Shown piece by piece: positions 1 through 64,000 of a DNA stretch of 64,000 bases. The stretch covers positions 62,001-126,000 of IMG/VR virus record IMGVR_UViG_3300043449_000492, one strand, 5' to 3'. How positions within the stretch are numbered: the stretch's first letter is position 1; each line of letters starts with the position of its first letter. Source of the stretch: a virus. Under the pieces are notes generated by a model. The model saw nothing but the letters and a program-made list of their open reading frames with translations. It did not search any database and was not told the DNA's origin. A program made the translations under genes and the position numbers.

Positions 1-591
1 GCAAATCCTAGCAATTTATGGAACATTTATTTCACTTCTTCTAAAAAAGTTAAAACTTTCAGAAAAGAGTTTGGTGATCCGGATATTATTCAAATAAGAA
101 GAACTTTTAAGACTAAAGAGTCTGCTAGACTTTGGGAACATAGAGTCATAGAACGCACAAATGCGGTATCCAAAGACAAATGGTTAAATGCAGGAAACGG
201 CGGAAAAGAGTTTCTAAACAAAGGCGGTTATAAGTTATCTGAATCAACTAAGATGAATCAACGAAAGCCTAAGCCTGAGGGATTTGGAGAAAAAATAAGT
301 AAAGCAAAAAAAGGTGTGCCTGGAGTAAGTGGTGCTAGTCATCCTATGTTTGGAAGAAAACAGAGTTATGAGTCCAGACAGTTAATGAGTGACGCCAAGA
401 AAGATAAGTATGTAGGAAAAGATAATCCGTTCTTTGGAAAACAACATAGTATCGCAATGAGACAGCATCTTAGTGATAGAGCAAAATCAAAGTTGAGATT
501 GACATGTCCTCAATGTAACAAGACTATGGACTCAAGTAACTTCAAGAAATATAATCACGGTCTAGAATGTAAAAGGTTTATATGCCTGTAA
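1..591 (+). CDS. Homing-endonuclease-like protein with NUMOD3 repeats (5' end outside window)
   Basis: The reading frame is open from base 1, so the true start lies upstream; 196 residues are visible. The visible part begins with a WxxxF-type segment and a KWLNAGNGG motif typical of phage GIY-YIG-associated homing endonucleases. Three short repeats follow (around GFGEKISKAKKG, HPMFGRKQS and NPFFGKQHS) that match the NUMOD3 DNA-binding repeat pattern, and then a C-terminal CPQC...H...C cluster that could bind zinc. The nuclease domain itself would lie off the left edge. The stop overlaps the start of the gp14 homologue by 10 nt, consistent with a mobile gene sitting between head and neck genes. 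Whether it is active cannot be judged here. Confidence 0.7.
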   Translation, partial: ANPSNLWNIYFTSSKKVKTFRKEFGDPDIIQIRRTFKTKESARLWEHRVIERTNAVSKDKWLNAGNGGKEFLNKGGYKLSESTKMNQRKPKPEGFGEKISKAKKGVPGVSGASHPMFGRKQSYESRQLMSDAKKDKYVGKDNPFFGKQHSIAMRQHLSDRAKSKLRLTCPQCNKTMDSSNFKKYNHGLECKRFICL

Positions 592-1472
592 ATAGATACT
601 TTCAAAATTATCCTGGGCAGGCACGTTTTAATAACGAACACATGCTCATAGAAGATGTTATTGTTGAGTCCATAGAGATTATGGGTCATGCCATGTATTA
701 TATTCCTAGAGAGTCTTTTGATGAAGGGGATATGATTTTTGGTGAGTATAGTAAATCTAAATTCAATAAAGCATATCTCATTGATGGTTATTTGGCTAAC
801 GTAACGGGATTCGAGGGAGACGGGGATTTTTTTGGTCGTTTCGGTCTAGAGATTAGAGATACCTCAAACTTTGTTATCTCTCGTCGTTCATTTGCTAAAC
901 ACGTTCCTTCATCTATGAGACATAGACCCCAAGAAGGCGATCTAGTTTACGTTCCAGTTCTTCATAAAATGTTTGAGCTTAAGTTTGTCGAACAGGAACT
1001 ACTCTTTCACCAAGTCGGCAAGCGTCTACCATATGTGTATGAGCTACGTTGTGAAGCATTCCGTTTTGCACAAGATGAGATTGATACTGGTGTTGAGGAT
1101 ATCGATCTTGTAGCAGAAGAGAATGCTTACAAGAGAAAACTAAATCTCAATACATCTGGCACAGGTAACATTCTTGAAGGCGATGTTATCTATCAAAGTG
1201 AAGATGGAACCTGGGCAAATGCAACTGCTCATGCAACCGTATCCGATTGGTTCAAGGCTAACGGCACAACATTCATCTATGATATTTCAGGAATATTTAC
1301 TGCTGGTAGTAATGTTTATGCTAATAGCACAAATGCAATTTATAGAATTACATCTATAGATGATGAAAAGTCTGATTTTGTTAAGTATGACATTTATGAT
1401 AATGAAAACTTTGACACAGGAGCCGATCTAATTCTTGATCTGACCGAAGTTAATCCGTTTGGAACACCATAA
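582..1472 (+). CDS. 14: Neck protein, T4 gp14 homologue
   Basis: This is a head-tail connector (neck) protein of 296 aa; T4 gp14 is about 256 aa. The N-terminal half follows T4 gp14 closely: a stretch ending in DVIVESIEIMGHAMYYIPRE (T4 has [20 protein letters not shown]), then an FGE...SKFNKA segment, an EGDLVYVP block and the hydrophobic F...EQELLFHQVG region. The C-terminal half, from about residue 195, is Ser/Thr/Asn-rich and looks like an added beta-rich domain not in T4. The last base of its stop is the first base of the gp15 start, as expected for a translationally coupled neck pair. Confidence 0.9.
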   Translation: MPVNRYFQNYPGQARFNNEHMLIEDVIVESIEIMGHAMYYIPRESFDEGDMIFGEYSKSKFNKAYLIDGYLANVTGFEGDGDFFGRFGLEIRDTSNFVISRRSFAKHVPSSMRHRPQEGDLVYVPVLHKMFELKFVEQELLFHQVGKRLPYVYELRCEAFRFAQDEIDTGVEDIDLVAEENAYKRKLNLNTSGTGNILEGDVIYQSEDGTWANATAHATVSDWFKANGTTFIYDISGIFTAGSNVYANSTNAIYRITSIDDEKSDFVKYDIYDNENFDTGADLILDLTEVNPFGTP

Positions 1473-2485
1473 TGTTAGGACATGCTAATTTCTATCATCA
1501 TCTAACAAGAAAAGCAGTCATTCTCTTCGGTAGAATGTTTGATGACATTACGATTGTCCGTAAGAACGATCAGACAGGTAAAGAAGTATCTCGCTCACTA
1601 GTTCCTATTGTATATGCCCCTAAAGAGAAGATGGTCACTCGCATTCTTGAGGATCCTGATCTACTAAGACAGCTACAGACTATTCTTCCTCGTATGTCGT
1701 TTGAGATTACAGGCATTACATACGATGCAGCAAGAAAGCATAACTCACTACTTAAGACAAATAAGACTAGCACATCAACATCAGCCTCGACAGCTTATGT
1801 AGGTGTTCCTTATGATATCACATTCTCGCTTCATGTGTATGCTAGAAACATTGACGACGGAACACAAATTGTTGAACAGATTCTACCATTTTTTAATCCG
1901 GATTTCACCGTTACCGCTAGAATGGTACCTGATCTGGGGTTTCTTAAAGACATACCAATCGTTCTTAACAACGTAAGCAATCAGATTGAGTATGAAGGAA
2001 ACTATGACTCGGTAAGATATGTCTACTGGACATTAAACTTTACAATGAAAATGGACTACTATGGTCCAATCACTAATACTAAGATCATTCGTACCGTCTA
2101 TGCGAATATCTATAATGATCCAAGTCTTAAATCAGGATATATCACTAAGCTAAATCTAGCTAATGCAAATGGCACTTTTAAAGCCGAAGATATGGTATAT
2201 CAGGGTAACACTTATAAAACCGCAACGGCTTATGCTTTTATCTTGCATCATGACACAAATAACAATCTATTGACTCTTGGAGCTACTCAGGGTCAGTTTA
2301 AGGTAAATAACAAGATACATGCTGTATCAACAAATGCTAATGCAACTATAGCTTCTTTCTATGCTAATCCATTGCATCTAGTAGAAATCAAGATAACGCC
2401 AGATCCGATTACAGCAAATCCTGGCGACGATTACGGTTATAATATTGATATAACTGAATGGCCTCGAACTGAGGCAAACACATAA
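1472..2485 (+). CDS. 15: Tail sheath stabilizer and completion protein, T4 gp15 homologue
   Basis: This protein of 337 aa caps the contracted-tail end and joins tail to neck. T4 gp15 is 272 aa. Shared features are the N-terminal FYxxxxRKAVxLFGRMFDDI, a VPIVYAPKEK block (T4 VPITYASKEH), an LPRMSFEITGITYD block and VEQILPFFNPDFTVT (T4 VEQILPYFQPHFN). Residues from about 210 to the end form an extra C-terminal domain that ends in an acidic tail. It starts on the last base of the gp14 stop codon. Confidence 0.92.
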   Translation: MLGHANFYHHLTRKAVILFGRMFDDITIVRKNDQTGKEVSRSLVPIVYAPKEKMVTRILEDPDLLRQLQTILPRMSFEITGITYDAARKHNSLLKTNKTSTSTSASTAYVGVPYDITFSLHVYARNIDDGTQIVEQILPFFNPDFTVTARMVPDLGFLKDIPIVLNNVSNQIEYEGNYDSVRYVYWTLNFTMKMDYYGPITNTKIIRTVYANIYNDPSLKSGYITKLNLANANGTFKAEDMVYQGNTYKTATAYAFILHHDTNNNLLTLGATQGQFKVNNKIHAVSTNANATIASFYANPLHLVEIKITPDPITANPGDDYGYNIDITEWPRTEANT

Positions 2486-2488
2486 ATA
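2481..2488 (+). promoter_or_regulatory. T4-type late promoter, CATAAATA
   Basis: The octamer CATAAATA matches the T4 late consensus TATAAATA at seven of eight bases and overlaps the gp15 stop. It lies 25 nt before the ATG of the repeat-rich fibre-like gene, leaving room for a short leader. This is the gp55-dependent promoter type, and gp55 is encoded in the window. Confidence 0.55.
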
Positions 2489-2513
2489 CTATAAACACAA
2501 ATAGAGTGGAAGA

Positions 2514-3839
2514 ATGCCTCAGAAACTTATAAACATCGGTACAGAACCAAATGACGGCAATGGCGACACGCTTAGAGGAGCGTTTGCTAATACGAACAAT
2601 AACTTCGTAGAGTTGTATGGTCTTCTTAGCGGAACTTTTTCTCAAGCAGAATATGCCGCAACACTAGCAAATGCGGCATATAGTTATTCTAATGCCGTAT
2701 ATAGCAACTTTACCGACGTTTTCAATAGTGCTAATCTAGCACTAGATCAGTCAAACACGGCAATCCTACGACTAGGAACTGCCAATCTTGCTTATGATAC
2801 TGCCAATCTTGCATACATGATGGCAAATAATTCTATATCAGCATTCATTGCAGCTAACAACGCTTCAAATACAGCTATTAGCTCTTTTAGATCAGCCAAT
2901 CTGTCTCTTACTAACTCAATTACTGCATCTAGGCTTTCAAATACTGCATCAATAACTGCCAATGCTGCTTTTGAAGCTGCAAATTCTGCTTTACTTTCAT
3001 CACCTGTTCCAGCTTTTGATCAAGCTAATGCGTCTTATACTTTAGCTTCATTTGCACTTAACAACTCTGTGCAAGCAACAAATGATGCCATGGTTGCACA
3101 TGATAAAGCAAATGCAGCTTATACCGCAGCAAACGATGCTTTTGGATTGGCAACGTCTTCATACAATTATGCTAATGACACATACATCGTTGCTGATGCT
3201 GCAGGATATGTTGCAGATTTATCATTTGATAAAGCCAATCTAGCATTTGAATATGCAAATATTTCTCTTGCTCAAATCAATTCAGCTTTTGAGTTTGCTA
3301 ATAGTTCTTATAACACTGCTAATCTTTCCGGAGTCATAGCGGGTCTCGCTTTTGATAAAGCAAATTCCGCATTTGAGTCATCTTCTGTTCCTGCATATAA
3401 TACAGCCAATGCGGCATACTCTCAGGCTAACTTAGCATTTTCTGCTGCTAATGATGGCACTAATATTGCTATCTCAGCATTCAATAAAGCTAATGTTGCA
3501 GCTTATGATGTTGGAGGTTTTGTTACTGGTGTCACCTTAGCAAGCGAAAGAATCTTTCAATTTAATGTTGTTAGAGACTTTATGATTGCTGCAAATTGTT
3601 CAGGTTCTAGAGGTAATACCACAAATACTGCAACAGCAACGTCAATTTTTACAATTAGCAAGAACACCTCAAATGTTGGAATTATGATTTTTGATACTGG
3701 AGCGATTTCTGCAACATTCAATACATCAGGAAACATTCTCTACATGAATGTAGGAGACTACTTGTCTGTTACTGCTCCAGAGTCACCAGATGCCACATTG
3801 TCCGACTTCTCGTTCACATTCAAGGGAGTTCTAGTCTAA
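2514..3839 (+). CDS. Repeat-rich fibre-like structural protein
   Basis: This 441-aa protein has three parts. The N-terminus, about residues 1-36, has the INIGTEPNDGNGDTLRGAF motif seen at the head of many T4-like virion appendage proteins and probably an attachment domain. Residues about 50-330 are a long Ala/Asn-rich array of roughly 11-residue units of the type AxxAF..AN or AYxxAN, as expected for an extended trimeric shaft. The last 110 residues form a distinct beta-rich domain starting near VTGVTLASERIFQF, probably a tip or trimerisation domain. Its stop overlaps the first of three adhesin-like genes, so the four genes probably build one fibre or baseplate-edge structure. The exact T4 counterpart is not clear. 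Confidence 0.7.
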   Translation: MPQKLINIGTEPNDGNGDTLRGAFANTNNNFVELYGLLSGTFSQAEYAATLANAAYSYSNAVYSNFTDVFNSANLALDQSNTAILRLGTANLAYDTANLAYMMANNSISAFIAANNASNTAISSFRSANLSLTNSITASRLSNTASITANAAFEAANSALLSSPVPAFDQANASYTLASFALNNSVQATNDAMVAHDKANAAYTAANDAFGLATSSYNYANDTYIVADAAGYVADLSFDKANLAFEYANISLAQINSAFEFANSSYNTANLSGVIAGLAFDKANSAFESSSVPAYNTANAAYSQANLAFSAANDGTNIAISAFNKANVAAYDVGGFVTGVTLASERIFQFNVVRDFMIAANCSGSRGNTTNTATATSIFTISKNTSNVGIMIFDTGAISATFNTSGNILYMNVGDYLSVTAPESPDATLSDFSFTFKGVLV

Positions 3840-4924
3840 TGGCTCTTTTATTTTGGGACGGATTTGACTCATATAGTAATATGGCACAATTAGCCGCGGC
3901 ACGACCCTTTGTGAATCCTTATCTTTCACAACTAGGTTTCGTATTGAATCTCTATACAACTGGCGGCCGCTGGAATGGTGGTTATGTAGGATCTACTGGA
4001 AGTTCCTTTCAAGGAACGGGTATAATTGATATTAGTTCTTTTGCTACACCTACAGAAATGTATCAGGGAAGAGCAGTATATATCACACAAAATACAGCAA
4101 GTTTAACACAGATTTATGAAAATGCTGTTTTTGGATATATTTCTCCTGCAGTGTGTATTTCTGTTAATAACGGCGTAGTTAGTGCATGGAGAGGATATTC
4201 TACCGCTAACTATCTGATAGGAGCATCCGCCGCAGTATTTAATCTTAACACTTGGAACTTTATTGAGACAAGAACCAAAATATCATCTTCTGCTTCTACT
4301 GCTGATGGCATAGTTGAAGTTTGGCTAAACAATAGAAAAATTATTAGTAATACTTCTTGCGTGACTAAAACATCAAATTCTTCCACATATTACAATGGCG
4401 TTAACATCAGTCAAGTAGAAGGAAACCTGGGTGGTAGAACAGATGATATCTATGTTCTAGACACAACTGGTCCTGCTCCATGGAACGAGAGACTGGGTGA
4501 TTGTCGCATTGCATCTATAACTGTAACCTCTGATGCTGGTCCTAATGAAGGCACAACATCAACAGGCAATAATTCACATTATACTGTTGTTGATGAGATA
4601 ATAGCTAACAATTCCGATTATATACTTTTTAGTGCTGAACAATCTGGTTTAGGCGAAATGTTTACACATTCAAGTCTACCTAATACAAATGCATTTTCCA
4701 TTCTAGCAACTTCTATAATAGTTTCAGCCGCTAAGACAGATGCAGGAAATGCTACATTTAAAATTGCAATGAAGTCTGGAGCATCCACGTATAATTCAAC
4801 TACACAATATATGTCTACTTCTAATACTAAATATAGACAGGATTGGACAACAAATCCTGCCACAAGTATTCAATGGACGCTAGAGGAATGGGCCAATGCC
4901 AATGTTGGTTTTTACGTAGTTTAA
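3839..4924 (+). CDS. Adhesin-like virion protein, paralogue A
   Basis: This is the first of three tandem paralogues (361 aa). It opens with MALLFWDGFDSY, shared with the next two genes, and continues with a beta-rich domain that carries GxVEVWLNNRKIISNTSC, a DDIYVLDTTGPAPWN block and an RLGD motif. This arrangement resembles a LamG/concanavalin-A-like jelly roll and would suit binding to host surface glycans. The C-terminal about 130 residues, after a GTxSTG motif, form a second, more variable domain ending in a Trp-rich segment. The start overlaps the previous stop. Function as a receptor-binding or decoration protein is inferred from fold features and position. Confidence 0.6.
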   Translation: MALLFWDGFDSYSNMAQLAAARPFVNPYLSQLGFVLNLYTTGGRWNGGYVGSTGSSFQGTGIIDISSFATPTEMYQGRAVYITQNTASLTQIYENAVFGYISPAVCISVNNGVVSAWRGYSTANYLIGASAAVFNLNTWNFIETRTKISSSASTADGIVEVWLNNRKIISNTSCVTKTSNSSTYYNGVNISQVEGNLGGRTDDIYVLDTTGPAPWNERLGDCRIASITVTSDAGPNEGTTSTGNNSHYTVVDEIIANNSDYILFSAEQSGLGEMFTHSSLPNTNAFSILATSIIVSAAKTDAGNATFKIAMKSGASTYNSTTQYMSTSNTKYRQDWTTNPATSIQWTLEEWANANVGFYVV

Positions 4925-4933
4925 GGAAACAAG

Positions 4934-5983
4934 ATGGCACTTATTATATGGGACGGTCTAGATCCATACGCCTCATTAGCAGAGTTTAGAAACTGTCAGC
5001 CAAGAGTATTGACTGGAACGTCAGAGGTTTTTCAGACTACGAGCGGCCGCTTCAATGGCTGTCGTTTATATGTTGATGGCAATACTAATGATGCTTTTAA
5101 GGTAGATATTTCTGATATAAACGCTAGTCAGATATGGACAGGACGAGCAAGTTATCATCAATCAGCATATTCAGCAACAAATGTTCTTCTCTTTGTAGCT
5201 AGAAGCAATACAGGTATCGAAGCTAGTGTTACAGCAGATTCCGATGGAACCGTTAAAGTTTACAAAGGTGATAGAGGAACTTTAATTGCTAACTCTGCTT
5301 CTGGTGTATTTTTAAGAGACCAATGGACATGGCTTGATATTTTTTATAACATGGACGCCACCACAGGAGGTGTGGAAGTCTGGATCAATAACAGTCGTGT
5401 CGTCAATCTAACAAATGCTAATACAAAAAATTTTGGCAACATTTCAAACAATGTTATTAACTCTGTCACAATTGCGACCAATCAATACGGATCTAGCGAC
5501 GACTTTTATATTCTAAATACAACTGGTTCTGCTCCATGGAATACAAGACTTGGTGATTCCCGAGTTGTTAATTTAATTCCAATTACAGATTTTGGAGCTA
5601 ATTCTGGTACGCCATCAACAGGCACAGCACACTATGCAGTTATAGATGATTCTAGAGGTACAACAGATTATCTTAGTATACCAGTCACTAATGGAACAAG
5701 CATCGAAAGATTTGTCAAAAATACATCACCATTGGGAGCAAATGCTACTATTTTAGCAGTAGGACCCTATAATTATAGTAGAAAATCTGATGCTGGTATA
5801 GCTAATTTAAGATCATTGATTATTAACAATAGTTCAGGATATTTTATAAATGGCAATTTACAAATAACGTCTACCTCTTGGCAACCTTATGTCGATTTCT
5901 ACACAACAAATCCTGAGACTGGTACTCAATGGACATACGATACACTATCTACTAATCACATTGCATTAGTCGTTACTAAATAA
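4934..5983 (+). CDS. Adhesin-like virion protein, paralogue B
   Basis: This is the second of three tandem paralogues (349 aa), 9 nt after the first with an AAGGAAACAAG ribosome-binding stretch. It shares MALIIWDGLDPY at the start, GGVEVWINNSRVVNLT in the middle, then DDFYILNTTGSAPWN and RLGDSRV, then NSGTPSTGTAHYAVIDD. The C-terminal domain keeps the KSDAGxANxxxxI pattern and an NPETGTQWT motif close to the end. Similarity to its neighbours is high in these motifs and low elsewhere, the pattern expected of receptor-contact proteins under diversifying selection. Confidence 0.6.
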   Translation: MALIIWDGLDPYASLAEFRNCQPRVLTGTSEVFQTTSGRFNGCRLYVDGNTNDAFKVDISDINASQIWTGRASYHQSAYSATNVLLFVARSNTGIEASVTADSDGTVKVYKGDRGTLIANSASGVFLRDQWTWLDIFYNMDATTGGVEVWINNSRVVNLTNANTKNFGNISNNVINSVTIATNQYGSSDDFYILNTTGSAPWNTRLGDSRVVNLIPITDFGANSGTPSTGTAHYAVIDDSRGTTDYLSIPVTNGTSIERFVKNTSPLGANATILAVGPYNYSRKSDAGIANLRSLIINNSSGYFINGNLQITSTSWQPYVDFYTTNPETGTQWTYDTLSTNHIALVVTK

Positions 5984-5993
5984 GGAAATAAAA

Positions 5994-7139
5994 ATGGCAC
6001 TTCTATTCTGGGAAGGTTTCGATTCAATCACTACGTGGCAAGAAATGTTTAGTATGATTCCAAACTTTGTAACCACCTGGGATCTCAGTCAGGGAGGCGC
6101 CACCATTGCAACTAACTGGTCCAGCACTTCAGGACGATATGGCGGTGGTTCAACATATCCCGGGGTCGCCGACGGATGGGGAAGAATTTATCTTTCTTCC
6201 ATTCCATCGGAGGTATATACAGGCCGTGCAATCTATTTGGGAATAACAGCCGCAGGTCCAGTCTGCGGCATCGTGTGTTTCTGGGGCAACGATAAAAATA
6301 ATGCTGGTTATAGTCAAGACGGACCTGCTCCAGACATTTGGCTTGAACATGCTGGAGCAGGTGTCCTCAGAGTATATAACTCTACGAATGGTGCCAGCTG
6401 GAGTTCCTCACGTTATGGAGCCGGCAGCGGTGTATTAATCGGCACGACGCCCGCTGGTACATTCAGACCTTATAGTTGGCAATGGATCGAAGTAAGATGT
6501 AAAATGTCTTCAAGCAATACTACAAATGATGGTATTGTGGAAGTATGGCTTAACGGTACTAAAATCATTAGTAATACTTCTTGTATCACTAAATCAAACA
6601 ATGCTGCGACAGGCTATTTTGGTGTTAATACTAACTCATCTTATGGAGGAGCGACTGATGACATTTATGTTACCGATACTACGGGAGCAGCTCCATGGAA
6701 TGGTAGACTTGGTGATGTAAGAATCACTACGGCTGTTCCTAATTGGGACGTTGGAGCAAACTCTGGTACTCCTTCGACAGGAACATCACATTGGGCTGTC
6801 GTTGATGAAACTTCCTATAATACAACTGACTATCTTATTATTCCAAATGTTGTTACAAATACAGAGCGTTTTTATCATACTAGATTGCCTACACCAGCAG
6901 CTAACATATTTGCAATCAATCCCAATATATATGCTCTTAAGTCTGACGCAGGTGTAGCAAACATTCAGCCGATCATTGTTGCCAATGCTTCTGGTTACTA
7001 TACAAATGCTAATACGATTGTATTGACTACATCTTATCTCAGATATAAGGATTCTATCACAGTCAATCCTGAAACTGGACTTCCATGGACCGATACAGAG
7101 TTTACTAATACTCAAATCGGAGTTGTTGTAGTAGCATGA
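5994..7139 (+). CDS. Adhesin-like virion protein, paralogue C
   Basis: This is the third and longest paralogue (381 aa), preceded by AAGGAAATAAAA. It starts MALLFWEGFDSI and carries GIVEVWLNGTKIISNTSC, DDIYVTDTTGAAPWN, RLGD, NSGTPSTGTSHWAVVD and a terminal NPETGLPWT. Compared with A and B it has an insertion of about 30 residues in the first domain (around residues 85-120). Its bases look slightly more GC-rich in the N-terminal third, which may reflect separate exchange of that domain. It ends 4 nt inside the next small gene. Confidence 0.6.
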   Translation: MALLFWEGFDSITTWQEMFSMIPNFVTTWDLSQGGATIATNWSSTSGRYGGGSTYPGVADGWGRIYLSSIPSEVYTGRAIYLGITAAGPVCGIVCFWGNDKNNAGYSQDGPAPDIWLEHAGAGVLRVYNSTNGASWSSSRYGAGSGVLIGTTPAGTFRPYSWQWIEVRCKMSSSNTTNDGIVEVWLNGTKIISNTSCITKSNNAATGYFGVNTNSSYGGATDDIYVTDTTGAAPWNGRLGDVRITTAVPNWDVGANSGTPSTGTSHWAVVDETSYNTTDYLIIPNVVTNTERFYHTRLPTPAANIFAINPNIYALKSDAGVANIQPIIVANASGYYTNANTIVLTTSYLRYKDSITVNPETGLPWTDTEFTNTQIGVVVVA

Positions 7140-7435
7140 CCACTGCTAATGTTACGGTTGTTCAAACAGAAGTTCTTTATGAACCAACTCCTGCTGATAT
7201 TAGAGTAACTTCTACAACTAATGAGGTTCTATATGAACCTTCTAATGTAACTGTTAACGTCGCTTCTTTTGGCGTTCAGGTACTAATGAAGAATCCGTAT
7301 GAACAATTTCAGGCTATTAGCTCAGAAGTATTATATACTCCTACTAGTAATATTCAAGTTCAAACGGTTACTGTTGAAGTCCTTCTGAAGTTTGTTACTA
7401 ATAACCGTAGAAGACCAGTTTATGTTGCAGGATGA
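7136..7435 (+). CDS. Small repeat protein with VLYEP-type repeats
   Basis: This 99-aa protein is made almost entirely of short beta-type repeats. The unit is around 18-25 residues and centres on EVLYEP, EVLYEP, VQVLMK, EVLYTP and VEVLLK, separated by Val/Thr-rich strands. It overlaps the preceding adhesin-like gene by 4 nt (ATGA) and lies just before the small terminase. I recognise no family. Such a regular strand repeat next to fibre genes suggests a minor virion or fibre-associated protein, but this is only positional inference. Confidence 0.55.
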   Translation: MTTANVTVVQTEVLYEPTPADIRVTSTTNEVLYEPSNVTVNVASFGVQVLMKNPYEQFQAISSEVLYTPTSNIQVQTVTVEVLLKFVTNNRRRPVYVAG

Positions 7436-7441
7436 TAAAAC

Positions 7442-7894
7442 ATGGGACTTGAAAAGAATCTATCAGATGCATTAGGCATCGAACATGCTCCAGTTGAGGT
7501 GAAAGAAGTGAAACAGGAAGTAATACCATATGAAGCTCCACAAGAGCTAACCGATGAAGATGAAGATTACATTCTAGTGAGAAAGACCCTTCGCAATCTA
7601 ATAGTAAAGGGAAACGACGCTATTGAAGAAATCGCCCAAATTGCTAGACAAAACGAAAGTGCAAGAGGTTTTGAGGTTGTTTCTAATCTCATCAAAACTG
7701 TTGGAGAAACGTCGAAAGACTTATACGCCTTACAGAAAACAAAGAAAGACCTAAAAGACCCTGATCCTGATTCTGATCCTCGTAGGAAGAATCCTGAAAG
7801 CATCAACGTGGAACAGGCTGTGTTTGTGGGTTCTGCTGCTGAGCTTTTGTCTGCGATAAAGAAGAACAAAGAAAATGGCTCGACTTCCTCATAG
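7442..7894 (+). CDS. 16: Small terminase subunit, T4 gp16 homologue
   Basis: This 150-aa protein would recognise DNA and regulate the packaging ATPase; T4 gp16 is 164 aa. It has an acidic N-terminus, a central helical block (VRKTLRNLIVKGNDAIEEIA and the following helix to about residue 100) matching the coiled-coil core of gp16 proteins, and a charged C-terminus. It overlaps the gp17 start by 20 nt in another frame, the standard gp16/gp17 arrangement. Sequence conservation in this family is low, so the call rests on the helical core and the gene order. Confidence 0.85.
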   Translation: MGLEKNLSDALGIEHAPVEVKEVKQEVIPYEAPQELTDEDEDYILVRKTLRNLIVKGNDAIEEIAQIARQNESARGFEVVSNLIKTVGETSKDLYALQKTKKDLKDPDPDSDPRRKNPESINVEQAVFVGSAAELLSAIKKNKENGSTSS

Positions 7895-9551
7895 CTATCA
7901 AAGCAATCCAAACTTACCTAACGAGCAGTATCGTCACTCATTCACACAACATGAGTTGGATGAGTATATCAAATGTGCAGAAGATCCTGTTTATTTTGCT
8001 CGCAAATATATTCGTATCATCAACGTCGACCGCGGCTTGATTCCTTTTGATATGTGGGACTTCCAAGAGAAGATGCTTTCTACATTTCATGAGAATCGTT
8101 TCTCTATTTGTAAACTTCCCCGACAGGTCGGCAAGTCAACAACAAGCGTTGCATACATTCTTCATCAGGTATTATTTAACGAAAACTTTGTATGTGCTAT
8201 TCTGGCTAACCGTGCACCAACTGCTAGAGAACTACTAGGTAAACTTAAGCTCGCATTCGAGTATCTACCGATGTTTCTTAAACAAGGCATCAAAGAATGG
8301 AACAAGGGTTCAATCTATCTTGCTAATGGTTCAAGAGTTCTTGCAGACTCTACATCAGGTTCATCAGTTCGTGGTTTCTCGTTCAACTTAATCTTTCTAG
8401 ACGAGTTTGCGTTCGTACCAAACAACATTGCCGAAGAGTTTTTCAATTCAACTTATCCTACCATTTCATCTGGTAAGACTTCTAAAGTTGTTATCGTCTC
8501 GACACCAAACGGCATGAACTTGTTCTATAAGATGTGGACAAAAGCAGTTGATAAGACGAGCGATTATAGGCCCATCGAGATTCATTGGTCTATGGTACCT
8601 GGAAGAGACTCGGCATGGGCAGAAGAAACGATCAGAAACACTTCGCAAAGACAGTTCGATCAGGAGTTTGGTTGCGAGTTCTTAGGATCATCCAATACAC
8701 TAATCAATGGTTCTAAGCTTGCTGCACTACATTGGAAAGAGCCTGTTCGTCGTATGGAATGTATGGACGTATTTGAGGAACCTATTCATAAGCATACATA
8801 CGTTCTCACAGTAGACGTTTCAGAAGGTCAAAGTCTTGACTATTCAGCATTCTCTGTGTTTGACGTTACGGAAATCCCATATCGACAGGTAGCTAAATAT
8901 AAAAACAACGAGATAAGTCCTATGCTTCTACCAGCAGTTGTTTATTCTGCGGCAAGAAAGTATAACGACGCTTTTGTTCTAGTGGAAATCAATTCTATCG
9001 GTTTGCAAGTCGCTGACATTCTACATCATGAATTAGCATATGAGAATCTTTTAAAGTTTCAGCAAAAAGGTAAACAAGGAACACAAGTATCTGGAGGCTT
9101 TGCTGCTGGTAAGAACAAGCTAGCCTTCGGTCTTAAAATCACGCCTCAGTCGAAGATGATTGGGTGTTCTAATCTTAAGACTCTAATTGAGAACGATAAG
9201 CTTATTCTCAATGACGAAGATACAATTACTGAGTTATTTTCTTTTGCTGCCGATAAAAAGTCATTTAGAGCAGAAGAAGGAGCTAACGACGATCTAGCAA
9301 TGACACTAGTTCACTTTGGTTGGCTCACCGCACAAAAATTATTTAAAGAAACCGTTTCTAACGATATTCGTTATGCATTGCAAAAAGAACAAGCATATCT
9401 ACAAGATGTTGACAATGTTCCTTTTGGATTTATAGACAACGGCCTGAATGATGACGTGGAACAAGATGCTGATGGTGATTTATGGACGAGAGATAGAGAA
9501 AAACACTATCCTTTTGATGACCTTGGATATGACTGGCTAGCCAGACTTTGA
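7875..9551 (+). CDS. 17: Large terminase subunit, T4 gp17 homologue
   Basis: This is the packaging motor ATPase and headful nuclease, 558 aa (T4 gp17 610 aa). The ATPase domain has Walker A RQVGKST at residues 83-89 and Walker B LIFLDE at 172-177, followed by the coupling-motif region STPNGMN near 212. The RNase-H-like nuclease domain begins near residue 310 with TVDVSEGQSLDYS, whose Asp314 is the expected first metal ligand; EINSIG and NDDLAMTL supply the later acidic positions. The gene is uninterrupted. Headful packaging is known for the family and is inferred here. Confidence 0.96.
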   Translation: MARLPHSYQSNPNLPNEQYRHSFTQHELDEYIKCAEDPVYFARKYIRIINVDRGLIPFDMWDFQEKMLSTFHENRFSICKLPRQVGKSTTSVAYILHQVLFNENFVCAILANRAPTARELLGKLKLAFEYLPMFLKQGIKEWNKGSIYLANGSRVLADSTSGSSVRGFSFNLIFLDEFAFVPNNIAEEFFNSTYPTISSGKTSKVVIVSTPNGMNLFYKMWTKAVDKTSDYRPIEIHWSMVPGRDSAWAEETIRNTSQRQFDQEFGCEFLGSSNTLINGSKLAALHWKEPVRRMECMDVFEEPIHKHTYVLTVDVSEGQSLDYSAFSVFDVTEIPYRQVAKYKNNEISPMLLPAVVYSAARKYNDAFVLVEINSIGLQVADILHHELAYENLLKFQQKGKQGTQVSGGFAAGKNKLAFGLKITPQSKMIGCSNLKTLIENDKLILNDEDTITELFSFAADKKSFRAEEGANDDLAMTLVHFGWLTAQKLFKETVSNDIRYALQKEQAYLQDVDNVPFGFIDNGLNDDVEQDADGDLWTRDREKHYPFDDLGYDWLARL

Positions 9552-9570
9552 GTTCTAAAAGTCGCAAAAC

Positions 9571-9578
9571 AATAAATA
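9571..9578 (+). promoter_or_regulatory. T4-type late promoter, AATAAATA
   Basis: AATAAATA is one mismatch from the T4 late consensus TATAAATA. It lies 20 nt past the gp17 stop and 46 nt before the sheath ATG, and a strong AAAGGAG ribosome-binding site follows the predicted leader. Distance and position fit a late promoter for the tail sheath gene. Confidence 0.6.
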
Positions 9579-9624
9579 AGGTGTAATGGAAGAAATCCCA
9601 TTTCAACCTACAAAGGAGTAAAAG

Positions 9625-11355
9625 ATGGCCTATCAATTATCCCCAGGAGTAAGATGGTCTGAAATCGATCTAACAACAATCATTCCATCAGTATCGACTA
9701 CTGAAGGGGCGTTTGTTGGTGATTTTGCATGGGGACCAATCAACGAAGTGTTTGCCGTAGGTAGTGAACTTGAGCTAGTTCGTTATTTTCATAGACCAAC
9801 AGCAGATACATTCAAGTCATGGTTCACAGCTGCTAACTACCTATCTTATGCCGAATCACTTAAGCTGGTTCGTGTCGCTAACACCAATGTTTCACGCAAT
9901 GCAACATCTGGCGCACAAGCAATTCTAATCACAAATGATGATGACTACACAACAAACTATGCTGATCTTTCTGCAGGTCTTAATTATGGTATGTTTGCTG
10001 CCAAGTATGCAGGAGCACTAGGCAATAGCATTAAAGTTTCGATGTTCGCCGATTCAAGTAACTTAGCTTCTTATGGAACATGGGAATATTATCTAGAGTT
10101 CGATGCTATTCCTGGAACATCAAACTGGGTTGGTTCACGTGGCGGTGCCAATGACGAAATGCATGTCATTGTTATCGACTCACTAGGTTCAATCACAGGC
10201 ATTGCAAATACTGTTCTAGAAAAGTTCTCATTCGTCTCTAAGGCATCTGATGCAAAGACAGACGACGGTTCTTCAAACTACTATCTCAATGTTCTAAATG
10301 ATCGTTCAGAATTTATTCGTGTTCTTAATCATGGTCTTAGCGGAAGCAATACAGATACATCTACATGGGGTTCTGTATCACCTGGTGTAAGCTTTACTCA
10401 AAATACAGCATCATATACATCAACGCTTTCTGGTGGTGTTCTATCACTTGCTACTGATGCAGATATTGCACTTGGTTACGATCTATTTAAAGATCCTGAA
10501 GAGTGGGATATTTCTTTAATCATGACTGGTGCTCATTCACAGACAGTTGCCGAACACGTTATTGAAAATGTTGCCGGCGGCACATCTGCTAATCCTGATA
10601 CTGGGCGTCGTGACTGCGTAGTCTTCGTATCACCTGATATGAGCGACGTTGTTGATAATGCAGGATCAGAAGCAAATGATATTGTCACTAAGAGAAATCT
10701 ATTCAACTCATCTTCTTACGTTGTCTTTGACTCAGGTTGGAAGAAGCAGTTTGACAAGTATAACAATGTCTATCGTTGGATTCCTCTCAATGCTGACATT
10801 GCAGGTCTTTGTGCCCGCACAGACTTTGAGCGTGATCCGTGGTTCTCACCAGCAGGTCTAAATCGTGGTCACATCAAGAATGTCGTCAAGCTTTCTTGGA
10901 ATCCAGGTAAAGATGATCGGGATACACTCTATAAGAACGGAATTAACCCAGTTGTTAACTTCCGTGGCGAAGGCGTAGTTCTATATGGCGATAAGACCAT
11001 GTTGACAAAGCCTTCAGCATTTGATCGTATCAATGTTCGTCGTCTATTCATTGTTCTCGAAAAGGCAATCTCTAAGGCTGCTAAGTATTCACTATTCGAG
11101 TTCAACGATGAATTTACAAGAGCCCAGTTCGTTGCTCTAGTTGAACCATATCTTCGTGACGTTAAGGGTCGTCGTGGTATCTACGACTTCCGTGTTGTTT
11201 GTGACGAAACAAACAATACACCTGAGGTCATTGATAGAAATGAGTTTGTCGGAGACATTTATATTAAGCCTGCTAGAAGCATCAACTTCATTCAGCTTAA
11301 CTTCGTCGCAGTTAGAACCGGCGTAGCGTTCTCAGAAGTAGTTGGACGTTTCTAA
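9625..11355 (+). CDS. 18: Tail sheath protein, T4 gp18 homologue
   Basis: This is the contractile sheath subunit, 576 aa (T4 gp18 659 aa). The N-terminus LSPGVRWSEIDLTTIIPSVS is the classic sheath start, followed by GAFVGDFAWGPINE. The C-terminal domain has the conserved NRGHIKNVVKLSW block, an INPVVNFRGEGVVLYGDKT segment and a C-terminal arm rich in strands. The central variable region (about residues 120-330) is shorter than in T4. The start is set by AAAGGAG at 9613-9619. It is followed by a hairpin and a separate late promoter for the tube gene. Confidence 0.95.
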   Translation: MAYQLSPGVRWSEIDLTTIIPSVSTTEGAFVGDFAWGPINEVFAVGSELELVRYFHRPTADTFKSWFTAANYLSYAESLKLVRVANTNVSRNATSGAQAILITNDDDYTTNYADLSAGLNYGMFAAKYAGALGNSIKVSMFADSSNLASYGTWEYYLEFDAIPGTSNWVGSRGGANDEMHVIVIDSLGSITGIANTVLEKFSFVSKASDAKTDDGSSNYYLNVLNDRSEFIRVLNHGLSGSNTDTSTWGSVSPGVSFTQNTASYTSTLSGGVLSLATDADIALGYDLFKDPEEWDISLIMTGAHSQTVAEHVIENVAGGTSANPDTGRRDCVVFVSPDMSDVVDNAGSEANDIVTKRNLFNSSSYVVFDSGWKKQFDKYNNVYRWIPLNADIAGLCARTDFERDPWFSPAGLNRGHIKNVVKLSWNPGKDDRDTLYKNGINPVVNFRGEGVVLYGDKTMLTKPSAFDRINVRRLFIVLEKAISKAAKYSLFEFNDEFTRAQFVALVEPYLRDVKGRRGIYDFRVVCDETNNTPEVIDRNEFVGDIYIKPARSINFIQLNFVAVRTGVAFSEVVGRF

Positions 11356-11366
11356 TCTAATCAGTG

Positions 11367-11395
11367 TGTGGAGGGAAAATCTTGATCCCTCCACA
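11367..11395 (+). terminator. Hairpin after the sheath gene
   Basis: There is a perfect 10-bp stem, TGTGGAGGGA at 11367-11376 and TCCCTCCACA at 11386-11395, with a 9-nt loop. It is followed by TTATAAATAG rather than a clean T-run, so it may act as a weak terminator or a 3' mRNA stabiliser between sheath and tube genes. Confidence 0.6.
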
Positions 11396-11396
11396 T

Positions 11397-11404
11397 TATA
11401 AATA
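11397..11404 (+). promoter_or_regulatory. T4-type late promoter, TATAAATA
   Basis: This is a perfect TATAAATA octamer, 25 nt before the tail tube ATG and directly after the sheath hairpin. A TATAGGAG ribosome-binding stretch lies downstream. It is one of the best matches to the T4 late consensus in the window. Confidence 0.75.
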
Positions 11405-11428
11405 GTTCCATATAGGAGAAAACTTAAA

Positions 11429-12028
11429 ATGGCTTTTAATGTTCAAGATTTTAGAGCAAGCTTAGTAAGAGATGGAGCTAGAGCAAGCCTTTTCGATGTT
11501 CAGTTGACATTTCCTCTAGCAGTGGGTACAGGCGGATCAGCACCTGGTTCTTTCGGTACCGCTCAACAACAGGTTACTTTCAGAGCAAAGTCTACCTCAC
11601 TACCAGGTGATAGTGTTTCATCAATCGGAGTTAACTACTTTGGTCGTGAAATTAAAGTTGCTGGAACAAGATCATTCACAGATTGGTCTATTACAGTAAT
11701 TCAAGACGAAGACTTTACGCTACGCAATGCTTTTGAAAGATGGATGAGCGGTATCAACTCACACGTTGGTAACCTTCGTCTTCCTTCAATGCTTTCTGGT
11801 AGCGGCGGATATCAGCAGGATGCATTTGTAACCCAGTATGGTAAGACAGGTGATATCCTTAAGGTATATAAGCTTGTTGGTTGTTTCCCAACCGATGTGT
11901 CAGCTATCGACGTTGATTGGGGTGCAGATAATATTGAAGAATTTGCAGTAACATTCGCCTACCAGTGGTGGGAAGCAAGAGCTACTACAGATTCTACATC
12001 TTCTGCAAGCTCAATTCAGAACTTCTAA
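11429..12028 (+). CDS. 19: Tail tube protein, T4 gp19 homologue
   Basis: This tube subunit has 199 aa (T4 gp19 163 aa). It has the tube-fold signature VTFRAKSTSLPGDSVSSIGV, then VNYFGREIKVAGTRSFTDWS and the loop IQDEDFTLRNAFERWM, all positioned as in gp19. The C-terminus GADNIEEFAVTFAYQWWE is the conserved last strand, followed by a short Ser-rich tail. It has its own late promoter and a following hairpin, in keeping with the very high expression a tube protein needs. Confidence 0.93.
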   Translation: MAFNVQDFRASLVRDGARASLFDVQLTFPLAVGTGGSAPGSFGTAQQQVTFRAKSTSLPGDSVSSIGVNYFGREIKVAGTRSFTDWSITVIQDEDFTLRNAFERWMSGINSHVGNLRLPSMLSGSGGYQQDAFVTQYGKTGDILKVYKLVGCFPTDVSAIDVDWGADNIEEFAVTFAYQWWEARATTDSTSSASSIQNF

Positions 12029-12038
12029 ATAATGTTAT

Positions 12039-12067
12039 AATCCACGGGATGCATAGTCCCGTGGATT
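12039..12067 (+). terminator. Hairpin after the tail tube gene
   Basis: A perfect 11-bp stem (AATCCACGGGA at 12039-12049, TCCCGTGGATT at 12057-12067) has a 7-nt loop. Only a short TTCTC follows, so termination may be partial. It lies 20 nt before the GTG of the portal gene and would fold just upstream of its ribosome-binding site. Confidence 0.65.
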
Positions 12068-12086
12068 CTCATAAAGGGAAAATATA

Positions 12087-13976
12087 GTGAAGTTATTTGG
12101 CTTTCAGATCGGTCGTGACGATACTCTAAATCGTGACGCTAACCAACAACCACAGAACAAAACATTCACGCTACCTCAAAACGAGGACGGCGCTGTTACT
12201 ATTGCTGGTGCTGGTTATTACGGAACATATGTTGATCTTGACGGAACCTTTCGTAATGAAACACAGCTTATTACAAAGTATCGTGAACTTGCTATTCAGC
12301 CAGAAATGGAATCAGCAATCGATGAGATTGTTAACGAAGCAATTGTTCATGAAGACTCAGGTCATTCAGTAGAAATCAATTTAGACGAAGTTAAGCTTCC
12401 TGCAAACGCCAAGAAGCGTATCGAGCAAGAGTTTGAACTAGTCCTCAAGTTACTTAACTTTGGTAACATGGGTCATGAGATTTTCCGTCGTTGGTATATC
12501 GACGGTAGACTTTTCTATCACTTAGTCATTGATGAAACAGCTCCTCAGTATGGAGTTCAAGAACTAAGATACATCGATCCTAGACGCATTCGTAAGATTC
12601 GTGAAATCAAGAAAATGCGTGATCCCCAAACTGGCATTGAGATTATCCAAAAACAGCTAGAATACTATCTCTATAATGAAAGAGGTATGATGGGTGCAGG
12701 ATCTAATATGGGTGCAAAGATTGCAGTTGATTCTGTTGTCAATATCAATTCTGGCATCATGGATCCTAAGCAGACAATTGTTCTTTCTTATCTTCACAAA
12801 GCAATTAAGCCATTCAACAATCTAAGAATGGTGGAAGACGCTACGGTAATCTATCGCCTTTCTAGAGCACCTGAGCGTCGAGTTTTTTATATCGACGTTG
12901 GCAACATGCCTACAGTTAAGGCAGAGCAGTATGTTCGTGATATCATGGTCAAGTATCGTAATAAGCTAGTTTACGATTCTAATACTGGTGAACTAAAAGA
13001 TGATCGTAAGCATCTATCAATGCTTGAAGACTTTTGGCTTCCTCGTCGTGAAGGCTCTAAAGGTACAGAGATTAGCACACTAGAAGGTGCTAGAAACCTT
13101 GGTGAGCTAGAAGACGTTAAGTATTTCCAAACCAAGCTATACAAGGCGCTTGGTGTTCCTGTTTCTCGTCTAGAACAGAATCAAGGTTTTTCTCTTGGTC
13201 GAACTACCGAAATCACAAGAGACGAAATCAAGTTTAATAAATTCGTTGTTCGTCTTCGTGGCAAGTTTTCCACACTCTTTGATGAAATCCTTCGTGTTCA
13301 GTTAGTTCTTAAGAACGTCTGTACAGAAGCCGAATGGAAAGAGATTAAGGAAGACATTTGGTATGATTACAAGAAAGACAATAACTTTGACGAACTTAAG
13401 GATGCCGAGCTTCTTAATGCTCGTCTCGATACACTAATCAAGGTTGATCCTTTCGTTGGTAAGTATTATTCTGCAATGTGGGTTCGTAAAAATATTCTTC
13501 AGCAGACAGACGATGATATTGAAGAAATCAATACACAGATGCAGGAAGAGAATGCTATTCTTGCTCAACAGCAGCAACAAGCTATGGTCGACCAACAGGC
13601 TCAGCAACAGCAAGATCAACAGAATCAGATTGACTTTAATGCACAACAACAGATTGCTCAAGCACATGTTAGCAATGAAGTAGAAAAGATTACAGGCAAT
13701 GATGAAAAGGATAATCAATCTCGTCAGCATGAAAAAGAAATGACTGACAAGAAAATTGAAATTGAAAAGTTAAAGACTAAGACCGATCTTGCTAAGGCTA
13801 AGATTGCAGCTAAAGATGTTAATAAGAAGCCTGAAGCTAAAAAGAAAAAGAAGACCGTTTCCGAAGAAGCAAGAGAGTTAAGATTGTCATATATTGGAAA
13901 TGGTAAATACATTAATGAAAGTGGTGTCATAACCCACATTAATGAAAATGGTATACTAACTCCGTCTAAGGGATAA
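12087..13976 (+). CDS. 20: Portal protein, T4 gp20 homologue
   Basis: This dodecameric portal subunit has 629 aa (T4 gp20 524 aa). The start is GTG, preceded by AAAGGGAA. Recognisable portal features are the NETQLITKYRELAIQPEMES segment, IVNEAIV, YIDPRRIRKIREIK, the SGIMDPKQTIVLSYLHKAIK region and RAPERRVFYIDVGNMP followed by AEQYVRDIM. The C-terminal about 120 residues are an extension rich in Gln and then Lys/Glu, predicted to be coiled coil, longer than in T4. The next gene begins 1 nt after the stop. Confidence 0.95.
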   Translation: MKLFGFQIGRDDTLNRDANQQPQNKTFTLPQNEDGAVTIAGAGYYGTYVDLDGTFRNETQLITKYRELAIQPEMESAIDEIVNEAIVHEDSGHSVEINLDEVKLPANAKKRIEQEFELVLKLLNFGNMGHEIFRRWYIDGRLFYHLVIDETAPQYGVQELRYIDPRRIRKIREIKKMRDPQTGIEIIQKQLEYYLYNERGMMGAGSNMGAKIAVDSVVNINSGIMDPKQTIVLSYLHKAIKPFNNLRMVEDATVIYRLSRAPERRVFYIDVGNMPTVKAEQYVRDIMVKYRNKLVYDSNTGELKDDRKHLSMLEDFWLPRREGSKGTEISTLEGARNLGELEDVKYFQTKLYKALGVPVSRLEQNQGFSLGRTTEITRDEIKFNKFVVRLRGKFSTLFDEILRVQLVLKNVCTEAEWKEIKEDIWYDYKKDNNFDELKDAELLNARLDTLIKVDPFVGKYYSAMWVRKNILQQTDDDIEEINTQMQEENAILAQQQQQAMVDQQAQQQQDQQNQIDFNAQQQIAQAHVSNEVEKITGNDEKDNQSRQHEKEMTDKKIEIEKLKTKTDLAKAKIAAKDVNKKPEAKKKKKTVSEEARELRLSYIGNGKYINESGVITHINENGILTPSKG

Positions 13977-13977
13977 G

Positions 13978-15936
13978 ATGAAAAGTTTTAAAGTCTTCAT
14001 TAACGAAACTAATGCCGGAGTAACTGGCGTTGATGGTGTTAGAGGACTAGGATTTACATCTGGCAATCCGTCTGTAGTTAATTACGTTGATAAGTATGTC
14101 AATACTAACACAATGTCTTATAACGACGAAAACGGAAACAAGTTAGCACTAATTAAAAAGATGCATCATAATCTTCATAATAATAAGTTAGGATATAAAG
14201 CTTTTGATCCTACTAAGATTGGTGCATCAAAAAACTTTGGTAATATTGAAGAAGCTAAACTTAATGAACTTGGCGGCGACTATGATCGTTCTGCACAGGG
14301 CGTTGATGTTATTGGAGACTTAACTGGAGCATCAAGAAAAGTTGCTAAGGTTAATGAAGTTAAAAAGATTGTTCCTAAAGCAAAGAAAGCAGCTGCAGCA
14401 GGTATGGTTCTTGCAAACGTAGCTACTCTTGGAAATGTTGCTGGTGGAGCTGCAGAGGGTAAGGGTCATCCAGTTAAAGACATTGCACAAGCTGTCTCTG
14501 GACTACCTGGTAAATCGGGATGGGCTGCAATGTCAGGCAACTATACTCTTAAGGGTGTAGAAGGTATTAGAGATTACGTTAAAGGAAAGCTAATGAAAGA
14601 AGATAAAGATCCTTGTTGGAAGGGCTACGAAATGGTCGGCATGAAGACCAAGAAGGGACGTAAGGTTCCTAACTGCGTACCTACAGAAGAACAAAAGAAT
14701 CTAGTACCTGCTAATAGCACCGAACGAGGGATCTATGAAGTGAAGTCTTCTCGTAATCCTGCAAAAGCATATGGAATTAGAAAATCTGCAAATGCATCTT
14801 CAGAAGATGCCATTAGTAAGTCGCATCCAAACTGGACAGGACTTAATATGACTTCTGCAAAAGCAGCAGAAGAAAAAGCTAGAAGAATTGCTGCTGATAA
14901 GGCATCTGCGGAGCGTCGTGCTAAAGAAGGTACAGTTGAAGAAGCAACATATAAGGGAAAGACAGTTACTCTTAACAAGCCAATGAAGGGTGATGTTAAG
15001 AAGTCAAAAGTATTCGTTGATCCTGATGGCGATGGTAAGGCACAGAAGGTAAACTTTGGTGACAAGAGTTTATCAATCAAAAAGAATCAACCAGGTCGTA
15101 AGAAGTCATATTGCTCTCGCTCAGGCGGTATCAAAGGAACTAACGACAAGACAAGTGCTAACTATTGGTCACGCAGAGCTTGGGACTGTGAAGAAGAAAC
15201 ACAGATTGATGAAATCTCAGCAGAGCTAGTCGGCAAGGTTTCTAATGCTCGCTGGAGACAGGGTAAAGCACCATCTAAGACTCTATCCCGTGCAATCAAT
15301 AAGAAGTTTATTGAATCTGGTAAGAAGAAGGAAGATGATACTCCTTTTGAAGGTTCACATAAGAGAAGCCATGAAAAGTCTTCTACACACGTTCGCAGGC
15401 TTGCAGTTAAGGCAATGAAAGCTCATATGAAAGAAATGGATACTTCAAGTTTTCCTACATCAAGAAACATTGATGATAGAAGACCTAGATTAGATTCTTT
15501 GAAAGGCGTGGCAAATGCAACATCTGATGCAATTTCCGGTGTTATAAATGGAAAATCCATGCAACAATCTATCAATGATGTTAAATCACATATAGATCGT
15601 CAAGATAAAAATGATTCCAGTGCTTTGGATAAAGATTCAGGAAATAAACGAAAAGTATCCAATGATGAGCTTACACAAAAAACATCAGATATGCTCAAAC
15701 CAAAAATGAATAGTATATCATCAGCACCAAAATATACATCTAGTCTGTCATCAAAACCAGTAAAAGAGGAAACAACAATGGACACCAAAGAACTTGTCAA
15801 TGAAGCTCTTGATAATATCCTTGAAGATAATCTAGTCGGTATGAAGGAAAACCTTCAGGCTGCTCTTCAGGAGAAGATGATGGAGAAGCTTGAAGAACGC
15901 AAGAAGAATATTGCCGCAGATTATTTTGCACAGTAA
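13978..15936 (+). CDS. Expanded prohead core protein with gp67-like C-terminus
   Basis: This 652-aa basic protein sits in the slot of the T4 prohead core genes. The centre has a CWKGYEMVGMKTKKGRKVPN motif (residues about 213-232) and a second cysteine motif, YCSRSGGIKG...W...RRAWDCEE (about residues 379-404). Both are common in core or head proteins of environmental T4-like phages. The last 53 residues (MDTKELVNEALDNILEDN onward) resemble T4 gp67, an 80-aa helical core protein cleaved by gp21. The middle is low-complexity Lys/Ala/Ser. It is probably packed in the prohead and cut by the gp21 protease. An internal start may also make the gp67-like part alone. Confidence 0.7.
   Translation: MKSFKVFINETNAGVTGVDGVRGLGFTSGNPSVVNYVDKYVNTNTMSYNDENGNKLALIKKMHHNLHNNKLGYKAFDPTKIGASKNFGNIEEAKLNELGGDYDRSAQGVDVIGDLTGASRKVAKVNEVKKIVPKAKKAAAAGMVLANVATLGNVAGGAAEGKGHPVKDIAQAVSGLPGKSGWAAMSGNYTLKGVEGIRDYVKGKLMKEDKDPCWKGYEMVGMKTKKGRKVPNCVPTEEQKNLVPANSTERGIYEVKSSRNPAKAYGIRKSANASSEDAISKSHPNWTGLNMTSAKAAEEKARRIAADKASAERRAKEGTVEEATYKGKTVTLNKPMKGDVKKSKVFVDPDGDGKAQKVNFGDKSLSIKKNQPGRKKSYCSRSGGIKGTNDKTSANYWSRRAWDCEEETQIDEISAELVGKVSNARWRQGKAPSKTLSRAINKKFIESGKKKEDDTPFEGSHKRSHEKSSTHVRRLAVKAMKAHMKEMDTSSFPTSRNIDDRRPRLDSLKGVANATSDAISGVINGKSMQQSINDVKSHIDRQDKNDSSALDKDSGNKRKVSNDELTQKTSDMLKPKMNSISSAPKYTSSLSSKPVKEETTMDTKELVNEALDNILEDNLVGMKENLQAALQEKMMEKLEERKKNIAADYFAQ
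15778..15936 (+). CDS. 67: Possible internal in-frame start giving a short gp67-like prohead core protein
   Basis: Within the 652-aa gene an ATG at 15778 is preceded by AAAAGAGGAAACAACA, with GAGG about 8 nt from the ATG, a better ribosome-binding site than most in this window. Translation from here gives 52 aa, a single charged amphipathic region ending NIAADYFAQ, close in size and character to T4 gp67 (80 aa), which ends with a similar IAxxF motif. It is in the same frame and shares the stop of the long gene. Internal initiation is inferred from the site alone. Confidence 0.45.
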   Translation: MDTKELVNEALDNILEDNLVGMKENLQAALQEKMMEKLEERKKNIAADYFAQ

Positions 15937-15946
15937 GGGATAGATT

Positions 15947-17161
15947 ATGAAGACCATCAAGCAAATCAGAGAAGAATATGATAGTAAATTTCTCAATCAG
16001 GTTTTTCCTGAAGAGATTATGCTTGAGGGTGCTGACAAAGGTGATACACCATTTTCTAATAGAGTACCTTCTTCTAAAGAAATGCCTATCATGCTTATCT
16101 TTAAGAGGGTACAGTTTCGTAACTATCCTAACAAACTAACTGTAGCTCTTTACTACTCAAAGGCACTAGACAAATATCTTACGATTCCTTTTGGCCCCAA
16201 GGGCAATGTCAATCTAAGTGAAGCAGTTCTACTTGAACCTGAAATGCTTGATGAAGATTGGAAAGAAGTTAATCGTAAAGATAATACATCAGGCATGTCA
16301 CAAAAGGCTGTCAATGCTTATCGTCGGGAGCATCCTGGATCTAAGTTACAAACTGCTGTAACTGAAAAGAATCCTTCAGGTAAGAGAGCATCCAGAAGAA
16401 AGTCATTCTGTTCACGCATGGGTGGAATGAAAAAGAGACTAACATCTGCAAAGACTGCAAATGATCCTGATTCACGCATTAATAAGGCGCTTCGTCGTTG
16501 GAGATGTGAGGAATCGTTTAGAGCAAAGCTAGAAGAAAAACGTCAAGAGAGACTTGACGAGATTGCTCCTTTGATTGCTGCAGCAGGCGAAGCATTACTA
16601 GGATTAGGAGCAAGAGCTGCAGCATCTGGAGCTGTTAGATCAGCAGCAGGTGCAGTTGCTCGTGGTGCAACTAGACTAGCTGGCTCGGCAATTCGTAAGG
16701 GAGCTAGAGTTGGCAAGTGGGCACTTAAGAAAGCACTTGCACCTGGAAAACCAGAAGCAAAAGCTAAGCCTGAAGATCAACCATCAGGATCAGGACCTAT
16801 AGAAAAGCCAAGACCTGAAGCAAAGGTTCATTCGTTTAGTGCATCTTCACTTGCACACAATAGAGCAGGTGACACAACCAAGTCAATTGAAAGTCAAGCT
16901 GCAAAAAGATACGCAAAAGGTACACTTGCTGGACAAGTGCAAGAGAATAAAGTTTCCGATCTTCGTAAGTTAGTTAATGAAAATTCTACAATGAATTTAC
17001 AAATTAACGGAAGAACTGTTACACTAAATAGTAATATGGCAAAAAGAATAGTTGAAGTTTATGACTCGGTCAATGCCAAAAACAAGAAGGTAGTTGAATC
17101 AATGCTCAACGAAGACCTTGAGTCCTTCAAGAAATTACTAAACTTTTCAATAAAGGTATAA
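15947..17161 (+). CDS. 68: Prohead core protein, gp68-like with insertions
   Basis: This 404-aa protein lies at the position of T4 gp68 (141 aa). The first about 90 residues form a conserved globular segment (IMLIFKRVQFRNYPNKL and LYYSKALDKYLTIPFGPKG). A cysteine motif (SFCSRMGGMKKRLTSAKTAN...RRWRCEE, about residues 145-186) parallels one in the preceding gene. An Ala/Arg/Gly-rich basic stretch follows. The last 57 residues (VTLNSNMAKRIVEVYDSVN to the end) match the conserved C-terminus of gp68-type proteins. It is probably a prohead core component processed by gp21. The stop is 3 nt from the next start. Confidence 0.6.
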   Translation: MKTIKQIREEYDSKFLNQVFPEEIMLEGADKGDTPFSNRVPSSKEMPIMLIFKRVQFRNYPNKLTVALYYSKALDKYLTIPFGPKGNVNLSEAVLLEPEMLDEDWKEVNRKDNTSGMSQKAVNAYRREHPGSKLQTAVTEKNPSGKRASRRKSFCSRMGGMKKRLTSAKTANDPDSRINKALRRWRCEESFRAKLEEKRQERLDEIAPLIAAAGEALLGLGARAAASGAVRSAAGAVARGATRLAGSAIRKGARVGKWALKKALAPGKPEAKAKPEDQPSGSGPIEKPRPEAKVHSFSASSLAHNRAGDTTKSIESQAAKRYAKGTLAGQVQENKVSDLRKLVNENSTMNLQINGRTVTLNSNMAKRIVEVYDSVNAKNKKVVESMLNEDLESFKKLLNFSIKV

Positions 17162-17164
17162 TAG

Positions 17165-17653
17165 ATGGCAACGGTCTTAACAACTCAGACATTAGTAGAT
17201 ACAAACCGACACGCAGTTATTAAGATTGTTGGTGTTGGTGGTGGAGACACTAATGCTCCTCTTATTGTAGCAGCTAATTTAGCGTTTGCTATCAATGCTA
17301 CAGGAATAATTAGTAGAACAAATCCTAAACGCCTTAATAGAATTGCTATCAAGCGTATTTGGGGTCAGGGTCAAATGGCAGCTGCAAAGAATGTCATGCT
17401 ACAGTGGGGTGGCAATACTAACACAGCCATCGTAACTTTCGGAACAGGTCAGTTTGATTATAACTTTGATGCAGGAAGCACAGGAGGAACTATCGAGATT
17501 CCTGATTCTGCTAACTGTACAGGAGACATTGTGTTTACTAGCACAGGTGGCGCTGGTGATGCATGGACACTATTCATTGACATTAAGAAAGACGGCAGAG
17601 ACTTCGATCAGGGTCAAACTGCTGACGCAACCGCATTTAATAGGATCGTCTAA
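17165..17653 (+). CDS. Putative small beta-rich virion protein
   Basis: This 162-aa protein has no charged tails and is rich in Thr, Asn, Gly and Val, with strand patterns throughout (for example VIKIVGVGGGDTNAPLIVAA and NVMLQWGGNTNTAIVTFG). It lies between two prohead core genes, and its stop shares a base with the next ATG. I do not recognise the family with certainty. Size, composition and context point to a head decoration or head-associated structural protein. Confidence 0.6.
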   Translation: MATVLTTQTLVDTNRHAVIKIVGVGGGDTNAPLIVAANLAFAINATGIISRTNPKRLNRIAIKRIWGQGQMAAAKNVMLQWGGNTNTAIVTFGTGQFDYNFDAGSTGGTIEIPDSANCTGDIVFTSTGGAGDAWTLFIDIKKDGRDFDQGQTADATAFNRIV

Positions 17654-18555
17654 TGAGTATAGAACTAGTTGAAGCAATCATTAATGGTGATCTTGTGAAT
17701 GCTCAAGATATCTTTGAGCAGAGACTTAATGATATCCAAGAAAATAAGCTTTACGAAGAAAAGCGTCGTTTTGCTGCTATCAATGAAATTGTTAAGCCTG
17801 TTAAGGGAAAACCTGGCGAATTTAAAGGTTCTAATACTAAAAAAGATTGGGCAAAGTATCGTAAGCAAAATCCAACTCTATCAGTTCATGGAACACCAGA
17901 CAATCCTAGAGCAAGAACTCCTGCTGAGAAAAAAGAAAAAACATCAACAGGTGCAATGACTAAACATGGATTAGCTGTTCGTAGAAAGCGTGGATATCTT
18001 AAAGCAGGAGAAGCAATTCCAGCTAAAAAGTTTATTGATGCTGTTAGTAGTTATCTTGAAAAGAAAAAGGGTCTATCAGAAGAAGATTTCATGGGATCAT
18101 CAATTGAAAGACTTAAGAGAGCGCAAAAAGCTCCCGAACCACCAAGAGATACTACTACAATTGGTGGCAAAGAAACTACATCATCCACTTTAGATACAAA
18201 AAAGCTTTCCGATGCAGGCAAAAGAAAATCATATGGTCCTAAAAAATCATACATGGACGTAAAAAAGCTAACATCTTATGGTCAAAGAGGTGCGTCAGAT
18301 GATTCAATTTCATCAGGAATGAGACGAACTCTTAGACAAAAACATAGAGAAACAACAGGTGTTACTTTAGGTAGTTTAGCTAAAAAAAGTTTTGGTAAAG
18401 CATTTCAGCCCGGAAAGTCTTTAAGTGGTCGTTACAGATCACTGTCAAGAGCAGCTAAACTTGCTAGTAAGACAACTGCGGGTAGAGTAGTAGTTGGTAC
18501 TGCTAAGAGAGTCGGCGGTGGACTCGCTGATATCGGCTCGCAATTAGAAGAATAA
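17653..18555 (+). CDS. Prohead core protein with N-terminal gp67-like segment
   Basis: This 300-aa basic protein begins with MSIELVEAIINGDLVNAQDI followed by FEQRLNDIQENKLYEEKRR. The pattern is close to T4 gp67 (EAIKSNDLVAARKLFAEAM then an IxLIKEEK stretch). Unlike T4 it continues for about 240 residues with Lys/Ser/Arg-rich low-complexity sequence. This includes an RKQNPTLSVHGTPDNPRART segment typical of head proteins of environmental T4-like phages. It is the second gene in the cluster with a gp67-like element, placed here at the N-terminus rather than the C-terminus. It precedes protease gp21 by 18 nt. Confidence 0.65.
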   Translation: MSIELVEAIINGDLVNAQDIFEQRLNDIQENKLYEEKRRFAAINEIVKPVKGKPGEFKGSNTKKDWAKYRKQNPTLSVHGTPDNPRARTPAEKKEKTSTGAMTKHGLAVRRKRGYLKAGEAIPAKKFIDAVSSYLEKKKGLSEEDFMGSSIERLKRAQKAPEPPRDTTTIGGKETTSSTLDTKKLSDAGKRKSYGPKKSYMDVKKLTSYGQRGASDDSISSGMRRTLRQKHRETTGVTLGSLAKKSFGKAFQPGKSLSGRYRSLSRAAKLASKTTAGRVVVGTAKRVGGGLADIGSQLEE

Positions 18556-18573
18556 AAAAGGATAAATACTACT

Positions 18574-19221
18574 ATGAAACTTATTAGAGAAGAAGTTCAA
18601 GACATTCAGTATCTTGTCGAAGCGGACGGTAAAGGTGGCAAGAACCACTTTATTACTGGCGTGTTCATGCAAGCTGAAAAGCAGAACCGTAATGGTCGTG
18701 TATATCCTATGAGCATTCTATCTAAGGAAGCAGATCGTTACAATAGAGAATATGTTCAGAAGAACAGAGCGTTTGGTGAGCTAGGTCATCCTGAGAATCC
18801 TCAAATTAACCTAGACCGTGTCTCGCATATGATTACTAAACTTCATGCAGACGGAACTAATTTTATTGGTAAAGCAAAAATATTGGATACTCCTAACGGT
18901 AAGATTGTTAAGAGTCTACTAGACGGCGGTGCAAGTCTTGGTGTGTCAACAAGAGGCGTAGGGTCTCTTCGTCCACACAATGGATATCAACAAGTCCAAG
19001 ACGATTTCAAGTTGGCTACAGCGGCAGACATTGTAGCAGATCCATCAGCACCCGACGCATTCGTGAGAGGCATTATGGAAGGTAAAGAGTGGGTATTTGA
19101 AAATGGTAAGTGGAAAGAGCAGGATTATTATCGTGCTAAGAAACTTATCACTGAAGCCTCTAAGAACGAAATAGAGTCAGTGGCTCTAAGAATTTTTGAA
19201 AACTATCTTTCAAAACTTTGA
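18574..19221 (+). CDS. 21: Prohead maturation protease, T4 gp21 homologue
   Basis: This serine protease of the herpesvirus-assemblin-like type cleaves capsid, scaffold and core proteins during head maturation. It has 215 aa, like T4 gp21 (212 aa). Key motifs are FMQAEKQNRNGRVYP (about residues 31-45), the catalytic His72 in GELGHPENP, the catalytic Ser125 in LGVSTRGVG and the third-member Asp152 or Asp156 in DIVADPSAPDAF. The C-terminal about 45 residues (FENGKWKEQDYYRAKKL onward) are probably the autocleaved propeptide. The gene lies directly before the scaffold gp22, as in T4. Confidence 0.95.
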   Translation: MKLIREEVQDIQYLVEADGKGGKNHFITGVFMQAEKQNRNGRVYPMSILSKEADRYNREYVQKNRAFGELGHPENPQINLDRVSHMITKLHADGTNFIGKAKILDTPNGKIVKSLLDGGASLGVSTRGVGSLRPHNGYQQVQDDFKLATAADIVADPSAPDAFVRGIMEGKEWVFENGKWKEQDYYRAKKLITEASKNEIESVALRIFENYLSKL

Positions 19222-19255
19222 AATACTAAATAAAAGGAAAAGGAGTATATATCCA

Positions 19256-20635
19256 ATGGCATCACTAACAGAATCAGCTAGAGCTGTTCTCGAAGGCAAG
19301 CAGGTTAATGAAGGTCTTTATCCTGAGGTTTCCCCAGGTAAGATTTCTAACCCAAATCCTGTCGATCCTTCAACAGCATCTACAGCAAACGCTAAGACAC
19401 TACGTCCAAAGTCAAAGGCATCAGAAGATCGTTTTGCTAATCCAAACGCACAGCCAGCTACACTAGGTTTTGACGATCTTGGTGGAGCAACACCAACATC
19501 AACAGCTAAAGACAATTTAGGTTCTAAGGCGGCTGGTGGCAATAAGCGTGACACATCAGTCAAGGGTTCAGGCTCACACGCAGAACCAACAAAGAAGCTC
19601 GCTGCCGAAGAAATGGAGCAGGACGGAGATATGGTCGAGGAAGAAACATATTCTCTAGCAGAGCGTCTTAAGGCTCTTAAGGAAGCTCGTAAGGCAAAAG
19701 CTTGTGACATGGAAGAGGAAGCTCTTGAAGAGGATTCAGAGGAGCTAGAACTTTCCGAAGAGCTAGAAGACTTCATCAACGAAGCTATCGAAGCTGGTCT
19801 TTCAGAAGAAGAAATCATGGAAGCTATTGACGAGAACTTTGACTTCATTTCCGAAGAGGACGAATCTCTTGAGGAAGACGTTGAAGAGGCTCTAGAGTCA
19901 TACGAAGTTGACATGACTGAGCATGTCAACGCCCTTCTAGAAGGCGAGAACCTTTCAGAAGAGTTTCATGCTAAGGCTACAACAATCTTTGAAGCTGCTG
20001 TTAAGGCAAAGCTAGAAGAAGAAGTTGCTCTACTTGAGCAGGCTTATGCAGAGACACTAGAAGAAAGAGTCAACGAAATCATGGAAGAACTTGCTTCCAA
20101 TGTTGACGACTATCTTAACTACGTTGTTGAGCAGTGGGTCGAAGAAAACGAAGTTGCAGTTGAGTCTGCTCTCCGTTCAGAGCTAACAGAAGACTTCATT
20201 TCAGGTCTCCGTCAGCTATTCTCAGAACACTATATCGATATCCCAGAAGAAGAAGTTCCAGTTGTTGAAGAACTATCAGCAACAGTCGAGGAACTAGAGG
20301 CAAAGCTAAACGAAGAAATTCAGCGTAATGTTGAACTTACTTCAATGCTTTCAGAATCCCGTAAGTCAGAGCTAACAGCAATTGTTTGTGAAGGCCTAAC
20401 AACCACACAGGCATCAAAGCTTCAGGCTCTAGCTGAAGGTGTTGATTATACATCTGACGAGGAGTTCATTGAAAGAGTTTCCACTCTTAGGGAGAACTAC
20501 TTCCCAGTGTCAGTCAAGGCTGATGATGTTCTTGACCGTGTTGAACATGGTGACCCACAGGCTCTAACAGAAGCCACACTAGAGGGTCCAATGGGCAAAT
20601 ACGTTCAGGCACTTGGTCGTTCACTTCCTAGATAA
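19256..20635 (+). CDS. 22: Prohead scaffold protein, T4 gp22 homologue
   Basis: This is the major scaffold, 459 aa (T4 gp22 269 aa). The ATG at 19256 is preferred over an in-frame one 60 nt upstream, which lies inside gp21, because AAAAGGAGTATATATCCA precedes it. The protein is extremely acidic from about residue 125 on, with long Glu/Leu heptads (coiled coil) between about residues 150 and 400. The N-terminal 120 residues are Ser/Pro/Ala-rich with several lone Glu residues that could be gp21 cleavage sites. Position between gp21 and gp23 supports the call. It is almost twice the T4 length. Confidence 0.9.
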   Translation: MASLTESARAVLEGKQVNEGLYPEVSPGKISNPNPVDPSTASTANAKTLRPKSKASEDRFANPNAQPATLGFDDLGGATPTSTAKDNLGSKAAGGNKRDTSVKGSGSHAEPTKKLAAEEMEQDGDMVEEETYSLAERLKALKEARKAKACDMEEEALEEDSEELELSEELEDFINEAIEAGLSEEEIMEAIDENFDFISEEDESLEEDVEEALESYEVDMTEHVNALLEGENLSEEFHAKATTIFEAAVKAKLEEEVALLEQAYAETLEERVNEIMEELASNVDDYLNYVVEQWVEENEVAVESALRSELTEDFISGLRQLFSEHYIDIPEEEVPVVEELSATVEELEAKLNEEIQRNVELTSMLSESRKSELTAIVCEGLTTTQASKLQALAEGVDYTSDEEFIERVSTLRENYFPVSVKADDVLDRVEHGDPQALTEATLEGPMGKYVQALGRSLPR

Positions 20636-20643
20636 TATAAATA
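20636..20643 (+). promoter_or_regulatory. 23: T4-type late promoter of the capsid gene, TATAAATA
   Basis: A perfect TATAAATA lies 43 nt upstream of the gp23 ATG, immediately after the scaffold stop. The leader contains an AT-rich stretch and then AAGAAGGG as ribosome-binding site. A strong late promoter of its own is expected for the major capsid gene. Confidence 0.75.
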
Positions 20644-20685
20644 TAATATAGTAATTTTTACTAACATAGAAAGAAGGGTAAAAAA

Positions 20686-22077
20686 ATGTATCTTACAGAA
20701 AACCTAGAGCAGAAGTGGTCCCCAGTTCTCGACCATTCTGGTCTCAATCCAATCAAGGACTCATATCGTCGTGCAGTTACTGCCGTCGTTCTTGAGAACC
20801 AGGAAAAGGCTATGGCCGAAGAGTCACGCACTCTTAACGAAGCCGCTCCAACAAACGCTGGTGGTGGACTCGGTGCAGGTACAGCAATTGGTTCATACGA
20901 TCCAATTCTTATCTCTCTAGTTCGTCGTGCGCTTCCTAACCTAATCGCTTATGACGTTTGCGGCGTTCAGCCAATGACAGGTCCAACAGGACTTATCTTT
21001 GCTATGCGTTCACGCTATAAGCAGCAGCAGGCACAGGGCGTTTCGCCATCAACTACAGGTGAAGCTCTATTCTTCGAGGCTAACACAGGATTCTCAGGAA
21101 AGAATGCTGGTGCTAATACTGGTGGAGCTCCTGGCACAGAATGGTCAAACACATCATTCGGTGACATGTCTTCAACAAACCCAGTTGCTGACCTAGGCGG
21201 CGACGGCACATCATTCGGTGTTGGTCGTGGTATGACCACATCACAGGCAGAAGCACTTGGTGACGCTGCTAACAACGCATTTGCTGAAATGGCATTCAAC
21301 ATTGACAAGGTCACTGTTACTGCTCGTAGCCGTGCGCTAAAGGCAGAGTATACCACAGAACTCGCTCAGGATCTTAAGGCCATTCACGGTCTCGATGCTG
21401 AGACAGAGCTAGCCAACATTCTCTCAACAGAGATTCTAGCTGAAATCAATCGTGAGGTTATCCGCACAATTTATCGTTCAGCTACAGTTGGCGCCCAGTA
21501 TGGTGTAACAACTGCTGGTACCTTCGATCTTGACACCGACTCAAATGGTCGTTGGTCAGTTGAGAAGTTCAAGGGTCTTATCTTCCACATCGAGCGTGAA
21601 TGTAACGCTATTGCGAAGGCAACTCGTAGAGGCAAGGGCAACGTCCTTATCGTTTCTTCAGACGTTGCTTCAGCTATGGCTATGGCTGGTGTTCTTTCTT
21701 ACACACCTGCTCTTTCAGCCGATCTACAGGTAGACGACACAGGCAATACCTTCGCTGGTATGCTCCACGGCCGTATTAAGGTTTATATCGATCCTTACTT
21801 CGGTGGTTCAGCAAACGGCGACGAGCTAGTTACTGTCGGCTATAAGGGAACTTCACCATTCGACGCTGGTATGTTCTACTGCCCATACGTTCCACTACAG
21901 ATGGTTCGTGCAATCGGTCAGGACACCTTCCAGCCAAAGATTGGCTTCAAGACACGTTACGGCATGGTAGCAAATCCATTTGCTACTGCAGCTGGTGACG
22001 GTGTTGTTGCTGGTAGAGAGAATGCTAACAACGCAAACATCTACTATCGCATCTTCCGTGTTCGTAACCTAACCTAA
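20686..22077 (+). CDS. 23: Major capsid protein, T4 gp23 homologue
   Basis: This HK97-fold capsid subunit has 463 aa (T4 gp23 521 aa). The N-terminus (LTENLEQKWSPVLDHSGL and LPNLIAYDVCGVQPMTGPTG) is highly conserved in T4-like phages, and the C-terminus PKIGFKTRYGMVANPFA is the standard gp23 ending. VTARSRALKAEYTTELAQDL and ILAEINREVIRTIYRSA belong to the conserved core. The delta-domain removed by gp21 would be the first 60-65 residues, to about the Glu in RTLNEAAP or just after. It is followed by a strong terminator. Confidence 0.97.
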   Translation: MYLTENLEQKWSPVLDHSGLNPIKDSYRRAVTAVVLENQEKAMAEESRTLNEAAPTNAGGGLGAGTAIGSYDPILISLVRRALPNLIAYDVCGVQPMTGPTGLIFAMRSRYKQQQAQGVSPSTTGEALFFEANTGFSGKNAGANTGGAPGTEWSNTSFGDMSSTNPVADLGGDGTSFGVGRGMTTSQAEALGDAANNAFAEMAFNIDKVTVTARSRALKAEYTTELAQDLKAIHGLDAETELANILSTEILAEINREVIRTIYRSATVGAQYGVTTAGTFDLDTDSNGRWSVEKFKGLIFHIERECNAIAKATRRGKGNVLIVSSDVASAMAMAGVLSYTPALSADLQVDDTGNTFAGMLHGRIKVYIDPYFGGSANGDELVTVGYKGTSPFDAGMFYCPYVPLQMVRAIGQDTFQPKIGFKTRYGMVANPFATAAGDGVVAGRENANNANIYYRIFRVRNLT

Positions 22078-22102
22078 GATTAGGACAAAAACATAACTAA
22101 AG

Positions 22103-22129
22103 GCGGGGCTTTCGGGCCCCGCTTTTTTT
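22103..22129 (+). terminator. Rho-independent terminator after gp23
   Basis: A GC-only 7-bp stem (GCGGGGC at 22103-22109 with GCCCCGC at 22116-22122) closes a TTTCGG loop and runs straight into seven T residues. This is the clearest intrinsic terminator in the window. Confidence 0.93.
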
Positions 22130-22135
22130 GTGTCT

Positions 22136-22143
22136 GATAAATA
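22136..22143 (+). promoter_or_regulatory. Possible late promoter, GATAAATA
   Basis: GATAAATA lies just after the gp23 terminator and 16 nt before the next ATG. The match is seven of eight bases. The predicted transcript start would leave only a short leader containing GGAGG, so the assignment is tentative. Confidence 0.45.
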
Positions 22144-22159
22144 GATAGCGGAGGATGCA

Positions 22160-22687
22160 ATGACAACAGAATCATTCACTACTAACACACCAGAGAATAC
22201 GTCAATTTTACAATCTACAAAATTTACGTTTCTAATACCTGACAAGCCATTTCTAAAATACTTTTGTCAGACTGTAAGCATACCTTCCGTATCAACATCA
22301 GAGATTCAAGTTAATACTCCTTTTAGTGCTACATTTCGTCATGGTGAAAAATTGAATTATGACGCACTAGTAATTACTGCAATGATGGATGAGGATCTTC
22401 GTGTTTGGGAAGAAACATATAACTGGCTTAAGTCACTAACTCGTCCTACATCATTTGGCGAATATCCAAGAAAAACTTTTAATGATACCCAGACACCACT
22501 TTACTTTGATGGCTTTCTTACGACCAATACAAATGCCAATAGAACAAATATGAGATTTAAGTTTCGTAATTGTCATCCTACTTCAATAGGTATGATTAAC
22601 TTTGACACTAAGGTTGATGCTGATACCATTCCTACATGTGACTTTACCTTTAGATACGATTACTATGAGGTTGAAAGGCTTGCTTGA
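22160..22687 (+). CDS. Tail-tube-like protein (gp19/gp54 fold)
   Basis: This 175-aa protein has the features of the phage tube fold: LQSTKFTFLIPDKP, then FCQTVSIPSVSTSEIQVNTP (compare the TSLPGDSVSS strand of gp19), a GEKLNYDALVITAMMDEDLR strand-loop, the EETYNWLKSL helix and a final TCDFTFRYDYYEVERL strand. T4-like phages have several such paralogues, including the tube initiator gp54. Its isolated position after gp23 does not settle which role it has. GGAGG at 22151-22155 sets the start. Confidence 0.65.
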   Translation: MTTESFTTNTPENTSILQSTKFTFLIPDKPFLKYFCQTVSIPSVSTSEIQVNTPFSATFRHGEKLNYDALVITAMMDEDLRVWEETYNWLKSLTRPTSFGEYPRKTFNDTQTPLYFDGFLTTNTNANRTNMRFKFRNCHPTSIGMINFDTKVDADTIPTCDFTFRYDYYEVERLA

Positions 22688-22712
22688 CTTTTCCATTTAG
22701 CTATGTTATAAT
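22684..22712 (+). promoter_or_regulatory. Sigma70-type promoter for uvsY
   Basis: -35 TTGACT at 22684-22689, a 17-nt spacer and -10 TATAAT at 22707-22712. The -35 overlaps the stop codon of the preceding gene. Transcription would start about 15 nt before the AAAGG ribosome-binding site of the uvsY homologue. Confidence 0.85.
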
Positions 22713-22733
22713 GTGATTTTGAAAGGATAAAGA

Positions 22734-23180
22734 ATGAAGCCGCCAGTTGATATTGAAGCCTTAATGAAAGAGTGGTCAAAAGATTCAGTCATTGATTCCA
22801 CATCAATGGAATTAGAACTATTGAAGACTTCCTTTCTTCATGGTAAGTATCTTAATATCATGTCCTATCATAGGCATCTTGTTCGCAAGATGGAAGCTGA
22901 CTATAAGCTCCTTAAAGGACTTCGTGAGGATTACTACCAAGGTCATCTTACACAGGAAGACTTAGAAGAACGTGGCTGGGAACCTATGCAGCATGTTCTA
23001 TCTAATCCACAGATTGCTCGTAAGCTTGATGCTGACGCTGAACTAAATAGACTACTACTTAAGAAAGTTGCCCACGAAGAAATAGTATCTTATTGCGAAT
23101 CAGTATTAAAGTATATTTCATCTAGAACCTGGGACCTCGGGAACTACGTTAAGTATCTACAACTCACTTCTGGTAAATAA
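22734..23180 (+). CDS. uvsY: Recombination mediator UvsY
   Basis: UvsY loads the UvsX recombinase on gp32-coated single-stranded DNA. The protein has 148 aa (T4 UvsY 137 aa). The start resembles T4: IEALMKEWSKDSVIDSTSME (T4 has LQEELKKDVFIDSTKLQ), then KYLNIMSYHRHLVRKMEADYK aligned with the KWLNKHSSIKKEMLRIEAQ helix, LREDYYQGHL with LDYYSGRG, and a C-terminal ISSRTWDLGNYVKYLQLTSGK with IKSRGFAIKHIQDM...GK. It is coupled to uvsW by a one-base overlap and has its own early-type promoter. Confidence 0.9.
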   Translation: MKPPVDIEALMKEWSKDSVIDSTSMELELLKTSFLHGKYLNIMSYHRHLVRKMEADYKLLKGLREDYYQGHLTQEDLEERGWEPMQHVLSNPQIARKLDADAELNRLLLKKVAHEEIVSYCESVLKYISSRTWDLGNYVKYLQLTSGK

Positions 23181-24649
23181 TGAATCATTTGGTCTTATAT
23201 AATCACGACGAAAGCTATATCAAAGTTCAATGCGAGGAGTCTATCGCATGGGAACTTCGTGACGCTTTTTCTTTCCGTCCACCAGGTTTTCAGTTTGTTC
23301 CTTCTTACAAGCAAAAACTCTGGGACGGTTTTTTGAGGTTGTTCAATCCTGCAACTAGAACAATCTATAGAGGTCTTGGTCCACAAGTCATCGAGTGGAT
23401 TAAAGAAAGAGGTTATACCTATGAATACGCAGATGAAGACCTTGATACATCGTTTTCAATCGAGGAAGCGAAAGAGTTTGTGGAAAAGCTTAACCCTAAG
23501 CACCTTCCTAGAGACTACCAGATGGATGCTTTTGTTCACTCTATCCGTAGCAAGCGTCGTATTGTTCTTTCACCTACTGGCAGCGGCAAGTCTTTACTAC
23601 TATATTTGGTTTGTAATTATCTTCTTAAGCAAGGTAAACGGGGACTTCTAATCGTTCCACGTTCAGCACTTGTTGAGCAGATGTTTTCCGACTTTCAAGA
23701 TTACTCTGCTAAGAACGGCAAGGATATGTTCAAGTATTGCTGGAGAGTGTATTCTGGTAAAGACAAACATGCACAGCATCCTATTATCATATCAACATGG
23801 CAATCACTTTATAAGATGCCTAAAGAATACTTTCAACAGTTTGACTATGTTATCTGCGACGAGGTTCATCAAGCACAAGCAAAAGCATTGTCCGATATCG
23901 TTACCAAATGTACCAAAGCAGAGTATCGTCTTGGTGTAACAGGAACACTATCTGGAGCTAAGGCACATGAGTGGGTGCTTACTGGACTCTTTGGTCAAGT
24001 GTATAAAGCTACTACATCTGCAGAACTAATGAAGAATAAGCAACTGGCAGAGCTAACAATCAAATGTCTATTGCTTAAATACTCTGACGAAGAATGTCAG
24101 TATATGAAGTCTGCATCATATCAGGATGAGATTAAGTATCTCGTAAGCAATCCTGCAAGAAACAAGTTTATAGTGAATTTGGCTTTGTCATTAGAAGGTA
24201 ATACACTATTGCTATTCAACTTTGTTGAATCCCATGGTCGTGTTCTATATGACATGCTAAATAAAAAGGCGAACGGCCGAAAGGTCTTTTTTATTCATGG
24301 AGGTACAAATGTTGATGATAGAGAAGAAATACGTCGAATCATTGAATCGGAAACTAACGCTATTATTGTGGGCTCTATTGGTGTCCTTAGCACTGGTACT
24401 AACATTGTCAATCTTTCCAATGTCATCTTTGCGTCACCAAGTAAGTCTAAGATCAGAAATCTACAATCCATCGGGCGTGTCCTTAGAGTTAACGAATCTA
24501 AACAATCCGCTACACTCTTTGACATTGCCGACGACTTTAGCTGGAGAAAGAAAGAAAACTTTACTCTTAAACACTTTTTCGAACGACTCAAGACTTACAG
24601 TGATGAACAGTTTAAATTCAAACTCTACAAGATAAGCATGAAGGAATAA
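23180..24649 (+). CDS. uvsW: ATP-dependent DNA/RNA helicase UvsW
   Basis: This superfamily 2 helicase remodels branched DNA and R-loops. It has 489 aa (T4 UvsW 503 aa). The N-terminal domain has CEESIAWELRDAFSFRPPGF and LWDGFLRLF as in T4. The helicase core has Walker A SPTGSGKS at 131-138, DEVH box at 227-230, motif III GTLSG, and motif VI QSIGRVLRV. The C-terminus LKTYSDEQFKFKLYKI matches the T4 ending. It is downstream of uvsY as in T4. Confidence 0.95.
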   Translation: MNHLVLYNHDESYIKVQCEESIAWELRDAFSFRPPGFQFVPSYKQKLWDGFLRLFNPATRTIYRGLGPQVIEWIKERGYTYEYADEDLDTSFSIEEAKEFVEKLNPKHLPRDYQMDAFVHSIRSKRRIVLSPTGSGKSLLLYLVCNYLLKQGKRGLLIVPRSALVEQMFSDFQDYSAKNGKDMFKYCWRVYSGKDKHAQHPIIISTWQSLYKMPKEYFQQFDYVICDEVHQAQAKALSDIVTKCTKAEYRLGVTGTLSGAKAHEWVLTGLFGQVYKATTSAELMKNKQLAELTIKCLLLKYSDEECQYMKSASYQDEIKYLVSNPARNKFIVNLALSLEGNTLLLFNFVESHGRVLYDMLNKKANGRKVFFIHGGTNVDDREEIRRIIESETNAIIVGSIGVLSTGTNIVNLSNVIFASPSKSKIRNLQSIGRVLRVNESKQSATLFDIADDFSWRKKENFTLKHFFERLKTYSDEQFKFKLYKISMKE

Positions 24650-24653
24650 CCTT

Positions 24654-25088
24654 ATGTCTGATAATGAAAAACCATTAGCAAAGTTTTTACGTTTGCAAAA
24701 TGGTGATGATGTGATTGCAGAAGTTGTTGAGACAGAGGATGAGCAGGGTATTCTTTATACCTTGTTTCATCCTCTTAAGCTTGTATATGTTCCCGCTGAA
24801 GATACCGGATATGTTTCCATAGCATTTATGCCATGGGTATTTCCTCGTGTATGTGAAGAACAGATATTTTCATTACATGCAGAAGATGTAATGCTACTAA
24901 ATGATATCACTCAGAAGATGAATATATACTATTGGGAGAGCGTCGAATCTTACTTGAATATGAGTAAGAAGATCGAGGAGGAGTCTGAGCCAGAAAGGCA
25001 TCCTGATACGGATATGACTCCTGACGAAGAATTAGAATTATACAATAAGATAGTAGAACACTTAGGAACTAAAAGGACTTATCATTAA
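24654..25088 (+). CDS. Conserved phage protein with Sm-like N-terminal motif
   Basis: The 144-aa protein begins with a strand-rich region containing FLRLQNGDDVIAEVVETED, then LFHPLKLVYVP, a pattern found in many T4-like environmental phages and resembling a small Sm-like beta barrel. The C-terminal third is an acidic helix (EEESEPERHPDTDMTPDEEL). It lies between uvsW and gp55 in a coupled operon. If the Sm-like reading is right it could bind RNA; this is not shown by the sequence. Confidence 0.6.
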   Translation: MSDNEKPLAKFLRLQNGDDVIAEVVETEDEQGILYTLFHPLKLVYVPAEDTGYVSIAFMPWVFPRVCEEQIFSLHAEDVMLLNDITQKMNIYYWESVESYLNMSKKIEEESEPERHPDTDMTPDEELELYNKIVEHLGTKRTYH

Positions 25089-25384
25089 TGGCAACAACCA
25101 CAACTAACCCATATCTTTCTTTAGATGATGCCGATTTAGTTGACGATTTTGGCTTTACATTTGGCAACGAAGATGATATAGTAGCAGAAGCTATAGCACC
25201 AGCATCAGATGAAATCCAGGATCTTAAGAACCGCTTGGCAGCTATTCGTAAGATTTATATGCCTCTACTGCAGAATCTAGCCAAGAACGCAGACCAGCCC
25301 ATTATCAAGTGGCCTGATCGTGGCCCGATTCTACAAAAGCAAATAACGAAACTTACTACCCTTACCGAACCTGGATTTAAGTAA
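25088..25384 (+). CDS. Conserved small phage protein
   Basis: A 98-aa acidic protein. Its C-terminal half, EIQDLKNRLAAIRKIYMPLL then LAKNADQPIIKWPDRGPIL, has a pattern (helix, then a D-x-P-x-I-x-W-P-x-R block) recurring in T4-like cyanophages and relatives, usually beside uvsW. Its role is unknown. It starts on the last base of the previous stop. A 116-nt gap follows, which contains a small ATTGC-TTC-GCAAT hairpin at 25384-25396 and no convincing promoter. Confidence 0.6.
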   Translation: MATTTTNPYLSLDDADLVDDFGFTFGNEDDIVAEAIAPASDEIQDLKNRLAAIRKIYMPLLQNLAKNADQPIIKWPDRGPILQKQITKLTTLTEPGFK

Positions 25385-25500
25385 TTGCTTCGCAATGTCT
25401 CGCTTCGCTCGACGGGAGCAATCTGGTTGCAGTTTTGTTAAATCTGTTGTTGTCTTAAAGTCCATTATACCGCAATGCCGAAAACATGTCAAGGGCATAA

Positions 25501-26109
25501 ATGAAAGAAAGTGAAAAAATGTTAGCAAAACCAAAGAAAAAGCCGAATCACTATGTTGATAACGCCAAGTTTCTCGCAGATATCGTTGAGTATAAGAAGA
25601 AAGTTGCTTATGCTGCTGAGAACGGACTAGAGAAGCCACGTGTTTCGGAATACATTGGCAAGTGTATTTGGCTTATTACGGAAAACTTAGCTCGTAAGCC
25701 TCGCTTCATGAATTACTCATTCATTGATGAAATGAAGTCTGACGCTATCGAGAACTGCTTTCTATACTTTGACAATTTCAATCCAGCGATTAGTCAAAAT
25801 CCTTTTGCTTACTTTACCCAAATCATCTACTACGCCTTTCATCGTAGAATTTCCAAAGAAGAAAAGAATAGATATATAATCTATAAAAAGTTTCAGGAAA
25901 GCGTTCTGGACACACCAGATGCATCTTTAATGGTTGATGGTGACGATAACCACTTGATTTCTTCGACAATGTATGATAATCTTAATGTCTTCATAAGAAA
26001 CTTTGAGACAAGAGAACAGGCAAAGAAGTTAAAGAGGAAACTTAAGAAAGAAGGCTTAGAGAAGTTTGTAGGAGAAGATGATGAGCAACAGCAACAGCAA
26101 GAGGGATGA
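25501..26109 (+). CDS. 55: Late-transcription sigma factor, T4 gp55 homologue
   Basis: gp55 directs host RNA polymerase to TATAAATA-type late promoters, several of which are seen in this window. The protein has 202 aa (T4 gp55 185 aa). Recognisable parts are YVDNAKFLADIVEYKKKVAY, the sigma region-2-like segment MKSDAIENCFLYFDNFNP (T4 [20 protein letters not shown]), QNPFAYFTQIIYYAFHRRIS and KEEKNRYIIYKKF. The tail ends in a run of Gln. A second in-frame ATG six codons later is possible, but AAGGG before the first favours 25501. It overlaps the next gene by 32 nt. Confidence 0.92.
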   Translation: MKESEKMLAKPKKKPNHYVDNAKFLADIVEYKKKVAYAAENGLEKPRVSEYIGKCIWLITENLARKPRFMNYSFIDEMKSDAIENCFLYFDNFNPAISQNPFAYFTQIIYYAFHRRISKEEKNRYIIYKKFQESVLDTPDASLMVDGDDNHLISSTMYDNLNVFIRNFETREQAKKLKRKLKKEGLEKFVGEDDEQQQQQEG

Positions 26110-26305
26110 AAACGTCTATGAAGTTCCTTTCCAAGTGCAATCATTGATAGATTCACTTAAGAATAAACAAGAGAGAGTTCATGTTAGAGGTAATTATCGA
26201 ATGAGGCTTGAAGGTATCAAGCGAGCAATCGATCGGGCTATCTATGACTATGATGTAGAAATGGGTGATAGTAAGTCTATGTTTTTTCCTAAAGGAAAAC
26301 GCTAA
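26078..26305 (+). CDS. Small conserved protein after gp55
   Basis: A 75-aa protein beginning inside the end of gp55 in another frame, with GTAGGAGAAG as ribosome-binding site; the ATG at 26078 or the one right after it could be used. It has a helical core HVRGNYRMRLEGIKRAIDRA and a basic C-terminus (FFPKGKR). I do not recognise a domain. Tight coupling to gp55 suggests joint expression. Confidence 0.6.
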   Translation: MMSNSNSKRDENVYEVPFQVQSLIDSLKNKQERVHVRGNYRMRLEGIKRAIDRAIYDYDVEMGDSKSMFFPKGKR

Positions 26306-26985
26306 TGCCTTTGTCATCAGCATTATTTAAGCGAGAAACAAAAGAATGTATTAAGTCTAATATTAATACTAATGTCAGAATACTTGATATTGGAGTAGGT
26401 GTAGGAACATATGCAGATCTACTGGCTAATGAAAGATATATTATTGACGGTATAGAAATCTATACTCCATACGTTGATATATTTAAGCTTGAAGATAAGT
26501 ATGATACATTGTTTGTAGGCGACGTTCGCAAGCAGACAAAAAAGTTTTTTGATAAGTATGGTTTAATCATTCTTGGTGATGTTTTAGAACATCTATCCGT
26601 GTTGGAAGCACAAGAACTTCTCTCTAAGTTAAAAGGCAAATCAATCATCATTGCTGTTCCGTTTAAAGGAGAACAGCATGTTGCTCACGGAAATGAGCAT
26701 GAGATTCATTATCAAGATGACTTGACTCCACAAATTTTCACTGAAAGATATCCAGATTTTTATCCGTTAGGAATCTGTTCATGGTATGGGGTTTTCACCA
26801 ACATTAGACGTAATTACTTTTATGCCACTATAGATGCATTAGAAGAAGACATTAAGTTTATCACCACAAAATTTGGTATGATTAAAGTAGATGCAAGTCC
26901 TGAATTTTTTATATATCAACATGAAGGAAGGTCACATAATGTTCCTAAAGAGTATTATGATCTTTTAAAGGAATATCCGCTATGA
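26305..26985 (+). CDS. SAM-dependent methyltransferase-like protein
   Basis: A 226-aa class I methyltransferase fold. Motif I is ILDIGVGVG at residues 26-34, followed by an acidic end of strand 2 (IDGIEIYTPYVD) and a motif-IV-like ILGDVLEHLS. The rest contains IIIAVPFKGEQHVAHGNEHE and no DNA-methylase DPPY motif. The pattern resembles small-molecule or glycan-type methyltransferases seen in phage and polysaccharide loci. It is coupled by start/stop overlap to the genes on both sides and lies near an oxygenase gene; the substrate is unknown. Confidence 0.7.
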   Translation: MPLSSALFKRETKECIKSNINTNVRILDIGVGVGTYADLLANERYIIDGIEIYTPYVDIFKLEDKYDTLFVGDVRKQTKKFFDKYGLIILGDVLEHLSVLEAQELLSKLKGKSIIIAVPFKGEQHVAHGNEHEIHYQDDLTPQIFTERYPDFYPLGICSWYGVFTNIRRNYFYATIDALEEDIKFITTKFGMIKVDASPEFFIYQHEGRSHNVPKEYYDLLKEYPL

Positions 26986-27173
26986 GTAACTATGATGATT
27001 TTGTTGAAAGAGTTGAACAGGACTTACATTGGTTTTGTGATAAGATAGTTGAGCCTTTTCCTATTCATCCAAAAGATCGAGAGAAGATATTTCAAAGAAT
27101 GATAAATCTCGGTTGGCTAAGACAATCTGAGTATGATACTTATATGGAGCTAACGAAAAAAGATGATGATTAA
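26982..27173 (+). CDS. Small acidic protein of unknown function
   Basis: A 63-aa protein fully contained in a run of coupled genes: it begins 4 nt before the methyltransferase stop and ends 11 nt inside the oxygenase gene. It has two helical halves, DFVERVEQDLHWFCDKIVEP and IFQRMINLGWLRQSEYDTYM, and an acidic tail. I recognise no family. The codon pattern matches its neighbours, so it is probably real. Confidence 0.6.
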   Translation: MSNYDDFVERVEQDLHWFCDKIVEPFPIHPKDREKIFQRMINLGWLRQSEYDTYMELTKKDDD

Positions 27174-27768
27174 TCGAACTGAAGACATTGAGTTGTTTCC
27201 TACATTACTAATGAGAGTTCCTAACTTTCTCACCAAAGAGAAGTGTGAATGGATTTTGAATACTTATCGTAATAGTGAGATTCTTGCTCCTCATAAATAT
27301 TTTGTTGGACCAGGTTCTAGGTCTTCTCATGCTTATGACAAGCACGTTGATGTTTTAGCGGATATAAACGAAAGTGATATGTGCTTTGGTATAACTGATA
27401 TGGTCAAGGGAGCCATAACAGAGTATATAAGAAAAACAGGAATTGCTAATGTTGCAATCACTAATAGCTGGTTGAATATTCAGAATGAGGGTGGCAAGAT
27501 TTTTCGTCATGCTCATCCAGGTAGTATTATCACTGGCATAATCTATATCAATGCGGATGAAGGAAGTTCTTTATACTTTTATGATAACAATATAGCCACA
27601 TGTTGGACTCCTAATCAGGCAGATTCAAAATACAAATCAGAAAAGTATCGTTTTGTTCCTACATCAGGAGATTTGATTATCTTTCCGTCTTGGCTTCAAC
27701 ATGGAACAGAGGAAGACTTTACCACACATGAAAGAACTGTTCTGGCATTTAATACTCACGCATGTTAA
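27163..27768 (+). CDS. Putative 2-oxoglutarate/Fe(II)-dependent oxygenase
   Basis: A 201-aa protein of the family of putative 2OG-Fe(II) oxygenases common in T4-like marine phages. It contains FRHAHPGSIITGIIYIN (His116 and His118 as candidate first iron ligand), DLIIFPSWLQHGTEE with His180 as the distal ligand, and an Arg191 followed by VLAFN for the 2-oxoglutarate carboxylate. An Asp or Glu ligand next to the first His is not obvious, so the exact metal site is uncertain. The substrate is unknown; members are proposed to hydroxylate protein or nucleic acid. It sits in an operon with gp55 and a methyltransferase. Confidence 0.75.
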   Translation: MMINRTEDIELFPTLLMRVPNFLTKEKCEWILNTYRNSEILAPHKYFVGPGSRSSHAYDKHVDVLADINESDMCFGITDMVKGAITEYIRKTGIANVAITNSWLNIQNEGGKIFRHAHPGSIITGIIYINADEGSSLYFYDNNIATCWTPNQADSKYKSEKYRFVPTSGDLIIFPSWLQHGTEEDFTTHERTVLAFNTHAC

Positions 27769-27774
27769 AAAAGC

Positions 27775-27803
27775 TTGACGAAATCGTTTTTATGCTTTAT
27801 ACT
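27775..27803 (+). promoter_or_regulatory. Sigma70-type promoter for gp47
   Basis: -35 TTGACG at 27775-27780, a 17-nt spacer and -10 TATACT at 27798-27803. It is in the 73-nt gap before the gp47 homologue, whose ribosome-binding site is GAAGGAAC. Confidence 0.85.
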
Positions 27804-27841
27804 GTATCTTTGAATTTGATCAAAGATTTGAAGGAACAACT

Positions 27842-28918
27842 ATGGCCTTAATTGCTATGCCTACCGATACCCACGCTGGTGTCAGAAATGACAATCCGGC
27901 TTTTCAACTATATCAGAAGCGATGCTGGCAATGGTTCTTTGACTATATTGATAAGTATAACATTAAGCATGTAATCCATCTTGGTGACATTTATGATCGT
28001 CGCAAGTATATTAATTTCATGTCTGCGAAGCGACTTCGTGAGGACTTTTTAGAACCTCTAGAGGAGCGGGGAATTGAAACCCATATTATTCAAGGTAATC
28101 ACGATTCTTATTACAAAGATACGCATGAAGTTAATGCACTTGAGGAAGTTATCTCTGGAAGATATCGTTACATTAGGACTCATAGTGTCCCTACTGTTAT
28201 CAGTATTGATGGGCTTGATATTCAATTAATGCCATGGATCACTGACTCTAATCGTCAGGAAGCCTATGAAGCAATCAAAAATCCTAAAGCTTCGATACTC
28301 ATGGGTCATCTTGAGTTAAACGGCTTTACAATGCATAGAGGACTCATATCAGATCATGGACTGGATCGTAAGCTTTTTGAGAAATTCGACGCTGTTTATT
28401 CTGGCCACTATCATCATCGTTCTAGCGTTGGCAACATTACTTATATTGGAGCCTTGGCAGAATATACTTGGCATGATTATGGGGACCCACGAGGATTCAG
28501 CATCCTAGATACTAATACTAGAACTATGGAGTTTGAACAGAATCCACATAAGATGTTTAGACTTGCAAAGTATGATGACATTGCTAATCCTGAGATAATT
28601 GACAAGATTCAAAAGACAGATTTCTCCAAGTATAAGGATTGTTTCGTCAAGCTAGTTGTGGTGAACAAGTCTAATCCATATGCATTCGACCTGTTGTTTG
28701 ATTCGCTTTATAAAGCAGGTCCTCTTGATATTCAGATTGTTGAAGATCCTACTATTCTACTCGACGGTGAAGTCTCTGACGAGATTGACGAAGCGGAAGA
28801 TACAGTAACGATTCTTCGCAAATATATCGATGGTTTGACACTCTCGGTTAATAACGAGAGAATGAAAAAATTCATGATTGATGTTTACAACGAAGCCTTA
28901 CAGGTTGAAACGATATAG
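27842..28918 (+). CDS. 47: Recombination endonuclease subunit, T4 gp47 (SbcD/Mre11-like)
   Basis: This calcineurin-type metallophosphoesterase works with gp46 to resect DNA ends and degrade host DNA. It has 358 aa (T4 gp47 339 aa). Metal-site motifs are D9-x-H11 (PTDTHAG), GDIYDRR at 48-54, GNHD at 85-88, GHLELNG (aligned with T4 GHWELNG) and [19 protein letters not shown] and a final helical gp46-binding region follow. In T4, gp47 and gp46 are separated by only small genes; here a complete FtsH gene lies between them. Confidence 0.95.
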
Positions 28919-28928
28919 GAATCGTATT

Positions 28929-30719
28929 ATGAAAAAGTTTGTACCCTTTATTATTTTCTTTTTGGTAGGTGTAGTCCTTTATTGGATGTCACTACCTGCT
29001 GAACACAAGCTAACGAATGAGATTAGCTATTCTGACTTCATCGGTCAGGTAGATCGCAATAACATTCATGATGTTTATATCTCAGGTAATCAGCTTACAG
29101 GACACTTTACTTCTGACAATAGAGAGTTTAAGACTGCTATTGCAGGTATATCTTCACTTCTACCAAAGTTAGAAGAACACAAAGTAAGTATCAAGATTAG
29201 AACAGACGATCCAGAATCTACTTTCTGGACTTCAATGTTTATCAATCTTCTTCCTGTTCTTCTATTCTTCGGTCTTTGGATTTGGTTATCTCGTCGTTCT
29301 GGTACAGGTGGTCCAGGCGGCATCATGGGAATGGGCAAGTCAAAAGCAAAGTTACTGACCGAGTCTGCAACAACAAAGACATTTGAAGATGTTGCTGGTG
29401 TTGATCAAGCTAAAGAAGACTTGCAAGAGATTGTAGAGTTTCTAAGAAATCCTGCTAAGTTTGAAAGACTTGGTGGTAAGATTCCAAAGGGAATTCTACT
29501 CGTTGGTCCTCCAGGCACTGGTAAGACACTATTAGCAAGAGCAGTTGCTGGACAAGCGGGTGTTCCTTTCTTTAGCATTTCAGGATCTGACTTCGTTGAA
29601 ATGTTTGTTGGTGTTGGCGCTTCCCGTGTTAGAGACATGTTCGATCAAGCAAAGAAGAATGCACCATGCATTGTCTTCATTGACGAAATCGATGCTGTTG
29701 GCAGATCACGTGGTTCTGGTATGGGTGGTAATGATGAGCGTGACCAGACACTAAATGCAATGCTTGTTGAAATGGACGGATTCAATGATAATGCGGGTGT
29801 TATTGTTATTGCTGCTACTAACCGTGTGGACGTTCTGGATAAGGCTCTAACAAGACCTGGTCGTTTCGATAGACAGATTCAAGTTCCTAATCCAGACTTT
29901 GTTGGTCGTCAACATATTCTCAAGGTTCACACTCGCAAGGTTCCTGTTGGACCCGATGTTGATCTAAAAGTTATTGCAAAGGGAACATCAGGCTTCTCTG
30001 GTGCTGATCTTGCAAATCTAGTTAACGAAGCTGCTCTCCTTGCTGCTCGACGTTCAAAGCGTATTGTAACAGCACAAGAGTTTGAAGATTCCCGTGATAA
30101 GATTCTAATGGGATCTGAGCATAGAACACTAGCAATGACTGATGAAGAAAAAAGAATGACAGCATATCATGAAGGTGGTCATGCTCTCGTATCACTTAAC
30201 ATGTCAGGCTCTATTCCAATCCACAAAGCAACGATTATCCCCAGGGGCCGTGCATTAGGTATGGTACAGTCTCTACCTGAGCGTGATCAAATCTCACAGT
30301 CATATGAAGAAATGATTGCACACCTTGCTATGGCAATGGGTGGTCGTGCCGCAGAAGAAATCGTCTTCGGTAAAGATAGTGTAACATCTGGTGCTGCATC
30401 TGATATTCAAGCAGCTACTAAGATGGCTAGAGCAATGGTAACTCAGCTAGGATTCTCTCCACTTCTTGGTCGTATGGCTTATGAAGATCCTAATGCTGAT
30501 GCCTTTCGTGGACCTAAGGTTGCAGAAGAAACACAGAAGATTGTGGATATTGAAATCAAGCGCCTCGTTGAGGAAGGTTATTCTACTGCTAGAAGAATCC
30601 TCACTCTTAAGAGAAAAGACCTTGACACACTAGCCGAAGGCCTGTTAGAATATGAGACTCTAACGGGTAAAGAGATTAAGGACTTGTTAGAAGGAAAGAA
30701 ACCTAAGCGAGACTTTTGA
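28929..30719 (+). CDS. ftsH: Complete FtsH-like membrane AAA+ zinc protease
   Basis: FtsH unfolds and degrades membrane and regulatory proteins. From the ATG at 28929 the protein has 596 aa (E. coli FtsH 644 aa); an in-frame ATG 51 nt upstream lies inside gp47 and adds a basic stretch, so the shorter form is preferred. It has two membrane segments (about residues 4-23 and 98-116) flanking a periplasmic loop. The AAA+ domain has GPPGTGKT at 193-200, [13 protein letters not shown] and the second-region RPGRFDRQI. The protease domain has the zinc motif HEGGH at 414-418 and [11 protein letters not shown]. No key residue seems missing, so it is probably active. It is in one operon with gp47 and gp46. 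Confidence 0.95.
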
Positions 30720-30904
30720 TGAGACGTTTTTATCCTCCACGGTATTATTCTAAACAATATCGTGATAGTATGAAAGAAGCATTATCATGGGATTACACTA
30801 AAGCTAAAGTTCGCCGTAACATGCCAGGTTGGGGTAGAATAAAAGTGATTGGTTCCTATGCAGATTATATTAAACATGTTAATGATAGGGTGAAGAAAAA
30901 GTGA
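30719..30904 (+). CDS. Small basic protein between ftsH and gp46
   Basis: A 61-aa, strongly basic protein beginning at the ATG that overlaps the ftsH stop (TGATG). It contains RFYPPRYYSKQYRDSMKEAL and a C-terminal KHVNDRVKKK. It overlaps the gp46 GTG by 4 nt. No family recognised. A TTG one codon earlier is less likely. Confidence 0.6.
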   Translation: MRRFYPPRYYSKQYRDSMKEALSWDYTKAKVRRNMPGWGRIKVIGSYADYIKHVNDRVKKK

Positions 30905-32622
30905 TAACTTTTAATGCGATTAGATGGAAGAACTTTCTATCTTCTGGTAATGTGTTTACTGAAATTAGTTTAGATTCAGCTAAGAATACTCTTATTATAG
31001 GTCACAACGGTGCGGGCAAATCTACCTTTCTAGACGCCCTCACCTTCTCTCTCTTTGGTAAACCTTTTCGTAAGGTGAACAAAGGTAATGTGGTCAACTC
31101 TATCAATAATAAGAACTGTGTGGTCGAGATTGAGTTTACTATCAATACACACAAGTATAAGGTCATCAGAGGTGTTAAGCCAAACATCTTTGAGATTTAC
31201 TGTGATGATATCAAAATCAATCAAGACGCAGCAACTAAGGACTATCAAGAGCATCTGGAGAAGATCATTCTCCGTATGAACTATAAGTCCTTTACACAGG
31301 TTGTCATTCTAGGTTCTGCATCGTTCGTTCCGTTCATGCAGCTATCTGCAAATGATCGACGTTCTGTGATCGAAGACTTGTTGGACATTCAAATCTTTAC
31401 AGCTATGTCAACTGTGGTAAAGAACAAGCTACAGTTGAATCGTGAAACGATTGATAAGAACAAGGTGCTTCTATCTAGCAAAGAAGATAACAAGTCTTAC
31501 ATTGAACGAACACTAGCCTCACTTAAGATTAACAACGAAGAAAAACTAAAAGAGCTAGATGCTAAAAGGCATGAAATAGCAGCTAAACTTCAATTCGAAA
31601 AGATTGATGTTGCTAATCGTCAGGCTGCATTAGATAAAGCCTTAGAGAATGACCTTGATCTATCTCCATTCAAGTCCAAGCATTCTAAGCTTGTTAGCTT
31701 TAGAGCTAAGATGGAAGCAAATCGTGATAAGTATATCAAAGATACTGACTTCTTTGCTGAATCAGGCACATGCCCAACTTGTCGTCAAGACATTGCGCCT
31801 GAGTTTTCTAAGAAAATGATTGATGATAACGAGAAGAAGGTTCATGAACTTTCAGATGGACTAAATAAGGTTGAGCAGCAAATCGACTCTGTTCTAGTAG
31901 AGATAGACGAGATTGAAAAGATACTCACAAATATTAACAACCTTAAGTTGGAACTTTCATCTGCTAAGGCTTCCTATAACAATCTTGTTGATAGGCTTAA
32001 TCAAATTGTGGCTCAGATTGACAGCTTTGCTAAGGCTGACAAAACAACCCAAGATAGCGAACGACAACTCACCGAAGTCGAACATGATATTTCCACCCTC
32101 GAAAAAGAGAAGAAGACCCTTCTAGATGAAAGACAATACATCGACATGGCAACTACCCTTCTCAAAGACGGTGGTATCAAGACACGGATCATCAAGCAGT
32201 ATCTACCTATCATCAACAAGCACATTAACAAGTATCTGGCAAAACTTGGTTTCTTCGTCAATTTCAATATCAACGAATCATTCGAGGAGACCATCAAGTC
32301 TCGTTATAGAGACGAGTTCAGCTATCACAATTTCAGTGAAGGCGAGAAACTACGAATCGATCTTGCTATCCTTCTGACATGGCGCCAAATTGCCAAGATG
32401 AAAAATTCGGTCAACGTCAACATTCTTGTGTTTGACGAAATCCTTGATCGAGCAATGGACACTACAGGAATCGATGAGTTTATTAGGATCATGTGGGATA
32501 TGGGAAATGAAGGGGCCAATATCTTCGTCATTTCCCACAAAGACATTATGGTCGATCGATTCCAGAGAACATTACGATTTGAGAAGATAAAGAACTTTTC
32601 TGTATTGACAAGTGACGGATGA
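30901..32622 (+). CDS. 46: Recombination endonuclease subunit, T4 gp46 (SbcC/Rad50-like)
   Basis: This SMC-like ATPase partner of gp47 has 573 aa (T4 gp46 560 aa). Start is GTG. Walker A GHNGAGKS is at residues 34-41 and a Q-loop-type VVILGSASFVPFMQLSANDR follows. Two long coiled-coil arms (about 165-275 and 305-410) flank a zinc hook CPTC at 291-294. The C-terminal lobe has the signature FSEGEKLRIDLAILLTWR, Walker B LVFDEILDRAMD and the D-loop/H-loop segment IFVISHKD. It is separated from gp47 by ftsH and one small gene. Confidence 0.95.
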   Translation: MITFNAIRWKNFLSSGNVFTEISLDSAKNTLIIGHNGAGKSTFLDALTFSLFGKPFRKVNKGNVVNSINNKNCVVEIEFTINTHKYKVIRGVKPNIFEIYCDDIKINQDAATKDYQEHLEKIILRMNYKSFTQVVILGSASFVPFMQLSANDRRSVIEDLLDIQIFTAMSTVVKNKLQLNRETIDKNKVLLSSKEDNKSYIERTLASLKINNEEKLKELDAKRHEIAAKLQFEKIDVANRQAALDKALENDLDLSPFKSKHSKLVSFRAKMEANRDKYIKDTDFFAESGTCPTCRQDIAPEFSKKMIDDNEKKVHELSDGLNKVEQQIDSVLVEIDEIEKILTNINNLKLELSSAKASYNNLVDRLNQIVAQIDSFAKADKTTQDSERQLTEVEHDISTLEKEKKTLLDERQYIDMATTLLKDGGIKTRIIKQYLPIINKHINKYLAKLGFFVNFNINESFEETIKSRYRDEFSYHNFSEGEKLRIDLAILLTWRQIAKMKNSVNVNILVFDEILDRAMDTTGIDEFIRIMWDMGNEGANIFVISHKDIMVDRFQRTLRFEKIKNFSVLTSDG

Positions 32623-32633
32623 TAGTCTATAAT
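32605..32633 (+). promoter_or_regulatory. Sigma70-type promoter, perfect consensus
   Basis: -35 TTGACA at 32605-32610, a 17-nt spacer and -10 TATAAT at 32628-32633. The -35 lies inside the end of gp46. It should drive the small genes and possibly the DNA-modification operon that follows. Confidence 0.88.
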
Positions 32634-32658
32634 AGTCGTTTGATCAGGAGTATAAGAA

Positions 32659-32967
32659 ATGGATAAGGATCTCATCCGAGCTATGGCCAAGGCGGAAAGA
32701 ATGATGGACAAAGGAGAGATTCCTTTTGTCTGGGCTCCAAGTGCTAGAGGTATTATGGAGAGACTTGCTTGCACAAATGCTATTATGGAAGAGTTTGGTC
32801 TAGAGAACGCACAGACTGTCAATTCCATGATTCGTGAAGCAATCTTAAATTATAATCTAGAACAGCTTAGACAACGCATCGAAGAAATCACTGACAACCT
32901 TGGACTCGATTCTGAGTTTGACTTTCGCAAACAACTAGATGAGGACGAAGATGATAACAGTAATTAA
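32659..32967 (+). CDS. Small acidic protein of unknown function
   Basis: A 102-aa mainly helical protein, first gene after the consensus promoter, with CAGGAG as ribosome-binding site. It has MDKDLIRAMAKAERMMDKGE at the start, a central GIMERLACTNAIMEEFGLEN and a very acidic tail (DEDEDDNSN). No domain recognised. First-gene placement after an early-type promoter suggests early expression. Confidence 0.6.
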   Translation: MDKDLIRAMAKAERMMDKGEIPFVWAPSARGIMERLACTNAIMEEFGLENAQTVNSMIREAILNYNLEQLRQRIEEITDNLGLDSEFDFRKQLDEDEDDNSN

Positions 32968-33061
32968 TACGCCGTTTGGTTACTTCGTCTATAACATAGA
33001 CAATCTTTGGAATGGTCTTAGTCAAATGGGTTGGATGAATGTCGATGAAATGGAATCTTGA
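32951..33061 (+). CDS. Possible 36-aa protein
   Basis: The frame starts at ATG 32951, inside the end of the preceding gene, with GAGG eight nt upstream, and encodes 36 aa including NTPFGYFVYNIDNLWNGLSQ. It bridges what would otherwise be a 71-nt gap in a region where genes overlap end to end, and its stop lies within the next gene. The evidence is only the ribosome-binding site and the packing pattern. Confidence 0.4.
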   Translation: MITVINTPFGYFVYNIDNLWNGLSQMGWMNVDEMES

Positions 33062-33278
33062 ATTTATTATTGAATGGGTTTCTACCATTCTTGTCATTGT
33101 AGGAGCGATGCTTACCGCTTGGAACATCTATCCTATGAATCTGGCATTTCAGTTTGTTGGAAATGTTGGCTGGTTTGCTGTTGGATATATGTGGAAGAAA
33201 TGGTCACTCATGACCATTCAAGCAGTCATTAGTGTAATCTATATCGCAGGACTTATCTCGAAAGGATATCTTATATGA
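33039..33278 (+). CDS. Small three-helix membrane protein
   Basis: A 79-aa hydrophobic protein with three predicted membrane segments: about residues 7-25 (EFIIEWVSTILVIVGAMLTA), 33-50 (LAFQFVGNVGWFAVGYMW) and 55-74 (LMTIQAVISVIYIAGLISKG). It resembles short integral membrane proteins found in many environmental T4-like phages. The pattern of charged residues between helices suggests an inner-membrane location. Its role is unknown. Its stop overlaps the next small gene. Confidence 0.65.
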   Translation: MSMKWNLEFIIEWVSTILVIVGAMLTAWNIYPMNLAFQFVGNVGWFAVGYMWKKWSLMTIQAVISVIYIAGLISKGYLI

Positions 33279-33382
33279 GATATAATCATTGGTTTTGGAA
33301 TAGTAGATTCATGAATCGTGTGGCTGGTTTTCTCGTCTTCCTAAATAGCTATATCTGGAGCAAGCAGTATGGAAAAAACTGA
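33275..33382 (+). CDS. Possible 35-aa protein
   Basis: ATG at 33275 overlaps the previous stop (ATGA) and has CGAAAGGA as ribosome-binding site. It encodes 35 aa, Trp/Tyr/Phe-rich (RYNHWFWNSRF, VAGFLVFLNSYIW). It ends 14 nt inside the next gene. Size is small, but the coupling and ribosome-binding site are good. Confidence 0.45.
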   Translation: MRYNHWFWNSRFMNRVAGFLVFLNSYIWSKQYGKN

Positions 33383-33548
33383 TTCTACTAAATCTCACTC
33401 ATACTCTCACGATCAGCTACTCATATCTGCTTTTGGACATGAGATTAGAAACACTATTCGTTTAGTAGAAGATACCACTAACGAACTAGCAGTTGTTGAA
33501 GCCTACTTGCAAAAGAGAATTGATGAGATTAAAGAACGCTGGAAGTAA
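33369..33548 (+). CDS. 59-aa helical protein
   Basis: ATG at 33369 with GGAG nine nt upstream encodes 59 aa. The sequence has a Ser/His-rich head (KSHSYSHDQ) and then a long amphipathic helix (FGHEIRNTIRLVEDTTNELA through QKRIDEIKERW). It ends 13 nt before the asparagine-synthetase-like gene, so it may be part of the same operon. No family recognised. Confidence 0.55.
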   Translation: MEKTDSTKSHSYSHDQLLISAFGHEIRNTIRLVEDTTNELAVVEAYLQKRIDEIKERWK

Positions 33549-33561
33549 CATATGGTGAGCT

Positions 33562-34374
33562 ATGACCTTTGACAAAATTTTAGAAAATGTTTTAGAAGAT
33601 AACTTAAGAGAACAAGATGTAGCTATATTATTCTCAGGTGGTATTGATTCAATATCTTTAGCTTTCGCAGCACATCGATTAGGCAAGAAACTACACTGTT
33701 ACACAATGTATGTGAATGGTGTAGTTTCTAAAGACGCACAGAACGCTATAGATGTTGCAGACAAGTTCGGTTGGGAAATGACTCTCATTGATGTTCCAAT
33801 CGACAATCTAGTAAATGACTTCAAGCATCTAATCAATCATTACGGTTGTAAGAAGAAGACCCAGGTCGAATGTGCCTGGCCTTTTCTGTATGTATATCCT
33901 CATATCAAAGAGAGAGAAATTATCTCTGGTCTAGGAGCAGACGGCTTGCAAGGCTCATCTAAGAAAGTCTGTCTGCATTTTAAAGAACCTAAAGAGTTAT
34001 TCGATTCATATAGAAAAGAGTATTTTGATCTTAACATAACACCAAATCCTGGTGGCATGTTACAGCATGAGCAACTCTGTGAGGAGTTTGAAAAAAAGTT
34101 TGTTGTTCCCTATCATGATGATCGAGTGATAGACTACTTTATGCAGTTCGATTGGTATGACCTAAATAAACCATATCCGAAGAACAAAGTGATTGACGCT
34201 TTTCCAGAGTTTCAACAAATCAAGGTAAGACGACATGAGAACCTGCAACTTGCAGCAGGTATACCGTCTCACTTTGAGAAACTGCTTGACAATCCTGAAG
34301 TAAACGTATATAATAGAAAAAGAGTAATGGATCTCATTCGAGATTGGAATGACATGGGAGATACGCTGTTTTGA
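33562..34374 (+). CDS. Asparagine-synthetase-like PP-loop ATPase (no glutaminase domain)
   Basis: A 270-aa enzyme of the adenylating type. The PP-loop SGGIDS is at residues 25-30 and a SGLGADGLQG motif at 122-131 matches the SGxGxDExFGG motif of the asparagine synthetase B C-terminal domain. In that family the domain adenylates a carboxylate and then forms an amide. The N-terminal Cys-glutaminase domain is absent, so ammonia would have to come free or from a partner. The gene overlaps the TTG start of the C5-methyltransferase by 4 nt, so the two are translationally coupled. I infer it amidates a carboxyl group placed on cytosine by the next two genes; a thiolation or other adenylation role is the alternative. 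Confidence 0.75.
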   Translation: MTFDKILENVLEDNLREQDVAILFSGGIDSISLAFAAHRLGKKLHCYTMYVNGVVSKDAQNAIDVADKFGWEMTLIDVPIDNLVNDFKHLINHYGCKKKTQVECAWPFLYVYPHIKEREIISGLGADGLQGSSKKVCLHFKEPKELFDSYRKEYFDLNITPNPGGMLQHEQLCEEFEKKFVVPYHDDRVIDYFMQFDWYDLNKPYPKNKVIDAFPEFQQIKVRRHENLQLAAGIPSHFEKLLDNPEVNVYNRKRVMDLIRDWNDMGDTLF

Positions 34375-35600
34375 AATATGCACCTTATACCGTTGAAGAC
34401 GTAAAGAAGGCATCTGCCCAGAATAAGTTTACAGTTATTAGCTGTTTCGCTGGTGGAGGTGGTAGTTCGACTGGCTATCGTCTAGCTGGCGGAAAGATTC
34501 TTTTAATCAATGAATTTGTTGAATCTGCAATCGAATCCTACAAAGCGAACTATCCTGACACTCCTGTTCTTGTTGATGATATCAAGAAATACACTGGTCA
34601 AGACTTTCTCGACATGGCAAAGATTAAAGCTGGAGAGCTAGACATTCTAGATGGTTCTCCACCATGTTCTGCATTTTCTATCGCAGGTAAGCGTGAGAAA
34701 GGTTGGGCTGGTGCCGAACTAGATACTCGCCGTGCCTATTTTGATGATGATGGTGAGATTGTTCAAGAAGGTGAGCTAGTCGTCAAGGAAGGCATTAAGC
34801 TTTATTCTGATGGCAAGCAAGTAGAAGCAATTGAAGACCTGTTCCATGAGTTCATTCGTGTAGCTGCTGATATCAAGCCTAAGGTTATTGTTGCTGAGAA
34901 CGTGAAAGGTATTACGTTCGGCGAAGCAAAGGGTAAGCTACATGAGTTTATTAAAGCGTTTGAAGATATTGGATATCAGGTAACGTATCGAGTGCTTAAT
35001 GCTGCTGACTATGGCACACCACAAGCAAGAGAGCGAACAATCTTTATTTGTGTTAGAGACGATATAGCTGATGCTGTTGGCTTGAACTTCCTGACACTTG
35101 AAAACATCTTTCCTGATAAGACATATAATGAGCATGTTTCTCTTAAGGAAGCTATTCATGATGTGGTATCTGATCCAGCACAAGAGAAAGAGTTATATGA
35201 TTATGTGCAGAATGGCTTTCAGAAGAAGTGGATTGAAATGCTTCCATTCAATCCTTCTAGGCATATGAAGCCATCTGACAAAGAGTTTATCGCTATCAAT
35301 CCCAAGCGTTCACTTTTCAATATGATTAGACCTGCTCCACATTTGCCTTCTCCAACGATTACACAACGAGGCAATCAGAAGTCAGTGTCTGGTGTATTTC
35401 ACTATGAGAAGAATCGTAAGTTTACTGTACCAGAGCTAAGACGCATCATGTCATTACCTGATGACTATGAGTTAAAAGGTAACTTCGATCAGCAAGCGGA
35501 ACGTATTGGTCGAATGGTCGCACCGAAGATGATGGCAGAAGTTGCAAACGCTATCTATGAAAAAGTATTGAAACCATATAATGAGGCAAACCATGAGTGA
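34371..35600 (+). CDS. DNA cytosine-C5 methyltransferase family enzyme, candidate carboxymethyltransferase
   Basis: A 409-aa C5-MTase family enzyme; start TTG, with GGGAG upstream and no better in-frame start nearby. Motif I is SCFAGGGGSSTGY (24-36), the catalytic Cys99 is in GSPPC, ENV is at 176-178 and motif VIII is PQARER (217-222). Between motifs IV and VI there is an acidic insertion (about 120-155). Motif X reads RIGRMVAP: Arg381 stands where M.HhaI and M.MpeI have the Asn of GNSV. In engineered M.MpeI an Asn-to-Lys change at this place allows carboxy-SAM to be used. With the CmoA-like gene next door I infer natural transfer of a carboxymethyl group to cytosine. The target site is unknown. 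Confidence 0.85.
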   Translation: MKYAPYTVEDVKKASAQNKFTVISCFAGGGGSSTGYRLAGGKILLINEFVESAIESYKANYPDTPVLVDDIKKYTGQDFLDMAKIKAGELDILDGSPPCSAFSIAGKREKGWAGAELDTRRAYFDDDGEIVQEGELVVKEGIKLYSDGKQVEAIEDLFHEFIRVAADIKPKVIVAENVKGITFGEAKGKLHEFIKAFEDIGYQVTYRVLNAADYGTPQARERTIFICVRDDIADAVGLNFLTLENIFPDKTYNEHVSLKEAIHDVVSDPAQEKELYDYVQNGFQKKWIEMLPFNPSRHMKPSDKEFIAINPKRSLFNMIRPAPHLPSPTITQRGNQKSVSGVFHYEKNRKFTVPELRRIMSLPDDYELKGNFDQQAERIGRMVAPKMMAEVANAIYEKVLKPYNEANHE

Positions 35601-36294
35601 TTATGATTTTACATTTGCACACCGTGACGAAGGCTTTGACAATCACATTGAAAAGTCTATTCGAGGTTATAATTATCTGCATGATGACATTATCAATCTA
35701 TCTCGATACTATGTTGAAGATTGGACAAACGTAGTTGACATTGGTTCTTCTACAGGTAAGACAATCGAGGCAATGGCTATTCAGAACGAACACTTTGCTC
35801 CTTCTGCAACATATGTTGGTGTAGAACTTGCAGAAGGCTTTAGAGTCGAAATGGAAGCCCGCTTTACTCTATTGCGTGAAAGTCTACCAGAGACATTTTT
35901 TGAGTTTGAGTTCGGCGACATTCGTGAATATCTTTTTGATAACTGTTCACTTGTCACTTCTCTATTCACTCTACAGTTTATGCCTCCGAAAGATCGTGAG
36001 AATGTTATTCGTAACATCTATAATGGACTCAATGAAGGCGGTGCATTCATCTTCGCTGAAAAGACTGTAGCTGAAACAGGTCGATTCCAAGACATGTTCA
36101 CATTTACCTACTATGACTATAAGCGTAAGAATTTCACTGAGAAAGATATCATGCAAAAGGAAGTCACGCTTCGTAACATGCTCAAGCCAAACACATGGGC
36201 AGAGATTGAAGACATGCTACGTTCCGCAGGTTTCAAGAAAGTCCAGCCTTTCTGGCAGAACTTTCTTTTTGTTGGTGCAATCGCCATTAAGTAA
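35593..36294 (+). CDS. CmoA-like carboxy-S-adenosylmethionine synthase
   Basis: CmoA makes carboxy-SAM from SAM and prephenate. The protein has 233 aa from ATG 35593 (GAGG six nt upstream; an earlier ATG lacks a ribosome-binding site). Similarity to E. coli CmoA runs end to end: DFTF, SIRGY (E. coli SVPGY), VVDIGSSTG, FTLQFMPPKDRENVIRNIY (E. coli FTLQFLEPSERQALLDKIY), GLNEGGAFIFAEK, DYKRKNFTE, the QK helix and a final F..VGAIAIK. A difference to note is that the QKR of E. coli (Arg199, as I recall a carboxylate contact) is QKE here, with Arg four residues on. It overlaps the C5-MTase by 8 nt. No CmoB is seen, so a tRNA role is less likely. Confidence 0.8.
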   Translation: MSDYDFTFAHRDEGFDNHIEKSIRGYNYLHDDIINLSRYYVEDWTNVVDIGSSTGKTIEAMAIQNEHFAPSATYVGVELAEGFRVEMEARFTLLRESLPETFFEFEFGDIREYLFDNCSLVTSLFTLQFMPPKDRENVIRNIYNGLNEGGAFIFAEKTVAETGRFQDMFTFTYYDYKRKNFTEKDIMQKEVTLRNMLKPNTWAEIEDMLRSAGFKKVQPFWQNFLFVGAIAIK

Positions 36295-36307
36295 AGGACA
36301 AGTATTC

Positions 36308-36475
36308 GTGCAGTATTTCAACTTTAATAAACTTGAGAATTACTTTGATATGCTTACATCGTTCTGGATATTCTTCTGCGTTGTAAGTATTGTCTGGATT
36401 CTAGCTTCACTATACTACCATACTACTAAAGACCTTCGCCTGCGACATTCTGACGCACCCAAAAAGCGGGATTGA
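36308..36475 (+). CDS. Small single-pass membrane protein
   Basis: A 55-aa protein with GTG start at 36308 and AAAGGAC eight nt upstream. It has one hydrophobic segment (MLTSFWIFFCVVSIVWILAS) and a basic C-terminal tail (LRLRHSDAPKKRD) that would face the cytoplasm. A longer open frame upstream overlaps the CmoA-like gene and is unlikely to be used. No family recognised. Confidence 0.5.
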   Translation: MQYFNFNKLENYFDMLTSFWIFFCVVSIVWILASLYYHTTKDLRLRHSDAPKKRD

Positions 36476-36478
36476 CCC

Positions 36479-36507
36479 TTGTATTCCTTAGCGACAGGTG
36501 CTATACT
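36479..36507 (+). promoter_or_regulatory. Sigma70-type promoter
   Basis: -10 TATACT at 36502-36507 with TTGTAT at 36479-36484 as -35, spacer 17 nt. A better-looking TTGACC at 36472-36477 is 24 nt away and too far. It precedes a leader with GTGAAAGGA before the next gene. Confidence 0.7.
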
Positions 36508-36541
36508 GCATCTATCGTTGAACAAGTGAAAGGAACTTTAT

Positions 36542-36781
36542 ATGTCGAATTCCAATGCCGCTCTCCTCGCCCGTATTGCGGAACTTGAAGCTCAGGTTGC
36601 TAAGACTCCTAAGAAGGCTCTTTCCCTGAAGGTTTCCCAGAAGGGTGCGGTTTCTCTCTATGGCATGGGTCGCTTCCCCGTCACTCTTTACGCTTCCCAG
36701 TGGGAGCAGCTTCTGGGTGAAGCGGAAAAGATCAAGGAATTCCTTGACAAGAACAAGGAAACGCTCGCTGTCAAGGCGTAA
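36542..36781 (+). CDS. Small coiled-coil/beta protein at the head of the CobS/CobT-like module
   Basis: A 79-aa protein. Residues 1-22 form an amphipathic helix (NAALLARIAELEAQVAKTPK), then KVSQKGAVSLYGMGRFPVTL, a short strand pair, and a final helix LLGEAEKIKEFLDKNKETLA. The middle motif is common in small phage proteins of unknown role. It is bounded by its own promoter and terminator, so it is a single-gene unit, and codon use is GC-richer in third positions than upstream genes. Probably strongly and early expressed. Confidence 0.65.
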   Translation: MSNSNAALLARIAELEAQVAKTPKKALSLKVSQKGAVSLYGMGRFPVTLYASQWEQLLGEAEKIKEFLDKNKETLAVKA

Positions 36782-36795
36782 GCTGTTGAAAGATA

Positions 36796-36820
36796 GGGGC
36801 TTTCGAGCCCCTTTTCTTTT
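36796..36820 (+). terminator. Rho-independent terminator
   Basis: A 6-bp stem GGGGCT/AGCCCC with a TTCG loop (36796-36811) is followed by TTTTCTTTT. It separates the 79-aa gene from the next promoter. Confidence 0.88.
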
Positions 36821-36823
36821 GCC

Positions 36824-36851
36824 TTGCAATTCCTATCGAATGCTCTATAAT
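36824..36851 (+). promoter_or_regulatory. Sigma70-type promoter for the VWA/CobT-like gene
   Basis: -35 TTGCAA at 36824-36829, a 16-nt spacer and -10 TATAAT at 36846-36851, directly after the terminator. The leader has GTGAAAGGG before the ATG at 36879. Confidence 0.8.
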
Positions 36852-36878
36852 AAGTGAACAATCGTGAAAGGGCACTTT

Positions 36879-39146
36879 ATGCATTCCACTAATTCTTCCA
36901 ATTCTATTCTCGCCAAGCTTCTAGCTACCGAGAATATTACGGTTCAGCATCAGCCTGGTATTAAGACCGCTATGTTTGACCTTAAGAACCGTGTTCTTAT
37001 GCTTCCCGTCTGGCAAGAGATTACCGAGAACCTTAAGCATCTGCTTATTGGTCATGAAACTGGTCACGCTATTGACACCCCGACTGCCGAAGAATATAAG
37101 GCAGCTTATGAGGGTATTGCCAAACGTGTCTTTGGTGATGAAACCACTTCCCGTCTTACTCGCACGGTTGCTGGCTTTCTTAATGTTATCGAGGACGCTC
37201 GTATCGATAAGCGTCAGAAGCGTCGTTACCCCGGGCTTCGCAAGGACTATCTTCTTGGCTATCAGGAGCTTATCGACCGTGACTTCTTCGGTACGAAGGG
37301 TCGTGACATTAATTCCATGAATTTTATCGACCGCATGAATATCTATTTTAAGGGTGGTAACATTCATGATAATATCGAGTTTACCCCTGCCGAAAAGGCT
37401 TTTCTCAAGCGGGTAGAAAATCTTGAACTGTTTGATGAGACGATTATCCTCACCGAAGAGGTTTATCGTTTCTGTAAAGACCAAATCGAGAATGATATGC
37501 ATATCGATATTGGTATTGGTGAGCCTGAGGAGGGCGAAAGTGATGATGACGGTTTTGATTGGGACGGTGACAGCGATGGCGCTGGTGACTTTGATTCGGA
37601 TGAAGGCTCCGAGTCCGATTCCGATGAAGGTGAGGGTGAAGGCGAGAACGAATCCGACGACGAAGGCGGACTAACTCGTGGTTCGGGTGACCTCGGCGCT
37701 AATAGCAGCGGCAAGTCCAATGCCTCTTCTCATGGTTCTGATGGCGCTGGTGATACCAGTGTTACTGCTCCCGAGTCCGAGACCGATCGTGTCTGGGAAC
37801 AGAAGCGTGAGGAACTGGTTCGTGACTCCAATGCAGACTATATCTATCTGAATATGCCTGAGTTTAACTATGCTCAGAATGTTCACGATTATAAGAAAGT
37901 CCTGAACGATTGGCGTTCCGAACTTGCTATCGGCAAGGCTTCTTATTCTCGTTCCCTCAAGCAGGAAGCTTATGACTTTGCCCGTCGTGAAATGATGGAG
38001 TGGAAGGCTAAAGAAAAGGACACCATCTCGTTCCTTGTCAAGGAGTTCGAGCAGCGTAAGAGTGCTGAGATTTATTCTCGCATTTCGATTGCCAAGACTG
38101 GTGTTATCAATACCAATAAGCTTCATTCATATCGTTACAATGACGATATCTTCCGTCGCTTGACCGTTATCCCTGAGGGTAAGAACCATGGCTTTGTTAT
38201 GTTTCTTGACTGGTCAGGCTCGATGGATTATAACTTGAAGCATACCCTTAAGCAGCTCTTTACGCTTGTTCTCTTTTGCAAGCAGATCCAAGTGCCGTTC
38301 GAGGTGTATGCATTCAAGGACTCGGATGATAGTGGCAAGCCGTCTCCGTGGAATCACGGGAGTGCCGAGAACAGCGTTAACTTCGGTTACCTGACGATCC
38401 GCCAGTTCCTGTCGTCCAAGATGAATATTGCCGAGCTTAATGACGCCATGTCGTTTCTCTGGGCTATGGGTCATGGCTATCGTCTCAACAGCGATCCGCT
38501 CTCTGGCACTCCGCTCAACGAGGCAATCTTTGTTGCTCCGAAGATTGTTAATGACTTCCGTGCTAAGTATAAGCTTGAGGTTGTTAACACGATCATCCTG
38601 ACCGATGGCGAGTCCAATGGTTCTATGGGTCTGGTGAATGACACCGTTCCTCATCAGAGCTATTCGCTCACTGGCGGTATGCGTAAGCGGTATTTCTTCT
38701 ATAATGACAAGGAGACTGGTAAGACCGTTGAGTATGATCCGCATGGTTGGGGTCAGGCTGGTCAGTCTAACACCAACGTCCTGCTTCGTTTGCTCAAAGA
38801 AAAGACTGGTTGTAATCTAATCGGTTTCTTCCTGTTCGGTGAGTCCTGGCGTACCTTCACTTATCGCTTTAATCTTACTGGCAACTATGAGTATCTGCAG
38901 AAAGTTACCAAGTTCTGGAAAGAGAACAAGTTCTATCCTGTCAAGAGTGAAGGTTATGATGATTATTTCGTCATTGATACCCGTGCCCTTGCTGTGACCG
39001 ATAACAACCTGGAGATTGATACGTCCAAGTCGACCAAACAGATGGCGAAAGCCTTCTCCAAGTTTGCGTCGAAGAAAGCCGTAAATCGTGTTCTCCTGCG
39101 TAATTTCATCGATCACGTTACAGGAAAAGCAAAGAAGGTAGCGTAA
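36879..39146 (+). CDS. CobT-like protein: HExGH metal motif and VWA domain
   Basis: A 755-aa protein; ATG 36879 is preferred over a GTG 15 nt upstream because AAAGGG precedes it. The N-terminal domain has HETGH at residues 59-63, a zinc-protease-type motif. A long acidic linker (about 210-280, DGDSDGAG and EGEGENESDDE) follows. The C-terminal half is a von Willebrand A domain with MIDAS DWSGSMD starting at Asp444 and a TDGESNG segment further on. Domain order matches the CobT subunit type found with MoxR-like ATPases in many T4-like phages and in aerobic cobaltochelatase. It works presumably with the AAA+ protein encoded next. True substrate unknown; a metal-chelatase role is not shown. Confidence 0.85.
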   Translation: MHSTNSSNSILAKLLATENITVQHQPGIKTAMFDLKNRVLMLPVWQEITENLKHLLIGHETGHAIDTPTAEEYKAAYEGIAKRVFGDETTSRLTRTVAGFLNVIEDARIDKRQKRRYPGLRKDYLLGYQELIDRDFFGTKGRDINSMNFIDRMNIYFKGGNIHDNIEFTPAEKAFLKRVENLELFDETIILTEEVYRFCKDQIENDMHIDIGIGEPEEGESDDDGFDWDGDSDGAGDFDSDEGSESDSDEGEGEGENESDDEGGLTRGSGDLGANSSGKSNASSHGSDGAGDTSVTAPESETDRVWEQKREELVRDSNADYIYLNMPEFNYAQNVHDYKKVLNDWRSELAIGKASYSRSLKQEAYDFARREMMEWKAKEKDTISFLVKEFEQRKSAEIYSRISIAKTGVINTNKLHSYRYNDDIFRRLTVIPEGKNHGFVMFLDWSGSMDYNLKHTLKQLFTLVLFCKQIQVPFEVYAFKDSDDSGKPSPWNHGSAENSVNFGYLTIRQFLSSKMNIAELNDAMSFLWAMGHGYRLNSDPLSGTPLNEAIFVAPKIVNDFRAKYKLEVVNTIILTDGESNGSMGLVNDTVPHQSYSLTGGMRKRYFFYNDKETGKTVEYDPHGWGQAGQSNTNVLLRLLKEKTGCNLIGFFLFGESWRTFTYRFNLTGNYEYLQKVTKFWKENKFYPVKSEGYDDYFVIDTRALAVTDNNLEIDTSKSTKQMAKAFSKFASKKAVNRVLLRNFIDHVTGKAKKVA

Positions 39147-39153
39147 AAACAAC

Positions 39154-39187
39154 GGTTTAGAGGGGGCTTGACATTCCTCTCTAAACC
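39154..39187 (+). repeat. Inverted repeat bracketing a -35 element
   Basis: GGTTTAGAG at 39154-39162 and CTCTAAACC at 39179-39187 form a perfect 9-bp inverted repeat with 16 nt between. The -35 TTGACA (39168-39173) lies in the interval. As RNA it would be a 3' hairpin on the VWA transcript; as DNA it could be an operator. No T-run follows. Confidence 0.65.
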
Positions 39188-39196
39188 AGCTATAAT
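39168..39196 (+). promoter_or_regulatory. Sigma70-type promoter for the MoxR/CobS-like gene, perfect consensus
   Basis: -35 TTGACA at 39168-39173, a 17-nt spacer and -10 TATAAT at 39191-39196. The -35 sits inside the loop of the surrounding inverted repeat. Confidence 0.9.
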
Positions 39197-39231
39197 GTGT
39201 CATAATCGAAATCGTGAAAGGAATAGATTGT

Positions 39232-40500
39232 ATGGCTAAGTCTAATATGTCCACCCGTGACCAGTTCCTCGATAAGGTTCGTTTCGAGTTCGGAGCTATC
39301 ACTACCATCACCCGTACCCAGGTCAAGCAGGTTTGCGACAAGTATGACCTGTCGTTCCCCACGTGGCTTCGCAAAGATGCCACTCGTCAGGTTGCCCGCG
39401 GTGTGTATGCTCTTACCGAGCATGGCGCTACTCCCGCTGCGCCTGTGACTGCTACCGCTATCAAGGCTGCAAAGTCTAAGGCTCCGAGAGTGTCAAAAAA
39501 GGTCGCTCCGACCAAGACCGCTAACATTCAGTCGAATGTCCCCGTGGTCGATAGCATCGTGGCTATGGCTTCGACGGTTGCCATGTCGGCTCCGTCCACT
39601 TCAGCTTCGGCCGATGTTTCGCTCGTTCCTGAAAAGTCTTCGGGATACGTTCCGTTCGGTAACTTTGCCGACGTTCGTTCCATTATCAAATCTCGTAAGT
39701 TTTACCCGGCTTACATCACTGGTCTTTCTGGTAACGGTAAGACGATGATGGTCGAGCAGGTTTGTGCTGCTGAAAAGCGTGAATGTGTCCGAGTTAACGT
39801 GACCATTGAGACCGACGAAGATGATCTTATCGGCGGCTTCCGTCTTGTTGACGGACACACCGTGTGGCAGGACGGTCCTGTTATCATCGCCATGCAGCGT
39901 GGTGCGATCCTGCTTCTCGACGAGGTTGATCTTGGCTCTAACAAGCTTATGTGTCTCCAGCCTGTCCTCGAAGGCAAGTCGGTCTTCCTTAAGAAGATTA
40001 ATCGTTTGGTTCATCCTGAGGCAGGGTTCAACGTCATTGCGACTGCGAACACCAAGGGTAAGGGTTCCGACGATGGTCGCTTCATTGGCACCAACGTAAT
40101 GAATGAGGCGTTCCTTGAGCGTTTCAGCATCACGATGGAGCAGGAGTACCCTGCGGCTAAGACCGAGACGAAGATCCTTAACAATGTTCTAGGTGCTTCT
40201 AACATTGAAGCTAAGGAGTTTGTTGAGAAGCTTGTCACCTGGGCTGATGTTATCCGTAAGTCATTCTACGAGGGTGCTCTTTCGGAAATCATTTCGACCC
40301 GTCGTCTCGTCCATATCTGCGAGGCTTATGCTATCTTTAACCAGAACCGTGTGAAGGCAATTGAGCTGTGCCTTAACCGCTTCGACGTGGACACCAAGAA
40401 TGCTTTCATGGAACTCTATAAGAAGGTCGATGAGACCGTTGATCCGACTGCTGTTTCGGAATCGGAAGCAGCCCCTGTGGGTGAAGAGGTTGCTTTCTGA
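39232..40500 (+). CDS. MoxR/CobS-like AAA+ ATPase
   Basis: A 422-aa ATPase from ATG 39232 (AAAGGA upstream). The first about 60 residues are a small helical domain with a winged-helix look (ITTITRTQVKQVCDKYDL then SFPTWLRKDATRQVARGVY), then an Ala/Ser-rich linker. The AAA+ core starts near residue 150: Walker A GLSGNGKT at 164-171, the MoxR-type DLIGGFRLVDG, Walker B ILLLDEVD, and sensor-1 NVIATANTKGKG. It is the partner type of CobT-like VWA proteins, and the pair is known from T4-like cyanophages where it is named cobS. Codon use is shifted like its partner. Confidence 0.88.
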   Translation: MAKSNMSTRDQFLDKVRFEFGAITTITRTQVKQVCDKYDLSFPTWLRKDATRQVARGVYALTEHGATPAAPVTATAIKAAKSKAPRVSKKVAPTKTANIQSNVPVVDSIVAMASTVAMSAPSTSASADVSLVPEKSSGYVPFGNFADVRSIIKSRKFYPAYITGLSGNGKTMMVEQVCAAEKRECVRVNVTIETDEDDLIGGFRLVDGHTVWQDGPVIIAMQRGAILLLDEVDLGSNKLMCLQPVLEGKSVFLKKINRLVHPEAGFNVIATANTKGKGSDDGRFIGTNVMNEAFLERFSITMEQEYPAAKTETKILNNVLGASNIEAKEFVEKLVTWADVIRKSFYEGALSEIISTRRLVHICEAYAIFNQNRVKAIELCLNRFDVDTKNAFMELYKKVDETVDPTAVSESEAAPVGEEVAF

Positions 40501-40509
40501 ATGACTAAG

Positions 40510-40536
40510 TTCGGCCTCACCCAACAAGAGGCCGAA
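40510..40536 (+). terminator. Hairpin after the MoxR/CobS-like gene
   Basis: A perfect 9-bp stem, TTCGGCCTC at 40510-40518 and GAGGCCGAA at 40528-40536, with a 9-nt loop, starts 9 nt after the stop. No T-run follows, so it is a weak terminator or 3'-end stabiliser. Confidence 0.65.
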
Positions 40537-40568
40537 GTCCTCGACAGAGAATTTCTAAATGTTTTCTG

Positions 40569-40597
40569 TTGACATTCCCAGAATACCCGTGTATAAT
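40569..40597 (+). promoter_or_regulatory. Sigma70-type promoter for the winged-helix gene, perfect consensus
   Basis: -35 TTGACA at 40569-40574, a 17-nt spacer and -10 TATAAT at 40592-40597. The -10 lies within one arm of a 12-bp inverted repeat. Confidence 0.9.
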
Positions 40598-40628
40598 GAA
40601 CTTTGATGCTGCTGATTTATACACGGGT
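40585..40628 (+). repeat. 12-bp inverted repeat over the -10 and start region (operator-like)
   Basis: ACCCGTGTATAA at 40585-40596 and TTATACACGGGT at 40617-40628 are perfect reverse complements, 20 nt apart. The left arm covers most of the -10, the right arm lies about 15-25 nt into the transcript. Since the left arm is not fully transcribed it is best read as a DNA site, possibly for the winged-helix protein encoded just downstream. Confidence 0.75.
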
Positions 40629-40654
40629 CTTTCCTTTCACGACCAGCAGCATCA
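40604..40654 (+). promoter_or_regulatory. Leader hairpin at the 5' end of the winged-helix transcript
   Basis: TGATGCTGCTG at 40604-40614 and CAGCAGCATCA at 40644-40654 form a perfect 11-bp stem starting at about the predicted transcription start. Its loop contains the right arm of the operator-like repeat. It ends 26 nt before the ATG, just before the ribosome-binding site region. Confidence 0.7.
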
Positions 40655-40679
40655 CAACTTTGAAATGGAGAACTATATA

Positions 40680-40904
40680 ATGGCTACTGCAAAGAAGACT
40701 CAGATTGAGAAGATTGAGACCGCCCTTCGTCGTTACAACACTGGCGCTGGTGTGACCGCTGATAAGGTTGCTTCAATGGCTCGTGTTCCTCGTGAAGCTG
40801 TTGCAAAGCGAGTTTCGGATCTTCGTGATTGGGGTTACACCATCTATACGAACTACCGTAATGTCAATGGTAAGCGCACTGCTTTCTATCGCATTGCCGA
40901 CTAA
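40680..40904 (+). CDS. Small winged-helix DNA-binding-like protein
   Basis: A 74-aa basic protein from ATG 40680 with TGGAG upstream. An open frame extends further 5' but lies in the promoter and leader. The sequence reads as a compact winged helix: IEKIETALRRYNTGAGVTAD, KVASMARVPREAVAKRVSDL as helix-turn-helix, and a wing with YTIYTNYRNVNGKRTAFYRI. It is about the size of minimal phage regulators. Given the inverted repeat on its own promoter it may regulate itself; this is inference. It is the last gene of the codon-shifted module. Confidence 0.7.
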   Translation: MATAKKTQIEKIETALRRYNTGAGVTADKVASMARVPREAVAKRVSDLRDWGYTIYTNYRNVNGKRTAFYRIAD

Positions 40905-40923
40905 TACTAAAATAATTTAGCTA

Positions 40924-40961
40924 TATAATAGCGTGGAGGCTTATAGCGTCTCCACGCTATT
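40924..40961 (+). promoter_or_regulatory. -10-like element overlapped by a 12-bp inverted repeat
   Basis: TATAAT at 40924-40929 is overlapped by AATAGCGTGGAG (40927-40938), which is the perfect reverse complement of CTCCACGCTATT (40950-40961). No good -35 is present at 17 nt, where an AT-rich near-palindrome CTAAAATAATTTAG lies instead. It is in the 75-nt gap before the glycosyltransferase gene and resembles the arrangement at 40585-40628. It could also be the 3' hairpin of the previous unit. Confidence 0.6.
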
Positions 40962-40979
40962 CGCTTATGGAGATACTAA

Positions 40980-41810
40980 ATGGAAATCAAAATTTCTACT
41001 GATGATTTGAGAAAGAAAAAGCTATTTGTAGCAACGCCATGTTACGGTGGACAGTGTCTCGGTCTCTACGCTAAAGCTTGCTTGGATCTTCAAGCGATCT
41101 GCATGCAGTATGGTATTGAATGCCGCTTCTCTTTTATCTTTAATGAATCACTAATTACCCGTGCCAGAAACTATCTCGTTGATGAGTTTCTTCGTTCTGG
41201 GTGCACTCATCTTCTATTCATCGACGCTGATATCAATTTCAATCCTCAGGACGTTCTAGCTCTCCTAGCTCTTGATCGTGATATTATCGGCGGACCGTAT
41301 CCAAAGAAGTCAATCAACTGGGGTAATGTTGTTAACGCTGTCAAGGGAAACTGTCGAGTTGACGGCGAGAAGGTTGTTCTCAAAGACGGCTTTGATCCCG
41401 GAGTTCTCAATAGCATCGTTGGTGACTTTGTGTTCAACCCTGTTCCGGGAACAACATCATTCAAGGTCACTGAGCCAGTCGAAGTTATGGAGATTGGCAC
41501 AGGCTATATGATGGTCAAGCGTGAAGTGTTTGACAAGTTCAAGGAAGCATATCCTGAGTTTAACTACAAGCCAGATCATGTTGGTCAAGCTAACTTTGAT
41601 GGTTCACGTTACATTCACGCATACTTTGATACAATTATTGATCCTGTCTCACATCGTTATCTATCAGAAGATTACATGTTCTGTCAGTGGTCACGCAAGA
41701 TCGGTATTAAGATTTGGCTATGCCCATGGATGAAGACAACTCACGTTGGTACCTTCGGCTTCGAAGGCGATCTTCCCTCAGTTGCAGCATTGGTAGGTTC
41801 TCTACGATGA
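40980..41810 (+). CDS. GT-A type glycosyltransferase
   Basis: A 276-aa family-2-like glycosyltransferase. It starts with LFVATPCYGGQC, typical of this phage group, and has the metal-binding DAD at residues 82-84 in LFIDADINFNP, an RARNYLVDEFL helix and a TGYMMVKREVF acceptor-side motif. The C-terminus has SEDYMFCQWSRKIGIKIWLC. It lies among replication genes rather than with the glycan cluster at 49-61 kb and is coupled to dNMP kinase. Related phage proteins are common in T4-like phages. A role in glycosylating phage DNA is possible but unproven; a virion or host-surface target is the alternative. Confidence 0.8.
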   Translation: MEIKISTDDLRKKKLFVATPCYGGQCLGLYAKACLDLQAICMQYGIECRFSFIFNESLITRARNYLVDEFLRSGCTHLLFIDADINFNPQDVLALLALDRDIIGGPYPKKSINWGNVVNAVKGNCRVDGEKVVLKDGFDPGVLNSIVGDFVFNPVPGTTSFKVTEPVEVMEIGTGYMMVKREVFDKFKEAYPEFNYKPDHVGQANFDGSRYIHAYFDTIIDPVSHRYLSEDYMFCQWSRKIGIKIWLCPWMKTTHVGTFGFEGDLPSVAALVGSLR

Positions 41811-42400
41811 TTATAGGTCTTGTTGGTTACATCGGAGCCGGCAAGGGAACAGTCCGTGATATTCTTGTGCGAGAGCATGGGTATCACGGATTCGCCTTTG
41901 CCGATGCATTGAAAGATGCTGTTGCACAAATCTTCGTTTGGCCTCGTCAGCTTCTCGAAGGTGACTCTAATGCCTCTCGCTCGTTTAGAGAGAAGGTAGA
42001 CCCTTGGTGGTCACATAAGCTAGGTTATGAAGTCACGCCTCGTCTCATTCTACAAAAGATGGGAACCGAAGCTTGTCGCCATAACATTGCAGATAATATC
42101 TGGATTGCAGCTTTAGAAAAACGCATTCACGGATATGAAGATATCGTTATATCAGATTGTCGTTTTCCGAATGAAATCGATTTTGTTCGGAGTGTCGGCG
42201 GTGTTGTGTTTCAGGTGTGTAGAGGTCCTGCACCAACAGAAGCAGAGCTGGCTAAGATGCATGTATCAGAAACTGCTTGGAGAGAGTATCCTGTCGATAT
42301 GGTTATTGACAACAACGGAACTCTTGCTGACCTTAAAAGGAATGTCGATATAGCATTGACACACTGTAAAAAATCGTCTATAATGCATCATCCTGTTTAA
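41807..42400 (+). CDS. 1: Deoxynucleoside monophosphate kinase, T4 gp1-like
   Basis: A 197-aa P-loop kinase from ATG 41807, which overlaps the glycosyltransferase stop (ATGA); an open frame upstream of it is a shadow. P-loop GYIGAGKGT is at residues 7-15, followed by FAFADALKDAVAQIFVWPRQ, the substrate-side LLEGDSNASRSFREK and a lid-like ISDCRFPNEIDFVRS. It would phosphorylate dNMPs to supply dNTPs, including any modified nucleotide if such is used. T4 gp1 handles hydroxymethyl-dCMP, dTMP and dGMP. Here the specificity cannot be read. Confidence 0.85.
   Translation: MIIGLVGYIGAGKGTVRDILVREHGYHGFAFADALKDAVAQIFVWPRQLLEGDSNASRSFREKVDPWWSHKLGYEVTPRLILQKMGTEACRHNIADNIWIAALEKRIHGYEDIVISDCRFPNEIDFVRSVGGVVFQVCRGPAPTEAELAKMHVSETAWREYPVDMVIDNNGTLADLKRNVDIALTHCKKSSIMHHPV
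42356..42384 (+). promoter_or_regulatory. Sigma70-type promoter for the sliding clamp, perfect consensus
   Basis: -35 TTGACA at 42356-42361, a 17-nt spacer and -10 TATAAT at 42379-42384, inside the end of the dNMP kinase gene. The leader has AAAAGGAAA before the gp45 ATG. Confidence 0.9.
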
Positions 42401-42419
42401 TGAGAAAAGGAAATATATT

Positions 42420-43073
42420 ATGAAGCTATCTGAAAAGACCCTAAGTGTTCTACAAAACTTTGCCAAGATTAACAGTGGCGTCGTTCTTAATGAAGGAACG
42501 AAACAGCGAACAATCTCACCAGCTAAGTCTATCCTTGTCGAGGCTACAATCGAAGATGACATTCCTTCTAAGTTTGGCATCTATGACCTCAATCAGTTCC
42601 TAGGTAACGTAACAACTCTTAAGAATCCTGAGCTAACATTCAAGGACGAGTCTGTTGTTATTGACGATGGTGAACTTGCTCTAACCTATAATGCTTGCTC
42701 GCCCAATCTCATTATCACTCCTCCAGAGAAGGAGCTAGTGCTTAAGACTGTTGATGTTACATTCAATCTCACCAATGCTTCGCTCCAGAAGCTTCTTAAG
42801 ATTGCATTGATGAATAGTCTACCTAATCTATCTGTCCAAGGTAAGGACGGTTCACTCAATCTTCTCATTCACGAAAAGATGAATGATACATCTAATCAAG
42901 GCTCAATCAAGATCGGTGACTATGCTGGCAAAGACTTCATGTCATCATTCAAGACCGAGAACCTCAAGCTTCTTCCAGATGATTATAACGTAGAGATTCA
43001 GAACGGGGCGTTTGCCAAGTTTGAGAATACAAACGGCAATCTAAAGTATTGGATCGCTCTGGAGTCTAAGTGA
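42420..43073 (+). CDS. 45: Sliding clamp, T4 gp45 homologue
   Basis: This trimeric DNA polymerase clamp has 217 aa (T4 gp45 228 aa); it also coactivates late transcription with gp55. It starts MKLSEKTLSVLQNFAKINSG (T4 MKLSKDTTALLKNFATINSG). SKFGIYDLNQFLGNV is the conserved clamp strand-helix and LKLLPDDYNVEIQNGAFAKF the conserved end. It has its own promoter. Confidence 0.95.
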   Translation: MKLSEKTLSVLQNFAKINSGVVLNEGTKQRTISPAKSILVEATIEDDIPSKFGIYDLNQFLGNVTTLKNPELTFKDESVVIDDGELALTYNACSPNLIITPPEKELVLKTVDVTFNLTNASLQKLLKIALMNSLPNLSVQGKDGSLNLLIHEKMNDTSNQGSIKIGDYAGKDFMSSFKTENLKLLPDDYNVEIQNGAFAKFENTNGNLKYWIALESK

Positions 43074-43348
43074 TGATGGGTGACCGCAACTTTGCAGCTG
43101 CAGCTGTATCTGAATGGCTTGATCCAGTTGGTGTTATTCTCTTTAGCACAGTAACTCTTATTGTGCTTGGAGCAATTGCTTTATTTTATATTGCACATCA
43201 AGAGGACCTGGCTAGACAGACGTTCAAAGAACAATGTATAGATGCTGGAGGTGTGCCCACATATACATTCGACTATGTTAAAGGTAGCCGAGATGGTTAT
43301 CTATGTATCAATCCCTCCGCAATCATTAAGCTAAAGGACGAAAAGTAA
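43073..43348 (+). CDS. Small single-pass membrane protein
   Basis: A 91-aa protein; ATG 43073 overlaps the clamp stop (TGATG), with a second ATG right after. It has one hydrophobic segment, about residues 19-41 (VGVILFSTVTLIVLGAIALF), and a C-terminal domain with two Cys (EQCIDAGG and YLCINPS) that could form a disulfide outside the cytoplasm. It resembles small membrane proteins in other environmental T4-like phages. Role unknown. Confidence 0.6.
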   Translation: MMGDRNFAAAAVSEWLDPVGVILFSTVTLIVLGAIALFYIAHQEDLARQTFKEQCIDAGGVPTYTFDYVKGSRDGYLCINPSAIIKLKDEK

Positions 43349-43737
43349 TGAACTTAGCAAATACACTTGACATTGAAGCAGAGTATAAGATTTCATATCT
43401 TTTAACCGTGCTTACTAAAAATCGTCTCAATCATATTAATGAATATGCTGAGGCTAAGAAGGGATACGATGAGGAAAAAGCTGCCAAGTTGAAGGCTCTC
43501 ATGATTGCCATTCGTAAAGGTGCTGATGCAAAGATTCAGGCTGCTTACAATAGCTATTTTTCAATGAAGACGCCTATCGACGCAAAGGATATGTATGATG
43601 AATATATATCCATTCTTTCCAACTCTGCATCAGATACAGTGAAACTAAGCATTTCAGATGCCAATGCCATTATCAATGATAAGTGGTCATGGGCAACTGC
43701 TGCTAAGACAATCAATTCAACTTATTTTAAGGGTTAA
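43348..43737 (+). CDS. Conserved helical protein of unknown function
   Basis: A 129-aa mostly helical protein. The start overlaps the previous stop by one base. It contains LLTVLTKNRLNHINEYAEAK, a Lys-rich helix and TIDxxDAN-like sequence near the C-terminus (KLSISDANAIINDKWSWATA). No family recognised. Its place between the clamp and DsbA genes suggests a replication or late-transcription context. Confidence 0.6.
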   Translation: MNLANTLDIEAEYKISYLLTVLTKNRLNHINEYAEAKKGYDEEKAAKLKALMIAIRKGADAKIQAAYNSYFSMKTPIDAKDMYDEYISILSNSASDTVKLSISDANAIINDKWSWATAAKTINSTYFKG

Positions 43738-43741
43738 TCAA

Positions 43742-44038
43742 ATGGGTATGATTGGACATAACAGCACGACTACCTCGATTGAAGCACTCTCTCCAGAAGA
43801 CAAGAAGGTTCTACGTAAGGCAATCATGGAGCTAAATGATTCCATGACACGCACAGGAGCAGAACGTGACTTGCAAAAAGAGATTATCAACGAGACATAT
43901 GATAAGCTAGGTGTCGATAAGAAGATGATTCGACGCATGGCAAAGGCTTACTTCAAGGCTAACTTCAACGATGAAGTGGAAGAGAATAATCAGTTTGAAA
44001 CCTTCTATGATGAGATTCTTCGGAAGACAATGCCGTGA
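43742..44038 (+). CDS. dsbA: Double-stranded DNA-binding protein, T4 DsbA homologue
   Basis: A 98-aa protein from ATG 43742 (AAGGG upstream). The segment ELNDSMTRTGAERDLQKEII then DKKMIRRMAKAYFKANFNDE matches T4 DsbA closely (DSMTRMEAERDFQKEI and KKLIRRMA). DsbA binds DNA near late promoters. The N-terminal 25 residues are variable. It is coupled to the next gene by a 4-nt overlap. Confidence 0.88.
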   Translation: MGMIGHNSTTTSIEALSPEDKKVLRKAIMELNDSMTRTGAERDLQKEIINETYDKLGVDKKMIRRMAKAYFKANFNDEVEENNQFETFYDEILRKTMP

Positions 44039-44271
44039 CGTATATCATTCATATCAATAGGAACATCATTCAAAAGAATGCGAGAAGAGGTGAAACCAAT
44101 CCTGTCTGTCGTGTTCAGAATGGCAATGATGTTCGCTATTGTATGGAGGTAGAAATCAAAGGACCTTCTCGAATGGTCTATCGTCCAGACAATCCACGGC
44201 CTTGCGGAGCAAAGTTGTGGATTGAAACAGATAGTGAAGTGGAACTGATAGGTGAAGAATGGCAGAATTAA
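44035..44271 (+). CDS. Conserved small phage protein
   Basis: A 78-aa protein with GTG start overlapping the DsbA stop. It has an N-terminal HINRNIIQKNARRGETNPVC and then EVEIKGPSRMVYRPDNPRPC and KLWIETDSEVELI. This pattern (strand, basic segment, strand) recurs in many T4-like cyanophage-type genomes beside clamp and clamp-loader genes. Role unknown, perhaps nucleic-acid binding as it is basic and beta-rich. Confidence 0.65.
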   Translation: MTYIIHINRNIIQKNARRGETNPVCRVQNGNDVRYCMEVEIKGPSRMVYRPDNPRPCGAKLWIETDSEVELIGEEWQN

Positions 44272-44420
44272 TATTTGAGATACTGGCATCAATCAATGGT
44301 GTAATGGGTATTGGGTACTGGATAGCAGATCATGACGATATCATGCACTGGTTGTTTTTCCTAATCTTGTGTGTTATAATGTATATCAATGCGGCACGTT
44401 ATGGAAAAGGTGAAGAATGA
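44259..44420 (+). CDS. 53-aa membrane protein
   Basis: ATG 44259 lies inside the end of the previous gene with GGTGAAG upstream, and the stop overlaps the gp44 ATG (ATGA). It has two hydrophobic stretches, about residues 4-22 (LIFEILASINGVMGIGYW) and 29-46 (MHWLFFLILCVIMYINAA). The gp44 promoter lies within it. Size is small but coupling on both sides supports it. Confidence 0.55.
   Translation: MAELIFEILASINGVMGIGYWIADHDDIMHWLFFLILCVIMYINAARYGKGEE
44352..44380 (+). promoter_or_regulatory. Sigma70-type promoter for gp44
   Basis: -35 TTGTTT at 44352-44357, a 17-nt spacer and -10 TATAAT at 44375-44380, inside the 53-aa gene. It is 36 nt before the gp44 ATG. Confidence 0.75.
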
Positions 44421-45355
44421 GTGAAGAATTTTTGTGGGTAGAGAAGTATCGTCCTCATACAATCGAGGACTGTATTCTCCCCGACCGTATCAAGAAAGCT
44501 TTTCAAGAATACGTTAATGGCGGAGATATTCCAAATCTTCTCCTGTCGGGACCAGCTGGCTGTGGTAAGACTACAGCAGCTATGGCTATGTGTGACGAAA
44601 TTGGTTGTAACTATCTTTTCATTAACTCCTCAGAAGAGAGAGGCATTGACGTTCTAAGAACTAAGGTTGTTGGATATGCGTCAACTGTTTCTCTCACTGG
44701 TGGACGTAAGGTCATCATTCTAGATGAGGCCGACGGTCTCACTCCAGACACGCAAGATGCCCTTCGTGGTGTTATTGAAAAGTTCTCCTCTAACTGTTCA
44801 TTTATCTTTACTTGCAACTTCAAGGCTAAGATCAAGGACGCTATTCATTCACGCTGTTCCGTCGTTGACTTTACATTGAAATCAGGAGAGAAGCCTACTA
44901 TGGCTTCTAAGATGTATAAGAGACTGGAACAAATTCTAACTAAAGAAAGTGTGACATATGATAAGCAAGTATTGGCAAAAGTTGTCGAGAAATATTTTCC
45001 AGATTATCGTAGGACTCTTAACGAGCTACAACGGTATTCTGTTTCTGGAAGCATTGATGCTACTATTGCTCCTCAACTTGATAGCGTTCGCAGCCTCAGC
45101 GAGCTAATCAAAGCACTTAAGGACAAAGACTTTTCTGCTATGCGTAAGTGGGTTGTTCTTAACTCTGACATTGATGCAAGCCGCATCTATCGTTCAGTGT
45201 ATGATAATCTGTATGAATATCTTAAGCCAGAGACGATTCCAGTTGCTGTCGTCACTCTAGCAAAGTATCAGTATCAAGCAGCATTCGTAGCAGATCAAGA
45301 GCTTAATCTTGTCGCTGCACTAACTGAAATCATGATTGAGTGTGAGGTTAAGTAA
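44417..45355 (+). CDS. 44: Clamp loader large subunit, T4 gp44 homologue
   Basis: This AAA+ clamp loader ATPase has 312 aa (T4 gp44 319 aa). WVEKYRPHTIEDCILP opens it, with Walker A SGPAGCGKTT at 44-53, the DEAD box (DEAD at 103-106 in IILDEADG), sensor-1 FIFTCNFKAKI and the arginine-finger SRC motif IHSRCSVVDF. The C-terminal collar domain follows to residue 312. In T4 it is directly followed by gp62; here two DNA restriction-modification-like genes intervene. Confidence 0.95.
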   Translation: MSEEFLWVEKYRPHTIEDCILPDRIKKAFQEYVNGGDIPNLLLSGPAGCGKTTAAMAMCDEIGCNYLFINSSEERGIDVLRTKVVGYASTVSLTGGRKVIILDEADGLTPDTQDALRGVIEKFSSNCSFIFTCNFKAKIKDAIHSRCSVVDFTLKSGEKPTMASKMYKRLEQILTKESVTYDKQVLAKVVEKYFPDYRRTLNELQRYSVSGSIDATIAPQLDSVRSLSELIKALKDKDFSAMRKWVVLNSDIDASRIYRSVYDNLYEYLKPETIPVAVVTLAKYQYQAAFVADQELNLVAALTEIMIECEVK

Positions 45356-45356
45356 T

Positions 45357-45815
45357 ATGAGCCTATTTCCTGAACTTGATGAAGATGATATTGTATATGC
45401 TATGGGAAAGTTTGCAAACATGACTAGCACAGGTAAAACTTTTGAAAAGAAGATTGCTGAACATCTAAGAAACAAGTATCCTAACAATGCTATTAGGGAA
45501 CAAGTTAAAGCTGGAAAGCATATTGGTAGTAACAAGAAAAATTATGTTGTTGACATTTTGTTCAATCATGATACACTAGTATCCGCTAAGTTTCAGGGAA
45601 CTGGCGGAACTGCAGAACAGAAGATTATGTTTGAAATGAATACACTTCAGAAGTTGTGTGATAAGGATGGATATAAGAAAGCCTATCTTGTCTATGATGG
45701 AGCAGGTCTAACTATGACTGAACAGTATAAGTCGGATGAAATGAAAGAGTATGTTCGTGCGCCGTCTGTGATATTTGTATCGTTCGATGAATTTAAGGAA
45801 ATGAATATTGCTTAA
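45357..45815 (+). CDS. Putative PD-(D/E)XK-type nuclease paired with Dam methylase
   Basis: A 152-aa protein from ATG 45357, 1 nt after gp44. It has an N-terminal helix TFEKKIAEHL with candidate Glu30 or Glu35, then NYVVDILF with Asp66 and TLVSAKFQ with Lys78. This is the strand-hairpin layout of small restriction-type nucleases. The usual Glu before the Lys is Ser76, so a migrated acidic residue or reduced activity has to be assumed. It overlaps the Dam methylase gene by 8 nt. The pairing suggests a compact restriction-modification unit; a standalone anti-host nuclease or a maintenance enzyme is the alternative. Confidence 0.55.
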   Translation: MSLFPELDEDDIVYAMGKFANMTSTGKTFEKKIAEHLRNKYPNNAIREQVKAGKHIGSNKKNYVVDILFNHDTLVSAKFQGTGGTAEQKIMFEMNTLQKLCDKDGYKKAYLVYDGAGLTMTEQYKSDEMKEYVRAPSVIFVSFDEFKEMNIA

Positions 45816-46659
45816 CTCTCCTCTAAAGTGGGTCGGTGGTAAACAGTCTATTCTATCTGCCATACTACCTTACATAGAAAGTCCAAACACCTTTGTGGAA
45901 CCTTTTATAGGTTCTGCAACTGTGTCTCTTAATGTCAATGCCAATAGATATCTAATCAATGACATGAACTACGATTTGATTAATCTATATCAACATGTAA
46001 TCAATAACTGTAATCAAATCGTGGAGTTATCTAAGCCATACTTTGAAAATATGACAAGTGAAAGATACTATGATATTAGAGATAGATTCAATTCTTTACA
46101 ATCAAACTGTATTGAAAGAGCTGCTTTGTTTTTGGTTCTGAATAAATTTGCATTCAATGGAGTATGTCGTTACAACTCTAAAGGTTTGTTCAATGTACCT
46201 TACTGCAAACGAAGCACGGCAGGTTTTCCTTTAAATGAACTAATATCCTTTAGTAAACATTTTGGTAGCAAAGAACATCAACTTTTTCATGGAGACTTTT
46301 CTAATGCTATGTTATATGCTAACTTGATAGAAGGTGATGTTGTCTATTTTGATCCGCCTTATCTCCCTTCGGACGACTTTGAAAGCAACTTTACAAAATA
46401 TACCAAAGAAAATTTCGAAACACAGCAACATCAACAAATAGTCGATTTGTGTCTAGAGCTAAACACTAGAGGTGTTGTTTGTTTGGTTTCTAATCATATG
46501 ACTGCTCAAACAGAACAGCTTTATAGCGAATGTGATAAAATAGTTGTTATACCCAAAAAGAGATTACTGGCTGCTAACAAGAAAAATAGAAAAGAGATTA
46601 ACGAGATTCTGGCTATATACGGTAACGTCAAAGTGAGTGGAACCCTATTCGATGACTGA
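45808..46659 (+). CDS. dam: DNA adenine methyltransferase, Dam family
   Basis: A 283-aa N6-adenine MTase of the D12 class. Motif X/N-terminus is PLKWVGGKQS (residues 5-14), motif I VEPFIGSATVSLN follows, and the catalytic DPPY is at 182-185 (VVYFDPPYLPS). Length matches Dam (278 aa in E. coli). Target site is probably GATC by family resemblance but not readable. It overlaps the nuclease gene upstream and the gp62 gene downstream. Confidence 0.92.
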   Translation: MLNSPLKWVGGKQSILSAILPYIESPNTFVEPFIGSATVSLNVNANRYLINDMNYDLINLYQHVINNCNQIVELSKPYFENMTSERYYDIRDRFNSLQSNCIERAALFLVLNKFAFNGVCRYNSKGLFNVPYCKRSTAGFPLNELISFSKHFGSKEHQLFHGDFSNAMLYANLIEGDVVYFDPPYLPSDDFESNFTKYTKENFETQQHQQIVDLCLELNTRGVVCLVSNHMTAQTEQLYSECDKIVVIPKKRLLAANKKNRKEINEILAIYGNVKVSGTLFDD

Positions 46660-47077
46660 CTTATTCAAGGACATTATTCCATCTATTCTTCAAAACAAGA
46701 AGGACTTCTCGAAGGATGAAAACTTTGAGAAGTCTTTTCCTGCGTTTGTGGTCAATCGTGCTTTGTCGTTTCATTATGACTGCATTCTGCAGGTAAATGA
46801 AATGAATCGTTTTCCAAATCTGCCTGGTACTATGCAATATCACTTCCTACTAAATAGTATTCGTGGATATAAGCGTCCATTTAGAAAATGGGAAAAGCGG
46901 GAAACCATTGAAGACTTAGAAGCCGTCAAAGAGTATTACAACTATTCTAACGAGAAGGCTAAAGAAGCATTGGTTCTGTTAAACGCTACCCAGCTAGAAG
47001 TAATAAGAAAAGAACTTAGTAAAGGTGGCATAAATGACAGCAAACCTAGAAGACTTCGTGGAAGTAAAGCTTCCTGA
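46652..47077 (+). CDS. 62: Clamp loader small subunit, T4 gp62 homologue
   Basis: A 141-aa protein from ATG 46652, which overlaps the Dam stop (ATGACTGA). T4 gp62 is 187 aa. DLFKDIIPSILQNKKDFS opens it and IRGYKRPFRKWEKRE lies in the middle, with helical character throughout. Sequence similarity in this family is low; the call rests on position between gp44 and regA, which is the T4 order, and on general pattern. RegA starts inside its 3' end. Confidence 0.8.
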   Translation: MTDLFKDIIPSILQNKKDFSKDENFEKSFPAFVVNRALSFHYDCILQVNEMNRFPNLPGTMQYHFLLNSIRGYKRPFRKWEKRETIEDLEAVKEYYNYSNEKAKEALVLLNATQLEVIRKELSKGGINDSKPRRLRGSKAS

Positions 47078-47447
47078 TCCTCAAGCCTTCTTGAAAGTGA
47101 AGGAGACATTGACTCGTATCGGTGTTGCATCTAAGAAAGATAAAACACTCTATCAGTCATGTCATATATTACATAAGCAAGGACATTATTATCTTGTGCA
47201 TTTTAAAGAAATGTTCATGCTCGATGGAAAGTCTACAGACTTTTCGGAAGAAGATCGTGGTAGACGTAACACCATTGCTAATCTATTAGCTGAATGGGAA
47301 CTTGTTACTCTCGTTGATGCTGACAAGAGCAAAGAACCTCTAACTCCTCTAAACAGAATCAAGATCATTTCATATACAGAAAAGCCAGAGTGGAACTTGG
47401 TAGCCAAGTATTCACTAGGCAAAAAGAGATACAACGAAGACGAATAA
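47034..47447 (+). CDS. regA: Translational repressor RegA
   Basis: RegA binds the start regions of early mRNAs to repress them. The protein has 137 aa (T4 122 aa). FLKVKETLTRIGVASKKDKT and LYQSCHILHKQGHYYLVHFK are almost identical to T4 (FLKVKETLTRMGIANNKDKV and LYQSCHILQKKGLYYIVHFK). The EMFMLDGKSTDFSEEDRGRR segment also aligns. It starts 44 nt inside gp62 with AAAGGTGG as ribosome-binding site, so it is coupled as in T4. Confidence 0.95.
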   Translation: MTANLEDFVEVKLPDPQAFLKVKETLTRIGVASKKDKTLYQSCHILHKQGHYYLVHFKEMFMLDGKSTDFSEEDRGRRNTIANLLAEWELVTLVDADKSKEPLTPLNRIKIISYTEKPEWNLVAKYSLGKKRYNEDE

Positions 47448-47463
47448 CATTGGAGAATATATT

Positions 47464-48084
47464 ATGCCTACATTGAAATTTTGGAGAGTGCATACCGACG
47501 TTCAACTTCCAAAGCATCAGACAGATGGTTCTGCTTGCTTCGATCTTGCATTTCAAGGACACGGTAAGGGAAACGTAAAGGGCTTCACTCGTATGAATAA
47601 GCCTATTGAACGGGTCATGCGTGGATCGATTACAGTCTCCCCAGGGGATCGTATGCTTATTCCAACCGGTCTAGTTATGGATATTCCTCATGGTTATTCA
47701 GTTAGACTCCATGCTCGTTCTGGAACATCACTTAAGCAAGGTCTAGTGCTTGCTAATGCTGAAGGCGTAATCGATTCAGATTACGTTGAAGAGGTTTTTA
47801 TTCTTCTTTACAATATGTCAGAGAATGCTCATACAATTAACTTTGGTGATCGGATCGCTCAGGCAGAACTTGTTAAGAATGAAGAATATGATATCGAAGA
47901 AACAGCTACAAGACCTAGCGTCAAGTCAAGTCGTGCTGGTGGAATGGGTTCGACAGGAGTGTCAGAATCTGGTAATCTTCTAACGATTACTGTGCCAGAC
48001 GAAGACATTATGGTTGAAAGCTTTCAACCTGTAGAAAAACGTGGTAGAGGGAGACCGAAGAAGAATGCCGGGAGTATTTCGTAA
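47464..48084 (+). CDS. dut: dUTP diphosphatase with C-terminal AT-hook-like tail
   Basis: dUTPase hydrolyses dUTP to dUMP and keeps uracil out of DNA. The five motifs are present: DGSACFDL (21-28), HARSG, GVIDSDY, RIAQAE and the flexible GGMGSTG near residue 162. After motif V there is a tail of about 40 residues, usually absent, ending in RGRGRPKK (193-200), an AT-hook-like basic motif that would bind the minor groove of AT-rich DNA. The 3' end overlaps the next gene by 20 nt, so part of the tail could be shaped by the other frame. Confidence 0.92.
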   Translation: MPTLKFWRVHTDVQLPKHQTDGSACFDLAFQGHGKGNVKGFTRMNKPIERVMRGSITVSPGDRMLIPTGLVMDIPHGYSVRLHARSGTSLKQGLVLANAEGVIDSDYVEEVFILLYNMSENAHTINFGDRIAQAELVKNEEYDIEETATRPSVKSSRAGGMGSTGVSESGNLLTITVPDEDIMVESFQPVEKRGRGRPKKNAGSIS

Positions 48085-48610
48085 TCTAGATCCTAGATTC
48101 TGTGGGGCTATAACTCAAGTCATAGGACAGCAAAAGCTTTTCATTAATAATGTCCTTGCTGCTGTAGAAGGAGATATAAACTCACATAATGGTCTAGGAG
48201 CTTTAATCTCGCAATCACCAGGAACAATTATCGTTCAGGGTAAGAAGATGATTGTATCTATGATGGACGGATCTGCTCCAGATCAGCTTGGAATCATAAC
48301 ACATGTTACTAATCTACCAACTCCAGCACAAGGTTCACAAAATTGCTTTGCATATGGTGGAGCGGGATCATTTGGTGGTGGTCTAGGCATACCAGGATTG
48401 TCTGGGTTTCCTGGTATAGGTGAGATTATGCAACTAGGTTCGCAAGCTGTAGGACAAGTATCTAAGTCCGTCAATCAAGGTGGAGGAAGCGGCTTGCTTA
48501 CCATGAATAATATGACTCCACAAACCCAATCATTGTTGACAGCCGGCTCAACTGTTGTAAGTGCTAATACAGGAAAAACATTTACATTTTCCTCATTTAT
48601 TTCTGGTTGA
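48065..48610 (+). CDS. Putative virion protein, PAAR-like spike-tip pattern
   Basis: A 181-aa protein from ATG 48065. The first half has AAVEGDINSHNGLGALISQS then GTIIVQGKKMIVSMMDGSAP and GIITHVTNLPTPAQGSQNCF, with His and Cys residues spaced as in PAAR-type tips of membrane-puncturing spikes. The second half is Gly/Ser-rich with repeats of FGGGLGIPGL type. T4-like phages encode such a tip protein (gp5.4). I infer a baseplate hub or tip role with modest confidence. Its start lies in the dUTPase gene. Confidence 0.55.
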   Translation: MPGVFRNLDPRFCGAITQVIGQQKLFINNVLAAVEGDINSHNGLGALISQSPGTIIVQGKKMIVSMMDGSAPDQLGIITHVTNLPTPAQGSQNCFAYGGAGSFGGGLGIPGLSGFPGIGEIMQLGSQAVGQVSKSVNQGGGSGLLTMNNMTPQTQSLLTAGSTVVSANTGKTFTFSSFISG

Positions 48611-48635
48611 CATATGTGAAAGTTTACTATATAAT
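48607..48635 (+). promoter_or_regulatory. Sigma70-type promoter for hsp20, perfect consensus
   Basis: -35 TTGACA at 48607-48612, a 17-nt spacer and -10 TATAAT at 48630-48635, overlapping the stop of the previous gene. Confidence 0.9.
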
Positions 48636-48640
48636 AACAG

Positions 48641-48686
48641 ACGATACCAAGAGGTGTCGTTCCTTATTTCTCGCTAACTATAGGAG
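48641..48686 (+). promoter_or_regulatory. Structured leader of hsp20, possible RNA thermometer
   Basis: Two adjacent stems follow the predicted start. Stem 1 is ACGATACC (48641-48648) with GGTGTCGT (48653-48660), loop AAGA and one G-U pair. Stem 2 pairs TTCC-T-TAT (48660-48667) with ATAGGAG (48680-48686), which includes the Shine-Dalgarno sequence, with a bulged T and a G-U pair. A weak, imperfect stem over the ribosome-binding site is the hallmark of heat-shock RNA thermometers such as ROSE. Confidence 0.5.
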
Positions 48687-48692
48687 AACAAC

Positions 48693-49238
48693 ATGGGTAA
48701 TAATAAGTCTACAGATAAGTTCTGGTTTGATCCTTTCTCTTTTTCCAATGACATTTCAAAGGGCGCTATCGGCTTTGAACATGTGCTACAAAGATTGGCA
48801 GAAGCGAATGAGTATCTTCCAAAGATTCCAGCATATCCTCCTTACAATGTAAAGAAAGTGGATGACGAGCATTTCGTCATTGAAATGGCTGTCGCTGGTT
48901 TTGGCAAGCATAATCTTGATATCGAACTAAAGAACGATGTGTTAACTATCTCTGGCAATACCGAAACCGAAGAAGGCGATTACCTTCATAAGGGTATTGC
49001 AAACAGAGCATTCACTCGGAAGTTTACCATCGCTGATACAGTGGAGGTTAAGAATGCAGAACTTGTTAACGGTATGCTCAAAATCTTTCTTGAACGCTTT
49101 GTCCCCGAGGAGAAGAAAGCGAAGAAGATCGATATCCTGGATCCATTCGGCTTTCAGGAAACGACGAAGCAACTGTTAACAGAGAGTGCTAAAGTATGGT
49201 CCGATCTTGTCGGCGTGAAAAAAGAAGAAACTAAATAA
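48693..49238 (+). CDS. hsp20: Small heat-shock protein, Hsp20/IbpA family
   Basis: A 181-aa alpha-crystallin-type chaperone. YPPYNVKKVDDEHFVIEMAV starts the core domain, followed by GNTETEEGDYLHKGIANRAF and the conserved AELVNGMLKIFLER near the end of the core (GxL motif). After it comes a tail that goes beyond the usual IXI region. Hsp20 genes are common in T4-like cyanophages and relatives, probably helping folding of virion proteins. It is a single-gene unit with its own promoter and structured leader. Confidence 0.92.
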   Translation: MGNNKSTDKFWFDPFSFSNDISKGAIGFEHVLQRLAEANEYLPKIPAYPPYNVKKVDDEHFVIEMAVAGFGKHNLDIELKNDVLTISGNTETEEGDYLHKGIANRAFTRKFTIADTVEVKNAELVNGMLKIFLERFVPEEKKAKKIDILDPFGFQETTKQLLTESAKVWSDLVGVKKEETK

Positions 49239-49249
49239 GATTGACATGG

Positions 49250-49279
49250 CTGGGGCCTCTGTTGAAAGACACGCCCCAG
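49250..49279 (+). terminator. Hairpin after hsp20
   Basis: CTGGGGC at 49250-49256 pairs with GCCCCAG at 49273-49279, followed by TCTTCATTT. A CTAAATAA late-promoter-like word at 49231-49238 lies just before it. It probably ends the hsp20 transcript and precedes the glycan-type cluster. Confidence 0.65.
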
Positions 49280-49304
49280 TCTTCATTTCATAATGGAGTA
49301 TAAA

Positions 49305-49886
49305 ATGCAATACACTTTTGTTGATGGTCCCCTCGGTGAAGATTACGAATCCCCTCCAGTTCATGTCTCAGAAGAAAATCTAAGAAAGTATGGAACAGGT
49401 AATGTGTTTGTTGAAACAGGCACGTATCTTGGCGAAACTGTAGATTTGGTTCTTAAGACAAAGCTATTCAAGACCATTCATACAATCGAACTAAATGATA
49501 CGCTTTATAATGACGCAGTTGCAAAGTATAAGAATGAAAAGATCGTCAAGCTATGGCATGGTGACTCTATTGATTCTCTCAAGGATATTGTATCAAAGCT
49601 AAAAGAGCCTGCAACATTCTGGCTAGATGCTCATGCGTCTGGAGAACTTGTTGGTGGTAAGTCTGGCGGTTCTCCTGTTCTCGATGAGCTAGACATTATT
49701 GCTTCTTCTCCAATCAAGACACATACAATCATTATTGACGATTGCCGCCTGTTTGGTTCTGCTGAATGGTCCTTTGTCAAGAAGGAAGATGCAATTGAAC
49801 GCATCATGAAGATCAATCCAGATTACAAGCTTCATTATCTTGATGGTCATATTCGCAATGACGTTCTGTGGGCAACAGTAAAGTGA
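49305..49886 (+). CDS. SAM-dependent methyltransferase-like protein at the head of the glycan cluster
   Basis: A 193-aa protein; ATG 49305 is chosen because GGAG sits 8 nt upstream, while an ATG at 49293 has none. It has FVETGTYLGETVDLVLK as a motif-I-like loop, IHTIELNDTLYN as the acidic strand-2 end, FWLDAHASGELVGG and HTIIIDDCRLFG. This is a family common in phage and polysaccharide loci, related to class I methyltransferases but with unusual FLDAH-type metal-site residues. It is coupled to the next gene. Substrate unknown, probably a sugar or glycan. Confidence 0.65.
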   Translation: MQYTFVDGPLGEDYESPPVHVSEENLRKYGTGNVFVETGTYLGETVDLVLKTKLFKTIHTIELNDTLYNDAVAKYKNEKIVKLWHGDSIDSLKDIVSKLKEPATFWLDAHASGELVGGKSGGSPVLDELDIIASSPIKTHTIIIDDCRLFGSAEWSFVKKEDAIERIMKINPDYKLHYLDGHIRNDVLWATVK

Positions 49887-50614
49887 AGCTAACAATCGAA
49901 AGACCTGTTACGGTTATTACTCCTACGATTGGTAAGCCTGAACTAAAAAAGGCTATCGAATCAGTTAAGAATCAGACATACAAATGTAAACATCTTGTGA
50001 TTATTGATGGACTAGAACATGCTAGAAATGTTCCTGGTTCAGATGGTGATTATTTACAAGTTTGTTATACTCCCGAGAACACAGGAGCTAATGGTTACTA
50101 CGGTCATAGAATCTATGCGGCATATCCTCATCTTGTCAATTCGGACTATGTCCTTTTTCTTGATGAAGATAATTGGTATGAACCAAATCACGTTGAAACC
50201 CTAATCGAGACAATTGAACAGAAGAACCTAGACTTCTCATATTCGCTTCGTAAGATTTTTGATAAGAATGAAAACTATCTTATTGACGATAACTGTGAAA
50301 GTCTAGGCAAGTGGGAAATCTTTATGTCTCGTTCTTCACCTCATGGTAAGCAGTATCTAGTTGATACATCATCTTACTGCTTCAAGCGAGAGTTTATCCA
50401 ACAGGCTTGTCATCTATGGCATTCTGGCTGGGGTGGTGACCGTCGCTTCTTTCATATTGTGAAAGATCAAGCAAAGTATGATACAAATGGACTCTACTCT
50501 CTTTGCTATCGTCTCGACGGTAATCAAGGATCTGTCACTAAAGAGTTTTTTGAATCAGGTAATAAGACACAAGAGCAATACTTTGGAGGGAACTATCCGT
50601 GGAAAAAGACGTAA
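49883..50614 (+). CDS. Family 2 (GT-A) glycosyltransferase
   Basis: A 243-aa glycosyltransferase with GTG start overlapping the previous stop by 4 nt (a GTG 15 nt upstream is possible). It starts VTVITPTIGKPELKKAIESV, the classic GT2 opening, then HLVIIDGLEH and the metal-binding DED in YVLFLDEDNWYEPNH. The C-terminal part has HSGWGGDRRFFHIV, which may contact the acceptor. Sugar donor unknown. Confidence 0.82.
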   Translation: MKLTIERPVTVITPTIGKPELKKAIESVKNQTYKCKHLVIIDGLEHARNVPGSDGDYLQVCYTPENTGANGYYGHRIYAAYPHLVNSDYVLFLDEDNWYEPNHVETLIETIEQKNLDFSYSLRKIFDKNENYLIDDNCESLGKWEIFMSRSSPHGKQYLVDTSSYCFKREFIQQACHLWHSGWGGDRRFFHIVKDQAKYDTNGLYSLCYRLDGNQGSVTKEFFESGNKTQEQYFGGNYPWKKT

Positions 50615-51492
50615 TCATAGGTGGAGCATCAGGCTATACATGGGATCAACTCAAGTATTGGGTTAACTCGATTAAGAAGACAGACTTCAAAGGTGACATT
50701 GTTCTAGTCGTTACCAATATGAATAAAGAAACGATTGATAAGCTTACTGACGAAGGTGTAATGCTTTATGCATATGGTAAGCAAGACGAAAAGGGTAACA
50801 TCACTAATCAGTCTCAGAATGCCCCACATGTCGAGCGTTTCATTTTCATTTGGGACTTTCTAAGAAAGCATAAAGACACATATCGTTATGCAATCGTAAC
50901 AGATACCAGAGACGTTATCTTTCAGAAGAATCCAAGTGACTTCCTAAAGAAGAATCTTTCCGCTAATTCAATCGTTGCTTCCTCAGAAGGATTGGAATAT
51001 AAGGACGAGCCTTGGGGTAATAAGAATTTGTTTGACACATTCGGTCCATTAGTATATAATGAAATGTCTGGTGAGTTGATACACAATGTAGGAACGATTG
51101 CAGGATATAGTGAAGAGGTTCGTGATCTGCTTCTACAGCTATTCTATCAGTCAGTGAATCGTCCTATTCCAATTGTTGATCAGGCAGTATATAACTTTCT
51201 AATCAATCTTTATCCTCTAAGAGGCGAAGTTCTTAGAACTACTAATAAAGAAGATTGGGCAGTTCAGCTAGGAACAACCGAAGCTGCAATCAAAGCTGGA
51301 GCTGGTGATATTGGTCAGATTATTAAAACCAATCCAGAAATGATCGAAGGATATCGTAAAGCATATCAAGACATTCAGCCAGTGATTGAAAATAATCATC
51401 TTGTAACAAACGGCAAGAATACATATCACATTGTCCATCAGTGGGATCGTGTTCCTGAGATTAAGAAAATTGTGGAGCGTCTATATGGCTGA
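50599..51492 (+). CDS. Putative glycosyltransferase
   Basis: A 297-aa protein with GTG start and a strong GGAGGG upstream. It has a GT-A-like beginning (VIIGGASGYTWDQLKYWVNS, then IVLVVTNMN) and a VTDTRDVIFQ motif, the DxRD-type variant of DxD found in several bacterial glycosyltransferases of polysaccharide loci. GELIHNVGTIAGYSEEV and VDQAVYNFLI are typical acceptor-side features of the same group. The family number cannot be fixed from the sequence alone. Confidence 0.7.
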   Translation: MEKDVIIGGASGYTWDQLKYWVNSIKKTDFKGDIVLVVTNMNKETIDKLTDEGVMLYAYGKQDEKGNITNQSQNAPHVERFIFIWDFLRKHKDTYRYAIVTDTRDVIFQKNPSDFLKKNLSANSIVASSEGLEYKDEPWGNKNLFDTFGPLVYNEMSGELIHNVGTIAGYSEEVRDLLLQLFYQSVNRPIPIVDQAVYNFLINLYPLRGEVLRTTNKEDWAVQLGTTEAAIKAGAGDIGQIIKTNPEMIEGYRKAYQDIQPVIENNHLVTNGKNTYHIVHQWDRVPEIKKIVERLYG

Positions 51493-52183
51493 TGGTATCT
51501 TTTTCATTAACAATGCTCTAAGAGCTAATAAACGCTTATCAGTCTTTAATGATGAAGAACGATATGAGCAGACTTTAGAAACATTAAAGTCTATTGATAA
51601 ATATTGCCCTGATAATGTTAAGATTATCTTTGACATGTCACCTGAGCCTGTTAATGAAGAATACCTAAAGGTTATTGGAAATTGGAACAACACCTGGTTT
51701 CTTGATATGGGTCAGCATGAATATGTTAAGATGTATTCCTTGCATGGTCTTCGTTCACTAGCAGAGACATATGCATTCATGGGTGTGCTTGATTGGTTTA
51801 CTAACTCATCTATCGGTGTCAAGGCTAAGCGTATCTACAAGCTATCAGGTCGTTATCAATTGACTGATAACTTTGTTCTAGATGCGCCTGAATATAAAGA
51901 TGCTTTTGTGTTTGCAGAAGCATTAGAGTCTTGGATGGATGATAATGTTAAGAAGACCTTAGAACTTGATCGACTTTATCGTCTTCGGCTTTGGCACATG
52001 GACTATAACTTGCTTGATACATTTCGTGAGGAACTACCCTATATATTTGCAGAATGTTCAAACAATAACATTGATATTGAACATGCTTATTACAAGTATC
52101 TTCATGACTATAAGGTTGTAGAAGTTCCTAAGATAGGCGTGACTGGACATATTGCACCAAGTGGAGAATTTATTGATGAGTGA
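51485..52183 (+). CDS. Putative glycosyltransferase-like protein
   Basis: A 232-aa protein from ATG 51485 with GGAG upstream. Features are RYEQTLETLKSIDKYCPDNV, VKIIFDMSPEPVNEEY, a possible sugar-nucleotide contact in AKRIYKLSGRYQLTDNF and a C-terminal YKYLHDYKVVEVPKIGVTGH. There is no clear DxD. Similar proteins occur in phage and bacterial glycan loci next to GT2 enzymes. It is coupled at both ends. Confidence 0.55.
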   Translation: MADGIFFINNALRANKRLSVFNDEERYEQTLETLKSIDKYCPDNVKIIFDMSPEPVNEEYLKVIGNWNNTWFLDMGQHEYVKMYSLHGLRSLAETYAFMGVLDWFTNSSIGVKAKRIYKLSGRYQLTDNFVLDAPEYKDAFVFAEALESWMDDNVKKTLELDRLYRLRLWHMDYNLLDTFREELPYIFAECSNNNIDIEHAYYKYLHDYKVVEVPKIGVTGHIAPSGEFIDE

Positions 52184-53378
52184 TTGCCAACCAATTAAGA
52201 ATTGTATTGCATGTGGTAGTGATATGTTATCTGAGGTACTTGATCTTGATACCCAGCCGCTCGCAAATGATTACAAGAACACAAAGGATGAAGTGCAGCA
52301 GGAGTTTCCCCTTGCTATTAATCGCTGCACAGTATGTGATCATGTCCAACTAACACATCAAGTCAATCCAGAATTGATGTTCAAGAATTATGCTTATGTG
52401 TCTGGAGTTTCGCAAACTCTTAAAGATTGGTTCACGTGGCTTATATCTTATACTAATCAGACCTTTGATGGAACAATCAATAACACACTAGACATTGGTT
52501 GCAACGACGGATCCATGCTTGATGCATGGAGTAACAATGTTGAAACATACGGTGTCGATCCTGCAGAGAATCTTCATTCTATTTCAACTGGTAAAGGTCA
52601 CAAGGTTCATTGTGGATTCTTTTCAGGTAAAGAGTTTGAAGGAAAGACCTTTGATGTTATCACTTGTCTAAATGCATTTGCACATAATGCCAATCAGTTA
52701 GAGCTACTTAAGAACGTCAAGGAAGTTATGCATGATAACTCAGTTTTAATTTGCTCAACATCACAAGCAGACATGATTCGTAATGGAGAGTTTGATACAA
52801 TCTACCATGAGCATGTTTCTTTCTATAACATTCTATCTGCGAAGAGAATTAGTGAAAGAGCTGGTCTAAATCTAATTGATGTTGTTAAGCATCCTATTCA
52901 TGGTAATAGTTTTATCTTTTTCATGTCCAAGAATAAAAAGAATCAACATTATATTGACGCTATGTTAGAGATTGAACAGCTAACAGGTTTGCATGATGAT
53001 AAAGTCTATAAGGAGTTTGCTGAGAAAGCTTATAACACAGCTAACACGTTTGGCATCACCATTCGTTCTTTTCGAGGACAATATCCAATCATAGGTTATT
53101 CTGCACCCGCAAAGGGTATGACCCTTATGAACTTTGCTAAAGAAGGTCCAGATGTTATCTTTGAAGATACTATTCAGAAGCAGGGCAAGTTTACTCCTGG
53201 TCTAGGTATTCCAATCATTGCTCCAGACTACAAAGCTTATGAAAATGAAGAAAGAGTTGTTTGGGTTGTTCTAGCTTGGAATGTGTATGATGAGATTGTG
53301 GCTAAGATCAAATCTAATCGACCTGGCAAAAATGATATCTTTGTAAGATACTATCCAACATTTGAGGTGATTACATGA
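52176..53378 (+). CDS. Sugar C-methyltransferase, NovU/TylCIII-like
   Basis: A 400-aa three-domain SAM enzyme from ATG 52176. The N-terminal zinc site is CIACGSDM...CTVCDH, followed by LDIGCNDGSMLDAW as motif I. YHEHVSFYNI is the signature of the NDP-hexose C-methyltransferase family. The C-terminal domain has GYSAPAKGMTLMNFA and VVWVVLAWNVYDEI. Members add a methyl group to carbon 3 or 5 of a keto-sugar, as in branched deoxysugars. Its presence implies that a modified sugar nucleotide is made or used. Confidence 0.88.
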   Translation: MSDCQPIKNCIACGSDMLSEVLDLDTQPLANDYKNTKDEVQQEFPLAINRCTVCDHVQLTHQVNPELMFKNYAYVSGVSQTLKDWFTWLISYTNQTFDGTINNTLDIGCNDGSMLDAWSNNVETYGVDPAENLHSISTGKGHKVHCGFFSGKEFEGKTFDVITCLNAFAHNANQLELLKNVKEVMHDNSVLICSTSQADMIRNGEFDTIYHEHVSFYNILSAKRISERAGLNLIDVVKHPIHGNSFIFFMSKNKKNQHYIDAMLEIEQLTGLHDDKVYKEFAEKAYNTANTFGITIRSFRGQYPIIGYSAPAKGMTLMNFAKEGPDVIFEDTIQKQGKFTPGLGIPIIAPDYKAYENEERVVWVVLAWNVYDEIVAKIKSNRPGKNDIFVRYYPTFEVIT

Positions 53379-54244
53379 AGCCAGTTTTGAAAGTAGGATT
53401 TGTTGATTACTTCAATCCAGTCGATGAGTTTTTCACAGACATTCTTTCAGAAGATTTTGAGGTAGTTAGGGATGATAATAATCCCGACTATCTTTTTTTC
53501 TGTGACGAGACGTTTGGTGAGCGTAATAAGTTGTATGATCCTAATAAGGTGAAAAAGATTTTCTACACCGGAGAGAATCGTCGTCCCTGGGGATATTCAG
53601 CACATCATGCCGTTTCATTTGATCACTTAGATAGTCCACAGTTTTATCGGCTTCCATTATATGCACTAGAGAACTGGGTCAATCAAAAGAAGCTTGGTTG
53701 GAAGAACGTCAAAGACTTTAAGAGAACTATGAAAGCTGACGACAAGGAAGGCTTCTGTTCTTTTGTTGTTCGTAATGGAGGTTGTAATGAGCGTAATGAA
53801 ATTTTTAACATACTCAATTCTTACAAGACGGTTGACTCTGGTGGACCTCTATTCAATAACGTCGGCGGTCCGATCGATCAAGATGGCTTCAACTCTCATG
53901 TAACGAAGACCGACTTTATTAAGAAGCGCAAGTTCCACATTGCATATGAGAATAGCATGTGGCCGGGATATGTAACGGAAAAGATTCTTCATGGCTTTCT
54001 AGGTGAGTCTATTCCAATCTACTGGGGTTCTCCTTGCGTAGAAATGGATTTTAATCCTGACGCTTTCATTAGTCGTCATAAGTTTAAATCAACTGCAGAG
54101 ATGGTCGAATTTATTCAGCTTGTGGACACACACGATTCGTTGTATAATGAAATCATGGCTCAACCTCTATTTAACAAGAACAATCGATTCCTAGACTTTA
54201 GGAACTTTAGATATTGGTTCAAGGAGAATGTATATAAGCCATGA
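53375..54244 (+). CDS. Family 10 glycosyltransferase (fucosyltransferase-like)
   Basis: A 289-aa GT10 enzyme. The signature is FHIAYENSMWPGYVTEKILH followed by GESIPIYWGSP, as in bacterial alpha-1,3/4-fucosyltransferases. FYTGENRRPWGYSAHHAVSF is the expected N-terminal part. GDP-fucose or a related 6-deoxy sugar would be the donor by family. It overlaps the neighbours on both sides by 4 nt. Confidence 0.85.
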   Translation: MKPVLKVGFVDYFNPVDEFFTDILSEDFEVVRDDNNPDYLFFCDETFGERNKLYDPNKVKKIFYTGENRRPWGYSAHHAVSFDHLDSPQFYRLPLYALENWVNQKKLGWKNVKDFKRTMKADDKEGFCSFVVRNGGCNERNEIFNILNSYKTVDSGGPLFNNVGGPIDQDGFNSHVTKTDFIKKRKFHIAYENSMWPGYVTEKILHGFLGESIPIYWGSPCVEMDFNPDAFISRHKFKSTAEMVEFIQLVDTHDSLYNEIMAQPLFNKNNRFLDFRNFRYWFKENVYKP

Positions 54245-55038
54245 AGAAGATCGGTTATTATCATGTGTTTCTAACAGAAAACGAATCCACTTGGCTTAGT
54301 ATGCTCATGGAGCAATACAAGGTCATGGAAGATTCTGGCTTGTTTGAAGCATTAGATGAGTTTCATCTTGTCTGTGTAGGAAGAACAGATGAGCAGTTTG
54401 ATAAGGCATTATACTTTACAGGTCTTTACTATCCATCTGTAATGCAGATTCGTGTAATAAATCCTGTTGAAGATAGTAACCTTATTGAATCAATTAAAAC
54501 TCAGCCAAATGTTCTTATGACCGAAAATATTACCATGCGCCTAATATACGATAGAGTAAAGTCTACTAATGAAGAAGAATACATTCTTTATTTTCATACT
54601 AAAGGCATTACATCTACTCTAAGACATTTTCAAAATAGCTACGAGGAGATTAATCTTTTCAGGACTTATCAATACTGGAGACATTATCTCAACTATGGTG
54701 TTTTAGAGAAGTGGGAAGAATGTGTTAGAGCATTAACATTCGGTTATGATATTGCAGGTATCAATCATCAGTTATATCCTCATTCACATTATAGTGGAAA
54801 CTTCTGGTGGGCAAAGTCAAGTCATCTTGCATCGTTGCCTGATCCGGGAACATATGATTGGTGGGAAGAAGTCAAGGCTAATGCACATGATCCTTGGTTG
54901 AAGCAAGCTGACAATCGTTATGCTGATGAGCAATGGCCATGCTCTAAGAAAGATGGAAGATACTATAACGTAGAAAAGGGTATTCCAAATCCTGCTAATG
55001 TTTACACACCAAGAAAGGTATATGTAACATGCGATTAG
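54241..55038 (+). CDS. Putative glycosyltransferase with HTKG motif
   Basis: A 265-aa protein. It has YILYFHTKGITST and WRHYLNYGVLEKWEECVRAL then GYDIAGINHQLYPHSHYSGN and FWWAKSSHLASLPDP. The HTKG and GNFWWAKS pattern is common in phage and bacterial glycan loci and distantly recalls rhamnan-synthesis-type domains. No DxD is clear. Probably a glycosyltransferase; donor and acceptor unknown. Confidence 0.6.
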   Translation: MKKIGYYHVFLTENESTWLSMLMEQYKVMEDSGLFEALDEFHLVCVGRTDEQFDKALYFTGLYYPSVMQIRVINPVEDSNLIESIKTQPNVLMTENITMRLIYDRVKSTNEEEYILYFHTKGITSTLRHFQNSYEEINLFRTYQYWRHYLNYGVLEKWEECVRALTFGYDIAGINHQLYPHSHYSGNFWWAKSSHLASLPDPGTYDWWEEVKANAHDPWLKQADNRYADEQWPCSKKDGRYYNVEKGIPNPANVYTPRKVYVTCD

Positions 55039-55730
55039 CAATTGCTTTCTTTGGAATTCTCTATGGTAAGGGTGGTAAGACTGGTTGCGATAGAGACTTT
55101 AGACATTGTTGGCCTAACATTGAGCGTATGGTTGTGCAACCGTATCGAGACGCTGGTCATGATGTAAAGTTATTCTTCTCTAGCTATCCTTTTGAAGACA
55201 AAGCTATCGAACAAGAGTTTTACGATATGGTAAAGCCTGACAAGATTGTATTTTCGCAGCTTGCAGGTTCCGATGCATTCACTTCTAAGACTGCATTATT
55301 TCAGACATTCATGAATGACTCCAGTGTAGATACCATCATATATACTAGAGCGGATATGCACTGGAACAAAAAGTTCATAGACACTAATATTAATTATGAT
55401 AGGTTTAACTTTCTATTCAAAGAAAGAGACTGGTGGCAATCACACATGTATGCCTGTGATAACCTCTACATCTTTCCACAACATATGTCAGAAGCAACTC
55501 TTAGAGCAATGTTGGACGATCACGCTTCTCCTGCTAAGTCGATCCATAAGCATGAGTTACCTAGATTTCTTATGAGATATATCAATCCTGATCAGATAAA
55601 CTTTATGTCTAAAGAACATCAATATAGTGATATGAATAACTTTTACACACTTTGTCGAAACGAACTAAGACCAGAGTGTAGAGGTGAGTTTATGCATCCT
55701 GACGTAGCAGAAAGGTTTGGTTACGAATGA
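55029..55730 (+). CDS. Putative glycan-cluster protein (glycosyltransferase-like)
   Basis: A 233-aa protein starting 10 nt before the previous stop. It opens MRLAIAFFGILYGKGGKTGC and has VKLFFSSYPFED, then DTIIYTRADMHWNKKF as a candidate DxD-like (RAD) motif and FLFKERDWWQSHMYACDNLY. The RADMHW pattern resembles that of the gene at 56362 (VIRSRFDFALNR). It is probably a GT-A-like enzyme of an uncharacterised family. Confidence 0.55.
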   Translation: MRLAIAFFGILYGKGGKTGCDRDFRHCWPNIERMVVQPYRDAGHDVKLFFSSYPFEDKAIEQEFYDMVKPDKIVFSQLAGSDAFTSKTALFQTFMNDSSVDTIIYTRADMHWNKKFIDTNINYDRFNFLFKERDWWQSHMYACDNLYIFPQHMSEATLRAMLDDHASPAKSIHKHELPRFLMRYINPDQINFMSKEHQYSDMNNFYTLCRNELRPECRGEFMHPDVAERFGYE

Positions 55731-56359
55731 ATATTATATTTGAAGTAGGTGCAAATCAAGGACAAGATACAGAACAGTTTCTAGCTGATCCTAATAATGA
55801 AGTTTATAGTTTTGAACCTGTACCGGATTTGGCACATTTTCTTTGGCAGAGATTTGGTGACAATCCTAGATTTCATCTTTCGACATGTGCTATTGATATG
55901 GATAATGGATGGAAGCCATTTAACATTTCAAAGAATGGTGATTGGGGCTGTTCAAGTCTTCATAGCTTTGCCAAGAACATTAACGAGACATGGCCAGGCC
56001 GTGATGACTTTGCCTTTCAGCAGACTATTCAGAATGTAATGTGTATGCGTCTTGACACATTCATGGACATTTATAATATTGACCATATTGACTATATTCA
56101 CATTGATGCACAGGGTAATGACTTTAGAGTTATTCAGTCTCTTGGTACCAAGATTGATTCAGTTAAAGCTGGTGTTGTTGAGGTTGCTAATAAGGTTGAG
56201 CTATATGATGTTCCTGATAATCATATTACAACTGTGCTTCCTTGGCTGGAACATCGTGGCTTCTCTGTTAGAGCGGAGTTTGATGGTGTAGGAAAGCCTT
56301 ATGTTGGTGCATGTGCTATCAATGGAAATGAGGTCAATCTATTCTTTCATAGGCCATAA
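55727..56359 (+). CDS. FkbM-family methyltransferase
   Basis: A 210-aa class I methyltransferase. It starts MNIIFEVGANQGQDTEQFLA, which is motif I at the N-terminus, followed by VYSFEPVPDLAHFL and VMCMRLDTFMDIYNIDHIDY then IHIDAQGNDFRVIQSLG. These are characteristic of FkbM-type O-methyltransferases found in glycan and antibiotic loci. Expected to methylate a sugar hydroxyl. It overlaps the preceding stop by 4 nt. Confidence 0.85.
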   Translation: MNIIFEVGANQGQDTEQFLADPNNEVYSFEPVPDLAHFLWQRFGDNPRFHLSTCAIDMDNGWKPFNISKNGDWGCSSLHSFAKNINETWPGRDDFAFQQTIQNVMCMRLDTFMDIYNIDHIDYIHIDAQGNDFRVIQSLGTKIDSVKAGVVEVANKVELYDVPDNHITTVLPWLEHRGFSVRAEFDGVGKPYVGACAINGNEVNLFFHRP

Positions 56360-56361
56360 TA

Positions 56362-57048
56362 ATGAAGATTGCATTATGTTTAAGTGGTCGTCCAAGATCA
56401 TATCGAAAAGGTTTTGAATATCATAAGCGTAATCTATTAGATAAACATGATGTGGAAGTTTTTGTTCACACATGGCAAGATATAGAAGATGATGCTTTTC
56501 AGTTTCTTGATTATGAATATGATCCTGTTTCAATAACAACGTCCCCCACATTTTCAGATGATGCTTTTATAAACTATCCTGTCGAGCATCCTGACTGGCC
56601 GCCGAAGAATGCCATTCATATGATGTATGGGGTATTCAAGGCAAATGAACTAAAGAGAGAACGTGAATTAGTAAATGGCTTCCGTTATGATATTGTCATC
56701 CGTTCTCGTTTTGATTTCGCATTGAATCGAGAAATTGATTTTGAGGTAGAGCCTGGGAAAGTATATGTTCCAAATGATTATATCAAAGGTCGTATTGCTC
56801 CTAACGGAATCATTTGTAATGACCAGTTTGCTGTTGGTGATAGTCCGACAATGGATCTATACTCTAACACATTCTGGAACATTGATAGAGCAGTAGCTTT
56901 AGGTGCACCTGTGATTGGTGAAGACTTGCTTTCTGTCAATCTACAAATCGCTGGCATCATCAATGAGAAGATGGTCTATATAGATATGAACCACCCATTC
57001 CCACCGGGTAAGTATAACAATACTCCACATTCGTTATTGAGAGATTAA
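56362..57048 (+). CDS. Glycosyltransferase-like protein with LSGRPRSY motif
   Basis: A 228-aa protein. It begins with IALCLSGRPRSYRKGFEYHK and has VEVFVHTWQD, then YDIVIRSRFDFALNREIDFE and NDQFAVGDSPTMDLYSN. This combination is frequent in capsule and O-antigen loci and in phages with glycan clusters. It probably has a GT-A-like fold with the RFDF segment in the DxD place. Activity unproven. Confidence 0.65.
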   Translation: MKIALCLSGRPRSYRKGFEYHKRNLLDKHDVEVFVHTWQDIEDDAFQFLDYEYDPVSITTSPTFSDDAFINYPVEHPDWPPKNAIHMMYGVFKANELKRERELVNGFRYDIVIRSRFDFALNREIDFEVEPGKVYVPNDYIKGRIAPNGIICNDQFAVGDSPTMDLYSNTFWNIDRAVALGAPVIGEDLLSVNLQIAGIINEKMVYIDMNHPFPPGKYNNTPHSLLRD

Positions 57049-57050
57049 TC

Positions 57051-58433
57051 ATGAGCTACAACAAACTTGTAATCTTTGACCTTGATGGTGTTCTCCTAGA
57101 TTCCCGTGATCTACATTTCCATGCATTAAATGCCGCTCTAATGGAGCAGGACACGCATTATGTGATTACAAGAGAAGAACACTTATCGACCTATGATGGT
57201 CTTCCTACCAAAGTGAAGATGAAGTTCCTAACCGAGAAGAAAGGTCTTCCTCCTACTCTTTATGATCAAGTATGGAAAGATAAGCAGGATGCTACAATTA
57301 AACTCTTGACACAATTGCAAGTTGATGATAAACTGGTACATATATTCAAGAGTCTTAAGGAACATGGCTTCCAGATTGCAGTTGCATCTAACTCTATTCG
57401 TAATACGGTAAAGATTACTTTGCTTCGCCTAGGCATTATGGATTACGTTGACTATTACCAAACCAACGAAGATGTGAAACGCTCTAAGCCATATCCTGAA
57501 ATGTATTGGAATTGTATGATGGCTTGTAATGCCATTCCTGATACAACAGTGATCGTTGAAGATAGTCATATTGGTAGACAAGGCGCAATTGACTCTGGAG
57601 CTAAGTTGCTTCCTGTAGAAGATGCACATGATCTAACGTGGGAAAAGGTTGAAAAAGTGGTTCATGAATTAAAAGATACAAATGTAAAGAAGATTCCGTG
57701 GCGTGATAGTAAACTCAACGTCCTGATTCCTATGGCGGGAGCAGGCTCTCGCTTTGCTACGATGGGTTATACATTTCCCAAGCCTCTTATTGAAGTTCGT
57801 GGTAAGCCAATGATTCAGGTCGTTGTTGAGAACTTGAACATTGAAGCCAACTATCATTTCATTGTTCAGAAAGAACATTACGAGAAATATAATCTAAAGT
57901 ATTTACTTAACCTTATTGCACCTGGCTGCAATATCATTCAAGTTGATGGAATGACAGAAGGTGCTGCTTGCACAACGCTCCTTGCTAAGGAGTTTATCAA
58001 TAACGGTTGCTCGTTATTGATTGCTAATTCAGATCAATTTATTGAGTGGAATTCTAATGAGATTATGTATGCTTTTAATAATGATGAGATTGATGCAGGT
58101 ATGCTCACATTTAAGGCTACGCACCCTAAATGGTCATATGCGAAAATTGGTAAGAATGGTTTTGTTGAAGAAGTTGCGGAGAAGAAAGTCATATCAGATA
58201 GCGCAACTGTTGGTGTTTATTTCTGGAAACATGGATCTGATTATGTCAAGTATGCGGAGCAGATGATCGCCAAGGACGTTCGTGTCAATAACGAGTTTTA
58301 TGTCTGTCCGGTATTCAATGAAGCAATTGCGGACAAGAAAAAGATTCGTGTAAAACAGATTCCAAGAATGTGGGGTATTGGCACACCAGAAGATTTGAAC
58401 TCTTTTCTAGATACATACAAAGGTGAACTATGA
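57051..58433 (+). CDS. Fusion of HAD phosphatase and sugar-nucleotide transferase
   Basis: A 460-aa two-domain enzyme. Residues 1-200 are a HAD hydrolase of the phosphoglucomutase-like type: D10 and D12 in FDLDGVLLDSR, ASNSIRNTVK, KRSKPYPEMY and VEDSHIGRQGA. From about residue 224 comes a nucleotidyltransferase: NVLIPMAGAGSRF, GYTFPKPLIEV (substrate Lys), LLIANSDQFIEWN (metal Asp) and a C-terminal WGIGTPEDLNSFL. The pair would dephosphorylate a sugar bisphosphate or anomer and then form an NDP-sugar, so the phage can make part of its own donor. Bacterial heptose and capsule loci carry comparable pairs. Confidence 0.85.
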   Translation: MSYNKLVIFDLDGVLLDSRDLHFHALNAALMEQDTHYVITREEHLSTYDGLPTKVKMKFLTEKKGLPPTLYDQVWKDKQDATIKLLTQLQVDDKLVHIFKSLKEHGFQIAVASNSIRNTVKITLLRLGIMDYVDYYQTNEDVKRSKPYPEMYWNCMMACNAIPDTTVIVEDSHIGRQGAIDSGAKLLPVEDAHDLTWEKVEKVVHELKDTNVKKIPWRDSKLNVLIPMAGAGSRFATMGYTFPKPLIEVRGKPMIQVVVENLNIEANYHFIVQKEHYEKYNLKYLLNLIAPGCNIIQVDGMTEGAACTTLLAKEFINNGCSLLIANSDQFIEWNSNEIMYAFNNDEIDAGMLTFKATHPKWSYAKIGKNGFVEEVAEKKVISDSATVGVYFWKHGSDYVKYAEQMIAKDVRVNNEFYVCPVFNEAIADKKKIRVKQIPRMWGIGTPEDLNSFLDTYKGEL

Positions 58434-58891
58434 GATTAATCTCCCATCGTGGAAATCTAACCGGTCCAAACTTTACTGATGAGAATAAGCCTTGGTATAT
58501 TGAAGAAGCTGTTAAAGCAGGATTTAATGTAGAGGTTGACATTTGGTATGTTAAAGGTAAGTGGTTCACTGGTCATGACGAGCCACTTCATGAAGTAACG
58601 ATTGAATGGTTATCTAATAAGAACTTTTGGCTACATTGTAAGAATGTAGAAGCATTTGAACAGATGACTTACATTTCACCACAGCTTCATTACTTTTGGC
58701 ATGGCATTGATTGTTATACTCTAACAAGTGCTAATATACCTTGGGTCTATCCAGGGAAGCAGACATTCAAGACTGCGATATGTGTATTGCCCGAGCATGG
58801 TGAAGGACTTGATAAGATTAGGAATCTAGATGTGTATGGTTTCTGTTCCGATTATATTGAAAAGATTGCGGAGATTGTGAAATGCAAGTAA
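58430..58891 (+). CDS. Short glycerophosphodiester-phosphodiesterase-like protein
   Basis: A 153-aa protein with the start of a GDPD-type barrel: LISHRGNLTGPNFTDEN, AVKAGFNVEVDIWYVKGKWF and TGHDEPLHEVT, carrying the catalytic-type His-Arg and the Glu-x-Asp and HDE residues. Normal GDPDs are about 250-300 aa, so the C-terminal part of the barrel is missing or degenerate. Short forms like this are seen in capsule loci. The substrate is perhaps a phosphodiester-linked sugar. It overlaps both neighbours. Confidence 0.7.
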   Translation: MRLISHRGNLTGPNFTDENKPWYIEEAVKAGFNVEVDIWYVKGKWFTGHDEPLHEVTIEWLSNKNFWLHCKNVEAFEQMTYISPQLHYFWHGIDCYTLTSANIPWVYPGKQTFKTAICVLPEHGEGLDKIRNLDVYGFCSDYIEKIAEIVKCK

Positions 58892-60117
58892 CTGTAATTG
58901 GCGCCGGCGGCCACGTTGGACTACCTTTTTCTCTTGTCGTTGCTGCAGCTGGGCATAATGTCTATGGTGTTGATATCAATGAAAAGGTTGTAGAAACACT
59001 AAATAAAGGTATCGTACCTTATATCGAACACGGTGCGGAAGAACTGTTGGCTAAGCATCTTAAGCAAGGCAACATTGCTTTTACTACACAATTTTTTTCT
59101 ATTAAGGTCTCAGATGTTATCGCTGTGATGCTAGGGACACCAGTAGATGCAGAGAATAATCCTCGTCTTGATGACTTATTTAATTTCATTGATAATGCTC
59201 TTTTGCCTCGTATTCAGCGAGGGCAGCTTATCATCCTTCGTTCAACTATTTCGCCAGGTACTACAGAAGTAGTCAAAGAACGAATTGAAGAAGCTACGGG
59301 TTGGATTGAAGGCAAAGACTTTTATCTAGTCTTTTGTCCAGAACGAGTGCTGCAAACAAAGGGTATTGAAGAAACCTCAAAGTTGCCTGCACTCGTTGGA
59401 GCGTTCTCTGATGAGAGTTATAAGAAGGCTGCAGAGTTTCTAGCTACGTTTATTGATAATAGTTTGTTTCAGCTTACACCAAGAGAAGCCGAAATTGCAA
59501 AGTTAATGACAAACATGTGGCGTTATGTCTCGTTTGCTTTTGCTAATGAAATGTATATGATCGGAGACAAGCATGGCGTTGATATTCATGAAGTCATTAA
59601 AGCCTCAAACTACGGCTATGAGAGAATGGCTGTTCCAATGCCGGGACCAAATGTCGGTGGTCCTTGTCTCTTTAAAGATGGTAGGTTTCTTCTTGATAGT
59701 GTACCTTTTGCTGACCTTATTCAGGTTAGCTTTCTTGTTAATGAGGGGATGCCTGACTATATCTACCACTCTATCACGAAACTTACTCCGAAACTAAAGA
59801 ACGTATTGATTCTTGGTGCTACGTTTAAGGCAAACTGTGATGACACAAGAAACAGTCTATCATTCAAGATGAAGAAAGTTTTGAAGAAGCATGGTGTAGA
59901 GGTAGACATGCTTGATCCTTTTATCAAGAATCTACAACCATCCGATAGCACTTTTGAGACTTATGATGCAGTAATTGTTATGACTCCTCATGACATGTTT
60001 AAAGATTATTATGGTCCACACATGTTTAGAAAAGATTGCATCGTTGCAGATGTTTGGAAGATGTGGGACAAGAGTAAAGAAACAAAGAATGGAATTTATA
60101 GAGCAGGAGGCTTTTGA
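58882..60117 (+). CDS. UDP-glucose/GDP-mannose dehydrogenase family enzyme
   Basis: A 411-aa NAD-dependent 4-electron dehydrogenase, most like UDP-N-acetylmannosaminuronate dehydrogenases. The Rossmann motif is VIGAGGHVGLP at the N-terminus; the domain linker has ELAKLMTNMWRYVSFAFANE-like EIAKLMTNMWRYVSFAFANE; the catalytic Cys262 is in GGPCLFKDG, and LGATFKANCDDTRNS marks the C-terminal binding domain. It would convert an NDP-sugar to the uronic acid. It fits as a donor-making step for the cluster. Confidence 0.9.
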   Translation: MQVTVIGAGGHVGLPFSLVVAAAGHNVYGVDINEKVVETLNKGIVPYIEHGAEELLAKHLKQGNIAFTTQFFSIKVSDVIAVMLGTPVDAENNPRLDDLFNFIDNALLPRIQRGQLIILRSTISPGTTEVVKERIEEATGWIEGKDFYLVFCPERVLQTKGIEETSKLPALVGAFSDESYKKAAEFLATFIDNSLFQLTPREAEIAKLMTNMWRYVSFAFANEMYMIGDKHGVDIHEVIKASNYGYERMAVPMPGPNVGGPCLFKDGRFLLDSVPFADLIQVSFLVNEGMPDYIYHSITKLTPKLKNVLILGATFKANCDDTRNSLSFKMKKVLKKHGVEVDMLDPFIKNLQPSDSTFETYDAVIVMTPHDMFKDYYGPHMFRKDCIVADVWKMWDKSKETKNGIYRAGGF

Positions 60118-61112
60118 TGAGTAAGATTTTGGTGACGGGATCAGAAGGATCCTTGATGCAAGCAGTCATTCCTAGATTGATTGCAAATGGTCATGTTGTT
60201 TATGGTGTTGATAATCTTGCTCGATATGGTGAGCGCCTAGGACATGCTGGAACAGATTACACATTCATCAAGGCTGATCTAACAGATAAAGAATCGGTCA
60301 ATAGACTAGTTGAGCAAGTAAAGCCTGACTTTATTATTCAGGCCGCAGCTACAATCTATGGTGTGGGAGGCTTCAATAAGTATTGTGGTGAAATGTATAA
60401 GGACATTGCACTACATGACAATGTGCTTCGTGCTGCTGTCGCTGCTGGTGTTAAGAAGGTTGTTTATATCTCTTCGTCAATGGTCTATGAGAATTGTCCA
60501 CAAGTTATTGGTGAGCCAGTTACAGAAGACATGCCCGATCGATATCCTGCTCCATATACAGACTATGGTCTATCTAAGTTTGTTGGTGAGCGTGTATCAA
60601 GAGCCTACTTTAAGCAGCATGGTCTTAAGTATACCATTTGGCGCCCGTTCAATATCATTACACCATATGAAAAGAGTGAGAATGAAGAAGTCGGTATCTC
60701 ACATGTCTTTGCCGACTACATCAAGAACATCGTTGTAGAGAGAAAGCATCCACTTCCAATCATTGGTGATGGTATGCAAGTTCGTTGCTTCACTTGGATT
60801 GATGAAGTTGCACAGGCTATTGCAGACTATTCGTTTCTTGATAAGACAGACAATGAGACTTACAATCTAGGTAACGCAGAGCCAATCTCTATGCGTGTTC
60901 TCGCTGAGAAAATCATTGATATGGCAGCAACCGAGTTTCTACTATTTCCATCATACTATCCTCTATATACTACGATTGGTGAATATGAAAACGATGTTAA
61001 GGTTCGTATTCCAGATGTTGATAAGGCAGATAGAGAACTTGATTGGAAAGCTAAACTAAAGGTAGACGATTCAGTTCGTATGTGCCTTAAATATGTTGTG
61101 GAGAATAAGTAA
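60117..61112 (+). CDS. NAD-dependent sugar epimerase/dehydratase
   Basis: A 331-aa extended SDR enzyme from ATG 60117, which overlaps the dehydrogenase stop (TGATG), with AGGAGG upstream. It has TGSEGSLMQ in the glycine-rich place, IQAAATIYGVGG, the catalytic SSSMVYE and Y150xxxK154 (YGLSK), and PFNIITPYEKSENEE. The glycine motif departs from the usual GxxGxxG. Pathway role: epimerising or dehydrating the NDP-sugar with the enzymes just upstream. It is the last gene of the cluster. Confidence 0.88.
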   Translation: MSKILVTGSEGSLMQAVIPRLIANGHVVYGVDNLARYGERLGHAGTDYTFIKADLTDKESVNRLVEQVKPDFIIQAAATIYGVGGFNKYCGEMYKDIALHDNVLRAAVAAGVKKVVYISSSMVYENCPQVIGEPVTEDMPDRYPAPYTDYGLSKFVGERVSRAYFKQHGLKYTIWRPFNIITPYEKSENEEVGISHVFADYIKNIVVERKHPLPIIGDGMQVRCFTWIDEVAQAIADYSFLDKTDNETYNLGNAEPISMRVLAEKIIDMAATEFLLFPSYYPLYTTIGEYENDVKVRIPDVDKADRELDWKAKLKVDDSVRMCLKYVVENK

Positions 61113-61402
61113 TGAATAGTAATTGGAAATGGGAACAGCTTCGTCTTTTGATTGAAGGCACACTAGCACACAATGTTCAGTATTCACATGATAAGGCATT
61201 CGACCGATATTCTTATCAGCGTGTTCTTGAATGGATGGATTCACTAGATAAGAGAGCGGAAGAAAAAAAGACTGCTGAACCAGATAGACGAATTCCAGAA
61301 CCTCCATCAGAAGGAGGATTCATCTTCACTGGTATTCCTACGTTCGATCAAAAAGCGTGGGAAGAAATTTTAGAACGAAAGGGCTTACAGGGACTATCAT
61401 GA
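61112..61402 (+). CDS. Small protein of unknown function
   Basis: A 96-aa protein whose ATG overlaps the epimerase stop by one base. The first half is helical (NWKWEQLRLLIEGTLAHNVQ and DRYSYQRVLEWMDSLDKRAE), the second half proline-rich (RRIPEPPSEGGFIF). It overlaps the lysozyme-like gene by 4 nt, so it may be an accessory lysis gene, but no membrane segment is seen. Confidence 0.6.
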   Translation: MNSNWKWEQLRLLIEGTLAHNVQYSHDKAFDRYSYQRVLEWMDSLDKRAEEKKTAEPDRRIPEPPSEGGFIFTGIPTFDQKAWEEILERKGLQGLS

Positions 61403-61899
61403 GTCATACAAATCCAACAAACCCAAATGCAGATTTGCATATCTCGCCTGATGGACAAGACATTATCAAAGAATTTGAGTCTCTTGTTCTAGAGGCATAC
61501 GTTGATACAAAAGACAAGCATGGAGATCCTATCTATGCTGTCGGCTGGGGTCATACTGGTCTAGTTGATGGTAAGAAGATTGAAAAGGGTCTTAAGATTA
61601 CCGAAGCAAAGGCACAAGAGTTATTCATGGAAGACATTGCTGAGTTTGAGCGCAAAGTCAAGCATTATGTAACTGTGCCACTAAATCAGCATCAGTTTGA
61701 TGCTCTTGTCTCTATGGCATATAATGTTCGCACTTCTAACTTTGTGCAGATGGTTGAGCAGTCAGAACTTAATAAGGGTGTCTATGATAAGGTTCCCGAC
61801 GCTATGATGCATTATAATGTATCGGGTGGAAGAGTTTTGAAGGGTCTTACTCGTCGTCGCAAGATGGAAGCTAACTTGTGGAAGAAGGAGGGGAAGTAA
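61399..61899 (+). CDS. T4-lysozyme-like (GH24) protein with altered catalytic Thr
   Basis: A 166-aa muramidase-like protein from ATG 61399 (ATGA overlap). The T4 lysozyme active-site pattern is Glu11, Asp20, Thr26 in [20 protein letters not shown]; here it reads ESLVLEAYVD (Glu27, Asp36) then YAVGWGH, so the place of Thr26 is Ala47. Downstream PLNQHQFDALVSMAYNVRTS and LKGLTRRRKMEANLW are normal for the fold. No signal peptide or baseplate domain is present. Either it is a weak or modified enzyme, or another residue takes over. It ends in a hairpin shared with the convergent gene. Confidence 0.82.
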   Translation: MSHTNPTNPNADLHISPDGQDIIKEFESLVLEAYVDTKDKHGDPIYAVGWGHTGLVDGKKIEKGLKITEAKAQELFMEDIAEFERKVKHYVTVPLNQHQFDALVSMAYNVRTSNFVQMVEQSELNKGVYDKVPDAMMHYNVSGGRVLKGLTRRRKMEANLWKKEGK

Positions 61900-61908
61900 T
61901 CCCCTCCT
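61886..61908. terminator. Hairpin between convergent genes
   Basis: AGGAGGGGA (61886-61894) and TCCCCTCCT (61900-61908) form a perfect 9-bp stem around the lysozyme-like stop codon. It lies between this gene and the 3' end of the only minus-strand gene and could terminate both. Neither side has a strong T-run. Confidence 0.6.
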
Positions 61909-61917
61909 ATAAAACTC

Positions 61918-62220
61918 TTAGGATTCTAGGTCAACGTGGGAAGATGGAGGATATACTGCACCATGTAGTCTTTCGGCAGTTGCCTTTAGAGTATCTGCAA
62001 GTGCTTCGATATCGTCTGCATCTGGGTGTGGCTTAGTTGCACAAACACGAAGCTGCTCAGCAAGATCGTGAATTTCGTTGACAGCCTCATCAACTGCTTT
62101 ATTAACAAGCGCAACGGCTTCTTTTAGTTCTTCTAGTTCTAGACTCATTTGTGCTACCTTTCCTTCTAAGTTGATGATTCTAAGATCATCCAATAATAGA
62201 TAACGGATCCATTGAAACAT
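61918..62220 (-). CDS. Coiled-coil protein on the minus strand
   Basis: A 100-aa acidic helical protein, the only credible minus-strand gene. It has a short hydrophobic start (FQWIRYLLLDDLRIINLEGK), then heptads (SLELEELKEAVALVNKAVDE and AVNEIHDLAEQLRV), and an ADDIEALADTLKATAERLHG helix. The ribosome-binding site is GGGAG 7 nt upstream of the ATG. Farther up, a perfect TATAAATA late promoter is followed at once by AAAGGAGG. Coding support is the promoter, site and helical periodicity. Role unknown, perhaps a small virion or lysis-control protein made late. Confidence 0.75.
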   Translation of the reverse strand: MFQWIRYLLLDDLRIINLEGKVAQMSLELEELKEAVALVNKAVDEAVNEIHDLAEQLRVCATKPHPDADDIEALADTLKATAERLHGAVYPPSSHVDLES

Positions 62221-62249
62221 CTTTTAACTCCCGGAGTTTGCCTCCTTTC

Positions 62250-62257
62250 TATTTATA
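62250..62257 (-). promoter_or_regulatory. T4-type late promoter on the minus strand, TATAAATA
   Basis: The minus strand reads TATAAATA at 62257-62250, a perfect late consensus, 29 nt before the minus-strand ATG. A short palindrome (AACTCC-C-GGAGTT, 62226-62238) lies between it and the gene. Confidence 0.7.
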
Positions 62258-62268
62258 GGAATCAATAA

Positions 62269-63927
62269 ATGAAATACACTGCACCTGTCGATTCTACTCT
62301 CTTTCTTCTCAAAGACGTTCTCAAGTTTGATAATGAACTAACAGAGCCAATTCTTAGAGAAGCAGCAAAACTATGTGAAGAAGTGATTGCTCCTACAAAT
62401 CAAGAGGGTGATGAAGAGGGTTGTAAGTATGTCGAAAAAGAAGTCAAAACACCACAAGCATTCAAAGAAGCATGGCAAAAGTTTAGAGACGGAGGTTGGC
62501 TCGGACTCTCCGTTCCTGAAGCGTATGGTGGACAAGGCTTACCATATACACTTGCGTCTGCTATCAACGAATTTATATCCTCTTCTAACATGGGGTTTTC
62601 TCTTTATCCTGGCCTTACACGTGGAAATATCCAGGCTCTCCTCGAAGTAGGTAGCGAACCACAGAAGAATATCTGGATCCCTTATCTAGCATCAGGTAAG
62701 TGGACTGGCACGATGAATCTTACTGAGCCTCATTGTGGAACTGATCTTGGTTTGTTGAAGACTAAGGCAGTTCCTGTTGGTGATGAAGGATATCATATCA
62801 CAGGTCAAAAGATTTTCATTTCATGCGGTGAACACGATCTTGCGGAAAATATTCTACATCTTGTGCTTGCTCGAATTGAAGGTGATCCAGAAGGAGTCAA
62901 GGGCATTAGTATGTTTGCTGTGCCAAAGTTTATAGGTCCAGAGAGAAACAATGTCTCTTGTGGATCAATCGAACATAAGATGGGTATTCACGGTTCATCA
63001 ACTTGTGTTATGAACTATGATGGAGCATACGGTTATCTTGTTGGTGAACGCTGCAAAGGTCTCAATGCAATGTTCATTATGATGAATGAAGCAAGACTTG
63101 GTGTTGCCGTTCAAGGTCTATCACAATCGGAGTTGGCTTATCAAAATGCTGTCTCATATGCTCAAGAACGTATTCAGAGCGTTGCGCTTACGGATCCAAA
63201 AGGTGGATCAGTTGCCATTATCAATCATCCCGATGTTCGTCGTATGCTTATGGATATTCGTTGCATTAACGAAGCTGCTAGACTTCTATGCTTGGAAGCG
63301 TCGATGCTTTGTGAAGATAAAAGCGATGCTGCTCAAGATAGATTAGGTTTGATGACACCAGTTCTCAAGGGTGTGTTAACAGACTATGGATTTGAGAATG
63401 CAGTAAAGGCTCAACAAGTTTGGGGAGGTCATGGTTACATTCGTGAGAACGGAATGGAGCAGATTGTTCGTGACGCTCGTATTGCTCAAATCTATGAAGG
63501 TGCTAATGGTATTCAGGCGCTTGACCTTGTTGCTCGTAAGTTGCCAAAGAACATGGGTCGTGCTATTCGTACCTTCTTTAAGGATAGTGAAGACTTGATT
63601 AACAAAGCATATGGTGCTGATCTGCATACAGTCGTGCAGCCTCTCACATCAGCAAGAGACGAACTAAGACAAGCAACAGAGTGGCTTGTTGGTAATGCAT
63701 TGACACTTCAAAATAATGCTGGTTCTGCATCGTATGATTATATGAAAATGTTCGGACTCGTATTGCTAGGTCTTGCTCATGTTCGTATCTGTATGGCTTC
63801 GGATGATAAGGAAAGACACCTAAATGCCAAATACTTTATGGAAAGGATTCTTCCTGAAACTCGATTCCTTTTGGAAAGAATTAAATCGGGAAGTGAAACA
63901 ATGATGGAAGTTTCGTTTTTTAATTAA
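62269..63927 (+). CDS. Acyl-CoA dehydrogenase family protein
   Basis: A 552-aa FAD enzyme of fatty-acid-type oxidation. It begins YTAPVDSTLFLLKDVL, like the long group of acyl-CoA dehydrogenases that includes DmdC. FAD/substrate motifs are GTMNLTEPHCGTDLGLLKTK (the TEPxxGSD region) and a KIFISCGEHD strand; the candidate catalytic base is Glu410 in IYEGANGIQALDLVARKL. A C-terminal helical domain (about residues 440-552) is kept. No lesion is seen, so it may be active. Metabolic genes like this are unusual for T4-like phages; whether the substrate is a fatty acid or a sulfur compound such as methylmercaptopropionyl-CoA is open. ATG 62269 has AGGA upstream. Confidence 0.9.
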   Translation: MKYTAPVDSTLFLLKDVLKFDNELTEPILREAAKLCEEVIAPTNQEGDEEGCKYVEKEVKTPQAFKEAWQKFRDGGWLGLSVPEAYGGQGLPYTLASAINEFISSSNMGFSLYPGLTRGNIQALLEVGSEPQKNIWIPYLASGKWTGTMNLTEPHCGTDLGLLKTKAVPVGDEGYHITGQKIFISCGEHDLAENILHLVLARIEGDPEGVKGISMFAVPKFIGPERNNVSCGSIEHKMGIHGSSTCVMNYDGAYGYLVGERCKGLNAMFIMMNEARLGVAVQGLSQSELAYQNAVSYAQERIQSVALTDPKGGSVAIINHPDVRRMLMDIRCINEAARLLCLEASMLCEDKSDAAQDRLGLMTPVLKGVLTDYGFENAVKAQQVWGGHGYIRENGMEQIVRDARIAQIYEGANGIQALDLVARKLPKNMGRAIRTFFKDSEDLINKAYGADLHTVVQPLTSARDELRQATEWLVGNALTLQNNAGSASYDYMKMFGLVLLGLAHVRICMASDDKERHLNAKYFMERILPETRFLLERIKSGSETMMEVSFFN

Positions 63928-63934
63928 AACAAAT

Positions 63935-63955
63935 GGTGCGACAATGTGTCGCACC
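63935..63955. terminator. Hairpin after the acyl-CoA dehydrogenase gene
   Basis: GGTGCGACA (63935-63943) and TGTCGCACC (63947-63955) form a perfect 9-bp stem with a 3-nt loop. No T-run follows on the + strand; on the minus strand it is followed by an AT-rich stretch. It ends 8 nt before the next promoter, as at other unit boundaries in this genome. Confidence 0.7.
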
Positions 63956-63963
63956 TCCACCTC

Positions 63964-63992
63964 TTGACAATAGACCCTCGATTTGATATACT
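63964..63992 (+). promoter_or_regulatory. Sigma70-type promoter at the right edge
   Basis: -35 TTGACA at 63964-63969, a 17-nt spacer and -10 TATACT at 63987-63992. It must drive a gene beyond the window. Confidence 0.85.
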
Positions 63993-64000
63993 GTAAGTCA

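Follow-up and report, generated by a model that had tools for sequence, protein, structure and literature searches.

The 64,000-nucleotide window analyzed here (the whole stretch of DNA considered) is part of a phage record of 169,069 bases. The neighborhood is T4-like, with a gp45 sliding clamp, a gp44 clamp loader, a dNMP kinase, and a pair of CobT-like and CobS-like genes. The cobS-like AAA+ gene (39232 to 40500, + strand; PHROG 249, E 3e-120) is followed on the same strand by a gene for a protein of 74 amino acids (40680 to 40904), which has a weak match to Pfam HTH_39, an ATG start codon at 40680, and a ribosome-binding site, GGAG, read from the sequence at 40667 to 40670. The sequence-only reading of this DNA had proposed that the product is a winged helix; structure prediction (AlphaFold pLDDT 86.6) and Foldseek agree with that assignment. 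A 23-codon open reading frame at 40501 to 40572 (MTKFGLTQQEAEVLDREFLNVFC) shares bases with the cobS stop codon and terminates within the -35 box described below, and similar inserts also occur in loci L014 and L083.

Two perfect inverted repeats lie between cobS and the winged-helix gene, all arms being given on the + strand. Arm A (40585 to 40596; ACCCGTGTATAA) and arm A' (40617 to 40628; TTATACACGGGT) are the 5' and 3' strands of helix 1, paired at 12 of 12 positions, and arm B (40604 to 40614; TGATGCTGCTG) and arm B' (40644 to 40654; CAGCAGCATCA) form helix 2 in the same manner, paired at 11 of 11. The 15 bases between A' and B' (40629 to 40643; CTTTCCTTTCACGAC) are referred to as loop L3; the winged-helix ribosome-binding site starts 12 nt past B', and the stretch from B' to the start codon is A/U-rich. 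The element covers about 75 nt, and both repeats are exact and ordered A-B-A'-B', as had been described. Chance is an unlikely source: nowhere else in the 169-kb record do two repeats with arms of 10 bp or longer interleave, no such pair appeared in 10 simulated windows, and none of the other perfect promoters of the genome carries an interleaved arrangement.

The promoter of the winged-helix gene (40569 to 40597, + strand) matches the sigma-70 consensus at 12 of 12 positions, with TTGACA at 40569 to 40574, a 17-base spacer, and TATAAT at 40592 to 40597; the window holds eight such perfect promoters, against 0.09 expected. The -10 box shares five of its six bases with arm A, which places the promoter inside the 5' strand of a helix, and the first base of arm B coincides with the predicted transcription start (about 40604), a position that arm B also occupies in relatives. 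The placement proposed from the sequence, with the -10 box within A and the start at B, therefore holds. Arm A lies 5' of this start and hence would be present solely in read-through RNA. The claim that the left arm is not transcribed fared less well, since cobS has a perfect promoter of its own at 39168 to 39196 that could transcribe through arm A, and a terminator scan listed no + strand terminator between cobS and the winged-helix gene. We also considered whether the element itself is an intrinsic terminator and set this aside (it is absent from the terminator scan, the A:A' loop is 20 nt, and a CU-rich tail exists in subtype I only), as we did a reverse-strand promoter from the A' arm, for which no -35 box could be read by eye.

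Protein-based scans of IMG/VR recovered first 35 and then 68 loci of the winged-helix gene, with about 40 distinct sequences upstream of it, and no new group emerged when the most distant members served for a third scan. Exact DNA-pattern scans of IMG/VR for A and A', ignoring B, produced no contig that the scans for the gene had not given; consequently, the element appears tied to it in cis. Among 50,697 isolate phages, neither the gene nor the element has a relative by DNA or protein search; CobS is common among these phages, and in Pelagibacter phage HTVC008M the gene after cobS is annotated as ribosomal protein S21. No relative was found in GTDB genomes. Against the 4227 families of Rfam, at permissive thresholds, the element gave only chance matches to microRNA, snoRNA, and unrelated sRNA families.

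The loci fall into subtypes, and covariation was counted over 29 distinct sequences of subtype I. Across this set, 99.5% of cells are paired (helix A, 99.7%; helix B, 99.4%), compared with 28 to 42% when one strand is slid by one to three columns. Changes on both sides of a pair affect 7 of 22 pairs and 44 cells, against 11.8 cells in shuffles. On the gene tree, the C-G/U-A pair of helix A requires at least 3 state changes within subtype I, and the four pairs of helix B that vary most among those with double changes require at least 5, 7, 4, and 3, although these counts of independent events are rough because a gene this short resolves poorly and its tree is only a rough guide. Four variants have TGTAAT instead of TATAAT, losing the key A of the -10 box and retaining a G-U pair with A'.

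The 10 loci of subtype II align with subtype I on the TATAAT box; their arm sequences differ and the A-B-A'-B' order is kept, with up to 16 bp in A and 6 to 7 bp in B. Arm A/A' sequences in the different subtypes include CCCGTGTATAA, CCTGTGTATAA, CCCTGCTATAATG, and CCTACTATAATG, and within subtype II, three pairs in A have changed with compensation between L061 and L059. A tRNA-Gly-like gene stands between A' and B' in seven subtype-II loci (L010, 398 to 469; L027, 2347 to 2418; and, upstream of the winged-helix gene, L055, L081, and L091 to L093), which brings the element to about 150 nt. The encoded CCA of these insertions adjoins B' or makes up part of it. Their end, with U73 and CCA, is of the glycine type by the usual identity elements; ARAGORN found an abnormal anticodon loop in both of the two genes submitted. 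In some of the loci with a tRNA, helix A contains one to three mismatches; one of these, at the second base of TATAAT, keeps the promoter base and loses the pairing. The outgroups L100 and L101 have one hairpin at the same place with a different sequence; a second helix of 5 to 6 bp can be drawn in both and was set aside, as by a rough estimate chance would often yield one.

Taken as a whole, this covariation argues strongly that the two inverted repeats form a conserved structured RNA before a small phage gene, and we regard this as very probable. An origin by template switching during phage replication, which would keep the arms complementary with no selected function, has in its favor that such quasipalindrome correction is a known mutational process in T4 and is able to perfect imperfect repeats. 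The two interleaved repeats, their fixed distance from the promoter, L3, and the recurrence of the topology in a diverged subtype would not be maintained in this way, however, and we consider such an origin extremely improbable.

The sequence-only reading took the first repeat for a probable operator, which would make A and A' the half-sites at which the winged-helix protein binds DNA, and the second for an RNA hairpin, with self-regulation of the gene plausible at two levels. Several features suit this model: a winged-helix product, an arm A that overlaps the -10 box, half-sites spaced by 32 bp (about three helical turns), and some G-T steps that could represent operator drift. Nevertheless, the half-sites are not conserved along with the recognition helix, which is near-identical across subtypes (REAVAKRVSDLR in the window and REAVAKRVADLR in L010 of subtype II) while A and A' change between them, and the changes are compensatory or pass through G-U, as expected of base pairing. 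Furthermore, the -35 box is bimodal among relatives, with six of six bases matching in about half and at most two of six in about a third; where it is missing, the element often stands directly past the cobS stop (A begins about 13 nt after it) and A:A' is still paired, as it is in the four TGTAAT variants. The hairpin at the cobT/cobS junction (39154 to 39187; GGTTTAGAGGGGG/TCCTCTCTAAACC), whose loop encloses the -35 box of the cobS promoter, TTGACA, also speaks against operator half-sites, as its arms vary freely yet remain complementary in most subtype-I relatives. An RNA helix accounts better than an operator does for the G-U pairs, the survival without a -35 box, and the sequence drift under a constant recognition helix. 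These comparisons favor pairing within RNA that originates upstream; a DNA function for arm A is less likely, and the two-level autoregulation model appears improbable.

Hairpin B, proposed earlier as a 5'-terminal RNA hairpin, bears this description out, with a folding energy of -17.0 kcal/mol; A:A' alone reaches -15.9 kcal/mol. Each helix could form alone, and the two are topologically compatible in an H-type pseudoknot whose loops would measure 7, 2, and 15 nt, a geometry judged by hand. Which structure arises would probably depend on the origin of the transcript. In read-through RNA from cobS, A:A' and B:B' would both pair, giving an H-type pseudoknot at the boundary between cobS and the winged-helix gene in which A' is folded away. 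RNA from the gene's own promoter lacks A and would form only the 5'-terminal hairpin B, exposing A' and L3 in its loop. In the predicted fold of this RNA, the B stem is paired with a probability of about 0.97, the loop is 29 nt with A' as its first half, and L3 is about 74% unpaired.

The content of this loop is what directs attention to the neighboring genes. It contains UUCCUUUCACGA, the exact complement over 12 nt of the cobS ribosome-binding site (39212 to 39223, + strand; TCGTGAAAGGAA), with the pairing segment lying within L3 (40631 to 40642; TTCCTTTCACGA). Two further putative targets, each matched over 10 nt, are the ribosome-binding sites of cobT (36862 to 36871, + strand; TCGTGAAAGG) and of the gene before it (36526 to 36535, + strand; GTGAAAGGAA; open reading frame 36542 to 36781). 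The motif GTGAAAGG has eight occurrences on both strands of the genome, one being L3 itself; of the other seven, three are the ribosome-binding sites of the three consecutive genes pre-cobT, cobT, and cobS. When 225 leaders were ranked by their longest complement to L3, these three genes were all among the top four. The fourth, with an 11-nt complement at its ribosome-binding site, was an open reading frame at genome position 166009 (G000; L136) with a signal-like start and presumably an L,D-transpeptidase-like sequence, by our own reading. Among 169,126 windows, none but L3 reached 12 nt of complementarity to the cobS leader, or 9 nt to all three leaders at once. The predicted duplex of the hairpin B loop with the cobS translation start (-25.2 kcal/mol) ranked first of the 225 leaders (mean -10.5, SD 3.5); in this duplex, A' contributes further pairs to the stretch between the Shine-Dalgarno sequence and the AUG.

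This complementarity follows the subtypes. The A'-B' interval of subtype I is the near-invariant CTTTCCTTTCAC(GA), and all 22 subtype-I genomes tested keep the complementarity, with z scores of -2.0 to -6.1 against shuffled loops. Part of the complementarity is generic, because L3 and ribosome-binding sites have a composition in common (UCCUUUC versus GAAAGGA). In subtype II, L3 is absent and z is about 0. The cobT leader TCGTGAAAGG is kept in most subtype-I genomes; subtype II has CGAG instead, and the L086 group, with L3 changed from CACGA to CATCA, has CAGG. L037, of subtype I, has lost the motif in cobT and retains 13 nt to cobS. Only one clear compensatory change was found, in L077, where the L3 sequence CACTA matches an altered cobS leader, AAGTG, and the rest is conservation. 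It is important to consider that GTGAAAGG also occurs in the cobS leaders of some subtype-II genomes and of L101, which have no antisense loop, and that the subtype-II loop requires a separate explanation. In relatives, a small hairpin often carries the cobS ribosome-binding site in its loop, on a stem that varies from one relative to the next (ATGAGA/TCTCAT in L046 and ATCGAA/TTCGAT in L043).

On this basis, the subtype-I loop would act as an antisense to the cobS translation start, through the 12 nt and the additional pairs, and to a lesser degree to cobT and the gene before it. RNA from the element's own promoter would mask these ribosome-binding sites, lowering CobT and CobS once the downstream promoter fires. 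A leader antisense to the CobT/CobS cluster whose activity depends on transcript origin is plausible, at slightly less than an even chance. Because this loop has complementarity to the ribosome-binding site of each of the three preceding genes, an RNA switch acting on neighbors appears more likely than a binding site for the downstream protein itself. The sequence-only reading, whose promoter, hairpin, and winged helix stand and whose operator does not, had overlooked this antisense loop to the upstream genes.

Two alternatives keep the RNA structure and dispense with the antisense. In the first, the element would mark an mRNA boundary, A:A' being the 3'-end hairpin of cobS read-through RNA and B:B' a protective 5' hairpin, overlapping for compactness. 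The covarying hairpin around the -35 box at the cobT/cobS junction is comparable, the next junction too has a hairpin (40927 to 40961; AATAGCGTGGAG/CTCCACGCTATT), which overlaps a TATAAT at 40924, and B starts at the predicted transcription start in relatives; the invariant L3, the tRNA insertions, and the interleaving kept in both subtypes would all be left unexplained, and we consider this rather unlikely. In the second, a protein, perhaps the winged-helix protein, would bind the leader pseudoknot and block its own translation, with L3 providing protein contacts. The strict conservation of L3 in subtype I, the constant presence of the element with the winged-helix gene, and the A/U-rich stretch before the start codon are consistent with such an operator. 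On the contrary, subtype II has about the same protein without L3, the pseudoknot is missing from own-promoter RNA, and the match to three neighboring ribosome-binding sites would have no role, making this reading unlikely as well.

The model for this second alternative is gene 32 of T4, T2, and RB69, which is controlled by an autoregulatory pseudoknot (PMC3014915; PMC535899). Two interleaved helices with covariation support are found here too, with stems of 11 to 12 bp; the product, however, is a predicted winged helix, whereas that of gene 32 is a single-strand binding protein, and the gene 32 structure is, in our reading, independent of an internal promoter, while here the promoter overlaps arm A. 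In this last respect the closer likeness is T4 gene e, where a promoter inside the 5' strand of a helix makes the structure depend on the origin of the transcript (PMC3014915), as the promoter here also lies within a 5' strand. In gene e, the ribosome-binding site of the gene itself is hidden by the 3' strand; in the present element, A' stops at 40628, 38 nt short of that site, and B' at 40654, so that neither helix sequesters the Shine-Dalgarno sequence or start codon. The present element further differs from gene e in its second, interleaved helix, in a loop matching the ribosome-binding sites of other genes, and in a promoter of the sigma-70 type instead of a T4 late promoter.

The proposed antisense pairing with a neighboring gene is reminiscent of another phage RNA, c4, a separate, processed molecule that is located upstream of the target and pairs with a ribosome-binding site. 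In contrast, the antisense proposed here sits in the leader of a downstream gene. The c4 antisense RNA of P1 and P7 (Rfam RF01695) pairs with a neighboring gene of the same operon (PMC2864571, PMC8198154); its covariance model, among the 4227 Rfam families, did not match the element. GOLLD RNA, a giant structured phage RNA often over 800 nt long and sometimes with tRNAs within it (PMC12286853), is similar in that a tRNA may be included and is far larger than the element described here, which is unrelated to it by Rfam search.

The basis of our interpretation in the sequence is the conserved A:A' and B:B' pairing, the promoter overlapping A, and the complementarity of L3 to ribosome-binding sites with its subtype correlation; from these we infer that transcription reads through from cobS, that the pseudoknot forms in three dimensions, and that translation is repressed. 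As the whole explanation, a structured RNA with an origin-dependent fold and an antisense loop seems to us evenly balanced between right and wrong. Its most specific form, a trans-acting antisense leader that is made only from its own promoter and silences the three preceding genes, with the pseudoknot in read-through RNA and a sister group in which a tRNA replaced the loop, is a tentative reading, possible rather than probable.

These results emphasize that uncultured T4-like phages very probably carry a conserved structured RNA new to Rfam, for which candidate targets can now be named. The element touches the CobS/CobT pair, the role of which in phages is, to our knowledge, not clear. It would also represent a rare case in which a promoter, a helix able to form a pseudoknot, and a putative antisense loop lie within about 70 common bases.
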